From a virus, in IMG/VR virus record IMGVR_UViG_3300047157_000152, positions 1 to 64,000 of that record: a stretch of 64,000 nucleotides of DNA; one strand, 5' to 3'. This document shows positions 1 to 64,000 of the stretch, in pieces. Position numbers and translations under genes: made by a program. The notes under the pieces are model-generated. The model saw only the letters and a list, made by a program, of their open reading frames with translations, was not told the origin of the DNA and made no database searches. Numbering within the stretch: the first letter of the stretch is position 1; each line of letters opens with the position of its first letter.

Positions 1-897
1 TTCTATATCTTTAAAAGTTTTAACGTTTTCTAATGGTACAGGTCTTGCACCTTCAATACGTTTAACTAATTTATCCTTGCCATATTTGATTAAATAATCA
101 TTTGCATCTTTACAATCTTCAAACGTACTTAAGAAACAAACTTCAGCTCCAAGACGTCTAATAAGTTCTTGTTGTAAAGCTAAGCCTGGTTCATCATTAT
201 CTACTGCTAGTATTACTTTTTCTTTATCTTCAAAATAATCTATACAGTTATCTAAATAATCTAAGTTATTAGAATTTAGAGTTGCACCGTTAGGAACTGA
301 GATAGCATTTTTAATACCAGCTTCATGCAAAGCTAATACGTCCATCTCACCCTCAGTTATAATACAATGATCATAACCTACAATGCTGTTTATATTATAA
401 AATACTTTTTCAGCCCCTTTATATAACTTAAAATTCTTACGACCATCTCTGTATTTAACATTGATTAGTTCGTCACCCATTATATAATTAAACTGAATTG
501 TATTCTCGGACTTGCCGGTCTGTGGCATATACTCAGTACCCTCTGTGACCATAAGATCGTCGAGGGTTTTCTGAGATATTCCACGAGATTCAAACCATTT
601 AAAGACCTTAGACGTTATTTGTTTTGGGTCTACAACGTTTAACGCATCTGGACGTATATATGTCTTCTCAGATGATCCTTTACGTTGATACGTATGTAAT
701 TGAAATGATGAATCACAATGATGACAAGTACCCAGACCACGTTCCCAATCATAACTAGCACATTTAAGCTTTTGATTTTTCGGTTGCCTATCAGACGAAC
801 AAAGGGGACAAGTCCCCTGAGTTTTACCTACATCTAAATTATGTTGGTTGAACTGGTCGATTAAAAATCCATTAATCTCCGTACTGTTTACTTGCAT
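1..897 (-). CDS. DNA primase (T7 gp4/Twinkle-type), partial
   Basis: Primase part of a phage primase or primase-helicase, which lays RNA primers at the replication fork. The 299 visible residues start at the ATG at 897 and run off the left edge. Near the N-terminus there is a zinc-binding segment (CPLC, then CHHC about 30 residues later). A Toprim domain follows, with the EGEMD glutamate motif and a VDNDEPG aspartate motif, the pair that binds catalytic metal in DnaG/Twinkle primases. The helicase half, if present, would lie outside the window. The gene is last in a minus-strand replication and recombination run. Confidence 0.9.
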   Translation of the reverse strand, partial: MQVNSTEINGFLIDQFNQHNLDVGKTQGTCPLCSSDRQPKNQKLKCASYDWERGLGTCHHCDSSFQLHTYQRKGSSEKTYIRPDALNVVDPKQITSKVFKWFESRGISQKTLDDLMVTEGTEYMPQTGKSENTIQFNYIMGDELINVKYRDGRKNFKLYKGAEKVFYNINSIVGYDHCIITEGEMDVLALHEAGIKNAISVPNGATLNSNNLDYLDNCIDYFEDKEKVILAVDNDEPGLALQQELIRRLGAEVCFLSTFEDCKDANDYLIKYGKDKLVKRIEGARPVPLENVKTFKDIE

Positions 898-914
898 TTA
901 TTATTATTTAGTTA

Positions 915-1001
915 TTAATCACCGTCTCTGCAATCAGGACATATGTCGCAGAACAAATATTCGTCCTGCGTCATACCTTGTCCACACATCTCACATTCCA
1001 T
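915..1001 (-). CDS. 28-residue zinc-ribbon-like microprotein
   Basis: A very short ORF between the primase and SSB-like genes. Its ATG overlaps the TAA of the upstream gene (TAATG), the coupling seen throughout this operon. The product has five cysteines: MECEMCGQGM at the start and CDICPDC near the end. Two CxxC knuckles in so short a peptide suggest a single-zinc ribbon. I recognise no family. It could aid the neighbouring SSB or primase, but only the position suggests that. Confidence 0.55.
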   Translation of the reverse strand: MECEMCGQGMTQDEYLFCDICPDCRDGD

Positions 1002-1312
1002 TAAAATGGAAGATCATCTTCTATTGCTGCCGGAGCTGCTACAGGCTGTGAAGCTTGTTGCTGCGGGTTATCAAACTTTTTAACTTCTCCGTTGGTCCAT
1101 ACTAATTTTACATTACCTAAATATGTTTTGGCTTGTTTCGCTTCGCGTTCTTCTTTGCTCTGCGATACAATGACCGGACCTTGATTACCGAATTGATCAA
1201 GCTCATCATTAAGAGTAATACTGATAGGTAAATACTTACCTTTCTTACCAATGATGATTTTGTCTTTAGGTATTTCATTTAGGTTAATGCTTGCTGCTAA
1301 TATTAATGCCAT
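1001..1312 (-). CDS. Single-stranded DNA-binding protein-like
   Basis: A 103-residue protein, probably an OB-fold ssDNA-binding protein. The body is beta-rich (IIIGKKGKYLPISITLND, then TYLGNVKLVW). A short Q/A/P-rich linker leads to the acidic tip EDDLPF, which closely matches the DDxxPF tail that bacterial SSBs use to recruit replication and repair partners. It lies between primase and recombination genes, and its start overlaps the stop of the next gene upstream. It is shorter than bacterial SSB (about 170 residues) but usual for phages. The call rests mainly on tail, size and context. Confidence 0.7.
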   Translation of the reverse strand: MALILAASINLNEIPKDKIIIGKKGKYLPISITLNDELDQFGNQGPVIVSQSKEEREAKQAKTYLGNVKLVWTNGEVKKFDNPQQQASQPVAAPAAIEDDLPF

Positions 1313-1530
1313 TATACTGCTGTTTGAAATAAATTATTAAACATAGTTCTGAGTTCTGTAGTGCCTATGTTTGCACCTGTAGCTTGTAACCTTCTACGAA
1401 AGTTATCTGCTTTCTTGCTGTATGCATGTAATCCGTCTTTTGAATTGTTATTCGCATAAAATTCATTTGTTGGAAATGTCATTCCAGTCATTGCACATTG
1501 TTTTGCTGTTGCTTTTTTTCTTCTTGCCAT
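1312..1530 (-). CDS. Small basic protein, unknown function
   Basis: A 72-residue protein that opens with MARRKKATAKQ and carries one CAMTGM segment and basic patches (FRRRLQ). It sits between the SSB-like gene and the exonuclease, so a role in DNA metabolism is possible. I recognise no domain. Its stop overlaps the SSB-like start by one base, indicating translational coupling. Confidence 0.65.
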   Translation of the reverse strand: MARRKKATAKQCAMTGMTFPTNEFYANNNSKDGLHAYSKKADNFRRRLQATGANIGTTELRTMFNNLFQTAV

Positions 1531-1542
1531 AATAATGGGGTT

Positions 1543-2271
1543 TTAAAGGGTTTTACTAATAAAATATTGTTTCGGATCGAAACTGTCTGTCTTATAAAAC
1601 AGATCGTAAGCCTCAACGGCTCTTTTAACCTTGTCCTGCCCTGATTCATAGAATTTAGGGGAACAGTCGTATATACCTATTTGATGAGTCTTTTTGTCTA
1701 TAACAATAAACATAAACTCATAACCAAATAGACTACTATAAATATAAGCCTGACTGTCATAATTGTACTTAGAGGCTGAATATCTAAACTTCTGAAGATC
1801 TGCTGTCGTCTTTAAATCGATGATCAGTTTTTCGTCATGGTTTACAATATCAGCCTTACCTTTCCACATTTGACCTTCAAGCTCTATAATACCAGGTTGT
1901 TCATATTCAACATTACCTGTTATTAAGCTTTTACAAACATCGTTACTCATTATTTTTTCTCTCATTAATTCTATTGAATCAACTTCATGTTGTAACAGAC
2001 ATAGCTCTCCTCCAGCTACTTCTTTGTAGGCTTTAGTATTTCTAGTAGACGATTTCACAATCTTATACTTATCAAGCTTGTTAGGCTCTAGTATTGCTGT
2101 GTGAAAATAACCACCGACTAAAAATGCAGCCGATGGTGGTGACTGTTGTCCAAGCGCTAAAGGGTTGTTTAATAAAGCTGATATATCAGAATTACTAAGG
2201 TATTGTTTACCAAAGTCTCCGTAGTAATGTTCATCAATTTTAAGCTTATCTAACACCTCTTGTTTGTTCAT
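1543..2271 (-). CDS. PD-(D/E)XK exonuclease, RecE/Cas4-like
   Basis: Nuclease that would resect double-stranded ends to supply single strands for the annealing protein encoded next to it. The 242 residues show the RecB/RecE-family signature: His57 in GGYFHTAILEP, Asp141 in GKADIV, the Asp152-x-Lys154 core in IIDLKTT, and a QxxxY motif at about 174-178. The ERF gene lies two bases upstream, a typical exonuclease/annealase pair as in lambda exo-bet or RecET. It probably takes part in repair, replication restart and exchange between phages. Confidence 0.85.
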   Translation of the reverse strand: MNKQEVLDKLKIDEHYYGDFGKQYLSNSDISALLNNPLALGQQSPPSAAFLVGGYFHTAILEPNKLDKYKIVKSSTRNTKAYKEVAGGELCLLQHEVDSIELMREKIMSNDVCKSLITGNVEYEQPGIIELEGQMWKGKADIVNHDEKLIIDLKTTADLQKFRYSASKYNYDSQAYIYSSLFGYEFMFIVIDKKTHQIGIYDCSPKFYESGQDKVKRAVEAYDLFYKTDSFDPKQYFISKTL

Positions 2272-2272
2272 A

Positions 2273-2779
2273 CTATAATGTTATTTGTTTTTCAATTTCA
2301 GGAGTTACATTATATTTCTTTTTGATAGCATCGAGCTTTCCACCGGCTTGTACAAAGTCTTTAGCTTTTTGTATAGCTGCTTTGTTCATAGGTAAACCAT
2401 TGGTTGCATCAGCATCTTTGGTATCATCAATTAGGAATAAATTACCTAATGCATATTTCTTCCCGTAACTTGAAGCAGTACCGAACTGTTGTGGTGTTTG
2501 CATACCTTTTTGATTAAGATCAACACCAACTAATGCTGTAGCATTTAAAGTGTTTTCTCCATCAGATATTGTTGCACAACTTTCAATAATAGGCACAGGG
2601 TTAGTCTCAACTAAATTTTCATTAATTGTTACTGTTACTCCTAATTCTAATAAATAGGGTTTTGTTGCTTCAAGGATGTCTTCGGCAGATCGGAAGTAAT
2701 ATTTGCCGAACGAATTAAATCTACTCTTTTTCGATTTAAATTTGGTCTGGATTGTGGCCAGTTTTTGGTTTAAGGTCAT
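2273..2779 (-). CDS. erf: ERF-family single-strand annealing protein
   Basis: A 168-residue recombinase of the ERF superfamily, known from P22 Erf, which anneals complementary single strands. The family signature is clear in the second half: QQFGTASSYGKKYAL followed by LFLIDDTKDADAT. The N-terminus (LATIQTKFKSKKS, then YYFRSAEDILEATKPYL) also fits. It precedes the exonuclease gene in the operon, so the two form a homologous recombination module. Shared segments in the fibre genes of this phage are possible substrates (inference). Confidence 0.88.
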   Translation of the reverse strand: MTLNQKLATIQTKFKSKKSRFNSFGKYYFRSAEDILEATKPYLLELGVTVTINENLVETNPVPIIESCATISDGENTLNATALVGVDLNQKGMQTPQQFGTASSYGKKYALGNLFLIDDTKDADATNGLPMNKAAIQKAKDFVQAGGKLDAIKKKYNVTPEIEKQITL

Positions 2780-2822
2780 AGTTATATAATTACATATTTA
2801 AATTAAGTTTTACATAAGTAAA

Positions 2823-3584
2823 CTACAGATAATCAAGCACTTGCGAGTGATCAACACTATCAATTAGCTTATCTACAGCTTGCTTTTTTAGCTCTGAAAC
2901 ACGTACATAAGCACTGCTTCCTTCGATGTTTAATATCTCTGCTATTTTGTTAGCCGAATGCTTTTCGCAGTCTAAACCATAGCTTAATCTTAACACATCA
3001 AACTCACGTTCATTAAGATGTCGTTTTAACAAACCAGTTAAATAAACATTTAACAAACCTATATTATAAGGCTCTGATTTGTCTGCTATTTGATAGATCA
3101 TAGACTCTTCATCGTCTTTAGGTTTTTCATCTATAGATAAAAACATACTATTAAAAAACATCGCAACCATTTTGTGGTCCTTGCCATTGTCTTTGCGTAT
3201 TTCATTTAGCTTATGTTCAGGTATTCTTATATCACCTCTATTTTTGTCAACAGCACGTCTGATACCACCTTTAATACGTTTAGACAAAAAAGACTTTAAT
3301 GTTTTTAACATATCATCTTCGTCGCCTACAACTCTAGCCCAGTCTATTCTACGTATAGCTTTAGTTAAGTTTAAGTTACCTTCTTGTATTATATCATTAA
3401 TACTCATAACACCTGAAGCTTGTTGTGTTGTAGCAAACTTACGGCCTATATTTTCTACAAGAGGTAGGAATCTATATGTTAACTGTTTCTCTGTTAGTTC
3501 ATTTAATGGTATTTCTTCATCAGGTTGACAAGCAATAACATCTTTTTTATATCTAACATAATTAGGTACGTTATATTTTTTCAT
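2823..3584 (-). CDS. Phage RNA polymerase sigma factor (sigma-70 family)
   Basis: A 253-residue sigma factor that would direct host RNA polymerase to phage promoters. Region 2 is recognisable at about 64-78 (DIIQEGNLNLTKAI, the core-binding and -10 helix). Region 4 lies at about 192-243, with LNEREFDVLRLSYGL and a helix-turn-helix (SANKIAEILNI) for -35 recognition. A basic linker (KRIKGGIRRAV) lies between. The first 14 bases overlap the upstream helix-turn-helix gene. A natural target set is the seven-copy 30-bp element at 6.5-11.35 kb; this link is an inference. Confidence 0.85.
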   Translation of the reverse strand: MKKYNVPNYVRYKKDVIACQPDEEIPLNELTEKQLTYRFLPLVENIGRKFATTQQASGVMSINDIIQEGNLNLTKAIRRIDWARVVGDEDDMLKTLKSFLSKRIKGGIRRAVDKNRGDIRIPEHKLNEIRKDNGKDHKMVAMFFNSMFLSIDEKPKDDEESMIYQIADKSEPYNIGLLNVYLTGLLKRHLNEREFDVLRLSYGLDCEKHSANKIAEILNIEGSSAYVRVSELKKQAVDKLIDSVDHSQVLDYL

Positions 3585-4215
3585 TTTCCATATTTAAAAG
3601 TTCTTTTTCTTTTTTAAGTTCATAGCCCATATTTCTATGTATTGTTCTAACAGAACATTTAAGTGTTGAGGCTAGTTTTGTAATAGTTATTTTTTGGTTC
3701 ATGTCATTAATATCTAGCATGCATTGGTATATGTCATCTTGATGTATACGTTTAGTTTTACCTATTAACTGTCCAACTATAGTTAATTTTTCTGACAATG
3801 TTAAACCGCTATTGTCATTAAATATTACTTTTCTTAGTTTGTTTTTAGGTGGTTCTTCTAAATCACACATGCTAACATCATATATCATTCGTTTTAATAA
3901 CTCTGCAGGTATATCAAACGCAATAAATCCATATTTATAATTTGCTATAGTCTCTGCTAAGGCAGTAAACTTATTCATATCAAGTTTAGGATTTAAATAC
4001 CACAATACTAACAAATGCCATTTTAAACTTTTGTATGTAGTTATTTTAGCTTTACTACGAAACAAATCATAGCATTCGTAAGTACCATCTTCATAAAACT
4101 TACCGTATTCAAATTCTAAGGTAGGTTTATCAGTGATAGGGTTACGTCTGTATACAATCCGCCTCTTGTTGAGATATTGTAAATAACGCGGTATTGATAC
4201 GTAGTTGTGTGACAT
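3571..4215 (-). CDS. Helix-turn-helix protein next to sigma factor
   Basis: A 214-residue protein whose C-terminal part (about 170-200) reads as a helix-turn-helix: KITITKLASTLKCSVRTIHRNM. The N-terminal half is basic and aromatic (RYLQYLNKRRIVYRRNP). It overlaps the sigma gene by 14 bases and shares a TAATG junction with the 41-residue gene upstream. It may be a transcription regulator or a replication initiator-like protein. I recognise no named family. Confidence 0.65.
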   Translation of the reverse strand: MSHNYVSIPRYLQYLNKRRIVYRRNPITDKPTLEFEYGKFYEDGTYECYDLFRSKAKITTYKSLKWHLLVLWYLNPKLDMNKFTALAETIANYKYGFIAFDIPAELLKRMIYDVSMCDLEEPPKNKLRKVIFNDNSGLTLSEKLTIVGQLIGKTKRIHQDDIYQCMLDINDMNQKITITKLASTLKCSVRTIHRNMGYELKKEKELLNMENEKI

Positions 4216-4340
4216 TAGCCTCTTACTCTCTTATTATTAGACCTATTGTCACGTTTTGGCTTTTGAAAAGCTTTAACTTTTGTTTTTATTTTAAAAACAT
4301 CTGATGACATTAAATGTTTTACATTAGTTACTGTGCTCAT
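4215..4340 (-). CDS. 41-residue basic peptide
   Basis: Short ORF starting at the ATG at 4340 and ending at a TAA that overlaps the ATG of the helix-turn-helix gene. The product ends with a run of Lys, Arg and Asn (FQKPKRDNRSNNKRVRG), suggesting nucleic-acid contact. It overlaps the end of the upstream secreted-protein gene by 17 bases. The tight overlaps on both sides support it as a real gene. Function unknown. Confidence 0.5.
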   Translation of the reverse strand: MSTVTNVKHLMSSDVFKIKTKVKAFQKPKRDNRSNNKRVRG

Positions 4341-4674
4341 ATAATTTAATTTTTACGTTAGTCCATTTACCTCCCTTCATTGTCTCGTCGACCAGGAAAT
4401 CTATTCTATTTGTCCATCTTTTATTCATTCTATCTCTTATGACCCAAAGGCCATTCATATCACCTGCATTACTAATAACAACTACTGTATTCATTTTAAA
4501 ACCTTTAGCTTCAAGATCCCGAGATACAGCAATTATTCTGTGTATCTCAGGGTTGTTCATATTGATTTTAAAATTTGTAGCTGTTCTATCAGGCGTACTG
4601 TCTGTCTGAGACGGTGTTGCGTGATATATCGTAGCGGTCACAGTCAAAAGGGTACTTAGTATAAGGTTTTTCAT
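4324..4674 (-). CDS. Secreted 3D/RlpA-like small protein
   Basis: A 116-residue protein with a probable signal peptide (MKNLILSTLLTVTATIYHA). The mature part contains MNTVVVISNAGDMNG, VIRDRMNKR and TNRIDFLV. The three spaced aspartates and double-psi barrel-like pattern resemble the 3D domain of secreted cell-wall proteins (MltA/RlpA fold). If right, it acts on or binds peptidoglycan, perhaps in release or superinfection control. The signal peptide is encoded inside the last 86 bases of the upstream gene in another frame, an unusually long overlap. Confidence 0.5.
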   Translation of the reverse strand: MKNLILSTLLTVTATIYHATPSQTDSTPDRTATNFKINMNNPEIHRIIAVSRDLEAKGFKMNTVVVISNAGDMNGLWVIRDRMNKRWTNRIDFLVDETMKGGKWTNVKIKLYEHSN

Positions 4675-5125
4675 TTTTATTAATTATAGTTTTCTTATCA
4701 TTAATATAGTAATTCCAATAAGCTTTAACAGAATTACCTTCAACTTTATATTCATCAGGCATACATTGTGGCGGTTGTGTAAAACCGGTATGTAATATAC
4801 CACCTGGATATTTAGCTAATGGTTTTTTACATTTAGTAATACTCATATGTATTTTACCATAACGCTTAGTATACTCATCGCCAAGTGCAAGCATGTAATG
4901 GTATAGCCAATAATAGTTTTGACCAGACTGTCTAGCCCATATGGTAGACGGATGATTTACATGCGCTTTCTTATAAGGTATATCCTCACATTCATAATCG
5001 AGGTTATACATGCGATGAGCGGTACATAGCATTTGTGCTGCTTCGAGTATCATCTTAACTTTATGTTTGTCATAATGATAAGCGGCAGCTTCATAAGGGT
5101 CAGGGTGTAAGTAAAATATATTCAT
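4589..5125 (-). CDS. Conserved phage protein (MNIFYLxPDP family)
   Basis: A 178-residue protein opening MNIFYLHPDP with AAAYHYDKHKVKMILEAAQ next. This N-terminus recurs in many marine and other phages. The pattern of conserved His, Asp, Lys and Glu (YDKHKVKMILE, NHPSTIWARQS) suggests an enzyme, but I know of no established function. Its ATG overlaps the stop of the 33-residue gene upstream (ATGA). It lies between the ligase and the secreted protein gene. Confidence 0.7.
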   Translation of the reverse strand: MNIFYLHPDPYEAAAYHYDKHKVKMILEAAQMLCTAHRMYNLDYECEDIPYKKAHVNHPSTIWARQSGQNYYWLYHYMLALGDEYTKRYGKIHMSITKCKKPLAKYPGGILHTGFTQPPQCMPDEYKVEGNSVKAYWNYYINDKKTIINKNEKPYTKYPFDCDRYDISRNTVSDRQYA

Positions 5126-5223
5126 GTCTTATTCACCCTGTTGTAATGTTGATCAAGTAGCATATTGGCAACTTCTATGCTGATCATATTGTCGTTATAC
5201 AATTGCCATACTAGCTTACTCAT
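5122..5223 (-). CDS. 33-residue peptide between ligase and next gene
   Basis: Short ORF overlapping the ligase stop by 8 bases at its start and the next gene's ATG (ATGA) at its end. The product (MSKLVWQLYNDNMISIEVAN and 13 more residues) looks like one or two short helices, faintly like half of a helix-turn-helix. No family recognised. Support comes from the double overlap in a tightly packed operon. Confidence 0.45.
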   Translation of the reverse strand: MSKLVWQLYNDNMISIEVANMLLDQHYNRVNKT

Positions 5224-6070
5224 AGTTACGAATAGTTTTAAACAATGGGTGTCTGTAACTACCGTACTGAGTACGTTCGAAATAAGTAAACGTAGCTCGT
5301 TTGCCTATGTAGTCATGAATATTTTTAAGTATATTAGCTAGATCTTTGTAGTTGTAGCCTTTACCTGGAGGACAACCAAACTCTATGCCATCATCATCTT
5401 GCATTAAGAACTTGCCAAGAGTACCTTCACGTTTACCTTTGCCAATTTCGTAACCTACAATTGTAGCTTCGGTGTCATTAAAGTCTTTAAACTTTTGTAA
5501 GTTGTAAGATCGTTTTTGCTGATAAGGTTTGTCTAGACGTAGTATAGAGCCTTCGTAACCGTTATTTAGATTATACTGATGTCTTAACTGTGCAGAGTCT
5601 TTAGAATTAACTAGAGTAGTTTCTACATATTTAATACAGTAGTTGTACATATCAGAACAAGCTAGTTGATCAGATCTGTAACTGTAAGGCTTGTCCATTA
5701 CTGTTTCTATATAGTCATAGCAATGAAACTGTATTAGCCTTTCAGCTTCAGCTTTATCAGCATCAGTTGGTTTTTGTTTTCTAACTAATGATATGATCTT
5801 TTCGAAGTCATCTTTAAGATCATGGTTGTATAATTCACCGTCTAGTACGACATCTACATTAGCATAGTCAAAGAAAAATTTGTTTAACGATAGTTTAATG
5901 TGTTCAAGATTGTGAAATTCTTTACCTGTACGTGAGAAACATCTAATGTTTTCTTTGTCGTCGACGTATATAACACACCTTACGCCGTCAAGCTTAGGTT
6001 GAATGTATACTTTCTCGGACCAGTCGACAGGTTTTTTGTCTACTTTGTATGCGAGCATTGGTTTAATCAT
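5216..6070 (-). CDS. ATP-dependent DNA ligase
   Basis: A 284-residue ligase that seals nicks using ATP. The nucleotidyltransferase domain is clear: motif I IQPKLDGVR with the adenylated Lys26, then CFSRTGKEF, LDGELYN, EGSILRLDKPYQ and the motif V lysines in LQKFKDF. A short OB-fold domain follows (ATIVGYEIGKGKREGTLGKF). The size matches minimal phage and Chlorella-virus-type ligases. It belongs to the replication and repair operon and overlaps the gene upstream by 4 bases. Confidence 0.93.
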   Translation of the reverse strand: MIKPMLAYKVDKKPVDWSEKVYIQPKLDGVRCVIYVDDKENIRCFSRTGKEFHNLEHIKLSLNKFFFDYANVDVVLDGELYNHDLKDDFEKIISLVRKQKPTDADKAEAERLIQFHCYDYIETVMDKPYSYRSDQLACSDMYNYCIKYVETTLVNSKDSAQLRHQYNLNNGYEGSILRLDKPYQQKRSYNLQKFKDFNDTEATIVGYEIGKGKREGTLGKFLMQDDDGIEFGCPPGKGYNYKDLANILKNIHDYIGKRATFTYFERTQYGSYRHPLFKTIRNYE

Positions 6071-6336
6071 AATTTATCTATTTTATTTTGTAATTGGGTT
6101 ATTTTTCTTTTCATTATTTCTGCTTTTTCATACTCTTCATCATCAACAAATTTGTTTTGAAGTGTACAAAGCCTACCGAGTTCATCTTGCAATATTTCTC
6201 TATCAGTCAATGACTCAGGTGTTATCTCTTCGTCTACATATTTAATACCATATGTAGCAGTGTCAGGGTTTATAAACTCCTGATATAGATCGAATTTAAT
6301 TCTATCTAGTAACTTTTCGTATTCTTTTTCTGTCAT
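6067..6336 (-). CDS. Small protein with UVR-like helical motif
   Basis: An 89-residue mostly helical protein. Residues about 51-88 (LGRLCTLQNKFVDDEEYEKA, then MKRKITQLQNKI) resemble the UVR motif by which UvrB and UvrC pair. No catalytic domain is present, so it may be a partner protein or a plain helical hairpin. It overlaps the ligase start and is itself overlapped by the next gene, so all three are co-translated. Confidence 0.55.
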   Translation of the reverse strand: MTEKEYEKLLDRIKFDLYQEFINPDTATYGIKYVDEEITPESLTDREILQDELGRLCTLQNKFVDDEEYEKAEIMKRKITQLQNKIDKL

Positions 6337-6509
6337 TAATAAGGTAATTTTTTAGGATTAGCTAAGAAGTATCTTATATCAGATAGTTGTTCTTCTAATG
6401 TTTCAATACGTACTAGCATTTGTTTTAATGTGTATTTTTCACCGTCCATATGTGATTTAACACCACCTGTAAGGTTACCTATATCCACGATTGTATCTTG
6501 TTTAAACAT
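6336..6509 (-). CDS. 57-residue coiled-coil protein
   Basis: I place the start at the ATG at 6509 rather than 6527, because the extra residues MMDNNN are only the translation of promoter element A (GGATAATAATAAT). The product has a C-terminal heptad pattern (LKQMLVRIETLEEQLSDIRY). No family recognised. The start codon lies 6 bases downstream of the element's -10-like box. Confidence 0.6.
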   Translation of the reverse strand: MFKQDTIVDIGNLTGGVKSHMDGEKYTLKQMLVRIETLEEQLSDIRYFLANPKKLPY

Positions 6510-6515
6510 ATTATT

Positions 6516-6545
6516 ATTATCCATCATGTTTCGTATTTAGTTTGT
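6516..6545 (-). promoter_or_regulatory. Promoter-like element, copy A
   Basis: ACAAACTAAATACGA, 8 bases, then GGATAAT, followed 6 bases later by the ATG at 6509. Reads as a -35-like CAAACT, 17-base spacer and -10-like GATAAT. It forms the last codons and stop of the 168-residue gene (NYKLNT..G stop). Confidence 0.65.
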
Positions 6546-7023
6546 AATTTTCTTCTGCATGACTATCTACTAAAAACTTTTCAGTCCAGTTAGTATAGCC
6601 CATGTTTTTCTGCTTATATCTATATATAAGTTTATCAGGTGTGCCAACAAATTCGCAAACGTTAGTGTATTGATTATAAGCACTTAACCATACATCAGGC
6701 TTACCTGTCCATATAATCCACGTATATTCATGATCTACAGCGTCAACATTAGGATATAAGTATTGACTATTGTAGTGAAAGTCATGTACTAAATGTGATG
6801 CTATTCTTGAGCCATCACCAAAGTTAGTAAAACCTCTGTATTCTTGCATGTGTTTAATCCAGTTTGCAAGCTCTATGCCTCTCCACTCAGGATAACCGTC
6901 GTGGTGCAGATACATATGAACATAAGCTTTATCACTTACCAATTGAGGTTTAAGTGCAAAGCCTGCTTCATGATCTTCTGCGTGTGACCTATCGATCACT
7001 AGTGTCATATTTCTTGTACTCAT
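6517..7023 (-). CDS. Conserved phage protein, unknown function
   Basis: A 168-residue protein starting MSTRNMTLVIDRS, rich in His, Tyr and Trp (YVHMYLHHDGYPEWRG, YTWIIWTGKPDVW). I recognise the YVHxDGYPEW type of N-terminus from other phage hypothetical proteins but no function is known to me. The final residues, NYKLNTKHDG, are coded by regulatory element A, so the natural C-terminus may have been replaced by the element. Its start overlaps the stop of the membrane-protein gene upstream. Confidence 0.65.
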   Translation of the reverse strand: MSTRNMTLVIDRSHAEDHEAGFALKPQLVSDKAYVHMYLHHDGYPEWRGIELANWIKHMQEYRGFTNFGDGSRIASHLVHDFHYNSQYLYPNVDAVDHEYTWIIWTGKPDVWLSAYNQYTNVCEFVGTPDKLIYRYKQKNMGYTNWTEKFLVDSHAEENYKLNTKHDG

Positions 7024-7184
7024 TATACTAGTTCTTCACCTATACTGACTATTTCAGCGATTATTAATACTGCTACACCTATTGGCAATGATGACAATAG
7101 GATGCTAAAGCCCATGACTCTAATCACTGACTTAGCTAAACTCACCTTAAAATGAGGTGTAAGTTTACTTTTAAATCTACTCAT
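7023..7184 (-). CDS. 53-residue single-pass membrane protein
   Basis: Short ORF with a basic N-terminus (MSRFKSKLTPHFK) and one strong hydrophobic segment (VMGFSILLSSLPIGVAVLII), followed by a short acidic tail. It would sit in the inner membrane with the N-terminus inside. Its ATG follows AATAATAATAAT, the same start context as its neighbours, downstream of tRNA-Gln. Stop overlaps the next start. Confidence 0.55.
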   Translation of the reverse strand: MSRFKSKLTPHFKVSLAKSVIRVMGFSILLSSLPIGVAVLIIAEIVSIGEELV

Positions 7185-7191
7185 ATTATTA

Positions 7192-7208
7192 TTATTTAAT
7201 GTTAGTTG
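7192..7208 (-). repeat. 17-bp repeat at the 3' end of tRNA-Gln
   Basis: ttatttaatgttagttg (plus-strand reading) occurs identically at 8241-8257, directly at the 3' end of the tRNA-Met gene. It may be a processing signal for tRNA 3' ends, since no CCA is encoded, or a mark of tRNA gene duplication. Confidence 0.6.
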
Positions 7209-7278
7209 ACTCGCCAGGGCTCGAACCTGGACTCTTCTGGACCAAAACCAGACGTGTTGCCAATTACACCACGAGTCA
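7206..7278 (-). tRNA. tRNA-Gln (anticodon TTG)
   Basis: 73 nt. A 7-bp acceptor stem TGACTCG/CGAGTCA (U1-A72, as usual in tRNA-Gln), anticodon stem TCTGG/CCAGA around loop TTTTGGT, and T-arm TCCAG-GTTCGAG-CCCTGG type with TTCGA. Discriminator A; CCA is not encoded and must be added by an enzyme. Reads CAA codons, which AT-rich phage genes use often. Confidence 0.92.
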
Positions 7279-7283
7279 TTATG

Positions 7284-7514
7284 CTAATCTAATAGCACTT
7301 GGTAAGCTTTAGGATTAGCTTTTCTAAACCAATCTAAGCCTTTTCTTGTTAAATCGTACTTTTGTACGAGTTGTGAACCCATAATTAAGTCATACATACT
7401 TAATTCTAAGTTGTTTAGTTCGTAGGTGTCGCCTGAAAAAGGGTTTGTCACTGTTTCGCCTTTGTCGTATATCGTACCGTCGAACCATTTAGGTAATGTT
7501 GTTTTGTTTTTCAT
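7284..7514 (-). CDS. 76-residue protein, unknown function
   Basis: MKNKTTLPKWFDGTIYDKGE start; the second half (YDLIMGSQLVQKYDLTRKGL, then WFRKANPKAY) looks helical. It resembles small conserved phage proteins with a 'KW..G..Y..G..V.NPFSG..YELN' pattern, but I cannot assign a role. It overlaps the next gene upstream by 26 bases and lies just upstream of tRNA-Gln in transcription order. Confidence 0.6.
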   Translation of the reverse strand: MKNKTTLPKWFDGTIYDKGETVTNPFSGDTYELNNLELSMYDLIMGSQLVQKYDLTRKGLDWFRKANPKAYQVLLD

Positions 7515-7743
7515 AATCTAAGTAATCTATTCTTTCGTGATCTATTTCTATTAATTTTGCTATGTAATCCCACACTTCACGTTGTTGTTTTGTGTGTCTC
7601 AATACACCTTCTAGTTGGTCTATTGTTATAAAAGGCGTGTTATCATCTTTTATTTCTTGCTTTAGCCTGCTAATGTCAGTGTCTAGACTGTATACATTAG
7701 CAAATGCTTTGTCATGTGCTAAGTTTTTTACTCTTGTAGTCAT
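7489..7743 (-). CDS. 84-residue helical protein, unknown function
   Basis: Predicted mostly helical, with charged heptad-like stretches (DISRLKQEIKDDN, LRHTKQQREVWDYIAKLIEI). No known domain. Overlaps the downstream gene by 26 bases and lies one base from the gene upstream, so it is part of the same transcript as element B's gene. Confidence 0.6.
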   Translation of the reverse strand: MTTRVKNLAHDKAFANVYSLDTDISRLKQEIKDDNTPFITIDQLEGVLRHTKQQREVWDYIAKLIEIDHERIDYLDYEKQNNIT

Positions 7744-7744
7744 A

Positions 7745-7978
7745 TTATTTATTGATTATAGAGTTACCATACATTAAGTCTTGAGCAGACAATTTGTAAG
7801 TTGGTATGTCACAGTAAACTGATATATCAGATACTTGACTAACCGTTAAGTCATACCATGATGTTTGAGACATAAGAGTATACTTAAGCCTTTTAGCACT
7901 AGAGTATTTTCTAGCGTTTTTTTGCAGTGACGACTTGAAACCTGGTTTTAGTCTGTCATAAATTGTTTTGATCTTCAT
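7745..7978 (-). CDS. 77-residue protein, unknown function
   Basis: Basic N-terminal half (MKIKTIYDRLKPGF, then NARKYSSAKRLKY) and a neutral second half. No family recognised. It is the first gene after element B: the ATG at 7978 comes 6 bases after GATAAT, so the mRNA is predicted to be leaderless or nearly so. Confidence 0.6.
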   Translation of the reverse strand: MKIKTIYDRLKPGFKSSLQKNARKYSSAKRLKYTLMSQTSWYDLTVSQVSDISVYCDIPTYKLSAQDLMYGNSIINK

Positions 7979-7984
7979 ATTTAT

Positions 7985-8014
7985 ATTATCCGTGTTAATT
8001 CGTATTTAGTTTGT
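7985..8014 (-). promoter_or_regulatory. Promoter-like element, copy B
   Basis: ACAAACTAAATACGA, 8 bases, GGATAAT, 6 bases, ATG. Here the TAA inside ACTAAAT is the stop codon of the upstream 75-residue gene, a different frame from copies A, C, D and E. Confidence 0.65.
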
Positions 8015-8233
8015 AAATTCATGTGCTTCAAACCTTTGTTTCTCTTTGTCTATTATATCACCGATGTGATCTTGCATTGCTACAATATCCATCGCTAACA
8101 ATTGTAGTTCAGCTAAACCATTAACCTCATGAACACTCATGTACTCATTTAAGTCATTGTTTTGAAGAGCAATAACACAGTCTTCTAAATCTCTTGCAGT
8201 ATTTTCAAACCTGCAATAACTCATATTTCCCAT
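8006..8233 (-). CDS. Conserved MSYCRFENT-type phage protein
   Basis: A 75-residue protein; the likely true start is the second Met (MSYCRFENTARDLEDC). This opening recurs in small proteins of many phages, function unknown to me. The rest is acidic and helical (LQLLAMDIVAMQDHIGDIID). The stop codon is supplied by regulatory element B. The start follows the tRNA-Met trailer. Confidence 0.65.
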   Translation of the reverse strand: MGNMSYCRFENTARDLEDCVIALQNNDLNEYMSVHEVNGLAELQLLAMDIVAMQDHIGDIIDKEKQRFEAHEFTN

Positions 8234-8240
8234 ATTTAAT

Positions 8241-8254
8241 TTATTTAATGTTAG

Positions 8255-8257
<3 letters not shown>
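8241..8257 (-). repeat. 17-bp repeat at the 3' end of tRNA-Met
   Basis: Identical to 7192-7208 at the end of tRNA-Gln. A shortened form (ttagttg) also ends the degenerate tRNA minihelix at 10713. Confidence 0.6.
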
Positions 8258-8326
<69 letters not shown>

Positions 8327-8331
8327 TTTAG

Positions 8332-8430
8332 TGGAAGTGGGCGGAGTCGAACCGCCGTTATCTTAATCAGTTGCTTGCTCTGTAGCTTTCGCCGTGCGTT
8401 ACTGATTCAAGATCTTACCTTATCACTCCC
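8332..8430 (-). ncRNA. 99-nt tRNA-like RNA (tmRNA-like tRNA domain?)
   Basis: Lies directly upstream of tRNA-fMet. It has a perfect tRNA 3' end: T-arm GGCGG-TTCGACT-CCGCC, a 7-bp acceptor GGGAGTG/CACTTCC (one G-U) and discriminator A. The D region has no stem but contains GG (ATAAGGTAAG). In place of an anticodon arm there is a long stem (ATCTT, bulged G, AATCAGT pairing with ACTGATT, AAGAT) closed by a 29-nt loop. This layout matches the tRNA-like domain of tmRNA (acceptor, stemless D-loop, long P2, T-arm) but the loop is too short for a tag reading frame. It could also be a degenerate tRNA. No CCA encoded. Confidence 0.55.
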
Positions 8431-8624
8431 TTATGAGAGGCACCAGTTGTGGACAGGTAGTTACCTAGTATTGTCATTTATCCACAATTTCTGTTTTGTA
8501 CTGTACGGTAGACTACCGCACCGATCGCTAACGTGACCTGTATGCCGCCGTCTCTCTGCTAGCTATTCACTTATGTGGTGGACTTACGCAATTTAAATGC
8601 CACCCTATTAAGCTACTCGTCCTG
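8431..8624 (-). other. Gene-free structured stretch upstream of the tRNA-like RNA
   Basis: No credible ORF. It looks GC-richer than its surroundings and contains several inverted repeats: 8447-8453 with 8481-8487 (TTGTGGA/TCCACAA) enclosing AGGTA/TACCT at 8455-8466, 8503-8509 with 8515-8521, 8568-8577 (CAC-TTAT-GTG), and 8577-8581 with 8600-8604. It may be a leader, a processing region or a further RNA gene for the block 8255-8624. Confidence 0.5.
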
Positions 8625-8813
8625 CTACTTTCTACGCCAGGCTTTGTGTACTTGATCACTTAGTTCTTGACTTACTATTTGTATTTCTAGAACTTGTTTG
8701 TTAGCAATAATAGGTACATAGCTATATTGCTTTGTTGAACTACAGTTTACACAATTTGAATAACCTAATGCTATTCTGCCTGCTGGTATTTTGTTATTAC
8801 ATTTACATCTCAT
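8625..8813 (-). CDS. 62-residue zinc-ribbon-like protein
   Basis: MRCKCNNKIPAGR followed by CVNCSSTKQ: four cysteines in two close pairs suggest one zinc site, in the style of DksA/TraR-like or RNA-binding ribbons, though shorter. The C-terminal part is beta then basic (HKAWRRK). The ATG at 8813 lies 6 bases after element C's GATAAT. Confidence 0.6.
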   Translation of the reverse strand: MRCKCNNKIPAGRIALGYSNCVNCSSTKQYSYVPIIANKQVLEIQIVSQELSDQVHKAWRRK

Positions 8814-8819
8814 ATTATT

Positions 8820-8849
8820 ATTATCCGTTTACAATCGTATTTAGTTTGT
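8820..8849 (-). promoter_or_regulatory. Promoter-like element, copy C
   Basis: ACAAACTAAATACGA, 8 bases, GGATAAT, 6 bases, ATG of the zinc-ribbon gene. It codes the last residues NYKLNT..G and stop of the 42-residue gene upstream. Confidence 0.65.
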
Positions 8850-8949
8850 AATTGAATCGTCTGTAGTATTCTACTTCTAATCTTTCCGCTTCATACTTAG
8901 TTATTTTAAGCAGTTTAATGTGCTTATGTCTTAGTTTTCTAGTCTTCAT
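8821..8949 (-). CDS. 42-residue basic peptide ending in NYKLNT
   Basis: Starts at the ATG at 8949, overlapping the end of the upstream gene by 11 bases. It opens MKTRKLRHKHIKLLKI, very basic, and ends NYKLNTIVNG, which is the translation of element C. The gene is missed by a length cut-off but fills an otherwise empty gap and keeps the operon's overlap pattern. Function unknown. Confidence 0.5.
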   Translation of the reverse strand: MKTRKLRHKHIKLLKITKYEAERLEVEYYRRFNYKLNTIVNG

Positions 8950-9142
8950 CTAATCCTGTATGTAATTTTTCTATTGTAGCACACATAATCATGTGCATTA
9001 ATTGGTTGTACTCGTCGCCTTCTAGTTTGTCATGATCTAGTTCTGAACCATCAATAGCCCACTGAACAGAGTCATATAACGTTTCTTTGATGTAAGCGAC
9101 TTGAGCGTCTGCTATTTCATCTATAATTTTCATTTTACTCAT
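8939..9142 (-). CDS. 67-residue acidic helical protein
   Basis: Acidic, probably helical (MKIIDEIADAQVAYIKETLY; LEGDEYNQLMHMIMCATIEK). No family recognised. Its ATG overlaps the stop of the upstream gene (ATGA), so it is coupled to it. Confidence 0.6.
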   Translation of the reverse strand: MSKMKIIDEIADAQVAYIKETLYDSVQWAIDGSELDHDKLEGDEYNQLMHMIMCATIEKLHTGLDED

Positions 9143-9399
9143 GCTTTATTTATTATTTTTAATTGTTTTAAGTCGTATTTCTGTGTATTATCACGCCACA
9201 TTTTGTGCATTGTGTACTTACTTGATTGAGTATACGATGTTTTACCGCGTGTTTTTACATTATTCCATTCACGATCGGTCAAACCACTGCATTCACCATG
9301 CACTTTGTTGAGTTCGTAGTGCTGAAAAGCACGTTTACGTCTGCTATTTTTAGAGTATTCTAGTAACTCACGCATATTCTTACACATATATTCTATCAT
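9139..9399 (-). CDS. 86-residue basic protein, unknown function
   Basis: Very basic (EYSKNSRRKRAFQHYELNK, VKTRGKTSYTQSSKY), likely to bind nucleic acid. Three Met codons near the start (residues 1, 5 and 9) are possible initiation sites. The first overlaps the upstream 48-residue gene by 20 bases and the second by 8. No domain recognised. Confidence 0.55.
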   Translation of the reverse strand: MIEYMCKNMRELLEYSKNSRRKRAFQHYELNKVHGECSGLTDREWNNVKTRGKTSYTQSSKYTMHKMWRDNTQKYDLKQLKIINKA

Positions 9400-9526
9400 T
9401 TATGCGATAAAACGATGTGTAGTCTGTGTACTCTATGTTTTGACGTAGTGGAGTAAGCACTTGGTAACCTTTGTCTGTTTCTAACAGTACATTACCTGTT
9501 TCTTGATTGAATTTAATTTGTTTCAT
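9380..9526 (-). CDS. 48-residue peptide, unknown function
   Basis: ATG at 9526, 8 bases after the GATAAT of element D. Product starts MKQIKFNQETGNVLLETDKG, probably a small beta-hairpin protein ending in YRINDRIYV. Its stop overlaps the start of the 86-residue gene. The position right after a promoter-like element supports it. Confidence 0.5.
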   Translation of the reverse strand: MKQIKFNQETGNVLLETDKGYQVLTPLRQNIEYTDYTSFYRINDRIYV

Positions 9527-9534
9527 ATACTTAT

Positions 9535-9564
9535 ATTATCCGTTGTTATTCGTATTTAGTTTGT
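9535..9564 (-). promoter_or_regulatory. Promoter-like element, copy D
   Basis: ACAAACTAAATACGA, 8 bases, GGATAAT, 8 bases, ATG at 9526. It supplies the C-terminal codons NYKLNT..G and stop of the 23-residue ORF upstream. Confidence 0.65.
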
Positions 9565-9607
9565 AATTTCTGATATAAAAGTCAAGCATAAATTTCATTC
9601 TTGCCAT
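9536..9607 (-). CDS. 23-residue ORF ending in element D
   Basis: MARMKFMLDFYIR followed by NYKLNTNNNG from the element. It overlaps the end of the upstream gene by 13 bases. It may be a real microprotein, a coupling peptide or chance. The same C-terminal frame as copies A, C and E is its only support. Confidence 0.3.
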   Translation of the reverse strand: MARMKFMLDFYIRNYKLNTNNNG

Positions 9608-9768
9608 AGTGTTCCATATTTTAACTCTAGTGTACTATTGTAGATATATGTTTTAAGTTTACCTTCGTCAGTTAAAAACATTTGTCTACGCTCTGATTTG
9701 TACACTGGATTTAGTTGATAGTTAGATGAGCAAGAGTTTACATTTCTTACATAACCTGATTTATACAC
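9595..9768 (-). CDS. 57-residue protein, GTG start, unknown function
   Basis: Open frame from a GTG at 9768 (a stop lies two codons upstream) to TGA at 9595. Product VYKSGYVRNVNSCSSN and on, ending LELKYGTLWQE; beta-rich with ordinary composition for this phage. It fills most of a gap that lacks other genes. An internal ATG (MFLTDEGKLK) is an alternative start. Confidence 0.4.
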   Translation of the reverse strand: MYKSGYVRNVNSCSSNYQLNPVYKSERRQMFLTDEGKLKTYIYNSTLELKYGTLWQE

Positions 9769-9788
9769 CTGCTAGTCTTAGTTTATTT

Positions 9789-9970
9789 TTAGACCATAGT
9801 TGGCCACCTTTTTCTTGATGGTACAGGAAATTCAAACTCTCTTGTACCATTTTTAGCTTGACGCTGTGTTGTGACTTCTTTGATATTATACTCGACTAGT
9901 AGTCGTCTAGCGAACGCATTTTCAAGCGATTCTTGTTCGAGTTTCCATGTTTGATTTCTTTATTATCCAT
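9789..9970 (-). pseudogene. Probable frameshifted small gene
   Basis: An ATG at 9970 reads MDNKEIK and then soon stops. From just after that point another frame is open without a start codon, reading WKLEQESLENAFARRLLVEY and on to PSRKRWPTMV. Joining the two frames by a one-base shift near AAACATGG gives one coherent protein of about 60 residues. It could be a true frameshift mutation, a sequencing error, or programmed frameshifting. I do not recognise the family. Confidence 0.4.
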
Positions 9971-9984
9971 TGTAGTAAGGTTTA

Positions 9985-10182
9985 TTAATTAGTATTAAAG
10001 TTAATTGATTTAGCTACATTTTGTCGCCATTGCCACTCATTCTTGCGATACTCATAGCTATTACACCATTTTTTGACAGCAGTTACTTGTGGTATTTCAC
10101 CGTATTTTGCTTCATAGTCAAGACATTGTTGTAACTTTGCTTTGATTTCTGAAGCGGGATAGTCTACATATTGTTTATTCAT
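9985..10182 (-). CDS. 65-residue protein, unknown function
   Basis: I take the ATG at 10182 (MNKQYVDYPASEIKAKLQQC). The upstream in-frame codons MDNNN are just element E. Lys/Tyr/Trp-rich helical protein (WCNSYEYRKNEWQWRQN), possibly nucleic-acid binding. The start lies 6 bases after the element's GATAAT. Confidence 0.55.
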   Translation of the reverse strand: MNKQYVDYPASEIKAKLQQCLDYEAKYGEIPQVTAVKKWCNSYEYRKNEWQWRQNVAKSINFNTN

Positions 10183-10188
10183 ATTATT

Positions 10189-10218
10189 ATTATCCATTAG
10201 TAGTCGTATTTAGTTTGT
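10189..10218 (-). promoter_or_regulatory. Promoter-like element, copy E
   Basis: ACAAACTAAATACGA, 8 bases, GGATAAT, 6 bases, ATG at 10182. Encodes the tail KLNTTTNG and stop of the 46-residue gene upstream. Confidence 0.65.
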
Positions 10219-10330
10219 GTGTTAGTACAATACCTTCTACATCTGTTCTTGTTAGTTCATCACTCATTTGTTTGAGTATTGCCCAAGTAAGATCTACTTT
10301 ACCATAATGTGTATTTAAAGTGTATATCAT
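10190..10330 (-). CDS. 46-residue peptide ending in element E
   Basis: ATG at 10330 overlaps the TAA of the membrane-protein gene (TAATG). Product MIYTLNTHYGKVDLTWAILK and on, ending HKLNTTTNG from the element. Ordinary composition; no family known. The TAATG junction argues that it is translated. Confidence 0.5.
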   Translation of the reverse strand: MIYTLNTHYGKVDLTWAILKQMSDELTRTDVEGIVLTHKLNTTTNG

Positions 10331-10530
10331 TAGTTATATATTCCAAAGTTAGCATTAGCGGTATCTATTTCACCTGTTAATAATCCTACTATCATAAATA
10401 GTATACCTGATAGTGCTAGTGGTAGCAATGTACCAAAAGCTATTAGTTCTAGTATTACTAGATGTAGTGGTTTAGATTTTACGTATTTAGTTACGGCAGG
10501 GATAAATCCTCTGAATTTAAAGTTTTTCAT
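10330..10530 (-). CDS. 66-residue membrane protein
   Basis: Basic N-terminus (MKNFKFRGFIPAVTKYVKSK) followed by a long hydrophobic stretch (LVILELIAFGTLLPLALSGI, continuing FMIVGLL), enough for one long or two short membrane helices. Probably an inner-membrane protein; it could be holin-like or a superinfection factor. Start context ATAATAATATG without the -35-like box. Confidence 0.55.
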   Translation of the reverse strand: MKNFKFRGFIPAVTKYVKSKPLHLVILELIAFGTLLPLALSGILFMIVGLLTGEIDTANANFGIYN

Positions 10531-10549
10531 ATTATTATTATTTAGTTTA

Positions 10550-10669
10550 TTAGTGAAATTCGTTATAGATTGATAGAACTTGTGATTGTTCTTGTTTAGT
10601 TAAGTTGAAGACATTTTTGTCTGGAAATAGTTTGTGCGCTATTCTGATTAAAGCGGATTGATTATACAT
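10550..10669 (-). CDS. 39-residue peptide, unknown function
   Basis: ATG at 10669 after an AT-rich leader (ATAATAAT). Product MYNQSALIRIAHKLFPDKNV, then LTKQEQSQVLSIYNEFH: two short helices. No family recognised. It fills the gap before the membrane-protein gene. Confidence 0.4.
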   Translation of the reverse strand: MYNQSALIRIAHKLFPDKNVFNLTKQEQSQVLSIYNEFH

Positions 10670-10712
10670 ATTATTATATTTAAAAGTTATTGACAACACT
10701 TTGTTATCTTAG

Positions 10713-10753
10713 TTGACATGGTGAGAATCGAACTCACATAAACCATTATGTCA
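10713..10753 (-). ncRNA. 41-nt tRNA minihelix / degenerate tRNA
   Basis: A tRNA acceptor plus T-arm with nothing between: TGACATA, 9 bases, T-arm GTGAG-TTCGATT-CTCAC, then CATGTCA and discriminator A. Six of seven acceptor pairs form. D and anticodon arms are absent, and the trailer (AACTAA) matches the other tRNA genes. Looks like a tRNA-Gln or similar gene after internal deletion, or a free minihelix RNA. Confidence 0.5.
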
Positions 10754-10814
10754 TTTACTCATTCGCATTTTTATACTTATAGAAACAAGTGGAACTTAAA
10801 GTGGTAGTTAGTTG

Positions 10815-11042
10815 TTATACTAACTCTACATTTCTTAGTGCAACTGGAATATTATTAGTTGCAGTGTAAGACTTGTATTTTTGAAAGCAATTCATACTTT
10901 GTAACTTAGATTTCATGATGTTGAACGCTATGTCATGATTGTAAGTGTATGTGATACCTTTCTTGTTAGTAAATTCTATTACTACATTTTTTCCGATTAG
11001 TGACTGTCTGATGACAAATCTTTTTGATTTTAAATTACTCAT
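10815..11042 (-). CDS. 75-residue basic protein, unknown function
   Basis: Basic, beta-rich (MSNLKSKRFVIRQSLIGKNV; IEFTNKKGITYTYNHD) with a Cys near the C-terminus. No family recognised. It starts about 47 bases downstream of element F, so unlike the others it would have a real, AT-rich 5' leader. Confidence 0.6.
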   Translation of the reverse strand: MSNLKSKRFVIRQSLIGKNVVIEFTNKKGITYTYNHDIAFNIMKSKLQSMNCFQKYKSYTATNNIPVALRNVELV

Positions 11043-11088
11043 ATTATATTTATTTATTTATTATTATTATTAGTTGTTTTACATTTAT

Positions 11089-11118
11089 ATTATCCAATAC
11101 ACATCGTATTTAGTTTGT
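11089..11118 (-). promoter_or_regulatory. Promoter-like element, copy F
   Basis: ACAAACTAAATACGA, 8 bases, GGATAAT. The TAA inside the element is the stop of the 37-residue gene. The ATG that follows is immediately followed by TAA, so the next gene is reached through a leader of about 40 bases. Confidence 0.6.
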
Positions 11119-11223
11119 ATTAAATTTCTTACTTTGATTAATATGAAATTGTAGAAGTTGTTTACTATTTAATTTATTTAGTGATTTATCTACTGTTACA
11201 AAATGTATTTTATTATTTTTCAT
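11110..11223 (-). CDS. 37-residue peptide ending in element F
   Basis: MKNNKIHFVTVDKSLNKLNS and on to FNTN, with the last codons and stop inside element F. Basic and polar; function unknown. First substantial gene of the leftward early transcript. An 18-residue ORF at 11220-11276 overlaps its ATG (ATGA). Confidence 0.45.
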   Translation of the reverse strand: MKNNKIHFVTVDKSLNKLNSKQLLQFHINQSKKFNTN

Positions 11224-11276
11224 TGGTGTATATTTATTTGGTAGTTAATATTAGTTGAATGGTATACCACACTCAT
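11220..11276 (-). CDS. 18-residue leader ORF (tentative)
   Basis: MSVVYHSTNINYQINIHQ, stop overlapping the next ATG (ATGA). So short that chance is likely. The overlap and its place just after the hairpin at 11281-11309 make a leader peptide possible. Confidence 0.22.
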   Translation of the reverse strand: MSVVYHSTNINYQINIHQ

Positions 11277-11280
11277 TCTT

Positions 11281-11309
11281 GTAAGTAATATACTTTATTA
11301 ATTACTTAC
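11281..11309 (-). promoter_or_regulatory. Hairpin in the leader of the leftward transcript
   Basis: Perfect 9-bp inverted repeat (GTAAGTAAT/ATTACTTAC) with an 11-base loop, a few bases downstream of promoter-like element G. It could stabilise or regulate the early leftward mRNA. There is no U-run, so it is not a classic terminator. Confidence 0.5.
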
Positions 11310-11315
11310 ATATAT

Positions 11316-11344
11316 ATTATCCAAGTATACTGTAGTTAGTTTGT
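11316..11344 (-). promoter_or_regulatory. Promoter-like element, copy G (most upstream)
   Basis: ACAAACTAACTACAG, 7 bases, GGATAAT: a diverged copy, one base shorter, with no gene upstream of it. It is the first possible promoter of the leftward tract, at the edge of the divergent region. Confidence 0.6.
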
Positions 11345-11726
11345 AAAATGTAAAACATAAATAGTAAATACGAAAAAACTGGAAAAGGCGAAAACTTTTT
11401 TGGAAAAACTGAAAATGCATGGCTGGCCCCCGATTTAAAAACGATTTTGCGTAACGATCTGATAATCAGCAGGATAGGGGTAACACCATACTTCTATATA
11501 ACCGACACTTTTTCAGAATGAAAACAGTGACATAAGGCTATTAAGGTAGTAGAGTAATAGGCTATTGTCACACTATTCAAATACTCTCTATATACTACTA
11601 GTAAACCTTACTAAAAACCTGTAATATTATTAACCATAGCGCGCTTTACCAAAAGTCCGTTAAAATAAAATCATACAATTAGCTGTAAAATATAAAAAAC
11701 CAGCATAACGATAAAAAAAAACAAAT
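11345..11726. other. Divergent non-coding region, possible origin or control site
   Basis: About 380 bases with no credible ORF between leftward early and rightward late genes. It holds A-rich near-repeats at 11375-11417 (GGAAAA.. and GAAAA..), a short GC-rich block with a C5 run at about 11419-11431, a palindrome CTGATAATCAG at 11459-11469, and a 45-base feature at 11527-11571 flanked by GTGACA/TGTCAC with GGCTATT repeated directly inside. These would suit protein-binding sites, an origin or promoters. I could not identify a classic -7/-33 Bacteroidota promoter. Confidence 0.5.
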
Positions 11727-12380
11727 ATGGCTTTAATTTCTTCCTATCCTTTACTCACCCCTCAACTGGGTGATAAAATACTAGGTTCTAACTTAGTAGA
11801 TGCCTCGGGCAACCCAGTATTAAACAACCCAACATGTCAATTTAACATTACCGATGTAAAAGCATTAGTTGATCAAAACTATGTACAGCAAATAGAGTCA
11901 TCTTCAGGTGTTGCTTCTCAAGCTTCTACACAAAACACACCTTATAGCATACAATTTGGAGCTCCGCAAGGAACAGATGCTAACAATGTACAATTATTAA
12001 AAACAGTTAATACCGATGCAGAGGCTAGTAAAGTAAAATTTAATGCATTAGGTACATATAACATAACATTAACATATTCTGTTGGTGTCAACCAAGGTGC
12101 TAACACGCCTTATTTAATATTTAGAACATTAAAAGACGGTGCAGCACAAGAAGGACCAACTGTTGTTGTAAATGAGGCTTTCACTGCAGTGAATAAACCT
12201 ATCCCACTTATTATTCCAGTTACAATACATGTAACAGAACCTTGTTATTACAATTTTCAAATGATGCGTAGCAACGCTGGGGCAAATGATGGTGGTTTGG
12301 TTAAAAACGGTACACCAATAAACGTTGCGGGTGTTACAGAGCCTAGCATAGCAACAATAAAAATATCTAAACTAATATAA
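11727..12380 (+). CDS. Fibre or head-decoration protein with shared N-terminus
   Basis: A 217-residue virion protein. Its first 22 residues (MALISSYPLLTPQLGDKILG) align with those of the next gene (MAIIYSYPTVTPTSEDLILG), pointing to a common attachment domain. The C-terminal 120 residues (ALGTYNITLTYSVGVNQG; EPCYYNFQMMRSNAG) look like a beta-sandwich of C1q/TNF or tumour-necrosis type, common in phage receptor tips. First gene of the rightward arm; one base separates it from the next. Confidence 0.65.
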   Translation: MALISSYPLLTPQLGDKILGSNLVDASGNPVLNNPTCQFNITDVKALVDQNYVQQIESSSGVASQASTQNTPYSIQFGAPQGTDANNVQLLKTVNTDAEASKVKFNALGTYNITLTYSVGVNQGANTPYLIFRTLKDGAAQEGPTVVVNEAFTAVNKPIPLIIPVTIHVTEPCYYNFQMMRSNAGANDGGLVKNGTPINVAGVTEPSIATIKISKLI

Positions 12381-12381
12381 C

Positions 12382-15300
12382 ATGGCAATAATATACTCAT
12401 ATCCAACGGTAACACCTACGTCAGAGGACCTTATATTAGGTACAGATATAAATGCTGATGGTAAACCAACTAAAAACTTCACAATACAAAGTATTGTAGA
12501 TATAGTACAAGGAGGTGCAGCAGGATTAGGTGCTGTAATAAAAATAAATTCTAGCGCAAAAGATCCAGCTACAGCCGCTAATCAATCTGCAATAGATTTT
12601 TTAAATATTAGTGGTACTGGTACCGCTTCATTTGGAGCATTAAGTGATGGTACTTTACAAATAACCGGTGGTAATTTAACCACTTCAGGTAGTGGTATAT
12701 TTAATCAAATAACTGGAACATTACAAACCGCTGCTCAACCAAACATAACTAGCTTAGGCACACTCACTAGCTTAATAGTTAATACGTCAGTGACAGGTAC
12801 AGCTGTAGTTACAACATTAGCGACACCTGGTGATGATTTAAAAATAGCAAGTACAAAAGCTATTGTAGATTACATAGCGACAAAACCTAATAAAGAAACA
12901 TTAGCTGAAACTCTTATCGCCGGCCAAACAACTGGTGGTAAAGATATAATTGTATCTGCAGGCGATGATATTACTTTCACAGATACATCAAAAATTATCC
13001 TTGGCGCTGGATCAGATGCTACAGTAGAACACGATGGCACAGATTTAAAAATAATAAACACTGAAGGTAAAACTACAATATCAAATAACTCAGGTGATAT
13101 AGAAATAATAGCTACAGCAGCTAATAAAAAATCTAAAATAAGCGGTAAAGTAGGTGTTGAATTACAATATGACGGTAGTAAGACGTTTGAAACAATTTCA
13201 AATGGATCAATTGCTACGGGTACTTTCAATACTACAGGGTTGTTAACTGCTCAAACAAACTTATGGTTTAAAGATAAAATAGGTATTGGTGGTGCAGGTG
13301 CACCTAATTACGGTACATCAGGGCAAGTTTTAAGTTCCGGCGGTGCTTTAGGAGATGCAACTTGGGAAGATCTTACTCCTTTATATACTTGGATTATAGA
13401 AGCAGATAGTGGAACCGGTCAACCTTATACAGTTGCTTCAGGTGATACAATTGATTTTGTTGGAGGCGATAATATAAATACATCGTGGGTTAATGCAGGT
13501 AAAGAATTAAAAATCGATGCTACTGGTGTAGTACAAAAAGGTACAGGTGCCGCAACTCAAGTAGCGTATTGGACTGATGCTAATACTATAGCTGGTGATG
13601 CAGGTATGACTTATGACGCAGCTAATGATTATTTAACTTTAGCAGGCACAGTAAAATCCGGCAAGTTTACAACAACTGCGGGTACAGCAACTTGGATAAC
13701 AACTGTTTTAGATGGTTTTACGTCTATAACTTCAGATCTTTTTGTAGGTGATGCAACAGCTGCAACAGTTCCATCAAGCCCACCGTGGCCAGCAAATCCT
13801 ACAGCTAATGTACAATTTCAAGGTAATGCTTCTAGTGCAAACGTATTAAAATTAGTTGGTGCTGTTTCTATATCACAAGGTGCCGCACCTTCAGCTGGCG
13901 CAGAAAATACTCAAGGTGTTTCAAGTGTTGCTGGTCAAACATATACAAGTGGCGGTAATATTACAATTGAAACAACTTTAGCTTCTACAGTTGCAACAGC
14001 TAAAAGATTAACAAACTTACCTACTCCAACATCCGCTGCAATTGCCGCATCTGATACTATACTTGCTGCTATGGCAAAACTGCAAGGTCAAATAAATGGT
14101 TTAGCTGGTAGCCTTGCTTTTGAAGGAACGTGGGATGCTAGTGCTGGTACTGCACCAAGTGCTTCACCAGTCAATGGTCAGTTCTGGATTGTATCTGTTG
14201 CTGGTAATACAGATTTAGATGGTATCACTGATTGGAAAGTTGGTGACTGGGCAATATATGTAGACAATGGAGCCGGTACAGATGCTTGGCAAAAGTTAGA
14301 TCAATCAAACGAAGTGTTAGGATCTGGTACTGCTCAAAAAATGGCTATGTGGTCAGGTACAGTTGGAGACGCTTCTCAAACTTTAGCAACTGGTCTTATA
14401 GAACAAAATGCTACAAATAATTTAATTACAATAGGTAATTCAGGTTCATTATTAGTTGAAGGTAATACAACGTTAGGTGATAGCAATACCGATACAGTGT
14501 TAGCAAAAGGTCCTGTTACATTAAATGAAACACTTAATATAAAAAAAGGTATAGAGGTTAATGGCGCAGCCGGCACAAGCGGTCAAGTATTAACATCAGG
14601 TTCTGGTTCAACAGCAGTAATGTCATGGACAACACCTACTACAGGTACAGTTACAAATGTAGCTTTAACAGAAACAGGTAATGCACTTACTATAACTGGA
14701 TCTCCAGTGACTAGCAGTGGTACAATTAATATAGCTGGTGCAGGTTCTGCATCTCAATATATAAACGGGGAATTAAATTTAGTTACTTTCCCAACTGTAG
14801 ATAACTACGTTAGCTGGACGCTAGCTGGTGATTCAGGGCCTAGTCAAACTATAAGTTCTACAAACACAGCTACTTTTGCTGGAGGATTTGGTATTAGTAC
14901 AGTTGCTAGTGCCACTGATACATTAACAACAGCTATTGATATAGTAGGTACAGATAATGCAATTGCAGGATTAACTGCAGCAACTCCTTTAGCCACAGAT
15001 ACTTTATGGTTTAATGATATAAGCGATTCTAATACTATTAGAAAAGCAACTATATCAGATATTGTAGCTTTAGGAGATCAAGGTTTACCTGCAGTATTAG
15101 CTATTAACAATACAACTGGGTCAACTAACATAGTTGTTCAAAAAAGCATACAACTGCCTGTAACAAGTACAAATAACAACTCACCAACAGACGTAGGTGT
15201 TATATCTTTTGGAGGAACATATACTAATGGTAATAGAATTTATAACCACGCATCAGGCGGAACTCTTAGGATTGAAGGAAGTGATAACCTACAGTTATAT

Positions 15301-16074
15301 GCACCTAACTTTCAAGTATCAAATTCTAATGGTGTTTTAATAACGGCTGGAGATACAGGTACTAGCTTGCGTTATCAAGGTTCAGAAAAATTAACAACTA
15401 CAAATACAGGTATTGAGGTAAGTGGTACATCTTCAAGTTTTGCAGGTAATGTTACTATTCCAGGCGCTATATCTGCTGGTGCTAACGGAGGTTTAAGAAT
15501 TCATTCTTCAGGAACAAAATTTTTCAATGTAACAGCAGCAAACGCGGCTAGAACTAATATTATGGATATTGGTGCTCCAGATGCTAGATTTAAAAGTTTA
15601 TATTTAGGTACCGATGCTGATATACAAGGTAACGTGCAAATTGACGGTAACTTAACTGTTGATGGTCATATAATCCACGGTGGTGGTGGTGGTGGAACAG
15701 GTAAAGGTGGACAGTTTACTAAACTATATACAACAGGAAACGCTGGTGTAGCGGGAGTTGCTTTTACAATAGATAGAGCTACAACAGGCGCTATGGTTTT
15801 TGATGTTATGCTAACTAGTGATACATCTACAACTTGTGCTGTTGCTAAAAAATATACAGTTGTTTGCACTTATGGCGCAACCGCTCCTATATATAATAAA
15901 ATATTAGACACAGGGCCAGATGGTTCAAATGACTTTACAGTAGCTTTTGCTGATGACACATCTAATACAAAAATAAAATGTACAATAACACCAACCGGTG
16001 TAGGTACTCAAAAAATAGGTATTACAATTGACTTAGGGTTTGGACAAAACGATGCAACGGTTGTAATGAATTAA
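12382..16074 (+). CDS. Long tail fibre protein
   Basis: A 1230-residue Gly/Ser/Thr/Ala-rich fibre, low in Cys and charge, as for trimeric beta-structured fibres. The N-terminus shares the YPxxTPxxxDxILG attachment motif with the preceding gene. The middle has imperfect repeats such as GTSGQVL(T/S)SG and ATWxT. Near residue 1097 a hexaglycine hinge precedes a compact C-terminal domain (GGQFTKLYTTGNAGVAGVAF and on), likely the receptor-facing tip. Part of a 14-kb fibre cluster. Host adhesion is inferred from family traits. Confidence 0.8.
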   Translation: MAIIYSYPTVTPTSEDLILGTDINADGKPTKNFTIQSIVDIVQGGAAGLGAVIKINSSAKDPATAANQSAIDFLNISGTGTASFGALSDGTLQITGGNLTTSGSGIFNQITGTLQTAAQPNITSLGTLTSLIVNTSVTGTAVVTTLATPGDDLKIASTKAIVDYIATKPNKETLAETLIAGQTTGGKDIIVSAGDDITFTDTSKIILGAGSDATVEHDGTDLKIINTEGKTTISNNSGDIEIIATAANKKSKISGKVGVELQYDGSKTFETISNGSIATGTFNTTGLLTAQTNLWFKDKIGIGGAGAPNYGTSGQVLSSGGALGDATWEDLTPLYTWIIEADSGTGQPYTVASGDTIDFVGGDNINTSWVNAGKELKIDATGVVQKGTGAATQVAYWTDANTIAGDAGMTYDAANDYLTLAGTVKSGKFTTTAGTATWITTVLDGFTSITSDLFVGDATAATVPSSPPWPANPTANVQFQGNASSANVLKLVGAVSISQGAAPSAGAENTQGVSSVAGQTYTSGGNITIETTLASTVATAKRLTNLPTPTSAAIAASDTILAAMAKLQGQINGLAGSLAFEGTWDASAGTAPSASPVNGQFWIVSVAGNTDLDGITDWKVGDWAIYVDNGAGTDAWQKLDQSNEVLGSGTAQKMAMWSGTVGDASQTLATGLIEQNATNNLITIGNSGSLLVEGNTTLGDSNTDTVLAKGPVTLNETLNIKKGIEVNGAAGTSGQVLTSGSGSTAVMSWTTPTTGTVTNVALTETGNALTITGSPVTSSGTINIAGAGSASQYINGELNLVTFPTVDNYVSWTLAGDSGPSQTISSTNTATFAGGFGISTVASATDTLTTAIDIVGTDNAIAGLTAATPLATDTLWFNDISDSNTIRKATISDIVALGDQGLPAVLAINNTTGSTNIVVQKSIQLPVTSTNNNSPTDVGVISFGGTYTNGNRIYNHASGGTLRIEGSDNLQLYAPNFQVSNSNGVLITAGDTGTSLRYQGSEKLTTTNTGIEVSGTSSSFAGNVTIPGAISAGANGGLRIHSSGTKFFNVTAANAARTNIMDIGAPDARFKSLYLGTDADIQGNVQIDGNLTVDGHIIHGGGGGGTGKGGQFTKLYTTGNAGVAGVAFTIDRATTGAMVFDVMLTSDTSTTCAVAKKYTVVCTYGATAPIYNKILDTGPDGSNDFTVAFADDTSNTKIKCTITPTGVGTQKIGITIDLGFGQNDATVVMN

Positions 16075-16082
16075 AATAAAAT

Positions 16083-18275
16083 ATGGCTAATTTATCTAAT
16101 ATAAATAATAAGTTCCTAGTAACAACTGGAGGCAACGTAGGAATAGGAACCACTTCGCCTGCTAGTGTTTTACATATAAAAGATAATTCAGCTAACCCTA
16201 CACAATTAAGCATACAATCGAATGATTATTCAAGGGCTGAAGAAATTAATTTTTTAAACCCTTCTACAAGTGCAATTTCAGGTCAAATAAAATATTACAC
16301 AAATCCTACGGTTGAATATATGTCTTTTTCAACTTCTAACAATAGTGCTGCTGCCGAACGTATGCGTATTACAAACACCGGCAACGTCGGGATCGGAACA
16401 GTAAATCCAAAAACAAATTTTGAGGTAATAGGTGGTTTAAATATAAGTACTAACACAACTAGTGCAACAACCACAACTATGCGTATTGGGTCTTATGGTG
16501 CAAGTTCCCAAACATATTATGGAGCAAAACTTATAGCACATACAAATTTTACTTCAACAGCAAATGCTGATTTATCTTTTGATTTAGGAGGTCTTGGAGA
16601 AGTTATGCGACTTCATTGTAATGGTTCGGAAACAAGAGTAGGAATTGGAACGACTACGCCTAATGAAAAATTACAACTCGCTGGTAATCTTAATGCATAC
16701 GCTCCTGGTGGTATTGATGCTGGTTTATTTGCAAGTACTGCTGCTGGCTCAACAACTATTGCCTTAAGGTCAAGTGGAGTAACTCATTTTAATGGCGGCG
16801 ACGTAGGAATCGGGACAAGTTCGCCTGGTCATAAACTTAATATTGTAGGTGCTAATAACACCACTGCTGTTGGAATTGATTTTCCTTCTGCAAGTTATGA
16901 TTTTTCAGCTAACAGCACTAGTGGTTATACTACTTCATTCCATATGGATAACACTGGTACTTACATTGGTAGCAACAGTGCGGGTAGAGCTTTAATTTTT
17001 CAAACAAATGATACAGATAGATTATATATAAACGGAAATACAGGAAACGTCGGGATTGGGGTTACTGATCCACAAGCAAAACTTGAAGTTAAAGGCCCAA
17101 GCGCATCCCCGGCTGACGGTAATGAAGTAATCTCTGTAACAAATACAACTGGAGGAAGTAAGCTTCTTCTGGGGGTAGCAGAAAACCAATACGGATGGAT
17201 TCAGTCAGCAGAAGGCGGTACGTATAGGAATCTTCTTTTAAATCCACTTGGCGGCAACGTCGGGATCGGAGTGGTTGGGCCTACAAGTATTTTGGACATT
17301 AGACAGTCAATAGTGCCAAGAATTACTTTAGTAAAAAATGGAGTATTAAGTTGGTATATAGGAAATGTTCTTCAAGGCACCAGTAATAATTTTACAATTG
17401 GCACAGATTCTGGTGGCAACAACAATATATTAAACATTACGAACACAGGCAACGTCGGGATCGGGGAGGCTTCGCCTTCTGGAGCTTTGCACGTGAAATC
17501 TTCCACTGCCACTACTACAGGTATGGTTAGATTACAGAATGATATGGATAATAACTACGAAACCCTACGTATTGAGTCGTTAGGAAATTATGATGCTCAT
17601 ATTGGATTTCTAGCAAACGGAACTTCTGATTATTGGTGGGGAATTGGAATAGATTATTCTGATTCTGGTAAATTTAAAATTTCGGGAGATAATATATTAT
17701 CAGTTAATACTAGACTAACTATTGACACTTCAGGCAACGTCGGAATCGGGACGACTTCGCCTGGTGATGCAAAGTTATATGTAAATGGAGGAACAACTCT
17801 AGGGGGAAGCAATAACACGAGCGCTGGAGCTACAAGAATATTTGGAGATATAAAAAGACCTCAAGCTAATAATTTTGTTAGAAGAAATTATAATTTAACA
17901 GCGGGTTCAAGTAGTTCATTATATAGTATAGCAAGACAATGGCATGACCACGCTAACTGGGGATTAGGAAATATTAATGTTATAATGTGGGGTATTTATT
18001 ATGGTCAAGGTCAATATAATAAAGCAGATTTTTCCTGTAGGTATGGTTATAGTGGTGGTGGTGCCGACGTACAGACTAACTTTAACCCCAACGGCATGGT
18101 TGTGCCATCTTGGACATCAGCAACTCAAGTTTCTGGAAATATACATTATAGAGATTTACAAATTCAAATACCAGCATATTATCAAATTTCTTTTGAAATA
18201 ATAAGCCCAGGATGTGTACAAACTTATAATATAAATAACACGGCTAATAATACGGTATATTTATATCCTCATTAA
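16083..18275 (+). CDS. Tail fibre with GNVGIGT repeats
   Basis: A 730-residue fibre opening MANLSNINNKFLV, an N-terminal motif (MAxLxNINxxFxV) shared with the next two fibre genes. It has eight GNVGIGTxxP-like turns, each starting a beta module of 60-100 residues. One module (KGPSASPADGNEVISV to NLLLNPLGGNVGIG) is closely repeated in the 1027-residue fibre. The C-terminus (from about residue 600) is a unique globular tip with HDHANWGLGNINV. At the DNA level the repeats are unusually conserved and GC-rich for this genome. Confidence 0.82.
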   Translation: MANLSNINNKFLVTTGGNVGIGTTSPASVLHIKDNSANPTQLSIQSNDYSRAEEINFLNPSTSAISGQIKYYTNPTVEYMSFSTSNNSAAAERMRITNTGNVGIGTVNPKTNFEVIGGLNISTNTTSATTTTMRIGSYGASSQTYYGAKLIAHTNFTSTANADLSFDLGGLGEVMRLHCNGSETRVGIGTTTPNEKLQLAGNLNAYAPGGIDAGLFASTAAGSTTIALRSSGVTHFNGGDVGIGTSSPGHKLNIVGANNTTAVGIDFPSASYDFSANSTSGYTTSFHMDNTGTYIGSNSAGRALIFQTNDTDRLYINGNTGNVGIGVTDPQAKLEVKGPSASPADGNEVISVTNTTGGSKLLLGVAENQYGWIQSAEGGTYRNLLLNPLGGNVGIGVVGPTSILDIRQSIVPRITLVKNGVLSWYIGNVLQGTSNNFTIGTDSGGNNNILNITNTGNVGIGEASPSGALHVKSSTATTTGMVRLQNDMDNNYETLRIESLGNYDAHIGFLANGTSDYWWGIGIDYSDSGKFKISGDNILSVNTRLTIDTSGNVGIGTTSPGDAKLYVNGGTTLGGSNNTSAGATRIFGDIKRPQANNFVRRNYNLTAGSSSSLYSIARQWHDHANWGLGNINVIMWGIYYGQGQYNKADFSCRYGYSGGGADVQTNFNPNGMVVPSWTSATQVSGNIHYRDLQIQIPAYYQISFEIISPGCVQTYNINNTANNTVYLYPH
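16131..17762 (+). repeat. DNA-conserved fibre repeat, cluster 1
   Basis: Copies of a 30-bp unit beginning GGCAACGTCGGGATCGG at 16131, 16380, 16797, 17043, 17253, 17448 and 17733 (each about 30 bases). The codons GTC, GGG, ATC, ACG and TCG differ from the A/T-ending codons on either side. Confidence 0.8.
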
Positions 18276-18283
18276 ATAAATAA

Positions 18284-21200
18284 ATGGCATCATTATCTAA
18301 TATAAACGGGATATTTGACGTCCATTCTACTGGGGCTATACTTTTTAGTACATCTCATGGAACTTCTGGGCAGATATTAAAATCAAATGGTAATGCAGCT
18401 CCAACTTGGGTAGCAGCTTCAACTGTTATTGGTGGACCATATTTACCTTTGACAGGTGGCACGCTTACTGGTAATTTAGCTATTAGCGCTTCTAATAGCT
18501 TAACAGTTAATGGACAATTTAATATTAATGGTACTGGTAATTGGTCGTTTAGAACCGTAAGTGGAGGAAACCTTATTTTAAAAGATGAATCAAACAATGC
18601 GGATAGAGTTGATTTTCATACAGATGGACAAGTTGAAATTTTAGCAGCAGGAAGTAGATTTTATCCAAGTATAATTTTTAATAATGATATAAACACAGGT
18701 ATATATCATGCTGCTTCTGACACTTTAGGGTTTTCAGGTGGAGGAAATGAATTAATGACATTGAACTATAGTAATGGTATTAAGCTTTCACAATATGGTT
18801 CAGGATCATACACAGGTACAACAGCTTATAATTTAGCTGTAGATTCAAGTGGTAATATAATTGAAACAACAGATGGTGGTGGTGATATAACAGGTAGTGG
18901 AACAACAAATACTGTAGCTAAATTTACAGGTGCTAAAGCAATAGGTAATGGACCTATAACTTTTGCAACTAATAACTCAACTTTTGCAGGAACTGTACAA
19001 ACAACAGGTGTAAAAACGCCATATATTGAATCAGCAGCAACAAACCAAAGTTTATTTTTATATGCCAATGGTAGTGGTCATATATATTTTGGTGATTCTA
19101 CTAACGGAACAAATCTTTATCATTATAGTAATTCTAATGACGGTAAATATACTTCTTATGGTTTTGATGGGAATTATTATACAATTTCAACAACAGCAAC
19201 AAGCGGTGTTAAAATTAACGATCCTCTTCTTGTTATTGGTAGCGCTACTATTACAAACACTGGCGCTAACCCTACAATTACTTTAATAGAAAATAGCGGT
19301 GGAACTCAAAATGCTAAAATAGAGTTTGATCAGGCTGGTGAAAATCAATTATACATAACAACTAATTATGTAAGTCCTAGTGATAGTAATAGAATATTGT
19401 TGCAACCAGGTACTTACCCAGCTTTAATAGCATCGGGTGGTGCTAATGGCGCTATTAATACAAAAGTAGAAATTTCAGGAACTTTACTAGCTAACAGAAA
19501 TATACAAACTCCAAACAGTGATCTTAGCACTGGATCAAATCCAACTAATTTTGGTATTTATACTTCAGAAATAAGATTAATAGATACTCCTAATGGTGGA
19601 TTACAAAAATGTAGAGTAATTACAGATAATTATGGGGAATGGATTTTAGTAGGTAGGTATGCTGCTAGCGCAATGTCAGCTATTCAAAACACATGGAGCT
19701 CAGTCAGTGGACTATCACTTGACACAACTCAAAGCGCAACCACACAATTTTCTGCTGATTTTGGTGATAGTTATCCTACAGAAGTTAGGATAATGGGGGC
19801 TACAGATTTTACTAAATGGAGAGATAATAGAACAATTGACTTTATTTATGGTGTTCCAGAAGGAAGGGCATGGAAATATTTCTTTAGTGGAGGCGCAGAA
19901 AATGGCATGACATTTGTTGGCCCAAATCACAGTGGTAATAATAAGTATGGATGGAACATAAATGGTAGTTATGATGGATTCGGTAGGTGGGTAAACACAA
20001 CTCAGACTTCTGTAGGTATGTCAGATTCTAATGTTACAAACCCATCTGCGGCATATACAACAGCCACAACAAATGCTTTTAATTGGCATCCCGCTAGTGA
20101 TGCTAAAATGACCGTTTCAGCTACAAGAACATTTAGTGGACAAGATAGTTATGAAACAGCAGGATTTGGTAAAGATGATGCTAATCAAGGATTTTTTGAT
20201 GAATATCCTAATGAAGTTACAAATATGCAAGGTGGAATTGATTTTAGTTCTGCTGTATGGGTGTTAATAAAACTACCTACTGCTATAAGCAGTGGTTCTG
20301 GTGGTGGTTCTGGTAATCAGTGGGCTGGAGGGCCAACCACAATACACAATACTAATACTGGTTCTGTCGGTATAGGAACATTTAATCCATCGGTTACAGG
20401 AAAAGGATTACAAATTCAGAACATAGGGAACGATACGACAGCTTCGTTAAAATTAACAGGTCATAATAATACAGGCACACCAGGTGCAGCAACGTCTACA
20501 GAACTAAAACATATAGGAGATAGTTTAAAGTTTGCAATCAATCATGCGGGCACAGATGCGTTAACTATTGGTAGTAGCGCCAGTACAATAGGATTTACAC
20601 TTTCTAACACTACTGAATTAGGTACTTATCCAACAGGAGCTGTGAAAAGAATTAGAATGGCTCAAGGTGGTGAAATACATTTTGGAGATACAACAACCAC
20701 TGCGCCTTTAGGTGTAACAGAAGGAGAATGGAATAATTTTGCAGATCAAGATAGTTTAGGTATATATTCTCGTAATCATTTTAGCGTTTATTCTTACGGT
20801 GGAACATATACAAATCCCAAATTAAGAATAGATGATGCTGGATCATATTTTCAAGGATCAAACTTTGGTATTGGTGTTACTAACCCTACTTCAGGTAATT
20901 TAGTTTTACCTCAAGAAGAATCTAATCAGTTTAAAATAGCATTTACTGGTGCTTCTTCTAGCTCTGGTATATCCACTGTTGATCAAAGTGGCTCTGGTTT
21001 GTATATAGGAGCTAACTCAAGAGTAAATAATTCAGGTGTTATAACATATCACGATAGTGCATTAGATAGTAGTGGAATTTATTTTGACGGTTGGAACGGT
21101 AATGATATGGAGTTTTATACTGCACTTTCAGGAACCCCACAAAAAAGAATGGTTATAGATGCTTATGGTAGAGTAAATATCTATCAACAACTATGCGTGG

Positions 21201-22567
21201 GATCAACAACCGCGCCAACTAATGAAAAACTATTAGTTCAAAGTGGCTTGGGTAATGGTTCTGAAATATGGAGGTTTGGAACAAGTGGTCGTTATACTTT
21301 TACAGGGCATAAATTTTTTAATTCTATAACAGGAACTGCCACAAGTGATGGGTGGTATACAATAGGTAATGTAGGTGACAGTTCTTCAGTAATAATAAAC
21401 ATAATGACTGCGGCACACAGTTCGGCTACGATACTAGCATCTAGAGGTTATGGCCCTTCAAATGTCGCAAGGATACAAGTGCTTTCTTCGACTAAAAATG
21501 CTAATGGTGGTTATGCAAACATAAAAGCTGTAAGAATAAATGCAGGTGGATTAATAGACATGCAATTATATTGGAATAGCGGGCCAAATGTTTCGGTACA
21601 TTTAGCTTATTATGGGCTAGGTTGTGATATGCCAACAACTTTAGCACTCTCTGTTGGAGGCACTGGTGTTTATCCGTATAATATTATGGATACAGCTACA
21701 TTTAGAAATACAGCTGCCTCTGCTAGAGTTGCAGGTGAACTAGATGTTGCTAGTCAAGTACATGCTAGTAGTAATATAAATGTTTATAGCACAAGTAAAA
21801 TATATTTTAATGCAACAACTAATAGTGATCAATATATAGGTGCAATATCAAATAATGATTTAGACATAGCAGCTGGTGATGATATAAATTATAGATCTAA
21901 TTTTAGTAGATTTTTTAGTGGTACAACAGAACATGCTAGAATATCAGGTCTTAATAATCAAAATAATTGGATTGCAAATGCTACTGGTGGAAAATTAGGT
22001 GTTGGTAATGCTTCTCCGCAAACTACTTTACACACTGGGCCTACAACTACAATTACTAATGTATTTACAGCTAGATTTGCTGCAAGTAACTTTTTTGCTA
22101 GTGGTGGAAATAGTATGTTTTACGTTCCTGATACAGCTGCAAATATAATGATGTTTGGCAGTAATCAATTTGGAACTAATCAAATAGAATTTTACCATAA
22201 AAATCCGGGAACAAGTCAAGCTTATGTAGGGAGAATATCTACATCTGGTTCAGCAACTTCATACGTTACAAGTTCAGATTATAGATTAAAGGAAAATATA
22301 ATTCCTTTGAGTGATTCTATATCTAGAATTAATCAATTAAAACCAAGTAGATTTAATTTTATAGAAGAACCTGGTAAGGTAGTAGATGGATTTATAGCGC
22401 ATGAAGTACAAGATATAGTTCCTGAAGCTATTGTGGGAGAAAAAGATGAAGTTGATGAAGAAGGTGGTATTATACCGCAAGGTATAGATCAAGCTAAGTT
22501 AGTACCACTATTAGTAGCGGCAGTACAAGAATTAGAAGCAAGAGTAAAAGAATTAGAAAATAAATAA
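18284..22567 (+). CDS. Tail fibre with C-terminal peptidase S74 chaperone
   Basis: A 1427-residue fibre. N-terminus MASLSNINGIFDV matches its two neighbours. A long Gly/Ser/Thr/Asn-rich body follows, with few GNVGIGT units. Residues from about 1329 form an S74 intramolecular chaperone: TSSDYRLKENIIPL (the Ser and Lys of the autocleavage site), then INQLKPSRFNF, GFIAHEVQDIVPEAI and a final coiled coil (AAVQELEARVKELENK). In this family the domain trimerises the fibre and then cuts itself off. It is the only S74 domain in the cluster. Confidence 0.88.
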   Translation: MASLSNINGIFDVHSTGAILFSTSHGTSGQILKSNGNAAPTWVAASTVIGGPYLPLTGGTLTGNLAISASNSLTVNGQFNINGTGNWSFRTVSGGNLILKDESNNADRVDFHTDGQVEILAAGSRFYPSIIFNNDINTGIYHAASDTLGFSGGGNELMTLNYSNGIKLSQYGSGSYTGTTAYNLAVDSSGNIIETTDGGGDITGSGTTNTVAKFTGAKAIGNGPITFATNNSTFAGTVQTTGVKTPYIESAATNQSLFLYANGSGHIYFGDSTNGTNLYHYSNSNDGKYTSYGFDGNYYTISTTATSGVKINDPLLVIGSATITNTGANPTITLIENSGGTQNAKIEFDQAGENQLYITTNYVSPSDSNRILLQPGTYPALIASGGANGAINTKVEISGTLLANRNIQTPNSDLSTGSNPTNFGIYTSEIRLIDTPNGGLQKCRVITDNYGEWILVGRYAASAMSAIQNTWSSVSGLSLDTTQSATTQFSADFGDSYPTEVRIMGATDFTKWRDNRTIDFIYGVPEGRAWKYFFSGGAENGMTFVGPNHSGNNKYGWNINGSYDGFGRWVNTTQTSVGMSDSNVTNPSAAYTTATTNAFNWHPASDAKMTVSATRTFSGQDSYETAGFGKDDANQGFFDEYPNEVTNMQGGIDFSSAVWVLIKLPTAISSGSGGGSGNQWAGGPTTIHNTNTGSVGIGTFNPSVTGKGLQIQNIGNDTTASLKLTGHNNTGTPGAATSTELKHIGDSLKFAINHAGTDALTIGSSASTIGFTLSNTTELGTYPTGAVKRIRMAQGGEIHFGDTTTTAPLGVTEGEWNNFADQDSLGIYSRNHFSVYSYGGTYTNPKLRIDDAGSYFQGSNFGIGVTNPTSGNLVLPQEESNQFKIAFTGASSSSGISTVDQSGSGLYIGANSRVNNSGVITYHDSALDSSGIYFDGWNGNDMEFYTALSGTPQKRMVIDAYGRVNIYQQLCVGSTTAPTNEKLLVQSGLGNGSEIWRFGTSGRYTFTGHKFFNSITGTATSDGWYTIGNVGDSSSVIINIMTAAHSSATILASRGYGPSNVARIQVLSSTKNANGGYANIKAVRINAGGLIDMQLYWNSGPNVSVHLAYYGLGCDMPTTLALSVGGTGVYPYNIMDTATFRNTAASARVAGELDVASQVHASSNINVYSTSKIYFNATTNSDQYIGAISNNDLDIAAGDDINYRSNFSRFFSGTTEHARISGLNNQNNWIANATGGKLGVGNASPQTTLHTGPTTTITNVFTARFAASNFFASGGNSMFYVPDTAANIMMFGSNQFGTNQIEFYHKNPGTSQAYVGRISTSGSATSYVTSSDYRLKENIIPLSDSISRINQLKPSRFNFIEEPGKVVDGFIAHEVQDIVPEAIVGEKDEVDEEGGIIPQGIDQAKLVPLLVAAVQELEARVKELENK

Positions 22568-22568
22568 T

Positions 22569-25500
22569 ATGGCATTATTAACAAATATAAATGGTAAATT
22601 CAGCGTAAGTGACGCAGGTGCAGTAAGATTTAACGATGCGTTTACTTTTCCGACAGTAGATGGTACTGCTAATTACGTATTAAAAACAAATGGTAGTGGG
22701 CAACTAGCTTGGGCGCCTGATGCAAATACAGGAACTGTTACAGGATCTGGTACAGCCAATACAATGCCTGTTTGGACAAGCGCAAGCGCTTTAGGAAATA
22801 GTATAATTACTCAACCTAGCAGTGCTAATGTTAGAGTATCTGGTAGTAGTGTTTATTTTAGTGTTACAGACACTAGCGCAGCAGCTAGAAATATAGACAT
22901 AGGCCATTGGGTTGCAGGCCAAACCAATATAGAGTCTGTTGGTGGAATATTATCTATTGGAACACAATCAAATCACGATATTGTTTTTGAAACAAACGGA
23001 AGTACTAAAGCTACTATTTTAGCTAACGGCAACGTCGGGATCGGGACGAATTCGCCTAGTTCAAAACTTCAAGTAAGCGGTGATGCTTATGTTACTGAAG
23101 AATTTGGGCAAGGTGTTGCTATAGCTAACAAAGTAACTACTTACGGCGCAGAGTTTAGAAGTTCTGGAGCAAGTGCACAAGTGTTTTTTGGTAGGTCAGG
23201 CAACGACATAGGTTCAGGAGCTATAGGCGCAGATTCAAGTTATGTTTTTAGAGTGTGGAAGCCAACTGATTTTTCACAACCTTTTGTTATAGAGCAAGGC
23301 GGAAACGTCGGGATCGGTACGACTAGTCCTGATTCTAAGCTAGATGTAAAAGGACCATCAGCAACACCCGCTGACGGAAACCAAACGCTTTCAATTACAA
23401 ATTCAACAGGAGGAACGCAGTTGAATTTAGGTACTGCTGAAAATTCTTATGGATGGATAGAAGCAAGAGAAGGAAGTACTCTTAGAAATTTATTAATCAA
23501 TCCTAATGGTGGAAACGTAGGAATATCTGAAACAAGTCCTGATTCAACTCTTACAGTTGGAGGAAATTTTACAGCAACTACAACAAAACCAACAGTAAGT
23601 GTTTCTAACATGACAAGTGGTGGTTCTTTAGGAATTAGAGGACTATCACCTATATTAGCATTTGATAAAACAGCAGGTGGTGTTCCAAAAATATTAATGG
23701 ATGGTGGTGGTTTAGAATTTAAAAATGGAACATTAGATGCCCAAGGCGATGTCCATTTAAAAATAGACAGTTCTGGAAACGTAATTATTGGAAATTCAAG
23801 TGTTGATAATCCAAACTCATTAGATAAAGTTTTAGAAATTGAACATGGTGGCTCTGTTGGAGTAATATTAAACGATTCAAGAGATACTCCTATTGGATTA
23901 GAAAATAGAGGTGCTGTATTTCATTTAACACATAATACAAACTCAAGATTAGTTGTTGATGGTGCTTCAGGAAAAGTAGGAATTGGGGTTACAGACCCTG
24001 ATGCTAAATTAGAAATAAAAGGTACTGGTGCATCAACTGGTTTAACTTTTAAAACAACTGATTCTTCAGATAATGAAATATTTTATATTAAAGATGGTGG
24101 AGTAGTTGGCGTAAGATATTATCCATTTAAAATAGGTGTACCTAGTGGAACTGCTAATGTAGCTAATACTAGATTTCAAATAGCCACGACAGGTGGTGAT
24201 TTTGTAGTGTTAAATGACGGAAAAACCGGGATCGGGACGACTTCGCCTGGAAGAGGTTTAACTATTGACAAAAGTAATGCAAACGCTGCGTTAGAAATAA
24301 TAAAAAAGAACACGACTAATCAAATTGTTTATTTAGGTACTGGTTCCAGTGGAGGAACTGATGACCCTCTTTTACGAATGTTCCATAATACCACAGAAAA
24401 TATTAGATTATATACAACTGGTGATAGTTGGATTAATGGAGGCAACGTCGGGATCGGAACGACCCATCCTGACTCTAAATTAGAAGTTATAACATCTGGT
24501 GCAAATAGTGTTTTAGAATTAGATAATTCAAACACTAATTACACTGTAATTCAATATAACGCTAGTGGTGCGACAAAAGGATTTTCTGGATTTAATGCAG
24601 GATTTATGCTTTTCGGTGGGGAAGCTGGAACTACCCTAAGATTACAATCTGGTGGCTCTTATGCTGCTACGATTTTGGAAAATGGTAATTTTGGAATCGG
24701 AACGACTTCGCCTTTGAGTACATTAGATTTAGGAATTAATGGTGGACAAAAGTTTTATGTATATGCTAATGGTAGTATTAGGTCAGGAATGGGTATTGAT
24801 TTGTCTGGAAGCTCAAGAGAGTTAAGTATATTCCATACTAGTTCAAATAATATTGATGGTGATATAAGTTTAGGTTTAAGAAACGAAACATCAGGCCAAT
24901 ATGTTGAAAGAATGAGAGTGCAAGGTAACGGAAACGTAGGGATCGGAACGACTGGGCCAGTTAATAAATTAGGAATACAAGTTGCAGCAAATTCAAACAC
25001 AAAAGCAATTAATATATACAGCCTAAATACAAGTCCTAATTCTTATACAAGTATTGGTTCGCAGTATTCAATTTCTAATACTTATGTTGAATCAGAAATA
25101 AGGTTTGGAAATGAAACACAAAGCGGAGGGGGTTCTTATTTAGGTTTTGTTGCGGGTGGGTCAAATTCGGGTAATACAGAAAAAATGCGTATTACAAGCG
25201 CAGGCAACGTCGGGATCGGAGAGACTTCACCTACTGGTAAACTTCACGTGAAAGATGGTAGTGTTAATGCATTGTTTGTTACAAGTACAACTTGTGGTAA
25301 TGTTGGTATAAAAACAACCTCACCAAATGCAAGTTTAGTTGTTAAAGGAAATGTTAGTTATAGTTATAATAACTATAGCTCTGTAGCAAATACTTGGTCA
25401 AACGCATTAAACTTTAGTGGTTATCCAGCTGGATTATATCAAATTAATATATGTAAGCAAAGTAACGCAAGCGCATATATAATAGCTCAAATAAAGTGGA

Positions 25501-25652
25501 GCGGAACTGCTGGTACAGTTATTAATACTGTAACTTCTTTTCAATATGGCATTACATTTAGTGGTACACAATTACAATCAATAATAAATACAACAACAGC
25601 AAGCTCAATAAGTGCACAATGTTTAGTGACATACGAACTTGCGTGTGTATAA
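22569..25652 (+). CDS. Tail fibre with many GNVGIGT repeats
   Basis: A 1027-residue fibre starting one base after the S74 gene. N-terminus MALLTNINGKFSV is shared. About ten GNVGIGTTSP-type turns punctuate the body, seven of them nearly identical in DNA to those of the 730-residue fibre. The module KGPSATPADGNQTLSI to NLLINPNGGNVGIS pairs with the one in that fibre. The C-terminal 110 residues (SYNNYSSVANTWSNAL and on) form a different tip. No S74 domain, so folding may rely on another chaperone. Confidence 0.82.
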   Translation: MALLTNINGKFSVSDAGAVRFNDAFTFPTVDGTANYVLKTNGSGQLAWAPDANTGTVTGSGTANTMPVWTSASALGNSIITQPSSANVRVSGSSVYFSVTDTSAAARNIDIGHWVAGQTNIESVGGILSIGTQSNHDIVFETNGSTKATILANGNVGIGTNSPSSKLQVSGDAYVTEEFGQGVAIANKVTTYGAEFRSSGASAQVFFGRSGNDIGSGAIGADSSYVFRVWKPTDFSQPFVIEQGGNVGIGTTSPDSKLDVKGPSATPADGNQTLSITNSTGGTQLNLGTAENSYGWIEAREGSTLRNLLINPNGGNVGISETSPDSTLTVGGNFTATTTKPTVSVSNMTSGGSLGIRGLSPILAFDKTAGGVPKILMDGGGLEFKNGTLDAQGDVHLKIDSSGNVIIGNSSVDNPNSLDKVLEIEHGGSVGVILNDSRDTPIGLENRGAVFHLTHNTNSRLVVDGASGKVGIGVTDPDAKLEIKGTGASTGLTFKTTDSSDNEIFYIKDGGVVGVRYYPFKIGVPSGTANVANTRFQIATTGGDFVVLNDGKTGIGTTSPGRGLTIDKSNANAALEIIKKNTTNQIVYLGTGSSGGTDDPLLRMFHNTTENIRLYTTGDSWINGGNVGIGTTHPDSKLEVITSGANSVLELDNSNTNYTVIQYNASGATKGFSGFNAGFMLFGGEAGTTLRLQSGGSYAATILENGNFGIGTTSPLSTLDLGINGGQKFYVYANGSIRSGMGIDLSGSSRELSIFHTSSNNIDGDISLGLRNETSGQYVERMRVQGNGNVGIGTTGPVNKLGIQVAANSNTKAINIYSLNTSPNSYTSIGSQYSISNTYVESEIRFGNETQSGGGSYLGFVAGGSNSGNTEKMRITSAGNVGIGETSPTGKLHVKDGSVNALFVTSTTCGNVGIKTTSPNASLVVKGNVSYSYNNYSSVANTWSNALNFSGYPAGLYQINICKQSNASAYIIAQIKWSGTAGTVINTVTSFQYGITFSGTQLQSIINTTTASSISAQCLVTYELACV
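23028..25232 (+). repeat. DNA-conserved fibre repeat, cluster 2
   Basis: Same 30-bp unit as cluster 1 at 23028, 23301, 24219, 24441, 24684, 24930 and 25203. The unit at 24441 and that at 16380 agree in their first 19 bases although they lie in different genes. Confidence 0.8.
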
Positions 25653-25682
25653 TTAATAAATAAATAAATTAAAACAATAAAA

Positions 25683-26042
25683 ATGGCAATTACTTACAAA
25701 TGGACAATTAACCAAATGAACGCTCATATCCAGGCTCAAGGTGAAGATAACGTAATCTTTACTGTTCATTGGACTTACTCAGGTTCTGAAGAATCTGGAG
25801 GAAAAACCTATTCAGCATCACAAATAGGTGCTCAAGGTTTTCAATACACATCAGGAGATCCTTTTGTGCCTTATGAAGATACTGAAGCTTTTGAAGCTGT
25901 AGTAATTGGTTGGCTTGAGGGAGCATTAGATGTACCTTCTATGTCAGCTAGTATTGAAGCTCAGATACAAGCAGAAATAACACCAGTAAATGAAGATTTA
26001 TACTTCACATGGCAAAACCCACCTGTACCACCGGTTGAATAG
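25683..26042 (+). CDS. Conserved small phage protein after fibre genes
   Basis: A 119-residue protein: MAITYKWTINQMNAH, NVIFTVHWTYSGSEE, FVPYEDTEAFEAVVIGWLEG, ending in a Pro-rich tail. This pattern recurs in marine phages, where it is annotated only as hypothetical. Position after fibres suggests a structural or assembly role. Preceded by an AT-rich leader with TAAATAAATAAATT. Confidence 0.65.
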   Translation: MAITYKWTINQMNAHIQAQGEDNVIFTVHWTYSGSEESGGKTYSASQIGAQGFQYTSGDPFVPYEDTEAFEAVVIGWLEGALDVPSMSASIEAQIQAEITPVNEDLYFTWQNPPVPPVE

Positions 26043-26083
26043 TGTAAGTTTTGTAAAAAACAAGTGATAGTATAACTAAACCT

Positions 26084-26104
26084 ATATTGCTAGCGAGGCA
26101 ATAT
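26084..26104 (+). terminator. Weak hairpin after the fibre block
   Basis: 7-bp stem ATATTGC/GCAATAT with a 7-base loop (TAGCGAG), in the only 100-base gap between the fibre block and the next genes. No T-run follows, so termination would be weak; it may instead be a processing site. Confidence 0.35.
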
Positions 26105-26143
26105 TAACCAAAAATAAAGTTTAACCCTTAAAACCAAAACACG

Positions 26144-26443
26144 ATGACTTATTTTTATTCGTTGAGCTCAAGTATGGGCCAACCACAAACACCGCAGATT
26201 ACCGAAGAAACTATTAAAATCTGGAAACATTTATCCAAAAAGAAACATTGGAGAATAGTACAGTTGCCTAATGGTTATTTTCAAACCGAACACCGTGACC
26301 TTGTAGAAAAAGACAAATGGTACGATGTAACAAGACGTGAAACTATGGAAGCCGCAGAAACTGCAATTGATGGTAGTGTTGATCACTATGCAAAGAAAGT
26401 AGATTTCTTAAAAGGACCTAAAGTAGTTAAGACGTTTAAATAA
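26144..26443 (+). CDS. 99-residue protein, unknown function
   Basis: Begins MTYFYSLSSSMGQPQTPQIT; the rest has KHWRIVQLPNGYFQTEHRD and WYDVTRRETMEAAETAID. Charged and compact. No family recognised. It precedes the chaperonin genes by 30 bases. Confidence 0.6.
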   Translation: MTYFYSLSSSMGQPQTPQITEETIKIWKHLSKKKHWRIVQLPNGYFQTEHRDLVEKDKWYDVTRRETMEAAETAIDGSVDHYAKKVDFLKGPKVVKTFK

Positions 26444-26475
26444 TATCAATCAATCAAATCAAATTAAATTAAATT

Positions 26476-28032
26476 ATGTCAAATGCAATTGTAAAGAATC
26501 TGAGCTTTGGTTCAGATGCTAAAGATAATGTGTTTGCTGGTATTACAAAACTTACACAAGCTGTTAGCTCCACGTTAGGGGCTAGCGGCAAATGTGTTAT
26601 TCTTGAAGATACTATAGGCAAGCCAATTATCACAAAAGATGGTGTAACAGTAGCAGAGTCTGTTATATTACGAGATCCAGTAGAAAACATGGGAGCAACT
26701 TTATTAAAAGAAGCTGCTAGAAAAACTGTTAAAGAAGCTGGTGATGGTACAACAACCGCTACAGTGTTAGCACACTCTATCTTAGAAGAGGCTTATAAAT
26801 TAGAAAACGAGCTTACATCAAGAGAAATTAAAAAAGGTATTTTATCTACAACTCAAAAAGTGATTGATCACTTACAGGCAAATTCTATACCTGTACAAGG
26901 AGATATGATAGATCAAGTAGCGACAATATCAACAAACAATGACCCAGAGCTTGGTAAAATTATAGCTGATGCATTTAGGTCTGTCGGTAAAAATGGTGTT
27001 GTTGTTTTAGAACCAACTGAATTATCAGATACTACTTTTGAATTAGTAGATGGTGTTCCATATAATAGAGGTTTAAAAAATATACATTTTGTAACAAACA
27101 AAGAGTCTAAAACTGCTGAACTAGATAAACCTTTGGTTTTATTAGTTGAATCAGAAATAGAAAATATAAGAAAAATACAAAATGTTTTAGAACATGTTAT
27201 TAAAAATAACAGGTCTTTGCTTATTATAGCTGACGTTAGCCAACAAGTGTTATCAGCTTTAGCTATGAATAAAGTTAAAGGCAATATAAAAGTAAATGTA
27301 ATAGACGCGCCTGTGTACGGTATAAGTAAGAAAGAAACATTAGATGATCTTTCAATATTAACAGGAGCTACAATTATAAACGAAGATTTAGGTGATGATA
27401 TTGATTTAATAGGCCCTGAGCATTTAGGTGAAATTAAAAAAAGTGTCACTGAGCAAAACGAAACAGTTTTACATTTAATAGAAACAACTGAAGAAGTTAA
27501 GTCTATGATTAAAAAAATGGAAGATGAATTAGTTGAGTGCACTGACCCTGTATTAACTGTTAAGTTAGAAAAAAGATTAGCTAGATTATCTGCTAAAGTA
27601 GCTATTGTAAAAGTAGGTGCTAACTCTGAAGTTGAGTTGCAAGAAAAACAAGCTAGAGTTGAAGATGCTATATGTGCAACTAAAGCTGCTATCAAACAAG
27701 GTATAGTTCCTGGTGGTGGTATTGCTTTATTAAATGCGGCTAATGATATAGAAACTAGTAGTAAGTCTGAAGAAGCACTGCTAGAAGCTATTAAGGCGCC
27801 TTTTAAGACCATCTTACATAATGCAGGTATAGAACAATACGAAATGCCAAGTGTATCAGGAGATGGAATAAACGTGGTTACAGGAAATATGGTAAATATG
27901 ATTGAGTTTGGGATTATAGATCCTTTACTCGTAACAAAAAGTGCATTAAACAATGCTGCTTCTGTTGCTACTACTATTTTGTCAACCGATTGTGTAATTA
28001 ATAATCTTAGAATTGATGAAGGCAATAGGTAG
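26476..28032 (+). CDS. groEL: Chaperonin GroEL
   Basis: A 518-residue phage Hsp60. Clear family motifs: ITKDGVTVA (52-60) and GDGTTTATVLA (89-99, with the ATP-hydrolysis aspartate at 90), EDAICATKAAIKQGIVPGGG and INVVTG. The apical domain is present. It lacks the GGM-repeat tail of E. coli GroEL and is about 30 residues shorter. The co-chaperonin gene overlaps its end. It probably forms its own folding chamber for phage proteins such as the capsid; whether it works with host GroES is unknown. Confidence 0.95.
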   Translation: MSNAIVKNLSFGSDAKDNVFAGITKLTQAVSSTLGASGKCVILEDTIGKPIITKDGVTVAESVILRDPVENMGATLLKEAARKTVKEAGDGTTTATVLAHSILEEAYKLENELTSREIKKGILSTTQKVIDHLQANSIPVQGDMIDQVATISTNNDPELGKIIADAFRSVGKNGVVVLEPTELSDTTFELVDGVPYNRGLKNIHFVTNKESKTAELDKPLVLLVESEIENIRKIQNVLEHVIKNNRSLLIIADVSQQVLSALAMNKVKGNIKVNVIDAPVYGISKKETLDDLSILTGATIINEDLGDDIDLIGPEHLGEIKKSVTEQNETVLHLIETTEEVKSMIKKMEDELVECTDPVLTVKLEKRLARLSAKVAIVKVGANSEVELQEKQARVEDAICATKAAIKQGIVPGGGIALLNAANDIETSSKSEEALLEAIKAPFKTILHNAGIEQYEMPSVSGDGINVVTGNMVNMIEFGIIDPLLVTKSALNNAASVATTILSTDCVINNLRIDEGNR

Positions 28033-28276
28033 AAACTTAGTGGTTAAAATAGCAAAAACTGGTATATCTAAAACTCAAGGTGGTTTACTATTAGGTGAAA
28101 AACAAAGAGAAGATATAAGATATGCTGAAGGAACCGTAGTAACAGCAGGAGCTGAAGCAGGTGGTTTAAAAACAGATGATGTAATTTATTTTGATAAAAA
28201 TAACTCTCATCAAATAGAAGTAAAAGAAGAAATTTATAACGTAGTTAAAATTGACAACGTTGTAATTGTTTTATGA
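28016..28276 (+). CDS. groES: Co-chaperonin GroES
   Basis: An 86-residue Cpn10. I start at ATG 28016 (MKAIGRNLVVKI); a TTG lies one codon before. Family pattern: N-terminal strand, a mobile-loop region (KTGISKTQGGLLLGEK) that would contact GroEL, GTVVTAG, DDVIYFDKNN and the closing NVVKIDNVVIVL. The start overlaps groEL by 17 bases, in the reverse of the usual groES-groEL order. The end overlaps the next gene by 4 bases (ATGA). Confidence 0.9.
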   Translation: MKAIGRNLVVKIAKTGISKTQGGLLLGEKQREDIRYAEGTVVTAGAEAGGLKTDDVIYFDKNNSHQIEVKEEIYNVVKIDNVVIVL

Positions 28277-28716
28277 GACTAGAACCCACAGATATAAGGG
28301 AATTAAATCTTTTAAAACATTACAGAATTATTAGAAAATGGGCTTGCAAGAATTATGATTTAAACGATGCAGACCTTGAATTACTTATATACTTCGATTG
28401 CATGGATCTTTTCACAAGAGAAGATTTTAAAATCGGTACATATTCTTATAGTTGGGACAACAGACGCTGGAACAGATTACTTAAAGAAGGTTGGATAACG
28501 GTATGGAGAACACATAACCGTACAACCCAAAAGTATAATATCTATAAAGTTTCCTTTAAGTGTAAACAACTAATAAGTCGAATGTACCGTATCATGCTTG
28601 GTACTGAGGATATACCTACAAGTGCACATCGAAACAAAATAATGAAGGGTAAAACCTATATGGATAAAGTTATGATTACATCCATTAATAATGTTAACAA
28701 AGATAAAAACCGATAA
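28273..28716 (+). CDS. Winged-helix-like conserved phage protein
   Basis: A 147-residue protein: MRLEPTDIRELNLLKHYRII, DADLELLIYFDCMDLFTRED, RWNRLLKEGWITVWR. The central part reads like a MarR-type winged helix (LLKEGWI helix and wing), so DNA binding or late-gene control is possible. C-terminus is basic. It is coupled to groES by ATGA. Confidence 0.55.
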   Translation: MRLEPTDIRELNLLKHYRIIRKWACKNYDLNDADLELLIYFDCMDLFTREDFKIGTYSYSWDNRRWNRLLKEGWITVWRTHNRTTQKYNIYKVSFKCKQLISRMYRIMLGTEDIPTSAHRNKIMKGKTYMDKVMITSINNVNKDKNR

Positions 28717-28718
28717 TC

Positions 28719-28823
28719 ATGGGAAAAAAAGAAAAAAAAGTAGAGGTAAAAGAATTATCTCATATTGACAAAAAAATTGCTAAGTTAAAAGAAGTTATTA
28801 AGAAATTAGAAGCTAAAAAATAA
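28719..28823 (+). CDS. 34-residue Lys-rich coiled coil
   Basis: MGKKEKKVEVKELSHIDKKI, then KLKEVIKKLEAKK: about half lysine and glutamate with an a/d heptad of I and L. Two bases after one gene and 4 before the next. Likely a small virion or assembly helix. Confidence 0.55.
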   Translation: MGKKEKKVEVKELSHIDKKIAKLKEVIKKLEAKK

Positions 28824-28827
28824 AGCT

Positions 28828-29679
28828 ATGATAAATCCTAATAAATTTGCTAATCAAAAAATACAAGAACTAGGTCAAAACCTTTTTCAAGGTGAAGAGT
28901 TTGCTCAGCAAATAGCTAACAAACAATTAGACCAGCCAGTTCCACCTCCAGGTCCTTATGGTGATATAAACCCTATCATGAATAAGGAAAGTAGAGAGGC
29001 TAGAAGACAAGAGAGAAAAAACATAAGAATGGCTAACAAAGCTTTACGTAGTTCTAGACGAGAAAGAGCTAAAGGTGTAAAAGAACAAGGTCAAGAAAAT
29101 TATAGCTATGATGGTTATGAAAAAGGTAGATATAATAAAAAAGGTGATGATATAGAGTACGGTAAAACACCTAGATATTCTAAGAAAAACCCACCAAGCG
29201 CTACTTTATCAGGTGCTATTGCTGGGTTCTCTAATAGTGCTTTAAATCAAGATGATCCAAAAGTTAAAAAATCAGAAGCCCAAAAACTACCTTCAAAAAA
29301 AGGGAAAGACGTAAAATTAAGACCTGGTGTAAAGCCAAAAGAAGTTTATTCTGAAATGGTTGGATCAATAGGTAGTCCTCCTAGATTAAAAACTCCATTA
29401 AATCAAGGTAAAAAATCTAAGTACAGAATGGTAAACGTTCAAGATTTAGAAGACATGGGAGCTGTAAAATCTGATAAAAAAGGCAAATATGTTGTTAATT
29501 CTGATGAAATGAAAACTGGAACATCTAGAGATACATTAAGACTACCAAGAGGCGCTAAGCATTACACAGGTAGAGATTATAAAGTTGGAGAATTAATTGA
29601 TGAAAGTGATTTTGAAGACTTTGCAGAACCTCACCATAACTTTAAACGAAATTTACAACAATACCAACAGTATAAATAA
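28828..29679 (+). CDS. Basic, mostly disordered virion-associated protein
   Basis: A 283-residue protein rich in Lys, Arg, Gln and Ser (ESREARRQERKNIRMANKAL). It contains KTPLNQGKK, one of several (S/T)P-x-NQG motifs in small proteins here, and KEVYSEMVGSIGS, which is nearly identical in protein and DNA to a segment of the 2176-residue ejection protein. The C-terminus (GAKHYTGRDYKVGELIDESD) is acidic. Probably packaged or scaffold-linked; function unknown. Confidence 0.6.
   Translation: MINPNKFANQKIQELGQNLFQGEEFAQQIANKQLDQPVPPPGPYGDINPIMNKESREARRQERKNIRMANKALRSSRRERAKGVKEQGQENYSYDGYEKGRYNKKGDDIEYGKTPRYSKKNPPSATLSGAIAGFSNSALNQDDPKVKKSEAQKLPSKKGKDVKLRPGVKPKEVYSEMVGSIGSPPRLKTPLNQGKKSKYRMVNVQDLEDMGAVKSDKKGKYVVNSDEMKTGTSRDTLRLPRGAKHYTGRDYKVGELIDESDFEDFAEPHHNFKRNLQQYQQYK
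29341..29376 (+). repeat. 36-bp direct repeat, copy 1 (in 283-residue gene)
   Basis: Matches 55032-55067 in 34 of 36 bases, in the same reading frame. Encodes EVYxEMVGSxGS. Confidence 0.8.
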
Positions 29680-29690
29680 AAAATAATATT

Positions 29691-29921
29691 ATGGCAAAAA
29701 ACCCAGGACAGGTTGGTGCTAACGCAACGTGGGACGGACCTCACCAACCAACTAATTTAAAAGAAGGAAATCCAAAATATGGTATGGATCCAATGCAAGT
29801 GTTAAAAGATCCACTACCTTATAAAGCAGGACCAATATCTTCAATAGCTAAATCTAGGCTTGGAGGTGGTTGGCCTGACAGTATGGTTGCTGACAGATCT
29901 ATAAATCCAACAGCAAAGTAA
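29691..29921 (+). CDS. 76-residue Gly/Pro-rich protein
   Basis: MAKNPGQVGANATWDGPHQP and on, with PYKAGPISSIAKSRLGGG. Little secondary structure expected. Small proteins of this kind near lysis genes are often capsid or packaging accessories. No family recognised. Confidence 0.55.
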   Translation: MAKNPGQVGANATWDGPHQPTNLKEGNPKYGMDPMQVLKDPLPYKAGPISSIAKSRLGGGWPDSMVADRSINPTAK

Positions 29922-29933
29922 AAATTCACTAAA

Positions 29934-30398
29934 ATGAGTGATAGAATAAGTGAACACATCTCGCTTAAAGAAGGGATTAAATCTCACACAGCTACTAGGT
30001 TAAATATTGACAATATACCTAGAGAACTAGATTTAATTAACATGAAAACTATTGCGGAAAAAGTGTTTGAACCTCTACGTAAATGGGTGGGTGGTCCAAT
30101 AGCTATTAATAGTTTCTATCGCTCGCCCAAATTAAATTCTGCTATTGGCGGAAGCACAACCTCACAGCATTGTATCGGTTGCGCACTTGACATAGACGAT
30201 AACTACGGTTATAAGACAAATGCAGAGATGTATGATTATATTAAGAATAACTTAGATTATGATCAGATTATTTGGGAGTTTGGAACAGAAGATAATCCAG
30301 ACTGGGTACATGTAAGCTATGTTTCAGAAGATATTAACAGAAGAAGATGTTTACAAGCATATAAAGAAAACGGTAAAACTAAATATAAAATAATATGA
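29934..30398 (+). CDS. Endolysin, M15 zinc peptidase
   Basis: A 154-residue peptidoglycan-cutting enzyme of peptidase family M15 (VanY/D-Ala-D-Ala carboxypeptidase fold). Zinc ligands are visible: His79 and Asp86 in SQHCIGCALDID and His126 in DWVHVSY. SFYRSPKLN (60-68) and WEFG complete the signature. No signal peptide, so it needs the holin at 33160 to reach the cell wall. It overlaps the next gene by 4 bases. Confidence 0.9.
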   Translation: MSDRISEHISLKEGIKSHTATRLNIDNIPRELDLINMKTIAEKVFEPLRKWVGGPIAINSFYRSPKLNSAIGGSTTSQHCIGCALDIDDNYGYKTNAEMYDYIKNNLDYDQIIWEFGTEDNPDWVHVSYVSEDINRRRCLQAYKENGKTKYKII

Positions 30399-30523
30399 AC
30401 TCACCTTTTTTTAAAAAAATGATGAAAAACCCATGCTGGAAAGGGTATGAGGCTTATGGTATGAAAACTAAAAACGGTAGAAAAGTACCTAACTGTGTTC
30501 CTAAAAAGAAAAAGAAAAAGTAA
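30395..30523 (+). CDS. 42-residue basic CWKGY-type peptide
   Basis: MNSPFFKKMMKNPCWKGYEA, then GMKTKNGRKVPNCVPKKKKK plus one K. The pattern CWKGYEAYGMKxKNGRxVPNCVP is familiar from small phage proteins. Two cysteines and a poly-Lys tail. Overlaps both neighbours (ATGA and TAATG). Confidence 0.7.
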   Translation: MNSPFFKKMMKNPCWKGYEAYGMKTKNGRKVPNCVPKKKKKK

Positions 30524-30798
30524 TGGCTTTTAATTTACCAAACGGACCTTTAAATATGCGTAAAACTACGCAAGGTAAAGGTAGAACTTTTAGAAAATCA
30601 GAGGAAGGTGCTGGTATGACTGAGACAGGTGTTAAACAATATAGAAGAGAAAACCCTGGAAGTAAATTAAAAACTGCAGTTACTGGTAAAGTTAAACCGG
30701 GAAGTAAAGCTGCTAAAAGAAGAAAATCATTCTGCGCTAGATCAAAAGGCTGGACCGGTGAAAGAGGTAAAGCTGCTAGAAGAAGGTGGAAATGTTAA
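30523..30798 (+). CDS. Basic NPGSKLKTAVT-type phage protein (DUF6321-like)
   Basis: A 91-residue, very basic protein with MTETGVKQYRRENPGSKLKT, AVTGKVKPGSKAAKRRKSFC and ARSKGWTGERGKAARRR. I associate this with a conserved family of unknown function (DUF6321-like) found in many phages. Positive charge suggests DNA contact, perhaps inside the head. Confidence 0.7.
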   Translation: MAFNLPNGPLNMRKTTQGKGRTFRKSEEGAGMTETGVKQYRRENPGSKLKTAVTGKVKPGSKAAKRRKSFCARSKGWTGERGKAARRRWKC

Positions 30799-30818
30799 AT
30801 AAAAAAAAATAAAAAAAA

Positions 30819-31337
30819 ATGATTAGAAATTATTACACTGACTCTTATAAGTCTGGATTAGTCGTAACACCAAGTGATACGCTATTGCTAGATGGCAGAA
30901 CGAAATCAACAACACCACAAGGTTCGTGGAAACAATATAACCTGTATATTGGTAATTCACCATCAATACTACCAGTTACAACAACTAGTGATAACACTGT
31001 TGTTTCAAACTCAGCTAACGTAGGTTTAGCTTCACCTAATGCAGAAATAAAAGCTGGCATGAGAGTAACAGGTGGTACGTTACCCGCGGCTGGTGTTTTA
31101 ATAGCATCTGTAACAAACGCAAGTAATTATGTTTTAGCAACAGCTTCAAGTATAGCTGCTGATTCAACACTTACATATAGTTACGATACAGAAGCATCTA
31201 TAAAAGTTCACACTGTTAATGATGAAGCAATAACATTTGTAAAACCTGCAGAAGGTTTTGTATTGCCAGTTAGTGTAGTTATGGTTTATGCTACAGGTAC
31301 AGGTGGTGGTATTTCAGATCTAATAGCTTTAAGTTAA
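30819..31337 (+). CDS. Virion structural protein, beta-rich
   Basis: A 172-residue Ala/Ser/Thr/Val-rich protein (MIRNYYTDSYKSGLVVTPSD; GMRVTGGTLPAAGVLIASVT) with no Cys or Trp clusters, as for decoration proteins. A 'AGMxVxGxxxPAGxxIxSV' segment resembles insertions in other structural genes here (44128 and 45971 genes: VLVGMTVLSATG, IKKGMSIIGPS). Possibly a head decoration protein. Confidence 0.6.
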   Translation: MIRNYYTDSYKSGLVVTPSDTLLLDGRTKSTTPQGSWKQYNLYIGNSPSILPVTTTSDNTVVSNSANVGLASPNAEIKAGMRVTGGTLPAAGVLIASVTNASNYVLATASSIAADSTLTYSYDTEASIKVHTVNDEAITFVKPAEGFVLPVSVVMVYATGTGGGISDLIALS

Positions 31338-31358
31338 ACAAATATAAAAAAAAATATT

Positions 31359-31859
31359 ATGCCAAACATTAGTAAAAAAACAGCTTACGACGTAAAAGAA
31401 GCAAGCAATCAGTCACTTTCTAAAAGTGCAAGAAAACATTATGCAGAAAATGCACAAGCTGCATCAAAAGATGACAGCCCTATGAGTAAATATGGTTCTC
31501 ATAGCCCCATGAACATGGGAGGATCATGGATGTCAAAACACTGTGGTCAATCAAGATTTGGAAGTCCTCTTAACCAAGGTGTCAAAGAAGAAGAAGCTGT
31601 TATGAAAAGCAGACAAGCAAATTACGATGCTTTTGCTAAGAAAGGAAATGAGTTTAATAACAAAATTAAGAAATATCAAGCAGATGGTAATACTTTCACT
31701 GAAGAACAAGCTACACAGGTTAACAGCAAATTACAAAAATTTAATAAAGACATTAATTTAAGAGCTGAAAGATTTAATAAATCAAGAGATTCTATTAACA
31801 AGGTTAGAACAAAAAGAGCAAATATGTCAAACAGGGCTTTTAATGACTTAATTAGTTAA
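31359..31859 (+). CDS. Small protein with SPMN/SPLNQG motifs
   Basis: A 166-residue protein. N-terminal part is low complexity with GSHSPMNMGG and FGSPLNQGVKEEE; the C-terminal half is a charged helix (YDAFAKKGNEFNNKIKKYQA, LNRKF-like stretches). The short SPxN motif is shared with neighbouring proteins. Likely a minor virion or assembly protein. Confidence 0.55.
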   Translation: MPNISKKTAYDVKEASNQSLSKSARKHYAENAQAASKDDSPMSKYGSHSPMNMGGSWMSKHCGQSRFGSPLNQGVKEEEAVMKSRQANYDAFAKKGNEFNNKIKKYQADGNTFTEEQATQVNSKLQKFNKDINLRAERFNKSRDSINKVRTKRANMSNRAFNDLIS

Positions 31860-31863
31860 TAAA

Positions 31864-32373
31864 ATGGGAAAATATAAACATAAAGGTATCGGGAGAAACA
31901 TTTCTATTTCAGGTGGTAGGGAAAGAGCAGATTTATTTAAAGACATGTCTGGTGGATATAATGCTATGGGTGATTCTAATGATCCAAGCCCACTTTATAA
32001 TTATGGTGGTAATTCTGTAGCAAAAAGATATTCTAAAGGTCCATTAGAATTAACAGCTGAGGGTAAGAAAAAAATATTAGCTAGTAGTGCAAACCCTGAG
32101 TTTAAATCAGCTATAGCTAAACAACCTGTAGAAATGAAAGGATCACATTCACCTATGTACAAATCAAGCTGTACGAGTGGGGGAAGTTCTAGATCACCTT
32201 ACAAAGCAATAGGAGATCCTAATAAGAAAATGGACAGATTATCTGCTAAACATAAAGCACTTTATGACCGTTTTGAAATGGGTCAAACCAGCGAGGCTGA
32301 AGAACAAAAAATGTACAGACTAGAAGATCGCATGGATAAAGTAGGTAAAAAAATAAAAAAGAAGAAAAAATAA
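31864..32373 (+). CDS. Small protein with GSHSPM motif and basic tail
   Basis: A 169-residue protein. Contains KGSHSPMYKSSCTSGG, linking it to the previous gene (GSHSPMNMGG), and a C-terminal charged helix ending in a run of lysines (KVGKKIKKKKK). Four bases from the upstream stop. Same unknown class of proteins. Confidence 0.55.
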   Translation: MGKYKHKGIGRNISISGGRERADLFKDMSGGYNAMGDSNDPSPLYNYGGNSVAKRYSKGPLELTAEGKKKILASSANPEFKSAIAKQPVEMKGSHSPMYKSSCTSGGSSRSPYKAIGDPNKKMDRLSAKHKALYDRFEMGQTSEAEEQKMYRLEDRMDKVGKKIKKKKK

Positions 32374-32419
32374 ATAACAACAAACAACAATCAATTAACA
32401 AAAAACAAAAACAATTATT

Positions 32420-32713
32420 ATGGCAAAATTTATTTCATTAAGTTCATCTGCTGCTGGTTTAGACAGTGGTGAACACTTAGTAAACGTAGATGATATTATC
32501 TATGTAGATCAAACTCAAGCAGTAACAACTTTAATTTATTTAAATTCAGGAGCTGGTGGAGCGGATTTAATCACACTTACGCACACTTCAACTGGAACTG
32601 TTCCTTCAGTAAGAGACAAAATTAATTATGCATTAACTGCTAACCCAGGTGGTGTAAAAGCTAAAGTACAACTTCCTTCTGGAATTAGTATTTCAGGAAT
32701 TGCAATTGCATAA
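32420..32713 (+). CDS. 97-residue structural-type protein
   Basis: MAKFISLSSSAAGLDSGEHL, VNVDDIIYVDQTQAVTTLIY, then LITLTHTSTGTVPSVRDKIN: a small beta-barrel-like protein, neutral. Related forms are common near phage head genes. Its stop overlaps the next start (TAATG). Confidence 0.55.
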   Translation: MAKFISLSSSAAGLDSGEHLVNVDDIIYVDQTQAVTTLIYLNSGAGGADLITLTHTSTGTVPSVRDKINYALTANPGGVKAKVQLPSGISISGIAIA

Positions 32714-32865
32714 TGAAATCTAGAGGCTTAGGTGATAGAATAGAAGATTTCACTAAGGCAACTGGTATTAAAAAAGTTGTTGATTCAGTGTCACAGGGTT
32801 TAAACATACCCTGTGGCTGTCAACAGCGTAAAAAACAACTTAATAAAATGTTTCCTGGAAAATAA
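32713..32865 (+). CDS. 50-residue CGC-motif protein
   Basis: MKSRGLGDRIEDFTKATGIK, KVVDSVSQGLN, IPCGCQQRKKQLNKMFPGK. The combination 'GxGDxIexxTkaTGIkkxV' plus 'CGCxxRqxxLNxxFP' is a recurrent small phage protein. Two cysteines may bind metal with partners. Overlaps neighbours at both ends (TAATG). Confidence 0.7.
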   Translation: MKSRGLGDRIEDFTKATGIKKVVDSVSQGLNIPCGCQQRKKQLNKMFPGK

Positions 32866-33173
32866 TGGCTTTTAAAATTAACCCACCATACGTTATCGAC
32901 AACACTCCAATTTACAATGTAGATTTAGAAGAAGGTGTGTTAGGAAAAGCAGATAGAAACGGAAGTATTTTAGTAAGTAAAGATATTAAAGATCCAAAAC
33001 AAATTGAAGATGTTATCAATCATGAAAAAGTTCATATTGATCAAATGAAGCGAGGTGATTTGGATTATGATGACAGTGCGGTTTACTGGAGAGGTAAACG
33101 CTACTCAAGAGCACAAATGCAGGAGGGTGCTAAAAATCTTCCTTGGGAAAAAGAAGCTTATGCCAGATCCTAA
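32865..33173 (+). CDS. Small HExxH zinc-metallopeptidase-like protein
   Basis: A 102-residue protein with the zinc-protease motif HEKVH at 53-57 and acidic residues in WEKEAYA (94-100) that may give the third ligand. The short domain resembles the core of gluzincin-type peptidases. It lies in the lysis and accessory block, so it may trim virion proteins or act in the envelope; substrate unknown. Overlaps the holin gene by 14 bases. Confidence 0.6.
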   Translation: MAFKINPPYVIDNTPIYNVDLEEGVLGKADRNGSILVSKDIKDPKQIEDVINHEKVHIDQMKRGDLDYDDSAVYWRGKRYSRAQMQEGAKNLPWEKEAYARS

Positions 33174-33621
33174 AAAAAAATTTAAAGACACAACAGTAGG
33201 TAAACTATTGTTTGGTGCTGCGTCATTAGTTAACCCTGCGTTAGGTAGTGTACTAAGCGGTGTGACTTCACCAGCTGAAGCTATTGCTGCTATAGGTAAA
33301 TCCGATGTAAGTGGTGAAGACAAAATAAAATTACAACAACTTATATTCGAACAACAAAATAAAGAAATGGAAGCCGTCACATCAAGGTGGCAAGCTGATT
33401 CAATGTCAGATTCATGGCTTTCTAAAAACGTACGCCCTATGGTTTTAGTGTGGTGTATTGTTATATTTTCAATAGCAGGATTATTAGATAGTGTAGAGTC
33501 TATACCGTTTCACATAGGTGAATTATGGAATGATACATTTGAAAAAGTAATGATGGCTGTTGTTCTAGCATATTTTGGTGGACGCACGACAGAAAAGGCT
33601 ACAAGTTTATTTAAAAAATAA
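33160..33621 (+). CDS. Holin (3-TM holin family)
   Basis: A 153-residue protein starting at ATG 33160 (MPDPKKKFKDTTVGKLLFGA); an upstream in-frame Met exists but would read deep into the previous gene. The family hallmark RWQADSMSDSWLSKNVRP is followed by LVWCIVIFSIAGLL and, after a short loop, KVMMAVVLAYFGGRTTEK. Forms membrane holes that let the M15 endolysin through. Confidence 0.78.
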   Translation: MPDPKKKFKDTTVGKLLFGAASLVNPALGSVLSGVTSPAEAIAAIGKSDVSGEDKIKLQQLIFEQQNKEMEAVTSRWQADSMSDSWLSKNVRPMVLVWCIVIFSIAGLLDSVESIPFHIGELWNDTFEKVMMAVVLAYFGGRTTEKATSLFKK

Positions 33622-33674
33622 ATAAAACCTGTAACTATATTAATAAATAATTAATCAATTAAATTAAATTAAAA

Positions 33675-33917
33675 ATGGAAATTAAAAAAGACCAATTAGA
33701 AAAAATCCAAGGCTTTCAAAAAGACTTAAACAAATTGTTAAACGAAGTAGGATTTTTAGAAGCCCAAAAAACCGCGGTATTATCTAAGTTTCACGAAGTC
33801 AACAAAGAAACTGAAGACTTTAAAAAGGAACTTGAAGAAGAGTACGGATCGATTAACATCAATCTTGAAGACGGTACTTACACTCCTATCGAAAAAGAAG
33901 AAGACAAGAAGGAGTAA
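33675..33917 (+). CDS. 80-residue coiled-coil protein
   Basis: Strong heptads (LEKIQGFQKDLNKLLNEVGF, KETEDFKKELEEEYG) followed by ININLEDGTYTPIEKEE. Acidic. The form is common just before terminase genes in marine phages; role unknown. Stop and next start are within one base. Confidence 0.6.
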   Translation: MEIKKDQLEKIQGFQKDLNKLLNEVGFLEAQKTAVLSKFHEVNKETEDFKKELEEEYGSININLEDGTYTPIEKEEDKKE

Positions 33918-34144
33918 TGTCATCTGTTATTAGAAAGATCAGCATCGGTTCTGATTACAAAACTGACGCGATGCATTATTCTTTGACTCAGTCAGTATAT
34001 GGAGGTCACACTATATCTCATATACTCTTTGATGCAGAAGATAATTCTTATAACATTTACATTAAAAAAAACAACGAGGTATTGCCATGGAAAAAGTTTA
34101 ACTCTAACATGGCAATCTCCGTTGAATATGATTTAGAATACTAA
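33917..34144 (+). CDS. Conserved KISIGSDYK-type phage protein
   Basis: A 75-residue protein: KISIGSDYKTDAMHYSLTQS, GGHTISHILFD, ending ISVEYDLEY. This pattern is shared by many marine phage proteins near terminase; function not known to me. Beta-rich. Confidence 0.65.
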   Translation: MSSVIRKISIGSDYKTDAMHYSLTQSVYGGHTISHILFDAEDNSYNIYIKKNNEVLPWKKFNSNMAISVEYDLEY

Positions 34145-34750
34145 ATGAAAAGTATATTTGACTTTATCGTTGAGCCTGCTGGCCAGCGATATAATAATGA
34201 AGTTAAAGTAGGTGACAAAAGCCTTATAATTAACACTCAGTCAGAAAGTTTTAAATCAGTAAATAATATAGCTAGAGTTATAGCAACACCAAAAGCATAC
34301 AAAACACCTATTAAAGCTGGTGATTTAATTATGATACATCATAATGTGTTTAGAAGGTTTTACGATATACGTGGTGAAGAAAAAAACAGTAGATCATATT
34401 TTAAAGATGGTTTATATTTTGTTCAATTAAATCAAGTGTATTTATATAAATCTGATGAAAAGTGGAAAGCTTTTGGCAATAGATGCTTTATAAGCCCAAT
34501 TCATAACAATGATGATATAGACGCTAATTTAGAAGAACGCCTTGTTGGTATATTAAAATATGGCAATAGTTCATTAGAAGCGTTAAAAATCAACGAGGGA
34601 GACCTTGTAGGTTATTCACCGTTTGGTGAGTTTGACTTTGTAGTTGATGGCAAGCGTCTTTATTGTATGAAATCAAATGATATTGTAATTAAATATGAAC
34701 GTCAAGGAAACGAAACAGAATATAATCCTAGCTGGGCACATAGCAGTTGA
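34145..34750 (+). CDS. Double co-chaperonin-like protein (GroES fold?)
   Basis: A 201-residue protein. Two segments look like Cpn10: ARVIATPKAYKTPIKAGDLI with MIHHNVFRRFYD, and INEGDLVGYSPFGEFDFVVD with LYCMKSNDIVIKYE, the latter strongly like the GroES ending (GDxVxFxxxxGxExxVDGxxYxxMxxxDIxxxxE). The linker between is charged. It may cap a chaperonin as T4 gp31 does, or be an unrelated beta barrel. Lies four genes before the capsid; overlaps the next gene by 56 bases. Confidence 0.45.
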   Translation: MKSIFDFIVEPAGQRYNNEVKVGDKSLIINTQSESFKSVNNIARVIATPKAYKTPIKAGDLIMIHHNVFRRFYDIRGEEKNSRSYFKDGLYFVQLNQVYLYKSDEKWKAFGNRCFISPIHNNDDIDANLEERLVGILKYGNSSLEALKINEGDLVGYSPFGEFDFVVDGKRLYCMKSNDIVIKYERQGNETEYNPSWAHSS

Positions 34751-34970
34751 GGAACTTATTAAGGTAGCAAAAGAAGCTATAGTTGATTCTGATGATGATA
34801 TATCAGCTGATAGATTAAAAAATGCTGCTGCAACTAAAAAATTAGCTATATTTGATGCTTTTGAAATACTTAACCGTATTAAAGAAGAGGAAGATATGTT
34901 AAACGAAAAACCAAAAGAAGAAAAGAAAACTGAAGCTTTTGGAGGTTTTGCAGAAAGAAGATCTAAGTAA
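34695..34970 (+). CDS. Putative terminase small subunit
   Basis: A 91-residue helical acidic protein directly before the large terminase gene (one-base overlap). The stretch DSDDDISADRLKNAAATKKL and AIFDAFEILNRIKEE is typical of short proteins in this position in related phages. Size and place suit a small terminase, which recognises the DNA and feeds it to the motor. No helix-turn-helix is obvious, so the call rests on position. Confidence 0.5.
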   Translation: MNVKETKQNIILAGHIAVEELIKVAKEAIVDSDDDISADRLKNAAATKKLAIFDAFEILNRIKEEEDMLNEKPKEEKKTEAFGGFAERRSK

Positions 34971-37174
34971 TGTATAAGCAAACGTTATATAAAGTAATTG
35001 ATCACATAAAACCACATGTAATAAAAAGATTAAATAAATCTAAGAAGTGGGATTATGGTTATAATAAAGAACACGATGTTATTGTTATATCTAAAACTGG
35101 TCAAATAGGTGAAGTATACGAAATACAAAACTTAAAAATAGCATTACCAAAAGAAAACGAAGTTTTCACTGAAGCTGACAAGTGGCAAACCCACGAATAC
35201 CCTAAAGCTTTAAAAAAAATTAAAACAATATTTGATTGGAAACAATATCCAGATGATTTTAAAGAAAAATGGTATGCATATATTGATAGAGAATTTGCCA
35301 GGCGCCACGAAGGTTATTGGTTTAATAACAAGGGTAAAGCTACTTATATTACTGGTACTCATTACATGTACCTGCAGTGGTCCAAGATTGATGTTGGGCA
35401 AGCAGACTTTCGAGAAGCAAACAGATTATTCTATATATTCTGGGAAGCTTGCAAAGCAGATACGCGTTGCTACGGAATGTGCTACCTCAAAAACAGACGG
35501 TCTGGTTTTTCATTCATGGCATCTGGCGAAACAGTCAACCTTGCCACTATCTCTAGTGATGCTAGATACGGTGTCCTTTCAAAATCAGGGGCTGATGCGA
35601 AGAAAATGTTTACCGATAAAATCGTACCCATTTCCGTCAATTACCCGTTTTTCTTCAAGCCAATTCAAGACGGTATGGATCGGCCAAAAACAGAACTTGC
35701 ATACAGAGTTCCTGCTAGTAGATTTACAAGACGTAAACTAGATAGTAACGAGCAATTAGAAGAACTAGAAGGATTAGATACAACTATTGACTGGAAAAAT
35801 ACAGGAGATAACAGTTATGATGGTGAAAAATTAAAACTACTTGTACACGATGAATCTGGTAAGTGGGAAAAACCTGACAATATATTAAATAACTGGAGGG
35901 TTACAAAAACTTGTTTACGATTAGGTTCTAGAATTATAGGTAAGTGTATGATGGGTTCAACGTCAAATGCTTTAGACAAAGGAGGTAGAAATTATAAAAA
36001 ATTATATGATGACTCAGACGTTACCAGAAGAAACCGCAACGGGCAGACTAGCTCGGGATTATATAGCTTGTTCATTCCTATGGAGTGGAATTACGAAGGA
36101 TACATTGATTCTTATGGATTACCTGTCTTCGAGACACCGGAAGAACCTAAAAAAGGGCCAGATGGTTTCCCCATTGAAATCGGTGTTATCGAGCACTGGG
36201 AAAATGAAGTAGATGGTCTTAAGAACGATCCTGATGCGCTTAATGAATTATATAGACAGTTTCCACGTACAGAGAAACATGCGTTTAGAGATGAAACAAA
36301 ACAATCACTATTTAATCTTACAAAGATCTATGAACAAATAGATTATAATGAAGATTTAAAACATTCTAATGTTGTTACACAGGGTAATTTTATGTGGGAA
36401 GGTGGGATTAAAGATACAAGCGTTCAGTTTGTTCCTAGTAAACAAGGTAGATTTATAGTATCTTGGGTTCCAGATGTTCAACAGCAAAATAGATTTATTA
36501 TTAAAAATGGTATGAAGTATCCTGCTAATGAGCATATGGGTGCTTTTGGTTGTGACTCATATGATATATCGGGAACAGTAGATGGTAGAGGTTCTAAAGG
36601 TGCATTACACGGTTTAACTAAGTTTACTATGGATACTTGTCCACCTAACTTATTTTTTTTAGAATATATAGCTAGACCACAAACTGCTGAAACATTTTTT
36701 GAAGATGTGCTTATGGCTTTACATTTTTATGGTATGCCAATACTTGCTGAGAATAATAAACCTAGATTATTATATCATTTAAAAAGAAGAGGTTATAGAG
36801 GTTACTCTATGAACAGGCCAGATAAAACAGCATATAAATTATCTATAACGGAAAAAGAAATAGGTGGTATACCGAATTCAAGTGAAGACGTTAAACAAGC
36901 CCATGCTGCGGCTATTGAATCTTATATTGAAATGTTTGTAGGATATAACAATGAGCAGTACGGTACTATGTATTTTCAAAGAACATTAGAAGACTGGGCT
37001 GCATTTGATATAAATAAAAGAACAAAACATGATGCATCTATAAGCTCTGGCTTAGCTATCATGGCTTGCAATAAAAATAAATATAGACCTATACCTGAAC
37101 ATATAAAAGAAAAAGTAAGTTTAAGTTTTTCTAAATATGACAACAAGGGTTCAAAATCAAAAATAATTAATTAG
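34970..37174 (+). CDS. terL: Terminase large subunit
   Basis: A 734-residue packaging ATPase and nuclease. Near residues 122-181: KATYITGTHYMYLQWSKID and CYLKNRRSGFS, the adenine and Walker A region of this family. Later, DSYDISGTVDGRGSKGALHG fits the start of the RNase H-like nuclease domain, with the conserved Asp. Between them, KLLVHDESGKW gives a Walker B. Followed one base later by the portal gene. Confidence 0.88.
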   Translation: MYKQTLYKVIDHIKPHVIKRLNKSKKWDYGYNKEHDVIVISKTGQIGEVYEIQNLKIALPKENEVFTEADKWQTHEYPKALKKIKTIFDWKQYPDDFKEKWYAYIDREFARRHEGYWFNNKGKATYITGTHYMYLQWSKIDVGQADFREANRLFYIFWEACKADTRCYGMCYLKNRRSGFSFMASGETVNLATISSDARYGVLSKSGADAKKMFTDKIVPISVNYPFFFKPIQDGMDRPKTELAYRVPASRFTRRKLDSNEQLEELEGLDTTIDWKNTGDNSYDGEKLKLLVHDESGKWEKPDNILNNWRVTKTCLRLGSRIIGKCMMGSTSNALDKGGRNYKKLYDDSDVTRRNRNGQTSSGLYSLFIPMEWNYEGYIDSYGLPVFETPEEPKKGPDGFPIEIGVIEHWENEVDGLKNDPDALNELYRQFPRTEKHAFRDETKQSLFNLTKIYEQIDYNEDLKHSNVVTQGNFMWEGGIKDTSVQFVPSKQGRFIVSWVPDVQQQNRFIIKNGMKYPANEHMGAFGCDSYDISGTVDGRGSKGALHGLTKFTMDTCPPNLFFLEYIARPQTAETFFEDVLMALHFYGMPILAENNKPRLLYHLKRRGYRGYSMNRPDKTAYKLSITEKEIGGIPNSSEDVKQAHAAAIESYIEMFVGYNNEQYGTMYFQRTLEDWAAFDINKRTKHDASISSGLAIMACNKNKYRPIPEHIKEKVSLSFSKYDNKGSKSKIIN

Positions 37175-39556
37175 ATGATTAATACGAGTACTAATAGTTC
37201 CTTTCCGAGTCAGGTGGTACCTCTCGCGGAAAAGCTTAGTTGGGAATATGGTTTGCAAGTAGCGCAAGCTATTGAACATGAATGGTTTAGAGGTGGTAGA
37301 GTCAACGGCACAAGATGGCAAAAAGGATTTCAAAACTTCAATAGATTAAGATTATATGCTAGAGGTGAACAGCCTGTGCAAAAATATAAAGATGAGTTAT
37401 CAATTAATGGTGATTTATCTTATTTAAACTTAGACTGGAAACCAGTACCTATTATACCTAAGTTTGTTGATATTGTTGTAAATGGTATATCATCTAAAAA
37501 ATATGACATAAAAGCATACGCTCAAGATCCGTTTTCACAAAAACAAAGAACAAATTATGCCTCATCTATATTAAGAGATATGTTATCCAAGCCTTTACTT
37601 GATAGTATAAAACAAAATTTAGGTGTAGACGTTTACAATGTAGTTGATCCGGCTAATTTACCTCAGTCAAAAGAAGAGTTAGAAGTGCATATGCAATTAA
37701 ACTATAAACAATCTGTAGAAATTGCTGAAGAAGAAGTTATTAATAATGTATTAGATTTTAACAAATACGAATTAATTAACAAAAGAGTTATAGAAGATAT
37801 AGTTACAGTTGGTATTGGAGCTGTAAAAACTAGTTTTAATAAAGCTGAAGGTGTTACAATAGATTATGTAAATCCTTCTAATTTAGTTTATTCATATACT
37901 AATGATCCTAATTTTCAGGATTTATATTATGTAGGCGAAATTAAATCAATTACAATACCTGAGCTAAAAAAAGAATTTCCTCAATTAACTAATGAAGAGC
38001 TTGCTACGATTCAAAAATACCCTGGCAGAGAAGGTTATATGCGTAATCGTAACAATGATAACGACTTAGTACAAGTGGTATACTTTGAATATAAGTCTTA
38101 CATGGATCAAGTCTTTAAAGTTAAAAACACAGATAATGGTTTAGAAAAAGTATTAGAAAAACCTGATACATTTAACCCGCCACAAAGCGATAACTTTGAC
38201 AGAGTGTCTAGAACAATAGAAGTTTTATTTACAGGTGCTAAGGTTATGGGTGTTGAACAAATGCTTAAATGGGAAATGTCAGAAAACATGACAAGACCTA
38301 AAAGTGATTTAACCAAGGTTAATATGAACTACAACATTGTAGCACCTCATATGTATCAAGGCCGTGTAGATTCACTTGTAGGGCGTATAACTGGTTTTGC
38401 TGATATGATACAGCTTACATCACTTAAATTGCAACAGGTGATTGCTAGAATGGTTCCAGACGGTGTGTTTGTAGATGTTGATGGTTTGTCTGAAGTTGAT
38501 TTAGGTAATGGAACTAATTATAATCCACAAGAAGCATTAAACATGTACTTTCAAACTGGTAGTATAGTTGGTAGATCGCTAACACAAGATGGTGATCCTA
38601 ACAGAGGTAAAGTGCCAATACAAGAATTACAAACGTCTAGCGCTAACGGTAAAATACAATCATTAATAAATACTTATCAGTATTATTTACAAATGATAAG
38701 AGATGTAACGGGATTAAACGAAGCTAGAGATGGTAGCTTACCAGATAAGGACTCATTAGTCGGTTTACAAAAAATGGCTGCCAACGCTTCAAACATAGCT
38801 ACTAAGCATATTTTAAATGGCAGTTTGTATTTAACTCTTAGAACTTGTGAAAACATATCACTAAGAATAGCGGACATGCTTGATTTTGATTTGACTAATA
38901 GTGCTTTAAAGTCTAGTATAGGTAAGTTTAATGTTGCTACCCTACATGAAGTGGACGATTTACATCTTTATGATTTTGGTATATACATGGAGTTAGAACC
39001 TGAAGAAGAAGAAAAGGCGATGTTAGAGCAAAACATACAAATGGCTTTGCAACAAAATCAAATATACCTTGAAGATGCTATTGATATTAGAGAAATAAGA
39101 AATCTAACTTTAGCAAATCAAGTTTTAAAATACAAAAGAGTCAAAAAGCAACAAGCTGATCAACAAGCTCAAATGGCTAATATTGCTGCACAAGCAGATT
39201 CAAACGCAGAAGCTTCTGAAAGATCTGCAATGAATGATGTGCAAAAAGCAGAGGCTTTAGCACAAACAGAAACACAAATAGAACAATCAAAATCTCAGTT
39301 TGAAATACAAAGAATGCAAGCTGAAAATCAACTTAAACTTCAGTTGATGGCTCAAGAATTTGAGTATAACATTAAACTAAAAGAAATGGATGTAGCTAAC
39401 ACATCTCAAAAAGAAGCACAAATAGAAGATCGTAAAGATAAGCGAACTAAAATTCAAGCTTCACAACAGTCTCAAATGATTAGTCAAAGACAAAACGATT
39501 CTGCTCCAACAGACTTTGAAGCAGAAGATTCATTACAACTACCATTATTATCGTAG
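37175..39556 (+). CDS. Portal protein
   Basis: A 793-residue portal, the ring through which DNA enters and leaves the head. Typical features: WEYGLQVAQAIEHEWFRGGR at the start, a central domain (VIEDIVTVGIGAVKTSFNKA, GRVDSLVGRITGFADMIQLT) and a long Gln-rich helical C-terminus (NIAAQADSNAEASERSAMND and on to the end) that may form the barrel. It directly follows terL and precedes the scaffold and capsid genes. Confidence 0.85.
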   Translation: MINTSTNSSFPSQVVPLAEKLSWEYGLQVAQAIEHEWFRGGRVNGTRWQKGFQNFNRLRLYARGEQPVQKYKDELSINGDLSYLNLDWKPVPIIPKFVDIVVNGISSKKYDIKAYAQDPFSQKQRTNYASSILRDMLSKPLLDSIKQNLGVDVYNVVDPANLPQSKEELEVHMQLNYKQSVEIAEEEVINNVLDFNKYELINKRVIEDIVTVGIGAVKTSFNKAEGVTIDYVNPSNLVYSYTNDPNFQDLYYVGEIKSITIPELKKEFPQLTNEELATIQKYPGREGYMRNRNNDNDLVQVVYFEYKSYMDQVFKVKNTDNGLEKVLEKPDTFNPPQSDNFDRVSRTIEVLFTGAKVMGVEQMLKWEMSENMTRPKSDLTKVNMNYNIVAPHMYQGRVDSLVGRITGFADMIQLTSLKLQQVIARMVPDGVFVDVDGLSEVDLGNGTNYNPQEALNMYFQTGSIVGRSLTQDGDPNRGKVPIQELQTSSANGKIQSLINTYQYYLQMIRDVTGLNEARDGSLPDKDSLVGLQKMAANASNIATKHILNGSLYLTLRTCENISLRIADMLDFDLTNSALKSSIGKFNVATLHEVDDLHLYDFGIYMELEPEEEEKAMLEQNIQMALQQNQIYLEDAIDIREIRNLTLANQVLKYKRVKKQQADQQAQMANIAAQADSNAEASERSAMNDVQKAEALAQTETQIEQSKSQFEIQRMQAENQLKLQLMAQEFEYNIKLKEMDVANTSQKEAQIEDRKDKRTKIQASQQSQMISQRQNDSAPTDFEAEDSLQLPLLS

Positions 39557-39585
39557 TTATTTATTAATTTTTATATTATTTTATT

Positions 39586-40767
39586 ATGTCAGAAACAAAA
39601 GAAAAAGCTGGAAAGCTTAAGGTGAAAGCTAAAATTCTTAAACCTAAAAATTTATCAAATAGTGATGAACCTATAAAAATAGATTTATCAAAACCTAAAA
39701 CAGAAGAACAAGATGCCATTCAAGTCGGAGAAACAAAGGAAATACCTGTGGTTGAAACATCCGGAGATAGCGAGAAAGTGGGAGAACAAGTACAAGAGCC
39801 CAGTCCGATTGCTGAAGTTCAAGAAGAAAAACCTGTAATTGAAGAGGTTAAAGAAGAAGAAGATGAGGTTATTTCAATAGGTGAAAAAATGGAACCACAA
39901 GCGGAATTAAAAGCTGAGGAACCACAAGCCACAAAACAAGATATTAATTTACCTGAAAACATTGAAAAAGTCATAGACTTTATGAAAGAAACAGGTGGAA
40001 CATTAGAAGATTATGTTAGATTAAATGCTGACTATTCTAATGTAGATAGTGATACATTATTAAGAGAGTATTACAAACAGACTAAATCTCACTTAGATTC
40101 AGAAGAGATTAGCTTCTTATTAGAAGATAATTTTGAGTTTGATGAAGAGTTAGATGAAGCAAGAGATATTCGAAAGAAGAAACTTGCATACAAAGAAGAG
40201 GTTGCAAAAGCCCGTAAGCATTTGGATGGTTTAAAGAGTCAATATTACGACGAAATCAAGTTGAGACCCGGAGTAACTCAAGAGCAAAAAAAAGCTATGG
40301 ATTTTTTCAATCGCTACAACGAAGAGCAAGGTGTAGCAGAGCAACAACATGAAGTATTTAGAAATACTACTAAAGATTATTTTACCAAAGAATTCAAAGG
40401 TTTTGATTTTAGCGTAGGAGATAAAAAATTTAGGTACGGTATTAAAAATCCTAGTGAAGTTGCAGATAGTCAATCAAACATCAGTAATATAGTTAAGAAG
40501 TTCTTAAACGATAAAGGTGATGTAACTGATGTAAAAGGTTATCACAAAGCTATGTATGCCGCGCAACATGCAGATACTATTGCACAGCATTTTTATGAGC
40601 AAGGCAAAGCCGATGCTATTAGGAATGTCGCTGCAAAATCAAACAACATTAGTAACGAAGCTAGAGCAAGTGCTCCAAGTGACGTGTTTGTTGGTGGATT
40701 TAAAGTTAAAAGTATAAGTGGTCTTGACTCTTCAAAATTAAAAATCAAAGCAAGAAAATTTAACTAA
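39586..40767 (+). CDS. Scaffold-like head assembly protein
   Basis: A 393-residue acidic protein between portal and capsid. The first 130 residues are Glu/Lys/Pro-rich and disordered (EEKPVIEEVKEEEDEVISIG), the middle is helical (EEISFLLEDNFEFDEELDEA), and the C-terminus ends in KSISGLDSSKLKIKARKF. Charge, helicity and position match scaffold proteins that guide capsid growth. No protease motif is visible. Confidence 0.75.
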   Translation: MSETKEKAGKLKVKAKILKPKNLSNSDEPIKIDLSKPKTEEQDAIQVGETKEIPVVETSGDSEKVGEQVQEPSPIAEVQEEKPVIEEVKEEEDEVISIGEKMEPQAELKAEEPQATKQDINLPENIEKVIDFMKETGGTLEDYVRLNADYSNVDSDTLLREYYKQTKSHLDSEEISFLLEDNFEFDEELDEARDIRKKKLAYKEEVAKARKHLDGLKSQYYDEIKLRPGVTQEQKKAMDFFNRYNEEQGVAEQQHEVFRNTTKDYFTKEFKGFDFSVGDKKFRYGIKNPSEVADSQSNISNIVKKFLNDKGDVTDVKGYHKAMYAAQHADTIAQHFYEQGKADAIRNVAAKSNNISNEARASAPSDVFVGGFKVKSISGLDSSKLKIKARKFN

Positions 40768-40785
40768 AACTAAAAATTATTTATT

Positions 40786-42282
40786 ATGGGACAAATCGCT
40801 CCTGTGTTTGGAAGTATTATACCTTCTCAAACGCAATTACCGCTAGCTAACAACTATCTAGCGTTCAACACTGGTGGTGCAAATGCTAATGACTTTGCTC
40901 AACAGTATCTACCAGAAGTTTACGAAGCTGAAGTAGAAAGATATGGAAACAGAACTTTATCTGGTTTCTTAAAAATGGTTGGTGCTGAAATGCCAATGAC
41001 ATCTGATCAAGTTATATGGTCAGAACAAAATAGATTACACATCTCTTACACAGGGTGTACGCTAACAGGACCTGGTGCTGGAACATTTGTTTTCAGTGTA
41101 CCTACTAACGCTGCTGTTGGTGCCGCTTCTGTTAAGAATGCAATTGCTCCAAATGATACTATCGTTGTAATGAACCCAACAACGGGTGTTACATTAAAAG
41201 GTATTGTAGGTCTTGTAGCTCCAAATGGTGCTTTAACTAACGTTACTGCTTATCCATTTACTGCTGCTAACTGGGATACTTTAGGTATTGCTGCTGCTGC
41301 AGGTGCTGCTGGACTTAAGATATTCGTTTATGGTTCTTTATTTGCTAAAGGAACTGGAAGCGGAAGTTTTTCAGTACAGCCACAATTTACTCAATACTCT
41401 AATCAACCAATCATTATCAAAGATAGATTTGAAATCAATGGTTCTGACATGGCACAGATTGGATGGGTAGAAGTTGCTACAGAAGATGGAACATCAGGAT
41501 ACTTATGGTATTTAAAGTCTGAGTCTGAAACAAGATTACGTTTTGACGATTACTTAGAAATGGCAATGGTTGAAGGTGAAATAGCTGACCAAAATGGTGG
41601 TTTTGCTGTGCAGGCTGCTGCAGGCGCTGCTGGATTAGCTGGCGCAGGGTTTAATGCTGCTATAGATGCTCACGGTACTGAAGGTCTTTTCCAAGCTATC
41701 ACTAACAGAGGTAATATCATGAGTGGATTCCAAGGTGCTACAGGTATTTCAGATTTCGATCAAATACTTAAAAATCTTGATACTCAAGGTGCTATTGAAG
41801 AAAACATGTTATTCTTAAATAGAGATACAGACTTAGAGTTTGATGACATGCTAAGCCAAATTTCTGCTGGACAATCTGGTGGAACTGCTTACGGTTTATT
41901 TGAAAATTCTGAGGATATGGCTTTAAATTTAGGTTTCTCTGGTTTCAGAAGAGGTTCTTATGACTTCTACAAAACTAGCTGGAAATACTTAAATGACGCT
42001 TCAACAAGAGGTGCAGTAGCTGTAAACAATATCGATGGTGTATTAATTCCTGCGGGAACTTCTACAGTTTATGACCAAATTTTAGGTACAAACATTAGAA
42101 GACCATTTTTACACGTGAGATATAGAGCTTCTCAAGGAGATGACAGAAGATACAAAAACTGGATCACTGGTACTGCTGGTGGTGCTTACACTTCTGAAAT
42201 TGACTCGATGATCGTAAACTGGTTATCAGAGAGATGTTTAGTTACTCAAGCTGCTAATAACTTCGTGTTATTCCAAAGCTAG
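40786..42282 (+). CDS. Major capsid protein
   Basis: A 498-residue protein, the main shell component. It follows the scaffold gene and is followed by the strongest terminator in the window, as usual for highly expressed capsid genes. Sequence traits fit HK97-fold capsids of marine podoviruses: QYLPEVYEAEVERYGNRTLS near the N-terminus, IIKDRFEINGSDMAQIGWVE, and a C-terminal SEIDSMIVNWLSERCLVTQA. Leader TAAAAATTATTTATTATG. A likely GroEL client (inference). Confidence 0.88.
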   Translation: MGQIAPVFGSIIPSQTQLPLANNYLAFNTGGANANDFAQQYLPEVYEAEVERYGNRTLSGFLKMVGAEMPMTSDQVIWSEQNRLHISYTGCTLTGPGAGTFVFSVPTNAAVGAASVKNAIAPNDTIVVMNPTTGVTLKGIVGLVAPNGALTNVTAYPFTAANWDTLGIAAAAGAAGLKIFVYGSLFAKGTGSGSFSVQPQFTQYSNQPIIIKDRFEINGSDMAQIGWVEVATEDGTSGYLWYLKSESETRLRFDDYLEMAMVEGEIADQNGGFAVQAAAGAAGLAGAGFNAAIDAHGTEGLFQAITNRGNIMSGFQGATGISDFDQILKNLDTQGAIEENMLFLNRDTDLEFDDMLSQISAGQSGGTAYGLFENSEDMALNLGFSGFRRGSYDFYKTSWKYLNDASTRGAVAVNNIDGVLIPAGTSTVYDQILGTNIRRPFLHVRYRASQGDDRRYKNWITGTAGGAYTSEIDSMIVNWLSERCLVTQAANNFVLFQS

Positions 42283-42298
42283 AATTACTTTAAAGAGT

Positions 42299-42330
42299 TA
42301 GGCGCTTCGGCGCCTAGCCCTTTATTTTTT
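42299..42330 (+). terminator. Rho-independent terminator after the capsid gene
   Basis: Perfect 7-bp GC-rich stem TAGGCGC-TTCG-GCGCCTA with a stable TTCG tetraloop, then CCC and TTTATTTTTTTATT. Would limit read-through so that capsid mRNA exceeds downstream transcripts. Confidence 0.93.
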
Positions 42331-42353
42331 TATTAATTATATTATATTATATC

Positions 42354-43118
42354 ATGTCAAAGACAAAACAAATTTCAACCCCTGAATGGGAGATCAAGGA
42401 TAGAACTTATTTTTTAACAAATCAAGTATCACCTTTAACATATACATTAGGAACAAGACATTCAAGACGTTATCCATTATTACATTTTGATGAAAAAAAT
42501 GGAGAACAAAGAGAATTAAGATATGCAACTAATATGAACTCACCGTTTGTAGACGAACAAAAAGGAGAGGTTACATTAGGTCATGTTATTTTTGAAGAAG
42601 GAATGTTGTTTGTACCTAAACAAAAACAAAATTTACAAAAACTACTTTCATTATACCACCCTAGAAAAGGTCATGTATATGCAGAGTTTAAACCAGAAGT
42701 TATTGCAACTGATGAAATCGATGAAATCAATTTTGAAATTGAAGCTTTACTTGCTGCTAAGCAAATGGAAGTTGATGAAGCTGAATCTGTTTTAAGAGTC
42801 GAAAAAGGATCTGCTGTAGCTACAATGAGTTCTAAAGAAATTAAAAGAGATTTACTTTTAATGGCAAAACGAAACCCTGCAGGATTTTTAGCTATAGCTA
42901 ATGATGAAAACGTTGGATTAAGAAACGTAGGTATAAAAGCTGTAGAGCAAGGTATTGTTAAGTTATCTCAAGATCAAAGAACATTTCACTGGGGAACTAA
43001 TGATAGAAAATTAATGACTATACCTTTTGACGAACAACCATACTCAGCGTTAGCTGCTTGGTTTAAAACTGATGAAGGCGTAGAAGTTTTTAAAACAATC
43101 AATAAAAAGTTACAATAA
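42354..43118 (+). CDS. Virion protein downstream of capsid
   Basis: A 254-residue protein of mixed character: EWEIKDRTYFLTNQVSPLTY, EEGMLFVPKQKQNLQKLLSL, a long helix (FEIEALLAAKQMEVDEAESV) and RTFHWGTNDRKLMTIPFDEQ. Order of genes suggests a head completion or ring protein. No named family recognised. Starts after the capsid terminator, so it needs read-through or its own promoter. Confidence 0.6.
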   Translation: MSKTKQISTPEWEIKDRTYFLTNQVSPLTYTLGTRHSRRYPLLHFDEKNGEQRELRYATNMNSPFVDEQKGEVTLGHVIFEEGMLFVPKQKQNLQKLLSLYHPRKGHVYAEFKPEVIATDEIDEINFEIEALLAAKQMEVDEAESVLRVEKGSAVATMSSKEIKRDLLLMAKRNPAGFLAIANDENVGLRNVGIKAVEQGIVKLSQDQRTFHWGTNDRKLMTIPFDEQPYSALAAWFKTDEGVEVFKTINKKLQ

Positions 43119-43135
43119 TATGTAACTATAATTAT

Positions 43136-43167
43136 AGTGAGGGGTCACTTCTGTGGCCCTTAACACT
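43136..43167 (+). promoter_or_regulatory. Hairpin between virion genes
   Basis: 9-bp stem AGGGGTCAC-TTCT-GTGGCCCTT (two G-U pairs) inside a 4-bp AGTG/CACT stem. No T-run follows, so it may be a processing or stability element or a weak terminator. Confidence 0.5.
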
Positions 43168-43185
43168 ATTAACTAAAATATTAAA

Positions 43186-44124
43186 ATGGCAATAAACGTA
43201 AATACTGTATATCAAACCGTTTTATTAATACTAAATAAAGAACAGAGAGGTTACATGACACCTGTTGAGTTTAATAAAATAGGTGGACAAGTTCAATTAG
43301 AGATATTTGAAAAATATGCTGAAGATATGAATCAGCAACTACGTGTGCCACAGATAGATCTAGACTACTCTGATAGACAAATAAATGTAGATGAAAAATT
43401 ATCTATATTTAAAGAAATAGATACCGCTACATACACAACAAGTGGTCATCAAATACCTTTCCAATACTCTGGAAATTCATCGACAACACAATCGTGGACG
43501 TCAACAACTAATCAACTTACATATCCTTTAATAGGAGATTCAATTAGTTTTGCTGCAAAAAATGCTATTAGTAATGTTTTTGTAGACGAAATACAATATT
43601 CACCAGATCAATATACTGTAAGTGGTGGAAACTTAATATTAAACGGTACAGCGCCTCTTGCTGGCACTGCAGTTGTAATAAATTTATATAGTAAACAATT
43701 TTATAGACTTGGCACTGTTATATATAGCGCTGGAGGAACGTTGCCAATACAAGAGCTGGAAAGAGTTGGTTCTAGTGAGCTTTATCATTTACTTAGTTCT
43801 AATTTAACTAAGCCAACAACTAAATATCCTATATATACTTATAAAAATAATTATATAAATGTTTATCCTCAATCTATTGATTTTGGTATTTCAGTAAACT
43901 ATTTAAGAAAACCTATACCACCAATTTGGGGTATGAACAGTCAAATAACTACTAGTTATCAATTTCAACCAAGCGGTTCTATGAATTTTGAATTGCATAG
44001 TTCTGAACAAACAGAGTTGATATTAAAAATATTATTATACGCTGGGGTTGTTATTAGAGATCCTGAAATAGTAAAAGTTGCAGCTTCTCAAGTTCAACAA
44101 CAAGAAATAAATCAAAAAAGCTAG
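43186..44124 (+). CDS. Head-tail connector-like protein
   Basis: A 312-residue protein starting MAINVNTVYQTVLLILNKEQ with RGYMTPVEFNKIGGQVQLEI, a pattern of phage connector or structural proteins that build rings below the portal. The centre is beta-rich (NLILNGTAPLAGTAVVINLY). Three bases separate it from the next gene. Confidence 0.6.
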   Translation: MAINVNTVYQTVLLILNKEQRGYMTPVEFNKIGGQVQLEIFEKYAEDMNQQLRVPQIDLDYSDRQINVDEKLSIFKEIDTATYTTSGHQIPFQYSGNSSTTQSWTSTTNQLTYPLIGDSISFAAKNAISNVFVDEIQYSPDQYTVSGGNLILNGTAPLAGTAVVINLYSKQFYRLGTVIYSAGGTLPIQELERVGSSELYHLLSSNLTKPTTKYPIYTYKNNYINVYPQSIDFGISVNYLRKPIPPIWGMNSQITTSYQFQPSGSMNFELHSSEQTELILKILLYAGVVIRDPEIVKVAASQVQQQEINQKS

Positions 44125-44127
44125 ATT

Positions 44128-45570
44128 ATGTCAATACCTAACGGAGGTTTAATAACCGAAACAAATAGACAATATTACGCTGGTGCACAGCAGTTTCAAG
44201 CAAAAGCTCAAACAGCTACTAACGTTCCCACTGATTATGTAGGTCAAACTTTTACTAGTACTTTTGATACTAATTTAACTTTTAGTAGCTCTGACAATGC
44301 TTCTAATGGTTTTAATTTAAATAACTTTAAAATATTTACAAGTCCAGACGCAAATACTTGGACAGAATTATTACCCTCATCTGCTATAGCTAAAACAACT
44401 GGAACCAGTAATACTGCTTCTGCAATTACACAAAAAAATATAACTATTGCAGCTGCAAACACGAGTGTTTTAGTAGGTATGACAGTGCTTTCAGCTACTG
44501 GAGCCTTTATAGGTATTATAGCTAGTGTTGCAGTTGGTAATCAAACATTCACATGTGTAAACAATTTAGCTGTTGCTATTTCTAATTTAGATGTATTAAC
44601 TTTTAAATTAGTTCAACCGTATTCTGAGCTTAATAATATAATTACAATAAATGCTTCGTTGCCACCTAGTATATATGTTAAAATACAATTAAACGAAAAT
44701 ACTTTATGGGATAGCAATGGTAGTTATTCGTATACTAGGCTTGATGATGTTATTGATAATTTCTTAATAGCTTATGTAGGGGCTGGTAAACTTATACCTA
44801 GTATTAAAAGAACTGATGTTATATTTCACGCTAAACGTGGTTTACAAGAATTTAGTTACGATACACTAAAAAGTATACGATCACAAGAATTAACAGTACC
44901 CTTAAGTTTAACACTAACTATACCTCAAGATTATGTTAACTATGTTAGGTTTTCGTGGATAGATCAAATGGGTGTACAACATACTATATACCCAGCCAAC
45001 GAATTAACATTAAGGCCTTATGCTACACCAACTCAAGCTGGAGATGGTAGTATAGTACAAGACAGTAATGACAACAACACGGAATTAACATCACAAACAG
45101 CAGAAGCTTGGAATTCTAATAATCCTAGAGCATTAAGTGGTGCATTTTTAAATGATTATAATGTGGCTGATTTGTATTGGCAAAATTATTATAACAATGC
45201 TTTAGGTCAAAGATATGGATTAAACCCTGTTACTAGTCAAAGAAATGGCTGGTTTGTAGTAGATGATAGAAAAGGACAGTTTGGTTTTTCTAGTGATTTA
45301 AAAGAAAAATTAATTGTTGTAGAATATGTTTCTGATGGCAATGCTTATGATCTTGATGCTAGAATACCTAAAATGGCAGAAGAAGCTTTGTATGCACATA
45401 TAATATATTCTATATTATCAACAAGTGTAGGTGTTCAGGAGTACGTAGTACAAAGATTTAAAAAAGAAAGAAGTGCTAAATTAAGAAATGCTAAAATAAG
45501 ATTATCTAATATTAAGCTAGACGAAATAGTTCAAGTGTTTAGAAATCAATCTAAATGGATTAAGTATTAA
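44128..45570 (+). CDS. Tail tube or connector protein (Gp4/gp11-like)
   Basis: A 480-residue protein. Residues from about 207 (YTRLDDVIDNFLIAYVGAGK; KRTDVIFHAKRGLQEFSYDT) match the helical start of many tail-adaptor proteins of marine podoviruses. A beta insertion (about 95-150, with VLVGMTVLSATGAFIGIIAS) resembles segments in the 172- and 1445-residue proteins. The C-terminus is a basic helix (QRFKKERSAKLRNAKIRLSN). Probably part of the short tail. Confidence 0.6.
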   Translation: MSIPNGGLITETNRQYYAGAQQFQAKAQTATNVPTDYVGQTFTSTFDTNLTFSSSDNASNGFNLNNFKIFTSPDANTWTELLPSSAIAKTTGTSNTASAITQKNITIAAANTSVLVGMTVLSATGAFIGIIASVAVGNQTFTCVNNLAVAISNLDVLTFKLVQPYSELNNIITINASLPPSIYVKIQLNENTLWDSNGSYSYTRLDDVIDNFLIAYVGAGKLIPSIKRTDVIFHAKRGLQEFSYDTLKSIRSQELTVPLSLTLTIPQDYVNYVRFSWIDQMGVQHTIYPANELTLRPYATPTQAGDGSIVQDSNDNNTELTSQTAEAWNSNNPRALSGAFLNDYNVADLYWQNYYNNALGQRYGLNPVTSQRNGWFVVDDRKGQFGFSSDLKEKLIVVEYVSDGNAYDLDARIPKMAEEALYAHIIYSILSTSVGVQEYVVQRFKKERSAKLRNAKIRLSNIKLDEIVQVFRNQSKWIKY

Positions 45571-45581
45571 AAAATTATAAA

Positions 45582-45956
45582 ATGAAAACTACAAGAATTA
45601 AAACAAGCCCAGTTAATCAAGGGCAGAAAAGTTCAAAAAAAGAACAGGCTAGAAAAGCCATGCAAGACATAGGTGATAAAACACCTGTGAAAGATAAGTT
45701 AGTTGGAGGATCAGGTGCTTTTGGACTAATTGGAGGCTCAGGCGTTAAAGCTGCAAAAGGAGCGATTAAAACAATAAAAAATCTTTTGACACGAGGAAGT
45801 AAACCTAAAAATATTGGTGGATTTAGAGAATTTGCAGACCCAAAACTAAGAAATCATTTCAACCCAACAAAAACCCCTAAATCAAAACCTGTTGATTTTA
45901 AAGGACCTAATCCAGCTCATAATATAGGTGCTGGTGGAAATAGTTATCCACGATAA
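45582..45956 (+). CDS. Basic protein with SPVNQG motif
   Basis: A 124-residue Lys/Gly-rich protein, MKTTRIKTSPVNQGQKSSKK and on, with GGSGAFGLIGGSGVKAAKGA in the middle. The SPVNQG motif links it to the set at 28.8-32.4 kb (KTPLNQG, GSPLNQG). Possibly packaged or bound to the tail; function unknown. Confidence 0.5.
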   Translation: MKTTRIKTSPVNQGQKSSKKEQARKAMQDIGDKTPVKDKLVGGSGAFGLIGGSGVKAAKGAIKTIKNLLTRGSKPKNIGGFREFADPKLRNHFNPTKTPKSKPVDFKGPNPAHNIGAGGNSYPR

Positions 45957-45970
45957 ATATATATATATAA

Positions 45971-48900
45971 ATGGCTGAAATTAAAAACAGTTTTCTAAAA
46001 TCCAAGATGAATAAAGACTTGGATGATAGGCTTATTCCTAACGGTGAGTATAGAGATGCAAGAAATATATCTGTAGGAAAATCTGAAGATGATGATATAG
46101 GTGCGTTAGAAAACATATTAGGTAATACTTTGGTTCCAGATACTAACGTAGGCGAGGTTGAAGTTATAGGTTACTTGAAAGATGATAATTCAAACACTAT
46201 TTATTTATTTTTAACTAACAGTGCTTCACAACATTATATATATAAATATTTTAACAATTCATATATTAGACTAGTTGAAGGAGCTTTTTTAAACTTTAGT
46301 AATCAAAACTATATAACAGGTGTTAATTTAGTAGAAAACTTATTGTTCTGGACAGATAATAGAAATCAACCTAGAAAAATAAATGTTACAGCAACACCTC
46401 CGGTTGTTAACCAAACAACAGGTTTAACAACTACGCCTGGTTATTATACTAGAGAAAATCAAATATCAGTTGCCAAGTATAATCCATACGAAACTATAGA
46501 GTTATTAAAGAAAACAACAAGTGTTGTTGCTTCTTCAAGCTCTTCAACAACTATAACTTTATCAGCAGCTAATACTGCTATAAAAAAAGGCATGAGTATA
46601 ATAGGGCCAAGTATTTTGGCTAATAAATATGTGTATGTAACCAATGTTGTTGGAACAGCAGTAACAATTAATGTAGCCGCAACCGTAGCTACAAATGATG
46701 TTTTAACTTTTATCAGTACAACAATGACAGGTAAAGATATTACCTATGATTTTAATAATGGTAATGATTGGCCAGGTGATCCTGATTTTCTTCAAGATTT
46801 GTTTGTTAGGTTTAGTTACAGGTTTAAGTTTGATGACCAAGAATACTCTTTAATGGCACCATTTAGCCAGCCAACCTTTATACCACAACAAAAAGGTTAT
46901 TTTTTAAGTGGAGATGAAGACGCAGCATATAGAAGTACTATATTAGATTTTATGCAAAATGGAGTTCAAAATGTAGAATTACTAATACCACTTCCAGATA
47001 CAGAAGCAAATTGCGGTCCACACGTTTCAGCAACTTATAAAATTATAGAAATAGACATATTATACAAAGAGTCAGATGCTCGATCAGTTAAAGTCTTAGA
47101 CACTGTAAAAATTGAAACCTTAACTTCTAATTCTAATATTTTTACTTACAACTATCAGTCTAGAAAACCTTACAAAACTTTACCAGAAAGACAAACTATT
47201 AGAGTTTATGACAAAGTTCCTGTAAAAGCTTTTTCACAGGAGGTTTCTGGAAATAGGGTTATGTATGGAAATTTTAGAAACCAACACACTCCACCTGCTT
47301 TTTTAAATTATAACGTTGGTGCAAGTGGAAAAAATACAACTATATTTGAAAATTGGGCTGAATACCCCAACCATACTTTAAAACAAAATAGAAATTATCA
47401 AGTTGGTTTTATATTAGCTGATAAATTTGGTAGACAATCGTCTGTTATTCTTTCCTCTGTAGATCCAACCGGCCAAACAGTTAGTGGTGATTTTTTCGGT
47501 GGATCAACTTTTTATCACCCATACACTTCTGCTGGTCAAAATCTCAATGAATGGTTTGGCGACGCTTTAAAGGTTGTTATAAACGAAGCTATAAGCTCTT
47601 CTGTAAATGCTGATGGTGAAGGTGCACCTGGTCTATACGCTGACGCTAGAGGTAATGGCTTTAACATGTCTGTTTTATATTTAATAAACGATGAAGTAAC
47701 TATACCCGTATTAAATACAGCTGGTTATGAATATAGGTTTAGAATTACAGGAAGTGCTAGCTACATACCAGCTGTTAACGAATACTTAAGAGGTGAATAC
47801 ACTGATTTTGTTAAAGTTGAAAAAGTAGATGCAACATCAGCTCCAGATTATAAGGTTTATACAAAGCAACCTATAAATAATTATTTATATTCTACTAATT
47901 CACTTAACACTCCAGACACTAAATATGCATATATAATACAAAACATTACTGGTTGGTATTCTTATAAAGTTGTTGTTAAACAACAAGAGCAAGAGTATTA
48001 TAACTGTTATTTACCAGGGTTTTTAAATGGTTATCCGGATCACGGCGGAACATCACCTTATCCTACAAATGAAAATAATAAAACCGCTCACGTTGTTTTA
48101 CTTAATGATAATATAAATAAAATACCTAGAGATTTAAACGAAACCTCTGATCAACAAAAGCAATTTAGAAGTTCTATTAGATTATATGGTAGAGTAAATA
48201 ACACAGCAACAGACAATGTTCAATATTTTCCAGTAAGCACAAGTGGTACTCAAACGCTACCATTAAGCATGACAGCTGATACAATTGCTACAGCTGTAGA
48301 CTTAAACATGGGTTTCACTGAGTTGTCAAACGCAGGTAAAGATAATTTTTATCAATTAGATACAAATCCTTTAATAAGTAGATTAGCTGCTTCTAACGTA
48401 GGAACAACTAGCATAGGTGTTTTAACAGCGGGTTTAACAACACCTTTTCTTTCTATTGCAGAAACAGAACCTGTTGAAAGCTTGTTGCAATTGTTTTATG
48501 AAACATCTACAGCTGGTTTAATTGCTGATTTAAATGCTGACATAAACACTGGTTTTGATGGTGTAGCTGGTCTTTCAGCAGTAGGTTATTCACATTTTGA
48601 AAACATGGCTGCTAACTCAGATATATCAGGGGTGTTTAGACCTCAAAACAATCAAGGTAGTGATTTTTTAAATACACAAATACAAAATGTTATAATGACT
48701 GTTACAGATTCTAATGGAACTAGAGCTTCTGGTAATATAAATTTAGATCCAAATCTAAGTAATGGTTTTACAGGAGATTTTAAACTAGTAACATCAGGGA
48801 CTGGATATAAAATACAAACAGCAGTAAATACTTTTGTTTTTTCTAATGCTGGTTTTGATTTAAATAAAAATTCTTTAGAAACCTATAACTTTAACTTTAC

Positions 48901-50308
48901 TTGGACAACAGTAGCTAATTCAGGTGGTGATACTAGTTCAACACCTTTTACTGGAAGCTTAACTAACAATGATCCTATTTTTACAGACTGGACTTCAGGC
49001 GCAAGCTTACCACCTGTAACAGTTAGTGTTGGTGATAATACCGGTGTTACCAGAGGAGCCAACAATGGTTCAGCAACAAGCAATACAAGCCAAATAAAGT
49101 ATAGTATAGTATCTCAATCACCAGGTTCTTATTTTTCTATAGCTGATCCTTCTGTTGGAGTTGTTACAAAAAGTACAACAACACCACTAGGTGTTTATAC
49201 TTTAAACTTAAAAGCTGAAGATGCTGTTGTAGGTGGTGTAATACAAAATGGTTCATTAAGTGTTACTAAACAACAGGTAATTACAGTTGGTGCATTACAA
49301 ATGAATACAAGCTCTAAATCAGGTTGTGAATCTAGTATTGTTCCTTCTCAAGGTATACCACCTATGTTTGGTGCTGTAGTACCACTTTCCGCAACTCAAT
49401 CACAACCTCAAAGAGCAATATGGTATATAGCTAATGGAACTTTTACTAGCTCTAGTCCTGCTTCTGGTTATGCTTTAACAGATTTACCAGTTCAACCATC
49501 AACTAGCACTAATGACTCAAACTTTTTATTTAGATTAGGAACGCCAAACAGCTCTGCTTTATCTGTGGGAACTGTTGTGTTTTCTTGTAACATGCAGCAG
49601 AAATATTCTAGCGGATCATCTGCTCCTAGGTCTGGTTCAAAAGTTCAATGGAAAGTTTATCACAGAGATAATGCCTCTGATGCAACATGGAGTCAATTAG
49701 CTGATATAAATAATTCTAACATTATTGCTGATGCGGAATTAATAAACAACAACTCTAATACTACTAAATATGCTTCAACAGCTTTTGCTTTTGACACAGT
49801 TGGTGAATACCTTATTGTTGCTGAAAACGCTTACCATACCTATGCTGGTACCTTTGCTGATTCATTAATCCTATGGGTTAATTCAGATGACTTATACTAT
49901 GGCTCCTGTGTGGTTGAAAATGGTTTACCAATAACCGCACCATACTCTAATCCAACAGCTTGGCATTATGAAATATCTAGTCAACAAACAACTTATGGTT
50001 GTTACGCTACTAGCACAGACAGATATGCTCCAATGGCTTACGCAGAATATGTTGATATATTTTACTTAAACAGTACATTATCTTCACCAGCTAATGGTTC
50101 GACACATAACTATCCTAACTTCTTCGGTTTTGATGCTGCTTTTGGTAAACCTTTTGATCAGGTAAAAGTTTCAGCAAAATTTGATGCGGGTGGTATTAAA
50201 ATAAGTGGAGATCCAAATACGTGTAGTGATAAACTAGCTAGACCTTGTTCCTCTACTCCACTACCTGTTTGTTCTAGACCTGTACCAGGTGCTATAGGTT
50301 GGTTGTAA
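45971..50308 (+). CDS. Large tail/nozzle structural protein
   Basis: A 1445-residue virion protein. The opening FLKSKMNKDLDDRLIPNGEY and RDARNISVGKSEDDDIGALE is a recurrent N-terminal motif of big structural proteins in marine short-tailed phages. A propeller-like region follows (VEVIGYLKDDNSNTIYLFLT; LLFWTDNRNQPRKINVTA), then Ig-like beta domains (VTDSNGTRASGNINLDPNLS) and a Cys-containing C-terminus. Likely the tail nozzle, 'muzzle' or stabilising protein. The 180-240 region repeats the 'IKKGMSIIGPS' type insertion. Confidence 0.65.
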   Translation: MAEIKNSFLKSKMNKDLDDRLIPNGEYRDARNISVGKSEDDDIGALENILGNTLVPDTNVGEVEVIGYLKDDNSNTIYLFLTNSASQHYIYKYFNNSYIRLVEGAFLNFSNQNYITGVNLVENLLFWTDNRNQPRKINVTATPPVVNQTTGLTTTPGYYTRENQISVAKYNPYETIELLKKTTSVVASSSSSTTITLSAANTAIKKGMSIIGPSILANKYVYVTNVVGTAVTINVAATVATNDVLTFISTTMTGKDITYDFNNGNDWPGDPDFLQDLFVRFSYRFKFDDQEYSLMAPFSQPTFIPQQKGYFLSGDEDAAYRSTILDFMQNGVQNVELLIPLPDTEANCGPHVSATYKIIEIDILYKESDARSVKVLDTVKIETLTSNSNIFTYNYQSRKPYKTLPERQTIRVYDKVPVKAFSQEVSGNRVMYGNFRNQHTPPAFLNYNVGASGKNTTIFENWAEYPNHTLKQNRNYQVGFILADKFGRQSSVILSSVDPTGQTVSGDFFGGSTFYHPYTSAGQNLNEWFGDALKVVINEAISSSVNADGEGAPGLYADARGNGFNMSVLYLINDEVTIPVLNTAGYEYRFRITGSASYIPAVNEYLRGEYTDFVKVEKVDATSAPDYKVYTKQPINNYLYSTNSLNTPDTKYAYIIQNITGWYSYKVVVKQQEQEYYNCYLPGFLNGYPDHGGTSPYPTNENNKTAHVVLLNDNINKIPRDLNETSDQQKQFRSSIRLYGRVNNTATDNVQYFPVSTSGTQTLPLSMTADTIATAVDLNMGFTELSNAGKDNFYQLDTNPLISRLAASNVGTTSIGVLTAGLTTPFLSIAETEPVESLLQLFYETSTAGLIADLNADINTGFDGVAGLSAVGYSHFENMAANSDISGVFRPQNNQGSDFLNTQIQNVIMTVTDSNGTRASGNINLDPNLSNGFTGDFKLVTSGTGYKIQTAVNTFVFSNAGFDLNKNSLETYNFNFTWTTVANSGGDTSSTPFTGSLTNNDPIFTDWTSGASLPPVTVSVGDNTGVTRGANNGSATSNTSQIKYSIVSQSPGSYFSIADPSVGVVTKSTTTPLGVYTLNLKAEDAVVGGVIQNGSLSVTKQQVITVGALQMNTSSKSGCESSIVPSQGIPPMFGAVVPLSATQSQPQRAIWYIANGTFTSSSPASGYALTDLPVQPSTSTNDSNFLFRLGTPNSSALSVGTVVFSCNMQQKYSSGSSAPRSGSKVQWKVYHRDNASDATWSQLADINNSNIIADAELINNNSNTTKYASTAFAFDTVGEYLIVAENAYHTYAGTFADSLILWVNSDDLYYGSCVVENGLPITAPYSNPTAWHYEISSQQTTYGCYATSTDRYAPMAYAEYVDIFYLNSTLSSPANGSTHNYPNFFGFDAAFGKPFDQVKVSAKFDAGGIKISGDPNTCSDKLARPCSSTPLPVCSRPVPGAIGWL

Positions 50309-50340
50309 TAATAACAAAAAATAAGTGATAATAAAATAAT

Positions 50341-51732
50341 ATGGCTGCTACTTTAGAATTAAAATATTTTAACTCATATTGGTTGAAGAAAATATCAAGT
50401 GTTGTAGATGCAAATCCTCAGCCAACACCGCCATATGACGTTATACCTGGTGGTAATGCTAACGCAACACCTCCTGTTATACCTTTTGTAGCTTCTAACG
50501 CTAATGATTGGTTTATTGAAGAGTCTAGAATTAGAGGAGGTTATAACAATACATCTACAGATATAGGTGTAAAAGCTCACATAGTAGAAGATAACCCAAG
50601 TCAACAGTTAAGATTTAGTTCATTGATATACTCAGGTGTTTTAAATTCTAGGACAGGTATTAATCAAACAAATGAGTTTTCAGTTGGTGAAGATATAACA
50701 AGATCACTAGACCCAGCAAATGGTCAAATAATTAAGCTACACGCTGAAGATACTAATCTAATAATATTTCAAGAAGACAAGGTAAGTAGAGCGTTAATAG
50801 ATAAAGATGCTATATACACAGCTGAAGGAACTGCATTGACAACATCTGGCAGAATTGTTATAGGTCAAGTTGTTTCATTTCCTGGTAAATATGGTATAGC
50901 TACAGATCCATTTAGTTTTGCTGTATATGGTTATAGAAAATATTTTACAGACAGAAAACGTGGATGCGTGTTAAGGTTAACAACTCAAGGAGATATTGTA
51001 GAAATATCTGGTTTTGGTATGCATGATTTTTTTAGAGATGAGTTAACAGGTATAAATAATCAAACTGGAAATGCTGAACCTGTACAAAAAATAGTTGGTG
51101 GGTGGGATAATCATACTAAAAACTATGTACTATCAATACAAAAGGTTAATGGTCAATATAGCACGTTAAGCTTTGATGAAGGTGTACAAGGTTGGACTAG
51201 TTTCTTTGATTTTAAACCAAGTTTTATGTTTAGTTTAACTTCAACTTTTTTCTCTACTAACAGCGGTAAGCTTTATAGCCATTATGGAAGTAGTGCACAT
51301 GGGCGTTTTTATGATGCACCTAACAACGTGTTTCCATCAACAGTAAAAGTTGTGTTAAATGGTTCTCCATCAACAGTTAAAGTTTTTAAAACAATTAACT
51401 ACGAAGGTAATAATGATTGGACTGTTTCAAGCGTTGTAGCAAGTTCTGGAGACATAGCTCAAGTACCTATTGCTAAATATGGAGATGTTCCAACTAGTCT
51501 AGTTGCTTTAGAAAATGAAATGTTTATTAATAAGTTTAAAAGAAAAGAAAATAAATACTTTGCTAATCTTATAAATAGTTCACCAGCAACACCCGGTGAA
51601 ATACTTTTTGGTGCAAGTATGACAGGTGTAAAAGGATTTTTTACAACCTTTGACTTTAGCTTAGATAATAGTATAAACCAAAAAAGAGAATTATTTGCAG
51701 TATCATCTGAAACTGTAGAATCATCATATTAA
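50341..51732 (+). CDS. Tail structural protein, propeller-like
   Basis: A 463-residue protein following the 1445-residue one. It has repeated beta elements such as IIKLHAEDTNLIIFQEDKVS, FAVYGYRKYFTDRKRGCVLR, IVGGWDNHTKNYVLSIQ and GQYSTLSFDEGVQGWTSFFD, a pattern found in tail nozzle or tube B-like proteins. Together with its neighbour it probably forms the end of the short tail. Confidence 0.6.
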   Translation: MAATLELKYFNSYWLKKISSVVDANPQPTPPYDVIPGGNANATPPVIPFVASNANDWFIEESRIRGGYNNTSTDIGVKAHIVEDNPSQQLRFSSLIYSGVLNSRTGINQTNEFSVGEDITRSLDPANGQIIKLHAEDTNLIIFQEDKVSRALIDKDAIYTAEGTALTTSGRIVIGQVVSFPGKYGIATDPFSFAVYGYRKYFTDRKRGCVLRLTTQGDIVEISGFGMHDFFRDELTGINNQTGNAEPVQKIVGGWDNHTKNYVLSIQKVNGQYSTLSFDEGVQGWTSFFDFKPSFMFSLTSTFFSTNSGKLYSHYGSSAHGRFYDAPNNVFPSTVKVVLNGSPSTVKVFKTINYEGNNDWTVSSVVASSGDIAQVPIAKYGDVPTSLVALENEMFINKFKRKENKYFANLINSSPATPGEILFGASMTGVKGFFTTFDFSLDNSINQKRELFAVSSETVESSY

Positions 51733-51738
51733 AAGATT

Positions 51739-52587
51739 ATGGAAGAAGTTTTAAATATATTATACGAATTTTTATTTGCCGCGCCAGAAGGTGTTGTAAT
51801 GGCGGTTATAGATCCTTTTACTGCCGCAGCAGTAATTGGAGGAGTAGGTAAGGTTATCGGCGGATTATTCGGGGGTGGTAGAGCTAGAAGAGCAGCTAGA
51901 AGAGCAAGACAGGAAAAAAACAGACTGACAGGTGAATTAAAAAGTTTAGAAAATGGTAGACAACCACTAATAAATCCGTATTCTAATACTAAAGATTTAA
52001 GTTCTTTAGCTACAGATTTAAGTGGTGGACTTAGTAATCCTTACGGGAATTTAAGTGTAGCTACAGGTGCTTCTAAAATGCAAGCTGAAGAAGCGGATTT
52101 ATCTTTAGCTAACACATTAGATACTTTAAGATCTACAGGTGCTAGTGCTGGAGGTGCTACCGCGTTGGCTCAAGCCGCTTTACAAAGTAAAAAAGGTATT
52201 GCTGCTAATATAGAACAACAAGAGGCTGCTAATGAAAAAATGAGAGCTCAAGGTCAGCAATACTTAGAACAAGCTAAGTTTTCTGAAGGACAAAGATTAC
52301 AGGGTATTGCTATATCAGAAGGAAAAAGAACGCAAGCTGCGGAATCAGCTGGTAGAGCTTTTAAATTTAATGCTCAAGAAAAAAGAAAAGACGCTCAACT
52401 AGCTTTTACTAGGCAGCAAATAACTGGAGAAAAACAAAGAGAAACCAACGCATATAATCAAGAAACCCAAGCGTTGATGGGTGCTATAAGTGGTGGAACA
52501 GGTTTAGCAGCTATAGGAGGCGCTTCTGCTTTTGGGGCAACAGATGATCAGATGCAGGCTATATCTAAAGGTGTAATGAAAATTTAA
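51739..52587 (+). CDS. Internal virion (ejection) protein, gp14-like
   Basis: Up to 282 residues; a start at the ATG at 51799 (MAVIDPFTAAAVIGGVGKVI) is also likely. A Gly-rich hydrophobic segment (AAVIGGVGKVIGGLFGGGRA) is followed by a long Ala/Gln/Glu-rich helix. This arrangement is usual for small ejection proteins such as T7 gp14, which cross the outer membrane at infection. Followed by two further internal protein genes. Confidence 0.65.
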   Translation: MEEVLNILYEFLFAAPEGVVMAVIDPFTAAAVIGGVGKVIGGLFGGGRARRAARRARQEKNRLTGELKSLENGRQPLINPYSNTKDLSSLATDLSGGLSNPYGNLSVATGASKMQAEEADLSLANTLDTLRSTGASAGGATALAQAALQSKKGIAANIEQQEAANEKMRAQGQQYLEQAKFSEGQRLQGIAISEGKRTQAAESAGRAFKFNAQEKRKDAQLAFTRQQITGEKQRETNAYNQETQALMGAISGGTGLAAIGGASAFGATDDQMQAISKGVMKI

Positions 52588-52598
52588 GAATTAAAAAC

Positions 52599-53672
52599 AT
52601 GTCAATAAAAGATAAATTAATAGAAAATCAAAAGATAAACAAACAAATAAAGTTTGCTATATCAGAGCTCCAATCAAAACTTTCTTATGAATTAGGTTAT
52701 AGTGATAATAAAGTAGAACCAATTGACTATGCAGCGTTATTTGATCCATATGTTAAGCTTTATGCTGATATTCAATTATCACTTGATCAAGGTACGAATG
52801 AAGATCCTGTAGAGGCTAGACGTTTAGTTAATTTAATCACAGGAAGTGTTGAAACAGTTAAAATAGGTTTAGAAAACATAATAAGCAATACAGAGGTTTG
52901 GAACGAAATGGTTCAAAAAGCAGGTGTTATGGGTGGTTTAGACATGATGGGAACACCTGTAAGCAGGTTTTTATCGTTAAGCATATTAAATGGTGATTTA
53001 GGTGGTAAAGTTGAAATAAAAGCAATAGACAACAGTTTAAATAAAATTGCTTGGGAGATTTATGAAAAAGATGGTACTTTTGTTGAAAGAATTTATTTAA
53101 ATAAACTAAATGAATTATCAGAAAATCAAGACATGTTTGTAACTATACCTAGTAGGTTAGAGGAAAATGAAAACTTTAAGTTGTCTAATCCAGATATATT
53201 TGAACAAGAAAAAGTTGGTAGTGATGAAAGCAATATTGTTTTAACTGGTGGTGTTACAGAGGTTTATAGAGAAAAAAAATCCGATGGCCAGTTAAATATT
53301 GTATCAAAAGATTTAAAAGGTGGTATGGTTCAAGATTTTTACATTATTGATAAAAAAGCTATAGGCGATAGTTTACAGTTCAATCTTCAAATGGATAAAA
53401 TTAGTGCTGGTCTACTCGAAGAGTTTCAAAGTTTTGATCAAGTAATTGCTTTTAATAATAATATTATAGCTAAAGTAACAGATTATTATCTTCAACCAGC
53501 TAAAGCTTTAAAAGATAATCAACAGAAAAAGTTTCAAGAAGATTACAAAAAATGGTATTTAGAAACTGAAATAGGTAAAGAATTCCCCTTAGGCGAACCA
53601 AGATTAAAAGCTGAAGCTGCAATTAAAGATGCTGATGAAGCGGTTAGCGAAGTTACTGAACAATTAGTTTAA
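52599..53672 (+). CDS. Internal virion protein, unknown function
   Basis: A 357-residue mostly helical, acidic protein (KDKLIENQKINKQIKFAISE; ADIQLSLDQGTNEDPVEARR). It lies between two proposed ejection proteins and has the same composition, so it is probably packaged in the head with them. No domain recognised. Confidence 0.55.
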   Translation: MSIKDKLIENQKINKQIKFAISELQSKLSYELGYSDNKVEPIDYAALFDPYVKLYADIQLSLDQGTNEDPVEARRLVNLITGSVETVKIGLENIISNTEVWNEMVQKAGVMGGLDMMGTPVSRFLSLSILNGDLGGKVEIKAIDNSLNKIAWEIYEKDGTFVERIYLNKLNELSENQDMFVTIPSRLEENENFKLSNPDIFEQEKVGSDESNIVLTGGVTEVYREKKSDGQLNIVSKDLKGGMVQDFYIIDKKAIGDSLQFNLQMDKISAGLLEEFQSFDQVIAFNNNIIAKVTDYYLQPAKALKDNQQKKFQEDYKKWYLETEIGKEFPLGEPRLKAEAAIKDADEAVSEVTEQLV

Positions 53673-53681
53673 ATTTAATAT

Positions 53682-56600
53682 ATGAATTGTCAAGATAAAA
53701 AGGCAAAATTCAATTGGACTGAAGAGCAATATAACAAGTGTCTTCAAAAAGAACAATTAGAAACTCCACCAAATCAAGAACTAAACCCACTGACTGGTTT
53801 AGGTTTAGAGGTTGATATTGATATTGATGAGGCTATAAAAAATACTCCTGAAAAAAAACCAGAATTATCTTGGGGTGATAAAATTAATGCTTTAGTCAAT
53901 GTTGCCTCAGTGGGTTCTGAAATTTATGCTGATAACGAAAAGTTAAAAAATTTAGAAAATATTAATTTTGTTTCTGGTATTAATTTTGGATTAAAAGAAA
54001 GTGGTTTTGGTGAAGGAAAAAATGAGTTTTATGATCCTGCTGTTTTAAAAGAAATAGCTTCTAATTTATCTACTAATGATATAACTAAATTTACTGAAAA
54101 AGAAAACGATTTTTTTTCAAAATGGGGTTATACTGTTGCAAAAAGTGCAAGCTCTGATCCTGACTATGAGCCTTCAACTTTAGCTATATGGGATGAGGCT
54201 CGTAGATTAAAAATACTGTCGTTACAAGATGCTACAGGTGAAAAAAGTACTATTGTAGAAAATATGATAGGAAAAGATGGATTAGGGAATTTTTTTGGTG
54301 ATGTATATAGAGCTAGTAAGTCTGGTGTGGTCATGTCAGACAGTTTAGATTCTTCTTTAGAAATATTTTCTAGCGGTGGAGTTGTTGAAACTGATAAATT
54401 ACTTAAATTTTTAGAAGATCAAAAAAACAATGTTATTGCAAATAATACTTCAGACGAAATGAAAAAGTTTGAAAGTTGTTATGCTGATGCAGGCCAATCA
54501 TCTATGGGTTTTTTAAAATGTTTATATCAAAATCCAAGCGTTATATCTCAAGTAGTTGTTAATTCAGCTGTACTAAACGGTGGTGCTGTTATACAATCTG
54601 ATGAAGTAAAAAAATCAGCTATTGCTGGAACGGCTGTTGGAGCTGTTGCTGGTGGACCAACAGGTGCATTAGCTGGATTCTTTATGGCTTCTGGGTACTC
54701 TTTAGAAGCAGGTTTAAAATTTGCAGAGCTTCTTATAGCTGAAACAGGTATTGATGATGTTAATAATATCACGGTTGATGATTTACAAAAAGTTTTAAAT
54801 GATCCTGAAAAATTTGATAAAATACAAACTAAAGCTAGAAATAGAGGAATAGTTATAGGTGTTGCTAGTGGTCTTAGTGCTGGCGTTGCTAGTAAAGCTG
54901 TTTCAGGACTTGTTAAAGCTGGTAAAAGTACTCGTGTGGCTGCTGCGGTGGGTACTGGAGTTGAAGTGATAGGTGAAGGTGTTGGCGAAGCTGCTGGTCA
55001 GCTAGCGGCTGGTGAAAAAATAGACATGAAAGAAGTTTATTTTGAAATGGTTGGATCAGTAGGTAGTAAAGCTCCTGTAAGTGTTGGTGGTACTTTACTA
55101 AACTTACAACAAACTTCTACAAACATAAAAGTTGGAAGATTAGTTAAAGCGAATGGATTCACAAGTGTATCATCTGCTTTTGATCCTAACATTGAATCAA
55201 ACGAAACTCAATTAGATGTTACTAAAATACCTAATTCTGAAAAAACATTAGCTTTTGAATTAGAAAATAATATAAAAAGAAGAGTAATATCAAGAGAAGA
55301 TGCTTCTAGTGTAATGCAAAGATTTCAAGAAGTTAAAGCTACAGGTAAACAAATAGAACCTTTAAAGTTAAAAAATAAAACAGATCAAACTAAAATTATA
55401 AATCTTTTAGTAGAAAAAAAAGAACTTACTGGTGTTATAAATAAAGTTAATGATGAAAACTTAACAGAAAGTGAAGCTAAAAGAGTTGAAGCTATCAACC
55501 TAGAACTTAATGATGTAATAGCAAATTCTGAAAAAATTGAACCAGTTGCATTTAGTGAAGTAAAAGCAACAGAAACTAAATCTTCTGGATTTGAAACTAC
55601 TGAAGGTAAAAAAATAAATGATTTAGTTGGTCCTAGAAAAGAAAATGGAGAATATGATGTTACTAAAAAAGAATGGGACAGTGGAATTAGAGAAAAAGTT
55701 ATTGGTAATATATATGAAAACGAGTTATTACAGGGTTTAGTAAAAAAACAAATAACTCAAGAAATGAAAAGTTTACCTCAATTTTCAACAGAAGATTTTG
55801 TAAGCGCAACTATAACAGAATTAATACCTCATATAAGAAATTTTAATCCTGAAATAAACAACTCATTATCTGGTTGGATAAACTCTGAATTAAATAATAA
55901 AAAACTTAACGCGTTAAAAAAAGGTAAATCAGGTACGGAACAAGTGTTTACATCTGATGTGACAGAAGCTAGAAACGTTACAGACTCTGAATCCATAACT
56001 ATTGAGCAAAAAATTGATTTAAAAGATAAAGTTAAAGTTGCTGAAAATAAAGCTATTCAAAAGCTAAGGGAAGTTATAGGCGTAACACCTGAAGAAACAA
56101 AAGTTATAGGAGATAAGATAATAGGTGGAAAGATAAGAACAGAACCTGTAAAAGGTGTTTCAAATCCAGCTATGAGAGACGTTGGTAAAGCTGGTACACT
56201 TTTACAATCTGAAAAAATAATAGAGTCAATGGGTGGTAAAATTGGTACTGTTGGCAAAAATAACGATTTAGGCAATTATACAACTTTTTTAGAAGTTCAA
56301 GGTGAAGATGTTTTAACAGTATTAAATAGCGAAGATTTAAATGAAATAAAAAATACAAAGCTAAAAGATCTTTATAAACCAAAACAAGTTGATAGAGCTA
56401 GAGGTGTTCAAAACGTTAAAGGCGCTGGTAAAGGTATTTTTGAATATGAAAATGCAGAGCCTACTGTTAAAGATTTAATTACATGGGCTACGGATGATAG
56501 TTTACCTGCAACTACTAAAATAGCTAGACAGCAAACGCTAGCAGACATATTAGGTAACGCGTTAGGTAGGGTTTCTACAGTTGAAGCTGTAAAACCACTT

Positions 56601-59600
56601 AAAGATGGGGGAGTTTCAGAAGGTAGTAAAAAGTTTGTTGAAACACAAAAGCTTTTAGGCGAAGAAATAACACCGGATAAGCTTGCTAAATTTATAGCAA
56701 ATATTGATATAAAAATTAAAAGCTTAGAAAAAACTAGAAAACAAAAATACGCTGGAAGACTAGGTGTTAACGACATACCTGCTATAGTAAATAAGTCATT
56801 AATATTAGCTTTAAAGTTATTTAAAAAAGCTTTACAAAACGGAGTTAACTGGATACAAGCTTTAGGTCAAGTAACAAGAGGTTTAGCTAAGAAAAACGTT
56901 AGTGCATCAGACGTTAAAATAATACAAAAAGTTTTTCAAACTTACTTAACACCTAAACAATTGTCTGGTATAGAGCCTGTAACGCCAGAGCAATTACAAA
57001 AAGCTATTGAAGATGCTAAACTTGAGTTTAAGATGAAAAATAATGGCGATGCTTATGAAGCTGCTATTATAAAAGGATTGTTAGGTTTAGAAAAAAAAAT
57101 ACCTGGATTAGAAATAAAAACACGAGGCAAACAAGCTAATAATTTAAAAGGAGCTGATGTTGAAATGGTTGTAAACGGCGTTCCACTAAATGTAGAATTA
57201 AAAGCTATTTTTTCTGAAAGTGGCAATGTACAGTTAGGAAGTATAACTGTAAATGATTTAGAAAATCTTTTAGTTAAGAAAGCTGGTGGTTTACTTGATG
57301 CTGGTTTTCCGAAAGAAAAATTAGGAGACCTACTTAGTATAGCTGCAGGTATAGACATAAAATCTTTACAAAAACTAGCTGAATCATTTGGTTTTAAAGG
57401 AAAAGTTTTAGTAGATAAAATGCCAGAATCTATTTATAAAAAAGTTAAAAATGCAGATGGTTTAAAAAACACAAACCAACCTGATCCTAAAGGTTTTGCT
57501 GGTTTTACTATGGGTGAAATAGGTGCTATTTATAGAAGTAAAGTTCCACCAGTTCACTATATACAAATAAAAGGAAAGGGATTATATCACATGGGAGAAA
57601 ATCCTTTAAACTTAAATGTACCTGATATAAGTGCACAAAAAGTAGATTTTTATGCTAGAATAGCCTATGCGACTAGCACTAAGGATAAACAAACTGGAGA
57701 AAAAATGATTTCTTCTGTTGTTAGATTTACTCCTAGATTTGTTAAAGGAAAAGGAGGCACTTTGGATATAGAAACTTCTAAATATTCATTAGACAATCCT
57801 AAATCTTTTGCTAATCTTATAAATGATTCAAATGTTTTTGTCTTAGGTAAAGATAAGGTAAAAGCAAATTCTGTTCTTGATAAAGGAAAAGATTTTTTAA
57901 AAAACAACCCTGACGCTATACCTACAACAACGGATCCTGTGGTTTTAGATTCAGATATAAACAAAATGATTGAAGATACTAAAGGTATCAAAGCTAGATA
58001 TAAGTTTTCTGATATTGTAGCTAAAAGACGTGGCGCTGGTTTTAAGAATTTTAAAATAATACCTTCAAGTGCTCAAGACTTTAGCGGTTTAATGTATGAT
58101 TTATATAGTAAAGGTATAAAAGGCGAACAGCAACAAGAATGGGTTAAAGAAAATTTAATAAAACCATACCAAAAAGGTATTGCTGAAATAGATAGTTATA
58201 GACAGGCTTTAAAAAATGATTACTCTTCGTTACTCAAAAAATTTCCTGCTATAGCTAAGAAACTAGGTAAAACAGTGCCTGGCACAGAGTTTACTTTTGA
58301 TCAAGCTTTAAGAGTAAATTTATGGACAGAGGGTGGTTTTGAAATACCTGGTTTAGCTAAACGTGATATTAAAAAATTAAACGATATAGTTAATAAAGAT
58401 CCTGAATTAAAACTGTTTAATCAAGCTGCTATAGAAATAAGTAAAAGAGATACATGGGTTAAGCCTAGTGCTTATTGGGATTCTGAAAGTTTAATATCTG
58501 ATCTAAATAATTTAACAAATAAAGTTGGTAGAAAACAATATTTAGCTAGCTTTATAGAAAATGCTGATGTAATATTTTCTAAAGAAAACTTAAACAAAAT
58601 GGAAGTTGCTTTAGGAACTAATTGGAGAGAAGCAATGGAAGATTCTTTATACCGTATGAAGAATGGTACTAATAGACCTTCTGGAACTAACAAATTAACA
58701 AATCAATTTAATAACTGGGTTAATAATTCTGTTGGGGCAATAATGTTTATGAACGTTAAATCTGCTTTATTACAAACCATATCATCAGTTAACTTTTTAA
58801 ACTGGTCAGATAATAATCCTTATAAAGCTGCTTTAGCTTTTGGTAATCAAAAACAATACTGGTCAGATTTTGCTACATTGTGGAATTCGCCTAAGCTAAA
58901 ACAAAGAAGATCTGGTCTTAGAAAAGATGTTAATGAAGCTGAACTCGCTAACGCGGCTATAGGTGCTAAAAATAAACCGCAAGCTATATTAAGCTATTTA
59001 CTTAAAATAGGTTTCACGCCTACTCAGATGGCAGATAGCTTTGCTATTGCATCAGGTGGTGCTACATTTTATAGAAACAGAATAAACACGTTGAAAAATC
59101 AAGGTTTAGATCAAAAAGCGGCTGAAGAACAAGCATTTGAAGATTTTGCAGAAGCTTCGGATGTTGCTCAACAGTCAGCAGATCCTATGTTAATATCTCA
59201 GCAACAGGCTAGTCCACTTGGTAGATTAATATTAGCTTTTCAAAACACACCCGCTCAGGTGACTAGAATATTTAATAAATCTGCTAGAGACTTTATAAAT
59301 AATAGAGGCGATCAAAAAACAAATGTATCTAAAATGATATATTATGGTGCTGTTCAAGGTATGATATTTGCTACATTGCAAAATGCTGCATTTGCTTTAA
59401 TACCGGGTTTTGATAACGAAGAAGATGAAGAAAAGAAAAGTAAAGAGTTTGATGTAAAAGAAGAAAGAATACTTAACAGTATGGTTGATACTATGCTTAG
59501 AGGTTCTGGTGTTTATGGAGCTATTGTTTCTACATTAAAAAATACTGCTCTTACATATTATAGGGAAGAAAAGAAAGATGCTTTTAGCAAAGACCATAGA

Positions 59601-60212
59601 AACACATTGTTAGAAATATTAAATTTAAGTCCACCTGTTGGTTCTAAAGTTAGAAAAATAAACAATGCTATAAAAGCTAAAGATTACAACAAAGAGGTAG
59701 TAAAAGAGCAAGGTTGGGATGTAACCTTAAAAGGTAAGGTCAACTTAAGTCCTTCATATCAAGTTATAGCGTCACTTACAGAAGCAATAACTAATTTACC
59801 TCTTGAAAGAGCTGTAGTTGAAATTGACAGAATTGTTGAAGTTTTAGATGCTAGAAATACTACATTCCAAAGAATTGCACTTGCTTTAGGTTACAGAACA
59901 TGGGATGTAAATGCTAAAAATGAAGAAAGAGATCTTGTAAAAATAGAAGCTAAAGAAAGAAAAGAAGTTGCTAGAAAGCAAAAAGTTATAGACGATAGAG
60001 CTGAAAGAAAAAGATTAAAAGAACTAGAAAAGTATAAAGGTAAAACTAAAGATGAGATTAAGCAAATAAAACGTAGAGACTCTATAGTTGATACTAATAA
60101 ATCTGATCAAGTAAAATCTTTAATTAACTTAGGTTTGACTAAGAAAGAAATTAAAGAGCTTAAATACGAAGATGATAGAGTTAATAAAATAATTGAACTA
60201 ACAAATAAATAA
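53682..60212 (+). CDS. Giant ejection protein with nuclease-like motif
   Basis: A 2176-residue protein, the largest in the window. Gly/Ala-rich hydrophobic segments lie at about 306-331 and 388-425 (SAIAGTAVGAVAGGPTGALA; GIVIGVASGLSAGVASKAVS). Residues 1120-1176 look like a PD-(D/E)XK nuclease: GDAYEAAIIKGLLGLE, then GADVEMVVNGV and NVELKA. A large C-terminal part (about 1680-1960, VKSALLQTISSVNFLNWSDN; SFAIASGGATFYRNRINTLK) matches domains of large polyvalent phage proteins. The tail end is a Lys/Glu helix. Likely injected with DNA. It also carries copy 2 of the 36-bp repeat. Confidence 0.7.
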   Translation: MNCQDKKAKFNWTEEQYNKCLQKEQLETPPNQELNPLTGLGLEVDIDIDEAIKNTPEKKPELSWGDKINALVNVASVGSEIYADNEKLKNLENINFVSGINFGLKESGFGEGKNEFYDPAVLKEIASNLSTNDITKFTEKENDFFSKWGYTVAKSASSDPDYEPSTLAIWDEARRLKILSLQDATGEKSTIVENMIGKDGLGNFFGDVYRASKSGVVMSDSLDSSLEIFSSGGVVETDKLLKFLEDQKNNVIANNTSDEMKKFESCYADAGQSSMGFLKCLYQNPSVISQVVVNSAVLNGGAVIQSDEVKKSAIAGTAVGAVAGGPTGALAGFFMASGYSLEAGLKFAELLIAETGIDDVNNITVDDLQKVLNDPEKFDKIQTKARNRGIVIGVASGLSAGVASKAVSGLVKAGKSTRVAAAVGTGVEVIGEGVGEAAGQLAAGEKIDMKEVYFEMVGSVGSKAPVSVGGTLLNLQQTSTNIKVGRLVKANGFTSVSSAFDPNIESNETQLDVTKIPNSEKTLAFELENNIKRRVISREDASSVMQRFQEVKATGKQIEPLKLKNKTDQTKIINLLVEKKELTGVINKVNDENLTESEAKRVEAINLELNDVIANSEKIEPVAFSEVKATETKSSGFETTEGKKINDLVGPRKENGEYDVTKKEWDSGIREKVIGNIYENELLQGLVKKQITQEMKSLPQFSTEDFVSATITELIPHIRNFNPEINNSLSGWINSELNNKKLNALKKGKSGTEQVFTSDVTEARNVTDSESITIEQKIDLKDKVKVAENKAIQKLREVIGVTPEETKVIGDKIIGGKIRTEPVKGVSNPAMRDVGKAGTLLQSEKIIESMGGKIGTVGKNNDLGNYTTFLEVQGEDVLTVLNSEDLNEIKNTKLKDLYKPKQVDRARGVQNVKGAGKGIFEYENAEPTVKDLITWATDDSLPATTKIARQQTLADILGNALGRVSTVEAVKPLKDGGVSEGSKKFVETQKLLGEEITPDKLAKFIANIDIKIKSLEKTRKQKYAGRLGVNDIPAIVNKSLILALKLFKKALQNGVNWIQALGQVTRGLAKKNVSASDVKIIQKVFQTYLTPKQLSGIEPVTPEQLQKAIEDAKLEFKMKNNGDAYEAAIIKGLLGLEKKIPGLEIKTRGKQANNLKGADVEMVVNGVPLNVELKAIFSESGNVQLGSITVNDLENLLVKKAGGLLDAGFPKEKLGDLLSIAAGIDIKSLQKLAESFGFKGKVLVDKMPESIYKKVKNADGLKNTNQPDPKGFAGFTMGEIGAIYRSKVPPVHYIQIKGKGLYHMGENPLNLNVPDISAQKVDFYARIAYATSTKDKQTGEKMISSVVRFTPRFVKGKGGTLDIETSKYSLDNPKSFANLINDSNVFVLGKDKVKANSVLDKGKDFLKNNPDAIPTTTDPVVLDSDINKMIEDTKGIKARYKFSDIVAKRRGAGFKNFKIIPSSAQDFSGLMYDLYSKGIKGEQQQEWVKENLIKPYQKGIAEIDSYRQALKNDYSSLLKKFPAIAKKLGKTVPGTEFTFDQALRVNLWTEGGFEIPGLAKRDIKKLNDIVNKDPELKLFNQAAIEISKRDTWVKPSAYWDSESLISDLNNLTNKVGRKQYLASFIENADVIFSKENLNKMEVALGTNWREAMEDSLYRMKNGTNRPSGTNKLTNQFNNWVNNSVGAIMFMNVKSALLQTISSVNFLNWSDNNPYKAALAFGNQKQYWSDFATLWNSPKLKQRRSGLRKDVNEAELANAAIGAKNKPQAILSYLLKIGFTPTQMADSFAIASGGATFYRNRINTLKNQGLDQKAAEEQAFEDFAEASDVAQQSADPMLISQQQASPLGRLILAFQNTPAQVTRIFNKSARDFINNRGDQKTNVSKMIYYGAVQGMIFATLQNAAFALIPGFDNEEDEEKKSKEFDVKEERILNSMVDTMLRGSGVYGAIVSTLKNTALTYYREEKKDAFSKDHRNTLLEILNLSPPVGSKVRKINNAIKAKDYNKEVVKEQGWDVTLKGKVNLSPSYQVIASLTEAITNLPLERAVVEIDRIVEVLDARNTTFQRIALALGYRTWDVNAKNEERDLVKIEAKERKEVARKQKVIDDRAERKRLKELEKYKGKTKDEIKQIKRRDSIVDTNKSDQVKSLINLGLTKKEIKELKYEDDRVNKIIELTNK
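55032..55067 (+). repeat. 36-bp direct repeat, copy 2 (in giant protein gene)
   Basis: Differs from 29341-29376 at two bases. Encodes EVYFEMVGSVGS at about residues 451-462. Confidence 0.8.
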
Positions 60213-60213
60213 T

Positions 60214-60876
60214 ATGAAACTATGGAAAATTGTCCTTATTGTTCTAGCTGCTACTGTAGCTAGTTGCGGAATACAAAAAACACCACCACCGCCTTTATCA
60301 GGCCCTTGGTTAGATGTTCCTTCTACCGTTAAGATAGATACACTATCTTATACAAGATTAAATTGGAAGATGAGAAATAGTTTTACGTTTAGATGGAACT
60401 ACGCTAAGTTTGCGTCTAATCAACCGTTTTCGTTCTATTCATCTGCATCGTTTGCTAGGTTCTGGAATCCATTTAATTCATTTGAAATGTACTGGAATAG
60501 ACATAATTTCTGGTATGACTGGGCTTTTGGTTATCCTTATTTTAACCACTATTACTCAATGCCAAAATATTATATGTACGAACAACCTCGTTATGTAGCT
60601 GTAATGAAAGGAAGAAGAGGAGTTACTAAAAAAGTGAGAGAAGATAAAGTTACCATAGTAGCCAATAGACTAAGAAACGAAGTAAAGCTAAATAACAATA
60701 AACCAGATAGAACCTGGAACAATAGAAATAAATTTATTCCAAGAGAAAATCCTGGTAATTTTAATTCTAAAATCACTCCAAGAGAAAACCCTAATATAAA
60801 TATACAAAACACAAGGCCTAGTAGATCTATAGTTAATTCAACTAAAGTTTCTATGAGGACAAAAATCAAAAACTAA
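60214..60876 (+). CDS. Phage lipoprotein
   Basis: A 220-residue protein with a lipoprotein signal: MKLWKIVLIVLAATVASCG, lipobox VASC, so the mature protein would be attached to a membrane through Cys18. An aromatic middle (FARFWNPFNSFEMYWNRHNF) is followed by a basic Asn/Pro-rich tail with RENPGNFNSKI repeats. It could be an outer-membrane lysis factor (spanin-like) or an infection-exclusion protein. Overlaps the giant gene's end context by 1 base of spacing. Confidence 0.65.
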   Translation: MKLWKIVLIVLAATVASCGIQKTPPPPLSGPWLDVPSTVKIDTLSYTRLNWKMRNSFTFRWNYAKFASNQPFSFYSSASFARFWNPFNSFEMYWNRHNFWYDWAFGYPYFNHYYSMPKYYMYEQPRYVAVMKGRRGVTKKVREDKVTIVANRLRNEVKLNNNKPDRTWNNRNKFIPRENPGNFNSKITPRENPNINIQNTRPSRSIVNSTKVSMRTKIKN

Positions 60877-61161
60877 ATGGCTCAAAAAATTTCAGAGAAC
60901 ACAGAGGTACAATTAGACTTAAAAACAATTGGTATGCTTGTAGCAGGAGCCGTAAGTTTAGCGGCTATGTACTTTACTTTGCAAAAGGATATAGACTTAG
61001 CAAAAGAACTACCTAAACCAGAGGTAAGTAGAACAGAATACGATCTTAAAGATGAGCTAGTAAGATCCACTATCATGGACATCGATGAAAAAGTTCAAGA
61101 CAATAGTGAAAAGCTAGATAAAATCGATGATAAACTGTTCACAATTATAAACAATAAATAA
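60877..61161 (+). CDS. 94-residue single-pass membrane protein
   Basis: One membrane helix (IGMLVAGAVSLAAMYFTLQK) after a short polar N-terminus, then a charged helix (VQDNSEKLDKIDDKLFTI). The layout resembles small inner-membrane spanins or accessory lysis proteins. It follows the lipoprotein gene directly, so the pair may span the envelope (inference). Confidence 0.6.
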   Translation: MAQKISENTEVQLDLKTIGMLVAGAVSLAAMYFTLQKDIDLAKELPKPEVSRTEYDLKDELVRSTIMDIDEKVQDNSEKLDKIDDKLFTIINNK

Positions 61162-61162
61162 A

Positions 61163-61516
61163 ATGAAAAAGCTTTTAATTATACTTACTTTAATATGTGG
61201 TTATTTTTCAAATGCACAATACGAAGTATTACACATCAATAGTGCATGGAACTCTAGACATAATTTAGATTTAAGTGGGCTTAAACATGCTAATGTAAAA
61301 TATGTATTTTTAGAAGATCAACCACCATCTTTTAAACAGCAAATTAAGTCTGTACCCACTATACTCATTTTAGATAAGAATAAAAAGACTAAAGGTCTTT
61401 GGAATGGAGGTATTGCTTTAAAATTAAAGATAACAAAACAAGACGTTCAAGATCATATTGATAAATTAATAGCCCTAGAAGCTGCCAACCTTTCAAGAAG
61501 AAGATCAACAAATTAA
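61163..61516 (+). CDS. Secreted thioredoxin-fold protein without CxxC
   Basis: A 117-residue protein with a signal peptide (MKKLLIILTLICGYFSNAQ). The mature part follows a thioredoxin pattern: YEVLHINSAWNSR, VKYVFLEDQPPSFKQQIKSV and the cis-proline loop VPTILILDKNKK. The place of the catalytic CxxC is taken by residues such as WNSR, so it cannot be a normal redox enzyme. It may serve as a binding protein in the periplasm or virion. Confidence 0.55.
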   Translation: MKKLLIILTLICGYFSNAQYEVLHINSAWNSRHNLDLSGLKHANVKYVFLEDQPPSFKQQIKSVPTILILDKNKKTKGLWNGGIALKLKITKQDVQDHIDKLIALEAANLSRRRSTN

Positions 61517-61597
61517 GACATCTGCAAAAGTGATTTTAAGGGTGTAAATAACAGGGAATCAAGTGATTATAATAATGTAACACTTTAATTATTATAA

Positions 61598-61927
61598 ATG
61601 AACTTAATTTTATCTTTCTTGTTATTTTTCAATATGTCAAACGATATTGAAACAGAACTGTTAAATGCTATTAATGAAGGAAATTACAACAAAGTAAATT
61701 CAATGTTGATAGTAAATCGAATCCATGCGACTGAAATGATTGATGGTAAACCATTGCTAATCCATGCTATTATAGCGGATAAAGCTAATATTGTTTACTT
61801 ATTATGTTTAAGAGGAGCACAGCCTTATGTAGATATGTGCGATGAAGGCTATAATGCTATGGATTGGGCAAAGAAAAGTGGAAGTTATTATGCTCGAGCT
61901 GAGCTAATAATGATTGCCACACAGTAA
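61598..61927 (+). CDS. Ankyrin-repeat-like small protein
   Basis: A 109-residue protein with about two ankyrin-like repeats: LLNAINEGNYNKVNSMLI, DGKPLLIHAIIADKANIVYL and EGYNAMDWAKKSG. The start may be the Met at residue 13 (MSNDIETELL) rather than the hydrophobic MNLILSFLLFF. Ankyrin repeats mediate protein contacts; the partner is unknown. Last gene before the convergent terminator. Confidence 0.6.
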   Translation: MNLILSFLLFFNMSNDIETELLNAINEGNYNKVNSMLIVNRIHATEMIDGKPLLIHAIIADKANIVYLLCLRGAQPYVDMCDEGYNAMDWAKKSGSYYARAELIMIATQ

Positions 61928-61972
61928 AGGAATAATAAAATGGGCACCATACCCAAACATTCCTGTAACAAG

Positions 61973-62004
61973 AAAGGGAGCTATGAAAATAGCCCCCTTT
62001 TTTT
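61973..62004. terminator. Bidirectional terminator between convergent operons
   Basis: AAAGGGAGCTAT-GAAA-ATAGCCCCCTTT hairpin (12 positions, one A-C mismatch, GAAA loop) followed on the plus strand by a T7 run. On the minus strand the A/T flanks are also suitable. Ends the structural transcript and the nrd transcript. Confidence 0.85.
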
Positions 62005-62005
62005 A

Positions 62006-63730
62006 TTATCCGTCACAACTAAGACACGATTCGTCCATTGCTTGCTCAGCAATATCTCCACGCAACACTGACTCAGTCCGAGTATAGTATAAGGTTTTAA
62101 TACCTTTCTTCCAAGCTTCAAAATGTACTTTATTTATCCACTTAGGTGTAGCAATACTAGGAAAAGCTAAGTTTAAACTTACACTTTGATCTATATACTG
62201 CTGCCTGATACCTGCTTGATTAATTAATTCTAATTGATTAATCTCTTTAAATGTTTTAAATACATCTTTAGCTGGTATATCATTATAAGGACCAACCGTA
62301 ACTTTATTAAGTTCTTTTAGCCCTTGTACTGATCCTCCGTCTTTTAAGATTTTAGACCAAGTAGTTTCATTATTGATTTTAAGCTTCCGAAGGAGCTTAA
62401 CCAATGTGGGATTTTTACGAATGAAAGTACCTTTAGCACTTTGTTCAGTAAATACATTAGCAGCCCAAGGCTCGATACCAGGAGATACATTACCGCTAAG
62501 CTTACTGTTACTAACGGTAGGAGCAATAGCCCTAAGATGAGTATTGCGCATGCCAGTACCGACACACCAAAGAGGTTCGCCAAACTCTTCAGCAAGGGCC
62601 ATAGAGGCTCGTTCAGATTCAATTTTAATTTGTGAAAATATTTTTCTAGTTTCATATTGTGATAATAATCCTTCAAATGGTAAACCCTTTTCTTGTAAGT
62701 ACGTGTGCCAACCTAAAACGCCTAATCCTAAAGCTCTACCTTTTTCAGCAGATCTTACAGAATTATGAAATCCAACTTTACCTTTAGATCTCTGTATAAA
62801 CTCTTCTAATACACCATCTAAAAACCATATAGAGTCATGTATTAAATTAGTTCCTTTCCATTCATCATATCTAGCTAAGTTTAAACTAGATAAACAACAA
62901 ACAAAACTATGTGACTCATCTGTATGTAATGTAATTTCACTACATATGTTTGTCATATGAACTTTTAAACCGTGCTTTTTGTAAGCTGTTGGGTTATTTT
63001 TGTTTGTATTTCCCTTAAATAATATATAAGGCTCTCCAGTTGCTTTACGCTTCTGTAATAACTTTCCCCATAGTTTTCTAGCTGCAGTATCTCCGCTTTC
63101 AACTCTTCGCATAAACTTGTCGCCGACCACAGCACACTGGTGGAGGTTGAGCGACTGACGATTAACGTCTCCTTTAGGTTCTCTAATTTCAAGCCATTCT
63201 TCAAAGTCGGGGTGTTCAATATTAAGATTAACTGATGCAGCTCCTCTTCGGACAGACCCTTGATTAGTGGCAAGTATTGTTGAATCGTATATCTTACAAA
63301 AAGGCACAACGCCGTCACTTGTTCCATTTCCTTTAATTTTTGCACTAGCGGGTCTGATTTGATTTATTCCAATACCTACTCCACCGCCGTGCTTTGCGAG
63401 TAGCATCATCTCTAGGTTTTTACTACCTATATCGTATATACTGTCAGCAACATCTATACCAAAACAACTGATCGGTAAACCTCTGTCTGTACCCGTGTTA
63501 GACAACACAGGAGATGCTAGACACAGCCAACCCGACCAAATGTATTCAAAAAATTTATCGGCCATCTCAGGACGTTCTAAACGTCTAGCTACAGTTTTAC
63601 AAACTCTTTGATATGCATCCCAAGGTGTTTCACCTTTTAACAAATAGCCTCCGCCAATTGTTTTTTTATACACATCAGTGTCTCCCCACGCAGGGTAATC
63701 AACACCTTTTTTCCATTCATTATTCCACAT
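62006..63730 (-). CDS. nrdA: Ribonucleotide reductase, class I large subunit
   Basis: Makes deoxynucleotides from ribonucleotides for phage replication. With the start at ATG 63730 it has 574 residues (an earlier ATG at 63787 would overlap the upstream gene by 68 bases). Key residues are in place: Cys89 (PISCFG), Asn261-x-Cys263-x-Glu265 (TNICSEITL), AKHGGGVGIG, and the C-terminal Cys pair ESCLSCDG that regenerates the active site. There is no N-terminal ATP-cone, so allosteric activity control is probably absent. It needs a beta subunit, perhaps the gene cut by the right edge. Confidence 0.93.
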   Translation of the reverse strand: MWNNEWKKGVDYPAWGDTDVYKKTIGGGYLLKGETPWDAYQRVCKTVARRLERPEMADKFFEYIWSGWLCLASPVLSNTGTDRGLPISCFGIDVADSIYDIGSKNLEMMLLAKHGGGVGIGINQIRPASAKIKGNGTSDGVVPFCKIYDSTILATNQGSVRRGAASVNLNIEHPDFEEWLEIREPKGDVNRQSLNLHQCAVVGDKFMRRVESGDTAARKLWGKLLQKRKATGEPYILFKGNTNKNNPTAYKKHGLKVHMTNICSEITLHTDESHSFVCCLSSLNLARYDEWKGTNLIHDSIWFLDGVLEEFIQRSKGKVGFHNSVRSAEKGRALGLGVLGWHTYLQEKGLPFEGLLSQYETRKIFSQIKIESERASMALAEEFGEPLWCVGTGMRNTHLRAIAPTVSNSKLSGNVSPGIEPWAANVFTEQSAKGTFIRKNPTLVKLLRKLKINNETTWSKILKDGGSVQGLKELNKVTVGPYNDIPAKDVFKTFKEINQLELINQAGIRQQYIDQSVSLNLAFPSIATPKWINKVHFEAWKKGIKTLYYTRTESVLRGDIAEQAMDESCLSCDG

Positions 63731-63947
63731 CAGTTTCAAACTTTTTTTCTTGTTCTTTAGGTTTTTGTATCTCTTGTAGTTTATCAACTAACTCTTTCCA
63801 CGTGTCTTCACCAATATGTAATTGAAAAGATGTTAACGTACCTTTAGCCATTGAATCTACTTGTTGAAGCTTTTGTATTAAACCATTAACTACATTAGTT
63901 AACTGCTCAATCTTTTTCTTCATTAATATTAATTCATTTTCTTTCAT
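63720..63947 (-). CDS. Coiled-coil protein upstream of nrdA
   Basis: I choose ATG 63947 (MKENELILMKKKIEQLTNVV) preceded by AAATAAT; an ATG at 63971 would run into the upstream gene. About 75 residues, helical with heptads (IEQLTNVVNGLIQKLQQVDS) and an acidic/Lys tail (KPKEQEKKFETDVE). Overlaps nrdA by 11 bases. Function unknown. Confidence 0.6.
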   Translation of the reverse strand: MKENELILMKKKIEQLTNVVNGLIQKLQQVDSMAKGTLTSFQLHIGEDTWKELVDKLQEIQKPKEQEKKFETDVE

Positions 63948-63964
63948 ATTATTTAATTTTATTT

Positions 63965-64000
63965 TTACCAAACATCTTCAAAATCTTCGCCTTCATTTGC
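63965..64000 (-). CDS. 3' end of a gene, possibly RNR small subunit
   Basis: Only the last 11 residues are visible: ANEGEDFEDVW. An acidic, aromatic C-terminus just upstream of nrdA would suit the tail by which NrdB docks on NrdA. Too little is present to be sure. Confidence 0.35.
   Translation of the reverse strand, partial: ANEGEDFEDVW

What the first reader, a model, noticed from the sequence alone, without database searches (positions are those of the whole stretch)
16131..25232. GNVGIGT repeats conserved as DNA, with foreign codon choice
At least 14 copies of a 30-bp unit starting GGCAACGTCGGGATCGG lie in two fibre genes about 5 kb apart. They use GTC, GGG, ATC, ACG and TCG, rare in flanking codons, so the DNA itself seems selected or homogenised. 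Such anchors would let the phage's exonuclease/ERF pair swap fibre modules and change host range. The S74 fibre between the two genes has only diverged versions.
Basis: partly seen in the sequence, partly recalled or inferred. Interest (0 to 1): 0.78.

Follow-up and report, generated by a model that had tools for sequence, protein, structure and literature searches.

The report
Homogenised DNA joints in phage fibres
A short stretch of DNA that encodes the joint between exchangeable pieces of viral (and some bacterial) attachment fibres is kept alike within each genome even where the protein does not require it, and fibre pieces are cut and rejoined exactly there, which suggests that the joint also serves as the place where fibre modules recombine.

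Summary
Two fibre genes (16083-18275 and 22569-25652) carry 18 copies of a GNVGIGTTSP-type unit. Codons 0-8 (27 nt) use GTC, GGG, ATC, ACG, TCG, AAC and GGC 77 times against 15.6 expected (z 17), while the codons on either side are normal.

The effect is not private to this phage. In 118 viral and 117 bacterial/archaeal contigs gathered without regard to synonymous sites, codon choice departs from the host ORF only in these nine codons. Equally conserved neighbours (P9, L13, V15) show nothing, and the preference learned from viruses predicts the cellular set. Copies within one contig are alike at synonymous sites only inside the unit, and this decays with distance.

Module breakpoints lie at the units: 43 of 183 alignment ends against 10.5 expected, with crossovers resolved inside units. 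Modules 87-97% identical occur in phages whose backbones are 62-71% identical or unalignable.

Best reading: the unit encodes the capping loop of a Bdellovibrio-MAT-like beta-helix and its DNA is a homology anchor for module recombination. Recombination is shown; selection for it, the Erf/Exo role and host-range change are inferred. The shared cross-domain consensus is unexplained.

The parts
16083..18275 (+). fibre gene A (730 aa), 8 units
   Evidence: ORF; phrog_18345 and phrog_9942 tail fiber protein
22569..25652 (+). fibre gene C (1027 aa), 10 units (one degenerate)
   Evidence: ORF; phrog_9942 and phrog_18345; PDB relatives are Bdellovibrio MAT fibres
18284..22567 (+). S74-chaperone fibre between the two, only 3 diverged unit-like motifs
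   Evidence: Peptidase_S74 PF13884 E 2.3e-10; motifs
16131..16159 (+). unit A1 GNVGIGTTSP (diverged codons)
16380..16408 (+). unit A2 (exact 17-mer); left edge of a module 90% identical in L267
16632..16660 (+). unit A3 TRVGIGTTTP; left edge of a module 93% identical in L246
16797..16825 (+). unit A4 GDVGIGTSSP; right edge of that module
17043..17071 (+). unit A5
17253..17281 (+). unit A6 (exact 17-mer)
17448..17476 (+). unit A7 (exact 17-mer)
17733..17761 (+). unit A8, 28/29 to consensus
23028..23056 (+). unit C1 (exact 17-mer), 28/29 to consensus
23301..23329 (+). unit C2; left edge of a module 93-96% identical in L255 and L246
23511..23539 (+). unit C3 (diverged); recombined with C5 in L246
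   Evidence: crossover resolved
23775..23803 (+). unit C4 (degenerate, GNVIIGNSSV)
23970..23998 (+). unit C5; left edge of a module 98.6-99.3% identical in L246 and L247
24219..24247 (+). unit C6 GKTGIGTTSP; module boundary in L246, L251, L252, L254
24441..24469 (+). unit C7 (exact 17-mer); module boundary in L246, L251, L254
24684..24712 (+). unit C8 GNFGIGTTSP; boundary in L246 and L249
24930..24958 (+). unit C9; boundary in L249 and L247
25203..25231 (+). unit C10 (exact 17-mer); about 545 bp of extra sequence sits here in L248
1543..2271 (-). exonuclease VIII / DUF3799-type nuclease (candidate recombination exonuclease)
   Evidence: phrog_412 E 1.3e-34, PF12684 E 1.7e-24
2273..2779 (-). 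Erf-like single-strand annealing protein (candidate recombinase)
   Evidence: phrog_155 E 7.1e-32

Best explanation
Each unit encodes the capping loop that joins successive beta-helix modules of a trimeric fibre, and the same 27 nt act as a homology anchor. Unequal or ectopic recombination between units, within a gene, between the two fibre genes or with another phage, deletes, duplicates or imports whole modules in frame. Units are homogenised within a genome because they keep being recombined. Shown: unit-limited synonymous bias, within-genome homogenisation that decays with distance, module boundaries and crossovers at units, and near-identical modules shared by divergent phages. Inferred: that annealing by the phage's Erf and exonuclease does it, that anchor identity is selected because it helps fibre shuffling, and that the outcome is altered receptor binding.
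For: Codon bias confined to codons 0-8: G/df 8-99 inside, about 1-3 outside including conserved P9, L13, V15; replicated in bacteria and archaea, cross-validated, with contig-bootstrap confidence intervals. Third-base preference persists when the amino acid differs (codon 2 C z 5.2, codon 6 G z 4.5, codon 8 G z 5.7). Within-contig codon identity 1.3-2.4 times expectation inside viral units, about 1.0 at K12, L13, V15, falling 1.65, 1.52, 1.32 with distance in viruses and 1.67, 1.38, 1.16 in cells. Breakpoints at units: 43/183 v 10.5 sd 3.2. In L246 the sequence matches window unit 23511 30/30 on the left and unit 23970 40/40 on the right, switching within shared GTAGGAAT. Module identity 87-97% against backbone 62-71% or none. 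Erf plus Exo are present; the phage D3 Erf/Exo pair recombines 78%-identical DNA (PMC3945230).
Against: Most internal alignment ends (140 of 183) are not at units, so other junctions exist. Linkage between synonymous positions within an ORF is mostly limited to adjacent codons. Random units from different phages are not more codon-identical than codon usage predicts. The same pattern in bacterial and archaeal contigs, where no Erf was looked for, means a phage recombinase need not be the cause. Selection on protein joints alone could also place successful breakpoints there. No reads or experiments were available.
Confidence: 0.72

Rival explanations
1. Replication slippage or RecA-type recombination between nearby direct repeats. 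The units are merely the longest direct repeats in the gene; slipped mispairing deletes and duplicates modules and makes hybrid units. No dedicated system and no selection for recombination.
For: Homogenisation is strongest between neighbours up to 350 nt apart and decays with distance, in cells as well as in phages. Copies are all in direct orientation.
Against: Modules are also shared by phages with unalignable backbones, and units in different ORFs of a contig are homogenised too (1.51 viral, 1.27 cellular). Slippage does not explain one shared codon consensus across viruses and cells.
Confidence: 0.4
2. Protein-structure filter: breakpoints occur anywhere, but only swaps at the capping loop give folded trimers, so surviving breakpoints sit at units. 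The DNA signal is separate.
For: The units match the published MAT capping-loop motif (PMC10769870) and are the best-predicted parts of a module model (pLDDT about 80-91).
Against: Gives no reason for synonymous-site homogenisation confined to 27 nt, or for normal codons at the conserved P9, L13, V15. Crossover inside 8-14 nt of shared sequence looks homologous.
Confidence: 0.25
3. Translational selection: the codons are chosen for slow or accurate translation at the joint so that the trimer can fold.
For: Rare codons in AT-rich phages; several preferred codons end in C.
Against: In mid-to-high GC genomes the commonest codons GGC, GTC and ATC are the enriched ones, so rarity is not the rule. 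Three Gly codons all followed by A have different preferences (C at codon 0; not A at codon 3; G at codon 5). Third-base preference survives amino-acid replacement. Other conserved sites show none.
Confidence: 0.1
4. RNA or single-strand DNA hairpin (CGTC...GACG) or a dyad protein-binding site in the unit.
For: Preferred third bases C6, C9, G18, G21 complete a CGTC/GACG dyad. Real units fold 0.9 kcal/mol lower than codon-resampled ones (p 6.5e-6).
Against: Not lower than position-permuted units (p 0.19). Complementary covariation at 6-21 and 9-18 is no stronger than at non-paired positions. The exact 17-mer is in the GNVGIG frame in 149 of 150 cases, so it is not a free-standing site.
Confidence: 0.06

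Closest known systems
T-even phage distal tail fibre recombination at conserved motifs (Tetart, Desplats and Krisch 1998; seen here only as a citation in PMC10408124, content from memory)
   Same: Short conserved motifs inside a fibre gene serve as sites where homologous recombination swaps adhesin segments
   Different: Different motif and protein. Here the anchor is repeated up to 10 times per gene, bounds many modules, and shows unit-limited synonymous homogenisation in phages and in bacterial and archaeal genomes
Conserved DNA motifs flanking receptor-binding domains of coliphages, proposed as recombination hotspots (PMC10408124)
   Same: DNA conserved above its surroundings next to exchanged receptor-binding segments
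   Different: Those lie up- and downstream of the domain, in six lytic phage genera; these are internal, repeated coding units found across very distant phages and cells
Bdellovibrio mosaic adhesive trimer (MAT) fibres (PMC10769870; PDB 8ond, 8oml, 8onc)
   Same: Same protein motif (capping loop) and beta-helix fold: the sequence hits and the best fold hits are MAT fibres
   Different: In the passages read, the paper treats the protein only; DNA-level constraint and recombination at the loops were not mentioned
Erf/Red-type relaxed homologous recombination and phage mosaicism (PMC3945230)
   Same: Annealing recombinase plus exonuclease recombining short, diverged homologies; traces of homology at mosaic boundaries
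   Different: There the homology is whatever the two phages happen to share; here a repeated anchor is kept homogenised

Membership tests
Recombination-anchor motif in fibre genes (T-even type) | module breakpoints coincide with the motif | tested here: met
   43/183 v 10.5 expected; nt-level junctions
Recombination-anchor motif in fibre genes (T-even type) | motif more conserved as DNA than its surroundings | tested here: inconclusive
   within a genome yes; between contigs only as a shared codon bias and an excess of near-identical 27-mers, not as higher mean identity
Recombination-anchor motif in fibre genes (T-even type) | recombination changes adhesin specificity | not testable with these tools
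   no phenotype data
Bdellovibrio MAT / S74-type trimeric beta-helix fibre | capping-loop motif V-G-..-P-X-X-X-L | tested here: met
   V2 G3 ... P9 x x x L13 conserved; published consensus in PMC10769870
Bdellovibrio MAT / S74-type trimeric beta-helix fibre | similar beta-helix fold | tested here: inconclusive
   Foldseek hits 8ond, 8oml, 8onc E 4e-6 to 8e-4, but model pLDDT 70, pTM 0.51 and low TM-scores
Bdellovibrio MAT / S74-type trimeric beta-helix fibre | N-terminal signal peptide and conserved ~130 aa beta-rich domain (MAT) | not tested
   the fibres of the window start MANLSNIN / MALLTNIN; no signal-peptide search was run
Site-specific inversion (shufflon) system | inverted repeat sites and an invertase | tested here: inconclusive
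   all units direct, same strand; no invertase search was run
Free-standing DNA site such as Chi or a regulator site | occurs in other frames or outside coding sequence | tested here: not met
   149 of 150 exact 17-mers in the GNVGIG frame

The most novel reading that the evidence does not exclude
The 27-nt unit is a trans-domain recombination address: a nucleotide sequence shared by fibre genes of unrelated phages, bacteria and archaea and kept recognisable by selection for exchange, so that adhesin modules can circulate through a common pool regardless of genome base composition.
Probability: 0.25. Interest if true: 0.85.

Novelty: new variant of a known kind. Interest (0 to 1): 0.68.

Why it matters
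Fibre mosaicism in phages is well known, but what guides breakpoints is usually guessed from a few isolates. Here a very common fibre motif carries a synonymous-site signature with sharp edges and built-in controls, so the question of whether phages keep DNA anchors for adhesin shuffling becomes testable with recoding experiments. The same signature in cellular contigs, including candidate-phylum (CPR) and DPANN genomes, ties phage fibres to the adhesive trimers of predatory and probably other attached bacteria.

Tried and rejected
RNA hairpin: no specific covariation, no excess stability over position-permuted units. Rare-codon or pausing model: fails in GC-richer genomes, where the common codons are enriched. 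Simple GC-rich anchor: GGG is avoided at codon 0 (59 v 113) but preferred at codon 5 (284 v 117), and C-ending codons are avoided at codon 6 (106 v 182). Mixing of average codon usage: GGG and ACG exceed any pool average. One clonal DNA element: nearly every haplotype is distinct. Pairwise synonymous divergence with both flanks homologous could not be done: only 2 such pairs. DNA search of the fibre against named phages found nothing. Literature searches for the motif found no paper on it.

Full report
Observation. The window lies in a 67.7-kb viral contig. Its terminase is closest to a spring podovirus and to Flavobacterium and Cellulophaga phages, so a phage of aquatic Bacteroidota is likely. 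Two fibre genes, on either side of an S74-chaperone fibre, carry 8 and 10 copies of a GNVGIGTTSP-type unit. The exact 17-mer occurs 6 times, and 12 times with up to 3 mismatches. In an AT-rich genome (GC 0.338) the nine codons of the unit use otherwise rare codons 77 times against 15.6 expected, z 17. The next 12 codons and the 12 before show no shift. The S74 fibre has only diverged copies.

Is it general? I scanned viral contigs and bacterial/archaeal contigs with a fully degenerate back-translation of GNVGIGTT(S/T)P, so that synonymous sites were free. In each ORF I compared the codons at each position around GNVGIG with the codon usage of the rest of that ORF. The deviation per degree of freedom is 8-99 at codons 0-8 and about 1-3 elsewhere, including P9 (321 of 344), L13 (282) and V15 (208), which are conserved in the protein. 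The cellular set gives nearly the same profile, though codons 1, 7 and 8 are weak there. Codons preferred in viruses predict cellular units and the reverse. Contig-bootstrap ratios in viruses: GGC 2.7 (2.3-3.2), GTC 2.5 (1.8-3.2), GGG 2.7 (2.0-3.4), ACG 2.9 (2.3-3.5); five control codons give 0.87-1.10, and one, I-4, gives 1.33 in viruses but 0.74 in cells. The consensus is roughly GGC AAC GTC GGN ATY GGG ACG ACK AGT|TCG. Third-base preference persists where the amino acid is replaced, which points to nucleotides rather than codons, although recent replacement would look the same.

Conserved or homogenised? Random units from different contigs are not more codon-identical than codon usage predicts, so the unit is not conserved DNA in the simple sense. 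Copies within one contig are: 1.3-2.4 times expectation at codons 0-9 in viruses and about 1.1-1.7 at codons 0-8 in cells, and about 0.8-1.1 at K12, L13, V15. The effect falls with distance along a gene in both sets and is present between ORFs. Near-identical 27-mers shared by different contigs are 143 against about 31 simulated. This is the signature of concerted evolution by recombination over a very short stretch, plus some sharing between genomes.

Breakpoints. Comparing the fibre genes with relatives, segments of about 190-290 nt at 85-99% identity begin and end at units. Among unit-bearing viral ORFs of the sets not selected on unit DNA, 43 of 183 distinct internal alignment ends fall in units against 10.5 sd 3.2 under circular shifts (maximum of 500: 22); a larger set that includes DNA-selected contigs agrees. 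Phages L251, L255, L253 and L254 share modules at 89-97% although their backbones are 64-71% identical or unalignable. Junctions can be read directly: L246 joins the left flank of window unit 23511 (30/30) to the right flank of unit 23970 (40/40), switching within GTAGGAAT inside the unit; L248 carries about 545 bp more at unit 25203. Most other ends lie elsewhere, so the units are one class of junction, not the only one.

Anatomy and mechanism. The sequence relatives of solved structure are Bdellovibrio MAT fibres; the paper describes capping loops with motif V-G-..-P-X-X-X-L closing a beta-helix cleft (PMC10769870). A model of three modules is all-beta, most confident at the units, with MAT fibres as best fold matches; the model is modest (pLDDT 70) and supports the fold only loosely. 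The unit is therefore probably a structural joint, a natural place for swaps. The phage encodes adjacent Exo VIII-like and Erf proteins, and an Erf/Exo pair is known to recombine diverged DNA (PMC3945230). I infer that annealing between units makes and swaps modules, but slippage between direct repeats explains the within-gene part equally well, and the cellular contigs suggest that no phage enzyme is strictly needed.

What remains open. Recombination at units and within-genome homogenisation are shown. That the unit is kept alike because recombination is useful is inference. The shared consensus across viruses and cells is not explained by composition, 3' context, codon rarity or a hairpin; continued exchange with weak selection is the best guess. 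Host-range consequences were not tested.

Noticed in passing
L337-L454: GNVGIGT-bearing genes in cellular genomes come strikingly often from Patescibacteria/CPR (about 20 of the 80 listed) and DPANN archaea (about 6), besides Bacteroidota, Omnitrophota and Bdellovibrionota: lineages with attached or predatory members. MAT-like fibres may be a general host-attachment tool there. Baseline frequency in the collection was not measured.
   Followed up: no
window 22569-22780 and 18257-18520: The 5' ends of the fibre genes (MANLSNIN / MASLSNIN / MALLTNIN) are shared with other phages at 72-89% and end abruptly about 200 nt in, a second class of module junction.
   Followed up: partly
L455 (Synechococcus phage S-CRES1): A cultured phage with 11 units; seven share the start GGC AAY GTT GGY ATH GG, while others carry GTC with GGG, so two unit variants coexist in one gene.
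   Followed up: partly
window unit consensus positions 3-24: Preferred third bases complete the dyad CGTC-GGNATNGG-GACG; no covariation support, but position pairs 3-24, 6-21, 9-18 and 12-15 all prefer complementary bases.
   Followed up: yes
window 26476-28032: Phage-encoded GroEL-like chaperonin directly downstream of the fibre cluster; the related podovirus MW202828 also has a groEL gene, there beside a 10-kDa chaperonin gene.
   Followed up: no
window 2823-3584 (-): Phage sigma factor (phrog_351, E 1.5e-15), adjacent to the Erf gene.
   Followed up: no

What the first reader, a model, noticed from the sequence alone, without database searches (positions are those of the whole stretch)
53682..60212. 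Nuclease-like domain inside a giant ejection protein
Residues about 1120-1176 show E, GADVE and VELK spaced as in PD-(D/E)XK nucleases, in a protein probably injected with the DNA. A nuclease delivered at entry might cut host DNA or defend against other elements. Its C-terminal part resembles large polyvalent phage proteins.
Basis: inference. Interest (0 to 1): 0.6.

Follow-up and report, generated by a model that had tools for sequence, protein, structure and literature searches.

The report
Nuclease module in giant phage protein
A giant structural-type protein of a marine bacterial virus carries inside it a real DNA-cutting-enzyme domain, with its active site intact, that related viruses swap in and out at a sharp boundary; the virus may deliver this enzyme into the cell with its DNA, but that delivery is not yet shown.

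Summary
The loose motif alone is at chance for this protein (36 hits versus 27±8 in shuffles), but homology rescues it. A profile built only from free-standing phage proteins (phrog_26930 type: P-SSM2 PSSM2_192, P-TIM40 gp181), without the window sequence, hits residues 1118-1327 at 34 bits (best of 1000 shuffles and reversed giants: 12). Across 24 sequences about 20-30% identical to the window, D1159, E1172 and K1174 are invariant. The AF2 model's top VIA-align matches are PD-(D/E)XK enzymes: HhaI (Z 8.3), Hjc, RecU, I-Ssp6803I, HinP1I, EcoRV. So: a PD-(D/E)XK nuclease domain inside a virion-module giant. In two relatives this stretch is replaced by an unrelated module; in four relatives the DNA turns abruptly 84-95% identical right behind it (window ~57,860-57,882). 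Other relatives show HAD-like, zincin-like, zeta-kinase or unidentified modules. Virion location rests on gene order and on MS/MS of the syntenic giant of phage phi18:3; ejection and target are inference. Best reading: a swappable nuclease module in a polyvalent-type virion protein, a new variant of a known kind.

The parts
53682..60212 (+). giant structural-module protein, 2176 aa
   Evidence: last long gene of the block terminase-portal-structural proteins
53682..56891 (+). N-terminal half (aa 1-1070), 41% identical in L002 and L003
54228..55058 (+). segment aa 183-459 with Gly/Ala-rich hydrophobic stretches, PHROG 32588
   Evidence: E 9.2e-28; also in giant of MW202828
55785..55925 (+). weak sigma-70 region 2-like segment, aa 702-748
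   Evidence: E 0.063, below Pfam cut-off; comparable segment in relative L029, E 0.023
57033..57821 (+). PD-(D/E)XK nuclease domain, aa 1118-1380
57057..57059 (+). E1126, helix-1 glutamate of the GxxYE motif
   Evidence: at least 90% conserved in 24 sequences
57156..57158 (+). D1159, predicted metal ligand (GADVE)
   Evidence: invariant in 24 sequences
57195..57203 (+). E1172-L-K1174, the ExK motif
   Evidence: E and K invariant in 24 sequences
57558..57596 (+). YIQIKGKGLYHMG motif, aa 1293-1305, family-specific C-terminal subdomain
57860..57882 (+). sharp mosaic junction: downstream DNA 84-95% identical in four relatives, no blastn match immediately upstream
57879..60209 (+). shared C-terminal helical domain, aa 1400-2176
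   Evidence: part of it also in Gundel_1 structural protein gp074

Best explanation
Residues about 1118-1380 form a PD-(D/E)XK nuclease domain with an intact predicted active site (E1126, D1159, E1172, K1174), built into a giant protein of the virion gene block. Shown here: the homology, the conserved active site, the predicted fold, and the exchange of this module between relatives at a sharp boundary. Inferred: the giant is packed in the particle and ejected with the DNA, as proposed for polyvalent proteins; inside the cell the domain cuts DNA in a metal-dependent way during the first minutes, and its target is host or rival-element DNA rather than a step every phage of the group needs, because close relatives lack it. 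Self-sparing would have to come from structure or sequence preference, since no DNA methyltransferase was found in the 67.7-kb record.
For: A6 profile without the window hits 1118-1327 at 34.2 bits, controls at most 12.3; PHROG 26930 6e-6; profile-profile E 2.8e-8; D, E, K invariant in 24 divergent sequences. AF2 model: VIA-align best HhaI Z 8.3 over 186 residues, then Hjc, RecU, I-Ssp6803I, HinP1I, EcoRV; viral library E 1.6e-9 and 1.1e-6 to the free-standing family. Sequence profiles also find a Holliday junction resolvase at the active site, E 0.055. Virion block; MS/MS of the syntenic giant in phi18:3. Module replaced in L002/L003; junction at 57,860-57,882.
Against: The model is of middling confidence (mean pLDDT 63; core blocks 82-90; residues 104-188 poor) and no PDB Foldseek match has E below 0.1. 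All Z except HhaI are below 8, which can be commonplace (note). The phi18:3 giant known from virions is syntenic but not detectably homologous. The window protein has no zincin, HAD or other second enzyme recognised. No activity or ejection data exist.
Confidence: 0.6

Rival explanations
1. The nuclease serves the phage's own DNA metabolism or morphogenesis (genome end trimming, junction resolution, packaging) as a virion-bound structure-specific enzyme.
For: Best sequence-level PDB matches are Holliday junction resolvases of the Hjc type, and Hjc/RecU are high in the fold list.
Against: L002/L003 have the same flanking giant and structural genes but an unrelated segment in place of the domain, so the group does not need it; the free-standing homologues lie by MazG and cytidylyltransferase genes in cyanophages, not in packaging blocks.
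Confidence: 0.2
2. The domain is a catalytically dead PD-(D/E)XK fold used for DNA binding or as a structural spacer in the giant.
For: Giants of most relatives do without it; nothing shows activity.
Against: The predicted metal-binding D and E, the K and the helix Y-E are among the best conserved residues while the rest drifts to 20-30% identity.
Confidence: 0.12
3. The giant is not a particle protein but an early or late cytoplasmic factor that only happens to sit beside structural genes.
For: No MS data for this phage; the C-terminal model matches nothing known.
Against: Same gene position as giants annotated as structural in Elemovirus, phi38:1 and phi18:3 (the last by MS/MS), and a profile match to the structural protein gp074 of Gundel_1; PHROG 32588 segment shared with the giant of MW202828.
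Confidence: 0.15
4. Chance motif with no nuclease fold.
For: The loose motif alone occurs at chance level.
Against: All homology and fold tests.
Confidence: 0.04

Closest known systems
PHROG 26930, free-standing cyanophage proteins (P-SSM2 PSSM2_192, P-TIM40 gp181, S-H25, S-8S53), function unknown
   Same: GxxYE ... D ... ExK order and the YIQIxGxGLYxM subdomain; profile and fold matches
   Different: there a separate ~225-295 aa gene near mazG; here an internal module of a 2176-aa virion-block protein, about 20-27% identical
Polyvalent proteins (Iyer et al. 2017, PMC5512222)
   Same: giant multi-module proteins encoded among virion genes and thought to be injected with DNA; relatives of this one carry zincin motifs and a zeta-toxin kinase
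   Different: [quoted passage not shown] a PD-(D/E)XK DNase module is outside that description; the window protein shows only one recognisable enzyme
HhaI restriction endonuclease (PDB 6uke) and Hjc/RecU Holliday junction resolvases
   Same: predicted fold and active-site order
   Different: 8-14% identity in the structural alignments; no sequence match to HhaI; GCGC, the HhaI site, is not depleted in the window (57 versus 52 expected)
MuF polymorphic toxins of temperate phages (PMC5576092)
   Same: exchangeable effector modules on a phage particle protein
   Different: no MuF domain found here; the exchanged module is internal and the conserved part is C-terminal; lysogeny and immunity genes were not looked for

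Membership tests
PD-(D/E)XK nuclease superfamily | catalytic D and (E/D)xK after an alpha helix with an acidic residue | tested here: met
   D1159, E1172, K1174 invariant, E1126 at least 90% in 24 sequences; helix 37-53, strands 76-80 and 83-90 in the model. Geometry of the site was not measured: coordinates not available
PD-(D/E)XK nuclease superfamily | common core fold | tested here: met
   VIA-align: HhaI Z 8.3; the rows down to rank 44 are nearly all PD-(D/E)XK-type entries. Foldseek PDB E only 0.45 at best; core blocks pLDDT 82-90
PD-(D/E)XK nuclease superfamily | metal-dependent DNA cleavage | not testable with these tools
   needs an assay
PHROG 26930 family | sequence similarity over the domain | tested here: met
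Hjc-type Holliday junction resolvase | sequence or fold placing it with Hjc rather than with other PD-(D/E)XK enzymes | tested here: inconclusive
   profile E 0.055 to 7bgs, 0.41-1.4 to Hjc; Z 6.9, HhaI scores higher
HhaI/HinP1I restriction enzymes | whole-domain fold and a specific site | tested here: inconclusive
   Z 8.3 to HhaI, 5.4 to HinP1I; no sequence match; no GCGC avoidance
Polyvalent proteins | several unrelated enzymatic domains in one chain | tested here: inconclusive
   window: nuclease only; relatives: zincin motif, HAD motif, zeta kinase 4.7e-12
Polyvalent proteins | encoded among virion genes | tested here: met
Polyvalent proteins | packaged and injected with DNA | not testable with these tools
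   needs virion proteomics and a delivery assay
MuF polymorphic toxins | MuF domain with C-terminal toxin | tested here: not met
   no MuF Pfam or PHROG match; module is internal

The most novel reading that the evidence does not exclude
The middle of this giant is an exchange slot for effector modules in flavophage-like podoviruses: nuclease, HAD-like, EH-motif and other modules are swapped at a fixed boundary in front of a conserved C-terminal domain, so that each phage lineage injects its own early-acting enzyme against host or rival DNA, a counterpart of polymorphic toxins in lytic phages.
Probability: 0.35. Interest if true: 0.7.

Novelty: new variant of a known kind. Interest (0 to 1): 0.5.

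Why it matters
Early-acting proteins delivered with phage DNA are hard to recognise because they hide in giant, fast-changing chains. Here the nuclease module, its free-standing relatives and a sharp exchange boundary give a concrete, testable case: a few catalytic residues to mutate, isolates of related phages (Cellulophaga, Flavobacterium, Tenacibaculum) for virion proteomics, and a natural with/without comparison between close relatives. It also gives a fold-level assignment for PHROG 26930, listed as of unknown function.

Tried and rejected
Motif spacing as evidence: rejected, chance level. Pfam on the whole giant and on the domain: nothing above cut-off. tblastn of the whole giant and of the domain against named phages: no match, or only E near 1; one such weak match (P-SSM2) turned out real by later tests. 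C-terminal domain fold: AF2 mean pLDDT 63, nearly all helical, no significant PDB match (a missing match does not show a new fold). My early note that PHROG 32588 is the phi38:1 giant was wrong: phi38:1 has no match, MW202828 has. The HhaI lead was tested by GCGC counts: no avoidance. DNA methyltransferase for self-protection: none of three Pfam families in the 67.7-kb record (the record may be incomplete). Cellular homologues: the only genome-collection hit, in a Nonlabens assembly (L132), encodes a protein nearly identical to that of P-TIM40 amid cyanophage-like genes, probably contamination. An InPase Pfam match in one free-standing member (L096) is below cut-off. HAD and EH modules: no PDB sequence match, so these names rest on motifs only. 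Papers on ejected phage nucleases: none found with the terms tried.

Full report
What is there. ORF 53682-60212 (+) encodes 2176 aa. The window is bases 1-64000 of a 67,724-bp virus record. Terminase and portal place the phage near MW202828, Elemovirus, and the families Pervagoviridae and Pachyviridae of flavobacterial podoviruses. In MW202828, Elemovirus, phi38:1 and phi18:3 a giant gene closes the structural block; in phi18:3 the annotation of gp123 rests on MS/MS. In Gundel_1 the giant gp074 lies before the terminase. The window giant is not detectably homologous to the phi18:3, phi38:1 or Elemovirus giants, so that link is by gene order; it does share PHROG 32588 with MW202828 and a profile match in the C-terminal domain with Gundel_1 gp074, E 6e-11 in a small database.

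The motif. Their spacing alone is worth nothing: 36 loose matches in the protein versus 27±8 in shuffles.

Homology. Two relatives of the giant, L004 and L014, whose copies resemble each other closely, keep the domain at about 30% identity to the window with G, YE, D, E and K conserved. PHROG 26930 hits the domain at 6e-6; its members include free-standing cyanophage proteins such as P-SSM2 PSSM2_192 and P-TIM40 gp181. Profile-profile comparison of the giant-borne and free-standing sets gives 95%, E 2.8e-8. A viral-contig scan returned 80 loci (124 candidates) of the free-standing family. In an alignment of 24 sequences G1122, D1159, E1172, K1174, Y1284, K1287 and I1294 are invariant, and Y1125, E1126, Y1293 and Q1295 are at least 90% conserved. 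A profile of 17 free-standing sequences alone finds the window domain at 34.2 bits; 1000 shuffles and the reversed giants reach 12.3 at most. L039 and L040 probably carry a further diverged copy (phmmer E 6e-4 for L040); their rows are part of A5, so their high score against A5 is circular.

Fold. AlphaFold2 with that alignment: mean pLDDT 63, core blocks 82-90, residues 104-188 of the model poor. VIA-align 2 puts HhaI first (Z 8.3, rmsd 4.5, 186 aligned), then Hjc, RecU, I-Ssp6803I, HinP1I, NhoI and EcoRV; all but HhaI are under Z 8. Foldseek on PDB has Hjc first but at E 0.45; on viral models E 1.6e-9 to a 259-aa phage protein, 1.2e-7 to a 1475-aa viral chain, and 1.1e-6 to the P-SSM2 protein. 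Sequence profiles against the PDB give a Holliday junction resolvase (7bgs) at E 0.055, aligned on the active-site region (seen again at 0.3). Together this is a PD-(D/E)XK domain; the subfamily stays open.

Module exchange. L002 and L003 match the window over aa 1-1070 (41%) and 1388-2176 (84% and 94%), but their residues in between are unrelated to the nuclease. DNA comparison shows 84-95% identity beginning at window 57,860-57,882 in L002, L003, L004 and L014 and no blastn match immediately upstream, while the structural genes before the giant are about 68-82% identical where matched. So a mosaic junction lies directly behind the nuclease domain. Thirty-three loci share the C-terminal domain; their giants range up to 3593 aa. 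Before that domain 21 of them have a HAD-like motif (DFDDTLA ... LTARP) and most have an upstream HExxH zincin motif; L036 has a zeta-toxin/AAA_33 kinase. HAD and zincin are read from motifs only.

Mechanism. Shown: domain, conserved active site, predicted fold, exchange. Inferred: packaging, ejection, DNA cleavage at entry, target. Polyvalent proteins (PMC5512222) are the model: multidomain virion-block proteins thought to be injected with DNA. [quoted passage not shown] Because close relatives do without the domain, an essential packaging or replication role is less likely than an accessory early role against host or rival DNA. How the phage spares its own DNA is unknown: no N6/N4, C5 or D12 methyltransferase was found in the record, and GCGC, the HhaI site, is not avoided.

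Verdict. New variant of a known kind; interest 0.5.

Noticed in passing
L015-L017, L019, L023, L026, L028-L042 (IMG/VR loci), e.g. L029 from aa 2021: 21 related giants carry a HAD-like motif (DFDDTLA ... LTARP) before the shared C-terminal domain, mostly directly before it, where the window has the nuclease.
   Followed up: partly
L017-L021, L023-L026, L032, L034-L036, L042: A module with an EH motif (RYEHxxPARV or KGEH) followed by a predicted helix-like stretch precedes the HAD or C-terminal domain; no Pfam or PDB match in those tried. L011/L012 have a similar KGEHL stretch in place of the nuclease.
   Followed up: partly
L036 aa 783-951: Zeta-toxin/AAA_33 kinase domain inside a related giant (Pfam 4.7e-12 and 4.8e-13).
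   Followed up: no
window 55785-55925 and L029 aa 1230-1275: Weak sigma-70 region 2-like segment inside the giants (Pfam E 0.063 and 0.023, below cut-off).
   Followed up: no
window 2826-3584 (-): Possible sigma factor: sigma-70 region 2 and region 4 matches (E 6e-4 and 2e-4, below cut-off).
   Followed up: no
window 1546-2271 (-): A second, separate PD-(D/E)XK-like protein (DUF3799, 1.7e-24).
   Followed up: no
L004 5557-12288: The giant's reading frame in this contig is broken at several places; sequencing error or real was not resolved.
   Followed up: no
L132 (Nonlabens xiamenensis contig NZ_RMVE01000006.1): A contig filed under a flavobacterium encodes a P-TIM40-like protein amid cyanophage-like genes; probably contamination.
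   Followed up: partly
window 26476-28032 (+), 62006-63787 (-): Phage-encoded GroEL-type chaperonin (7e-58) and ribonucleotide reductase large chain (3.2e-95).
   Followed up: no
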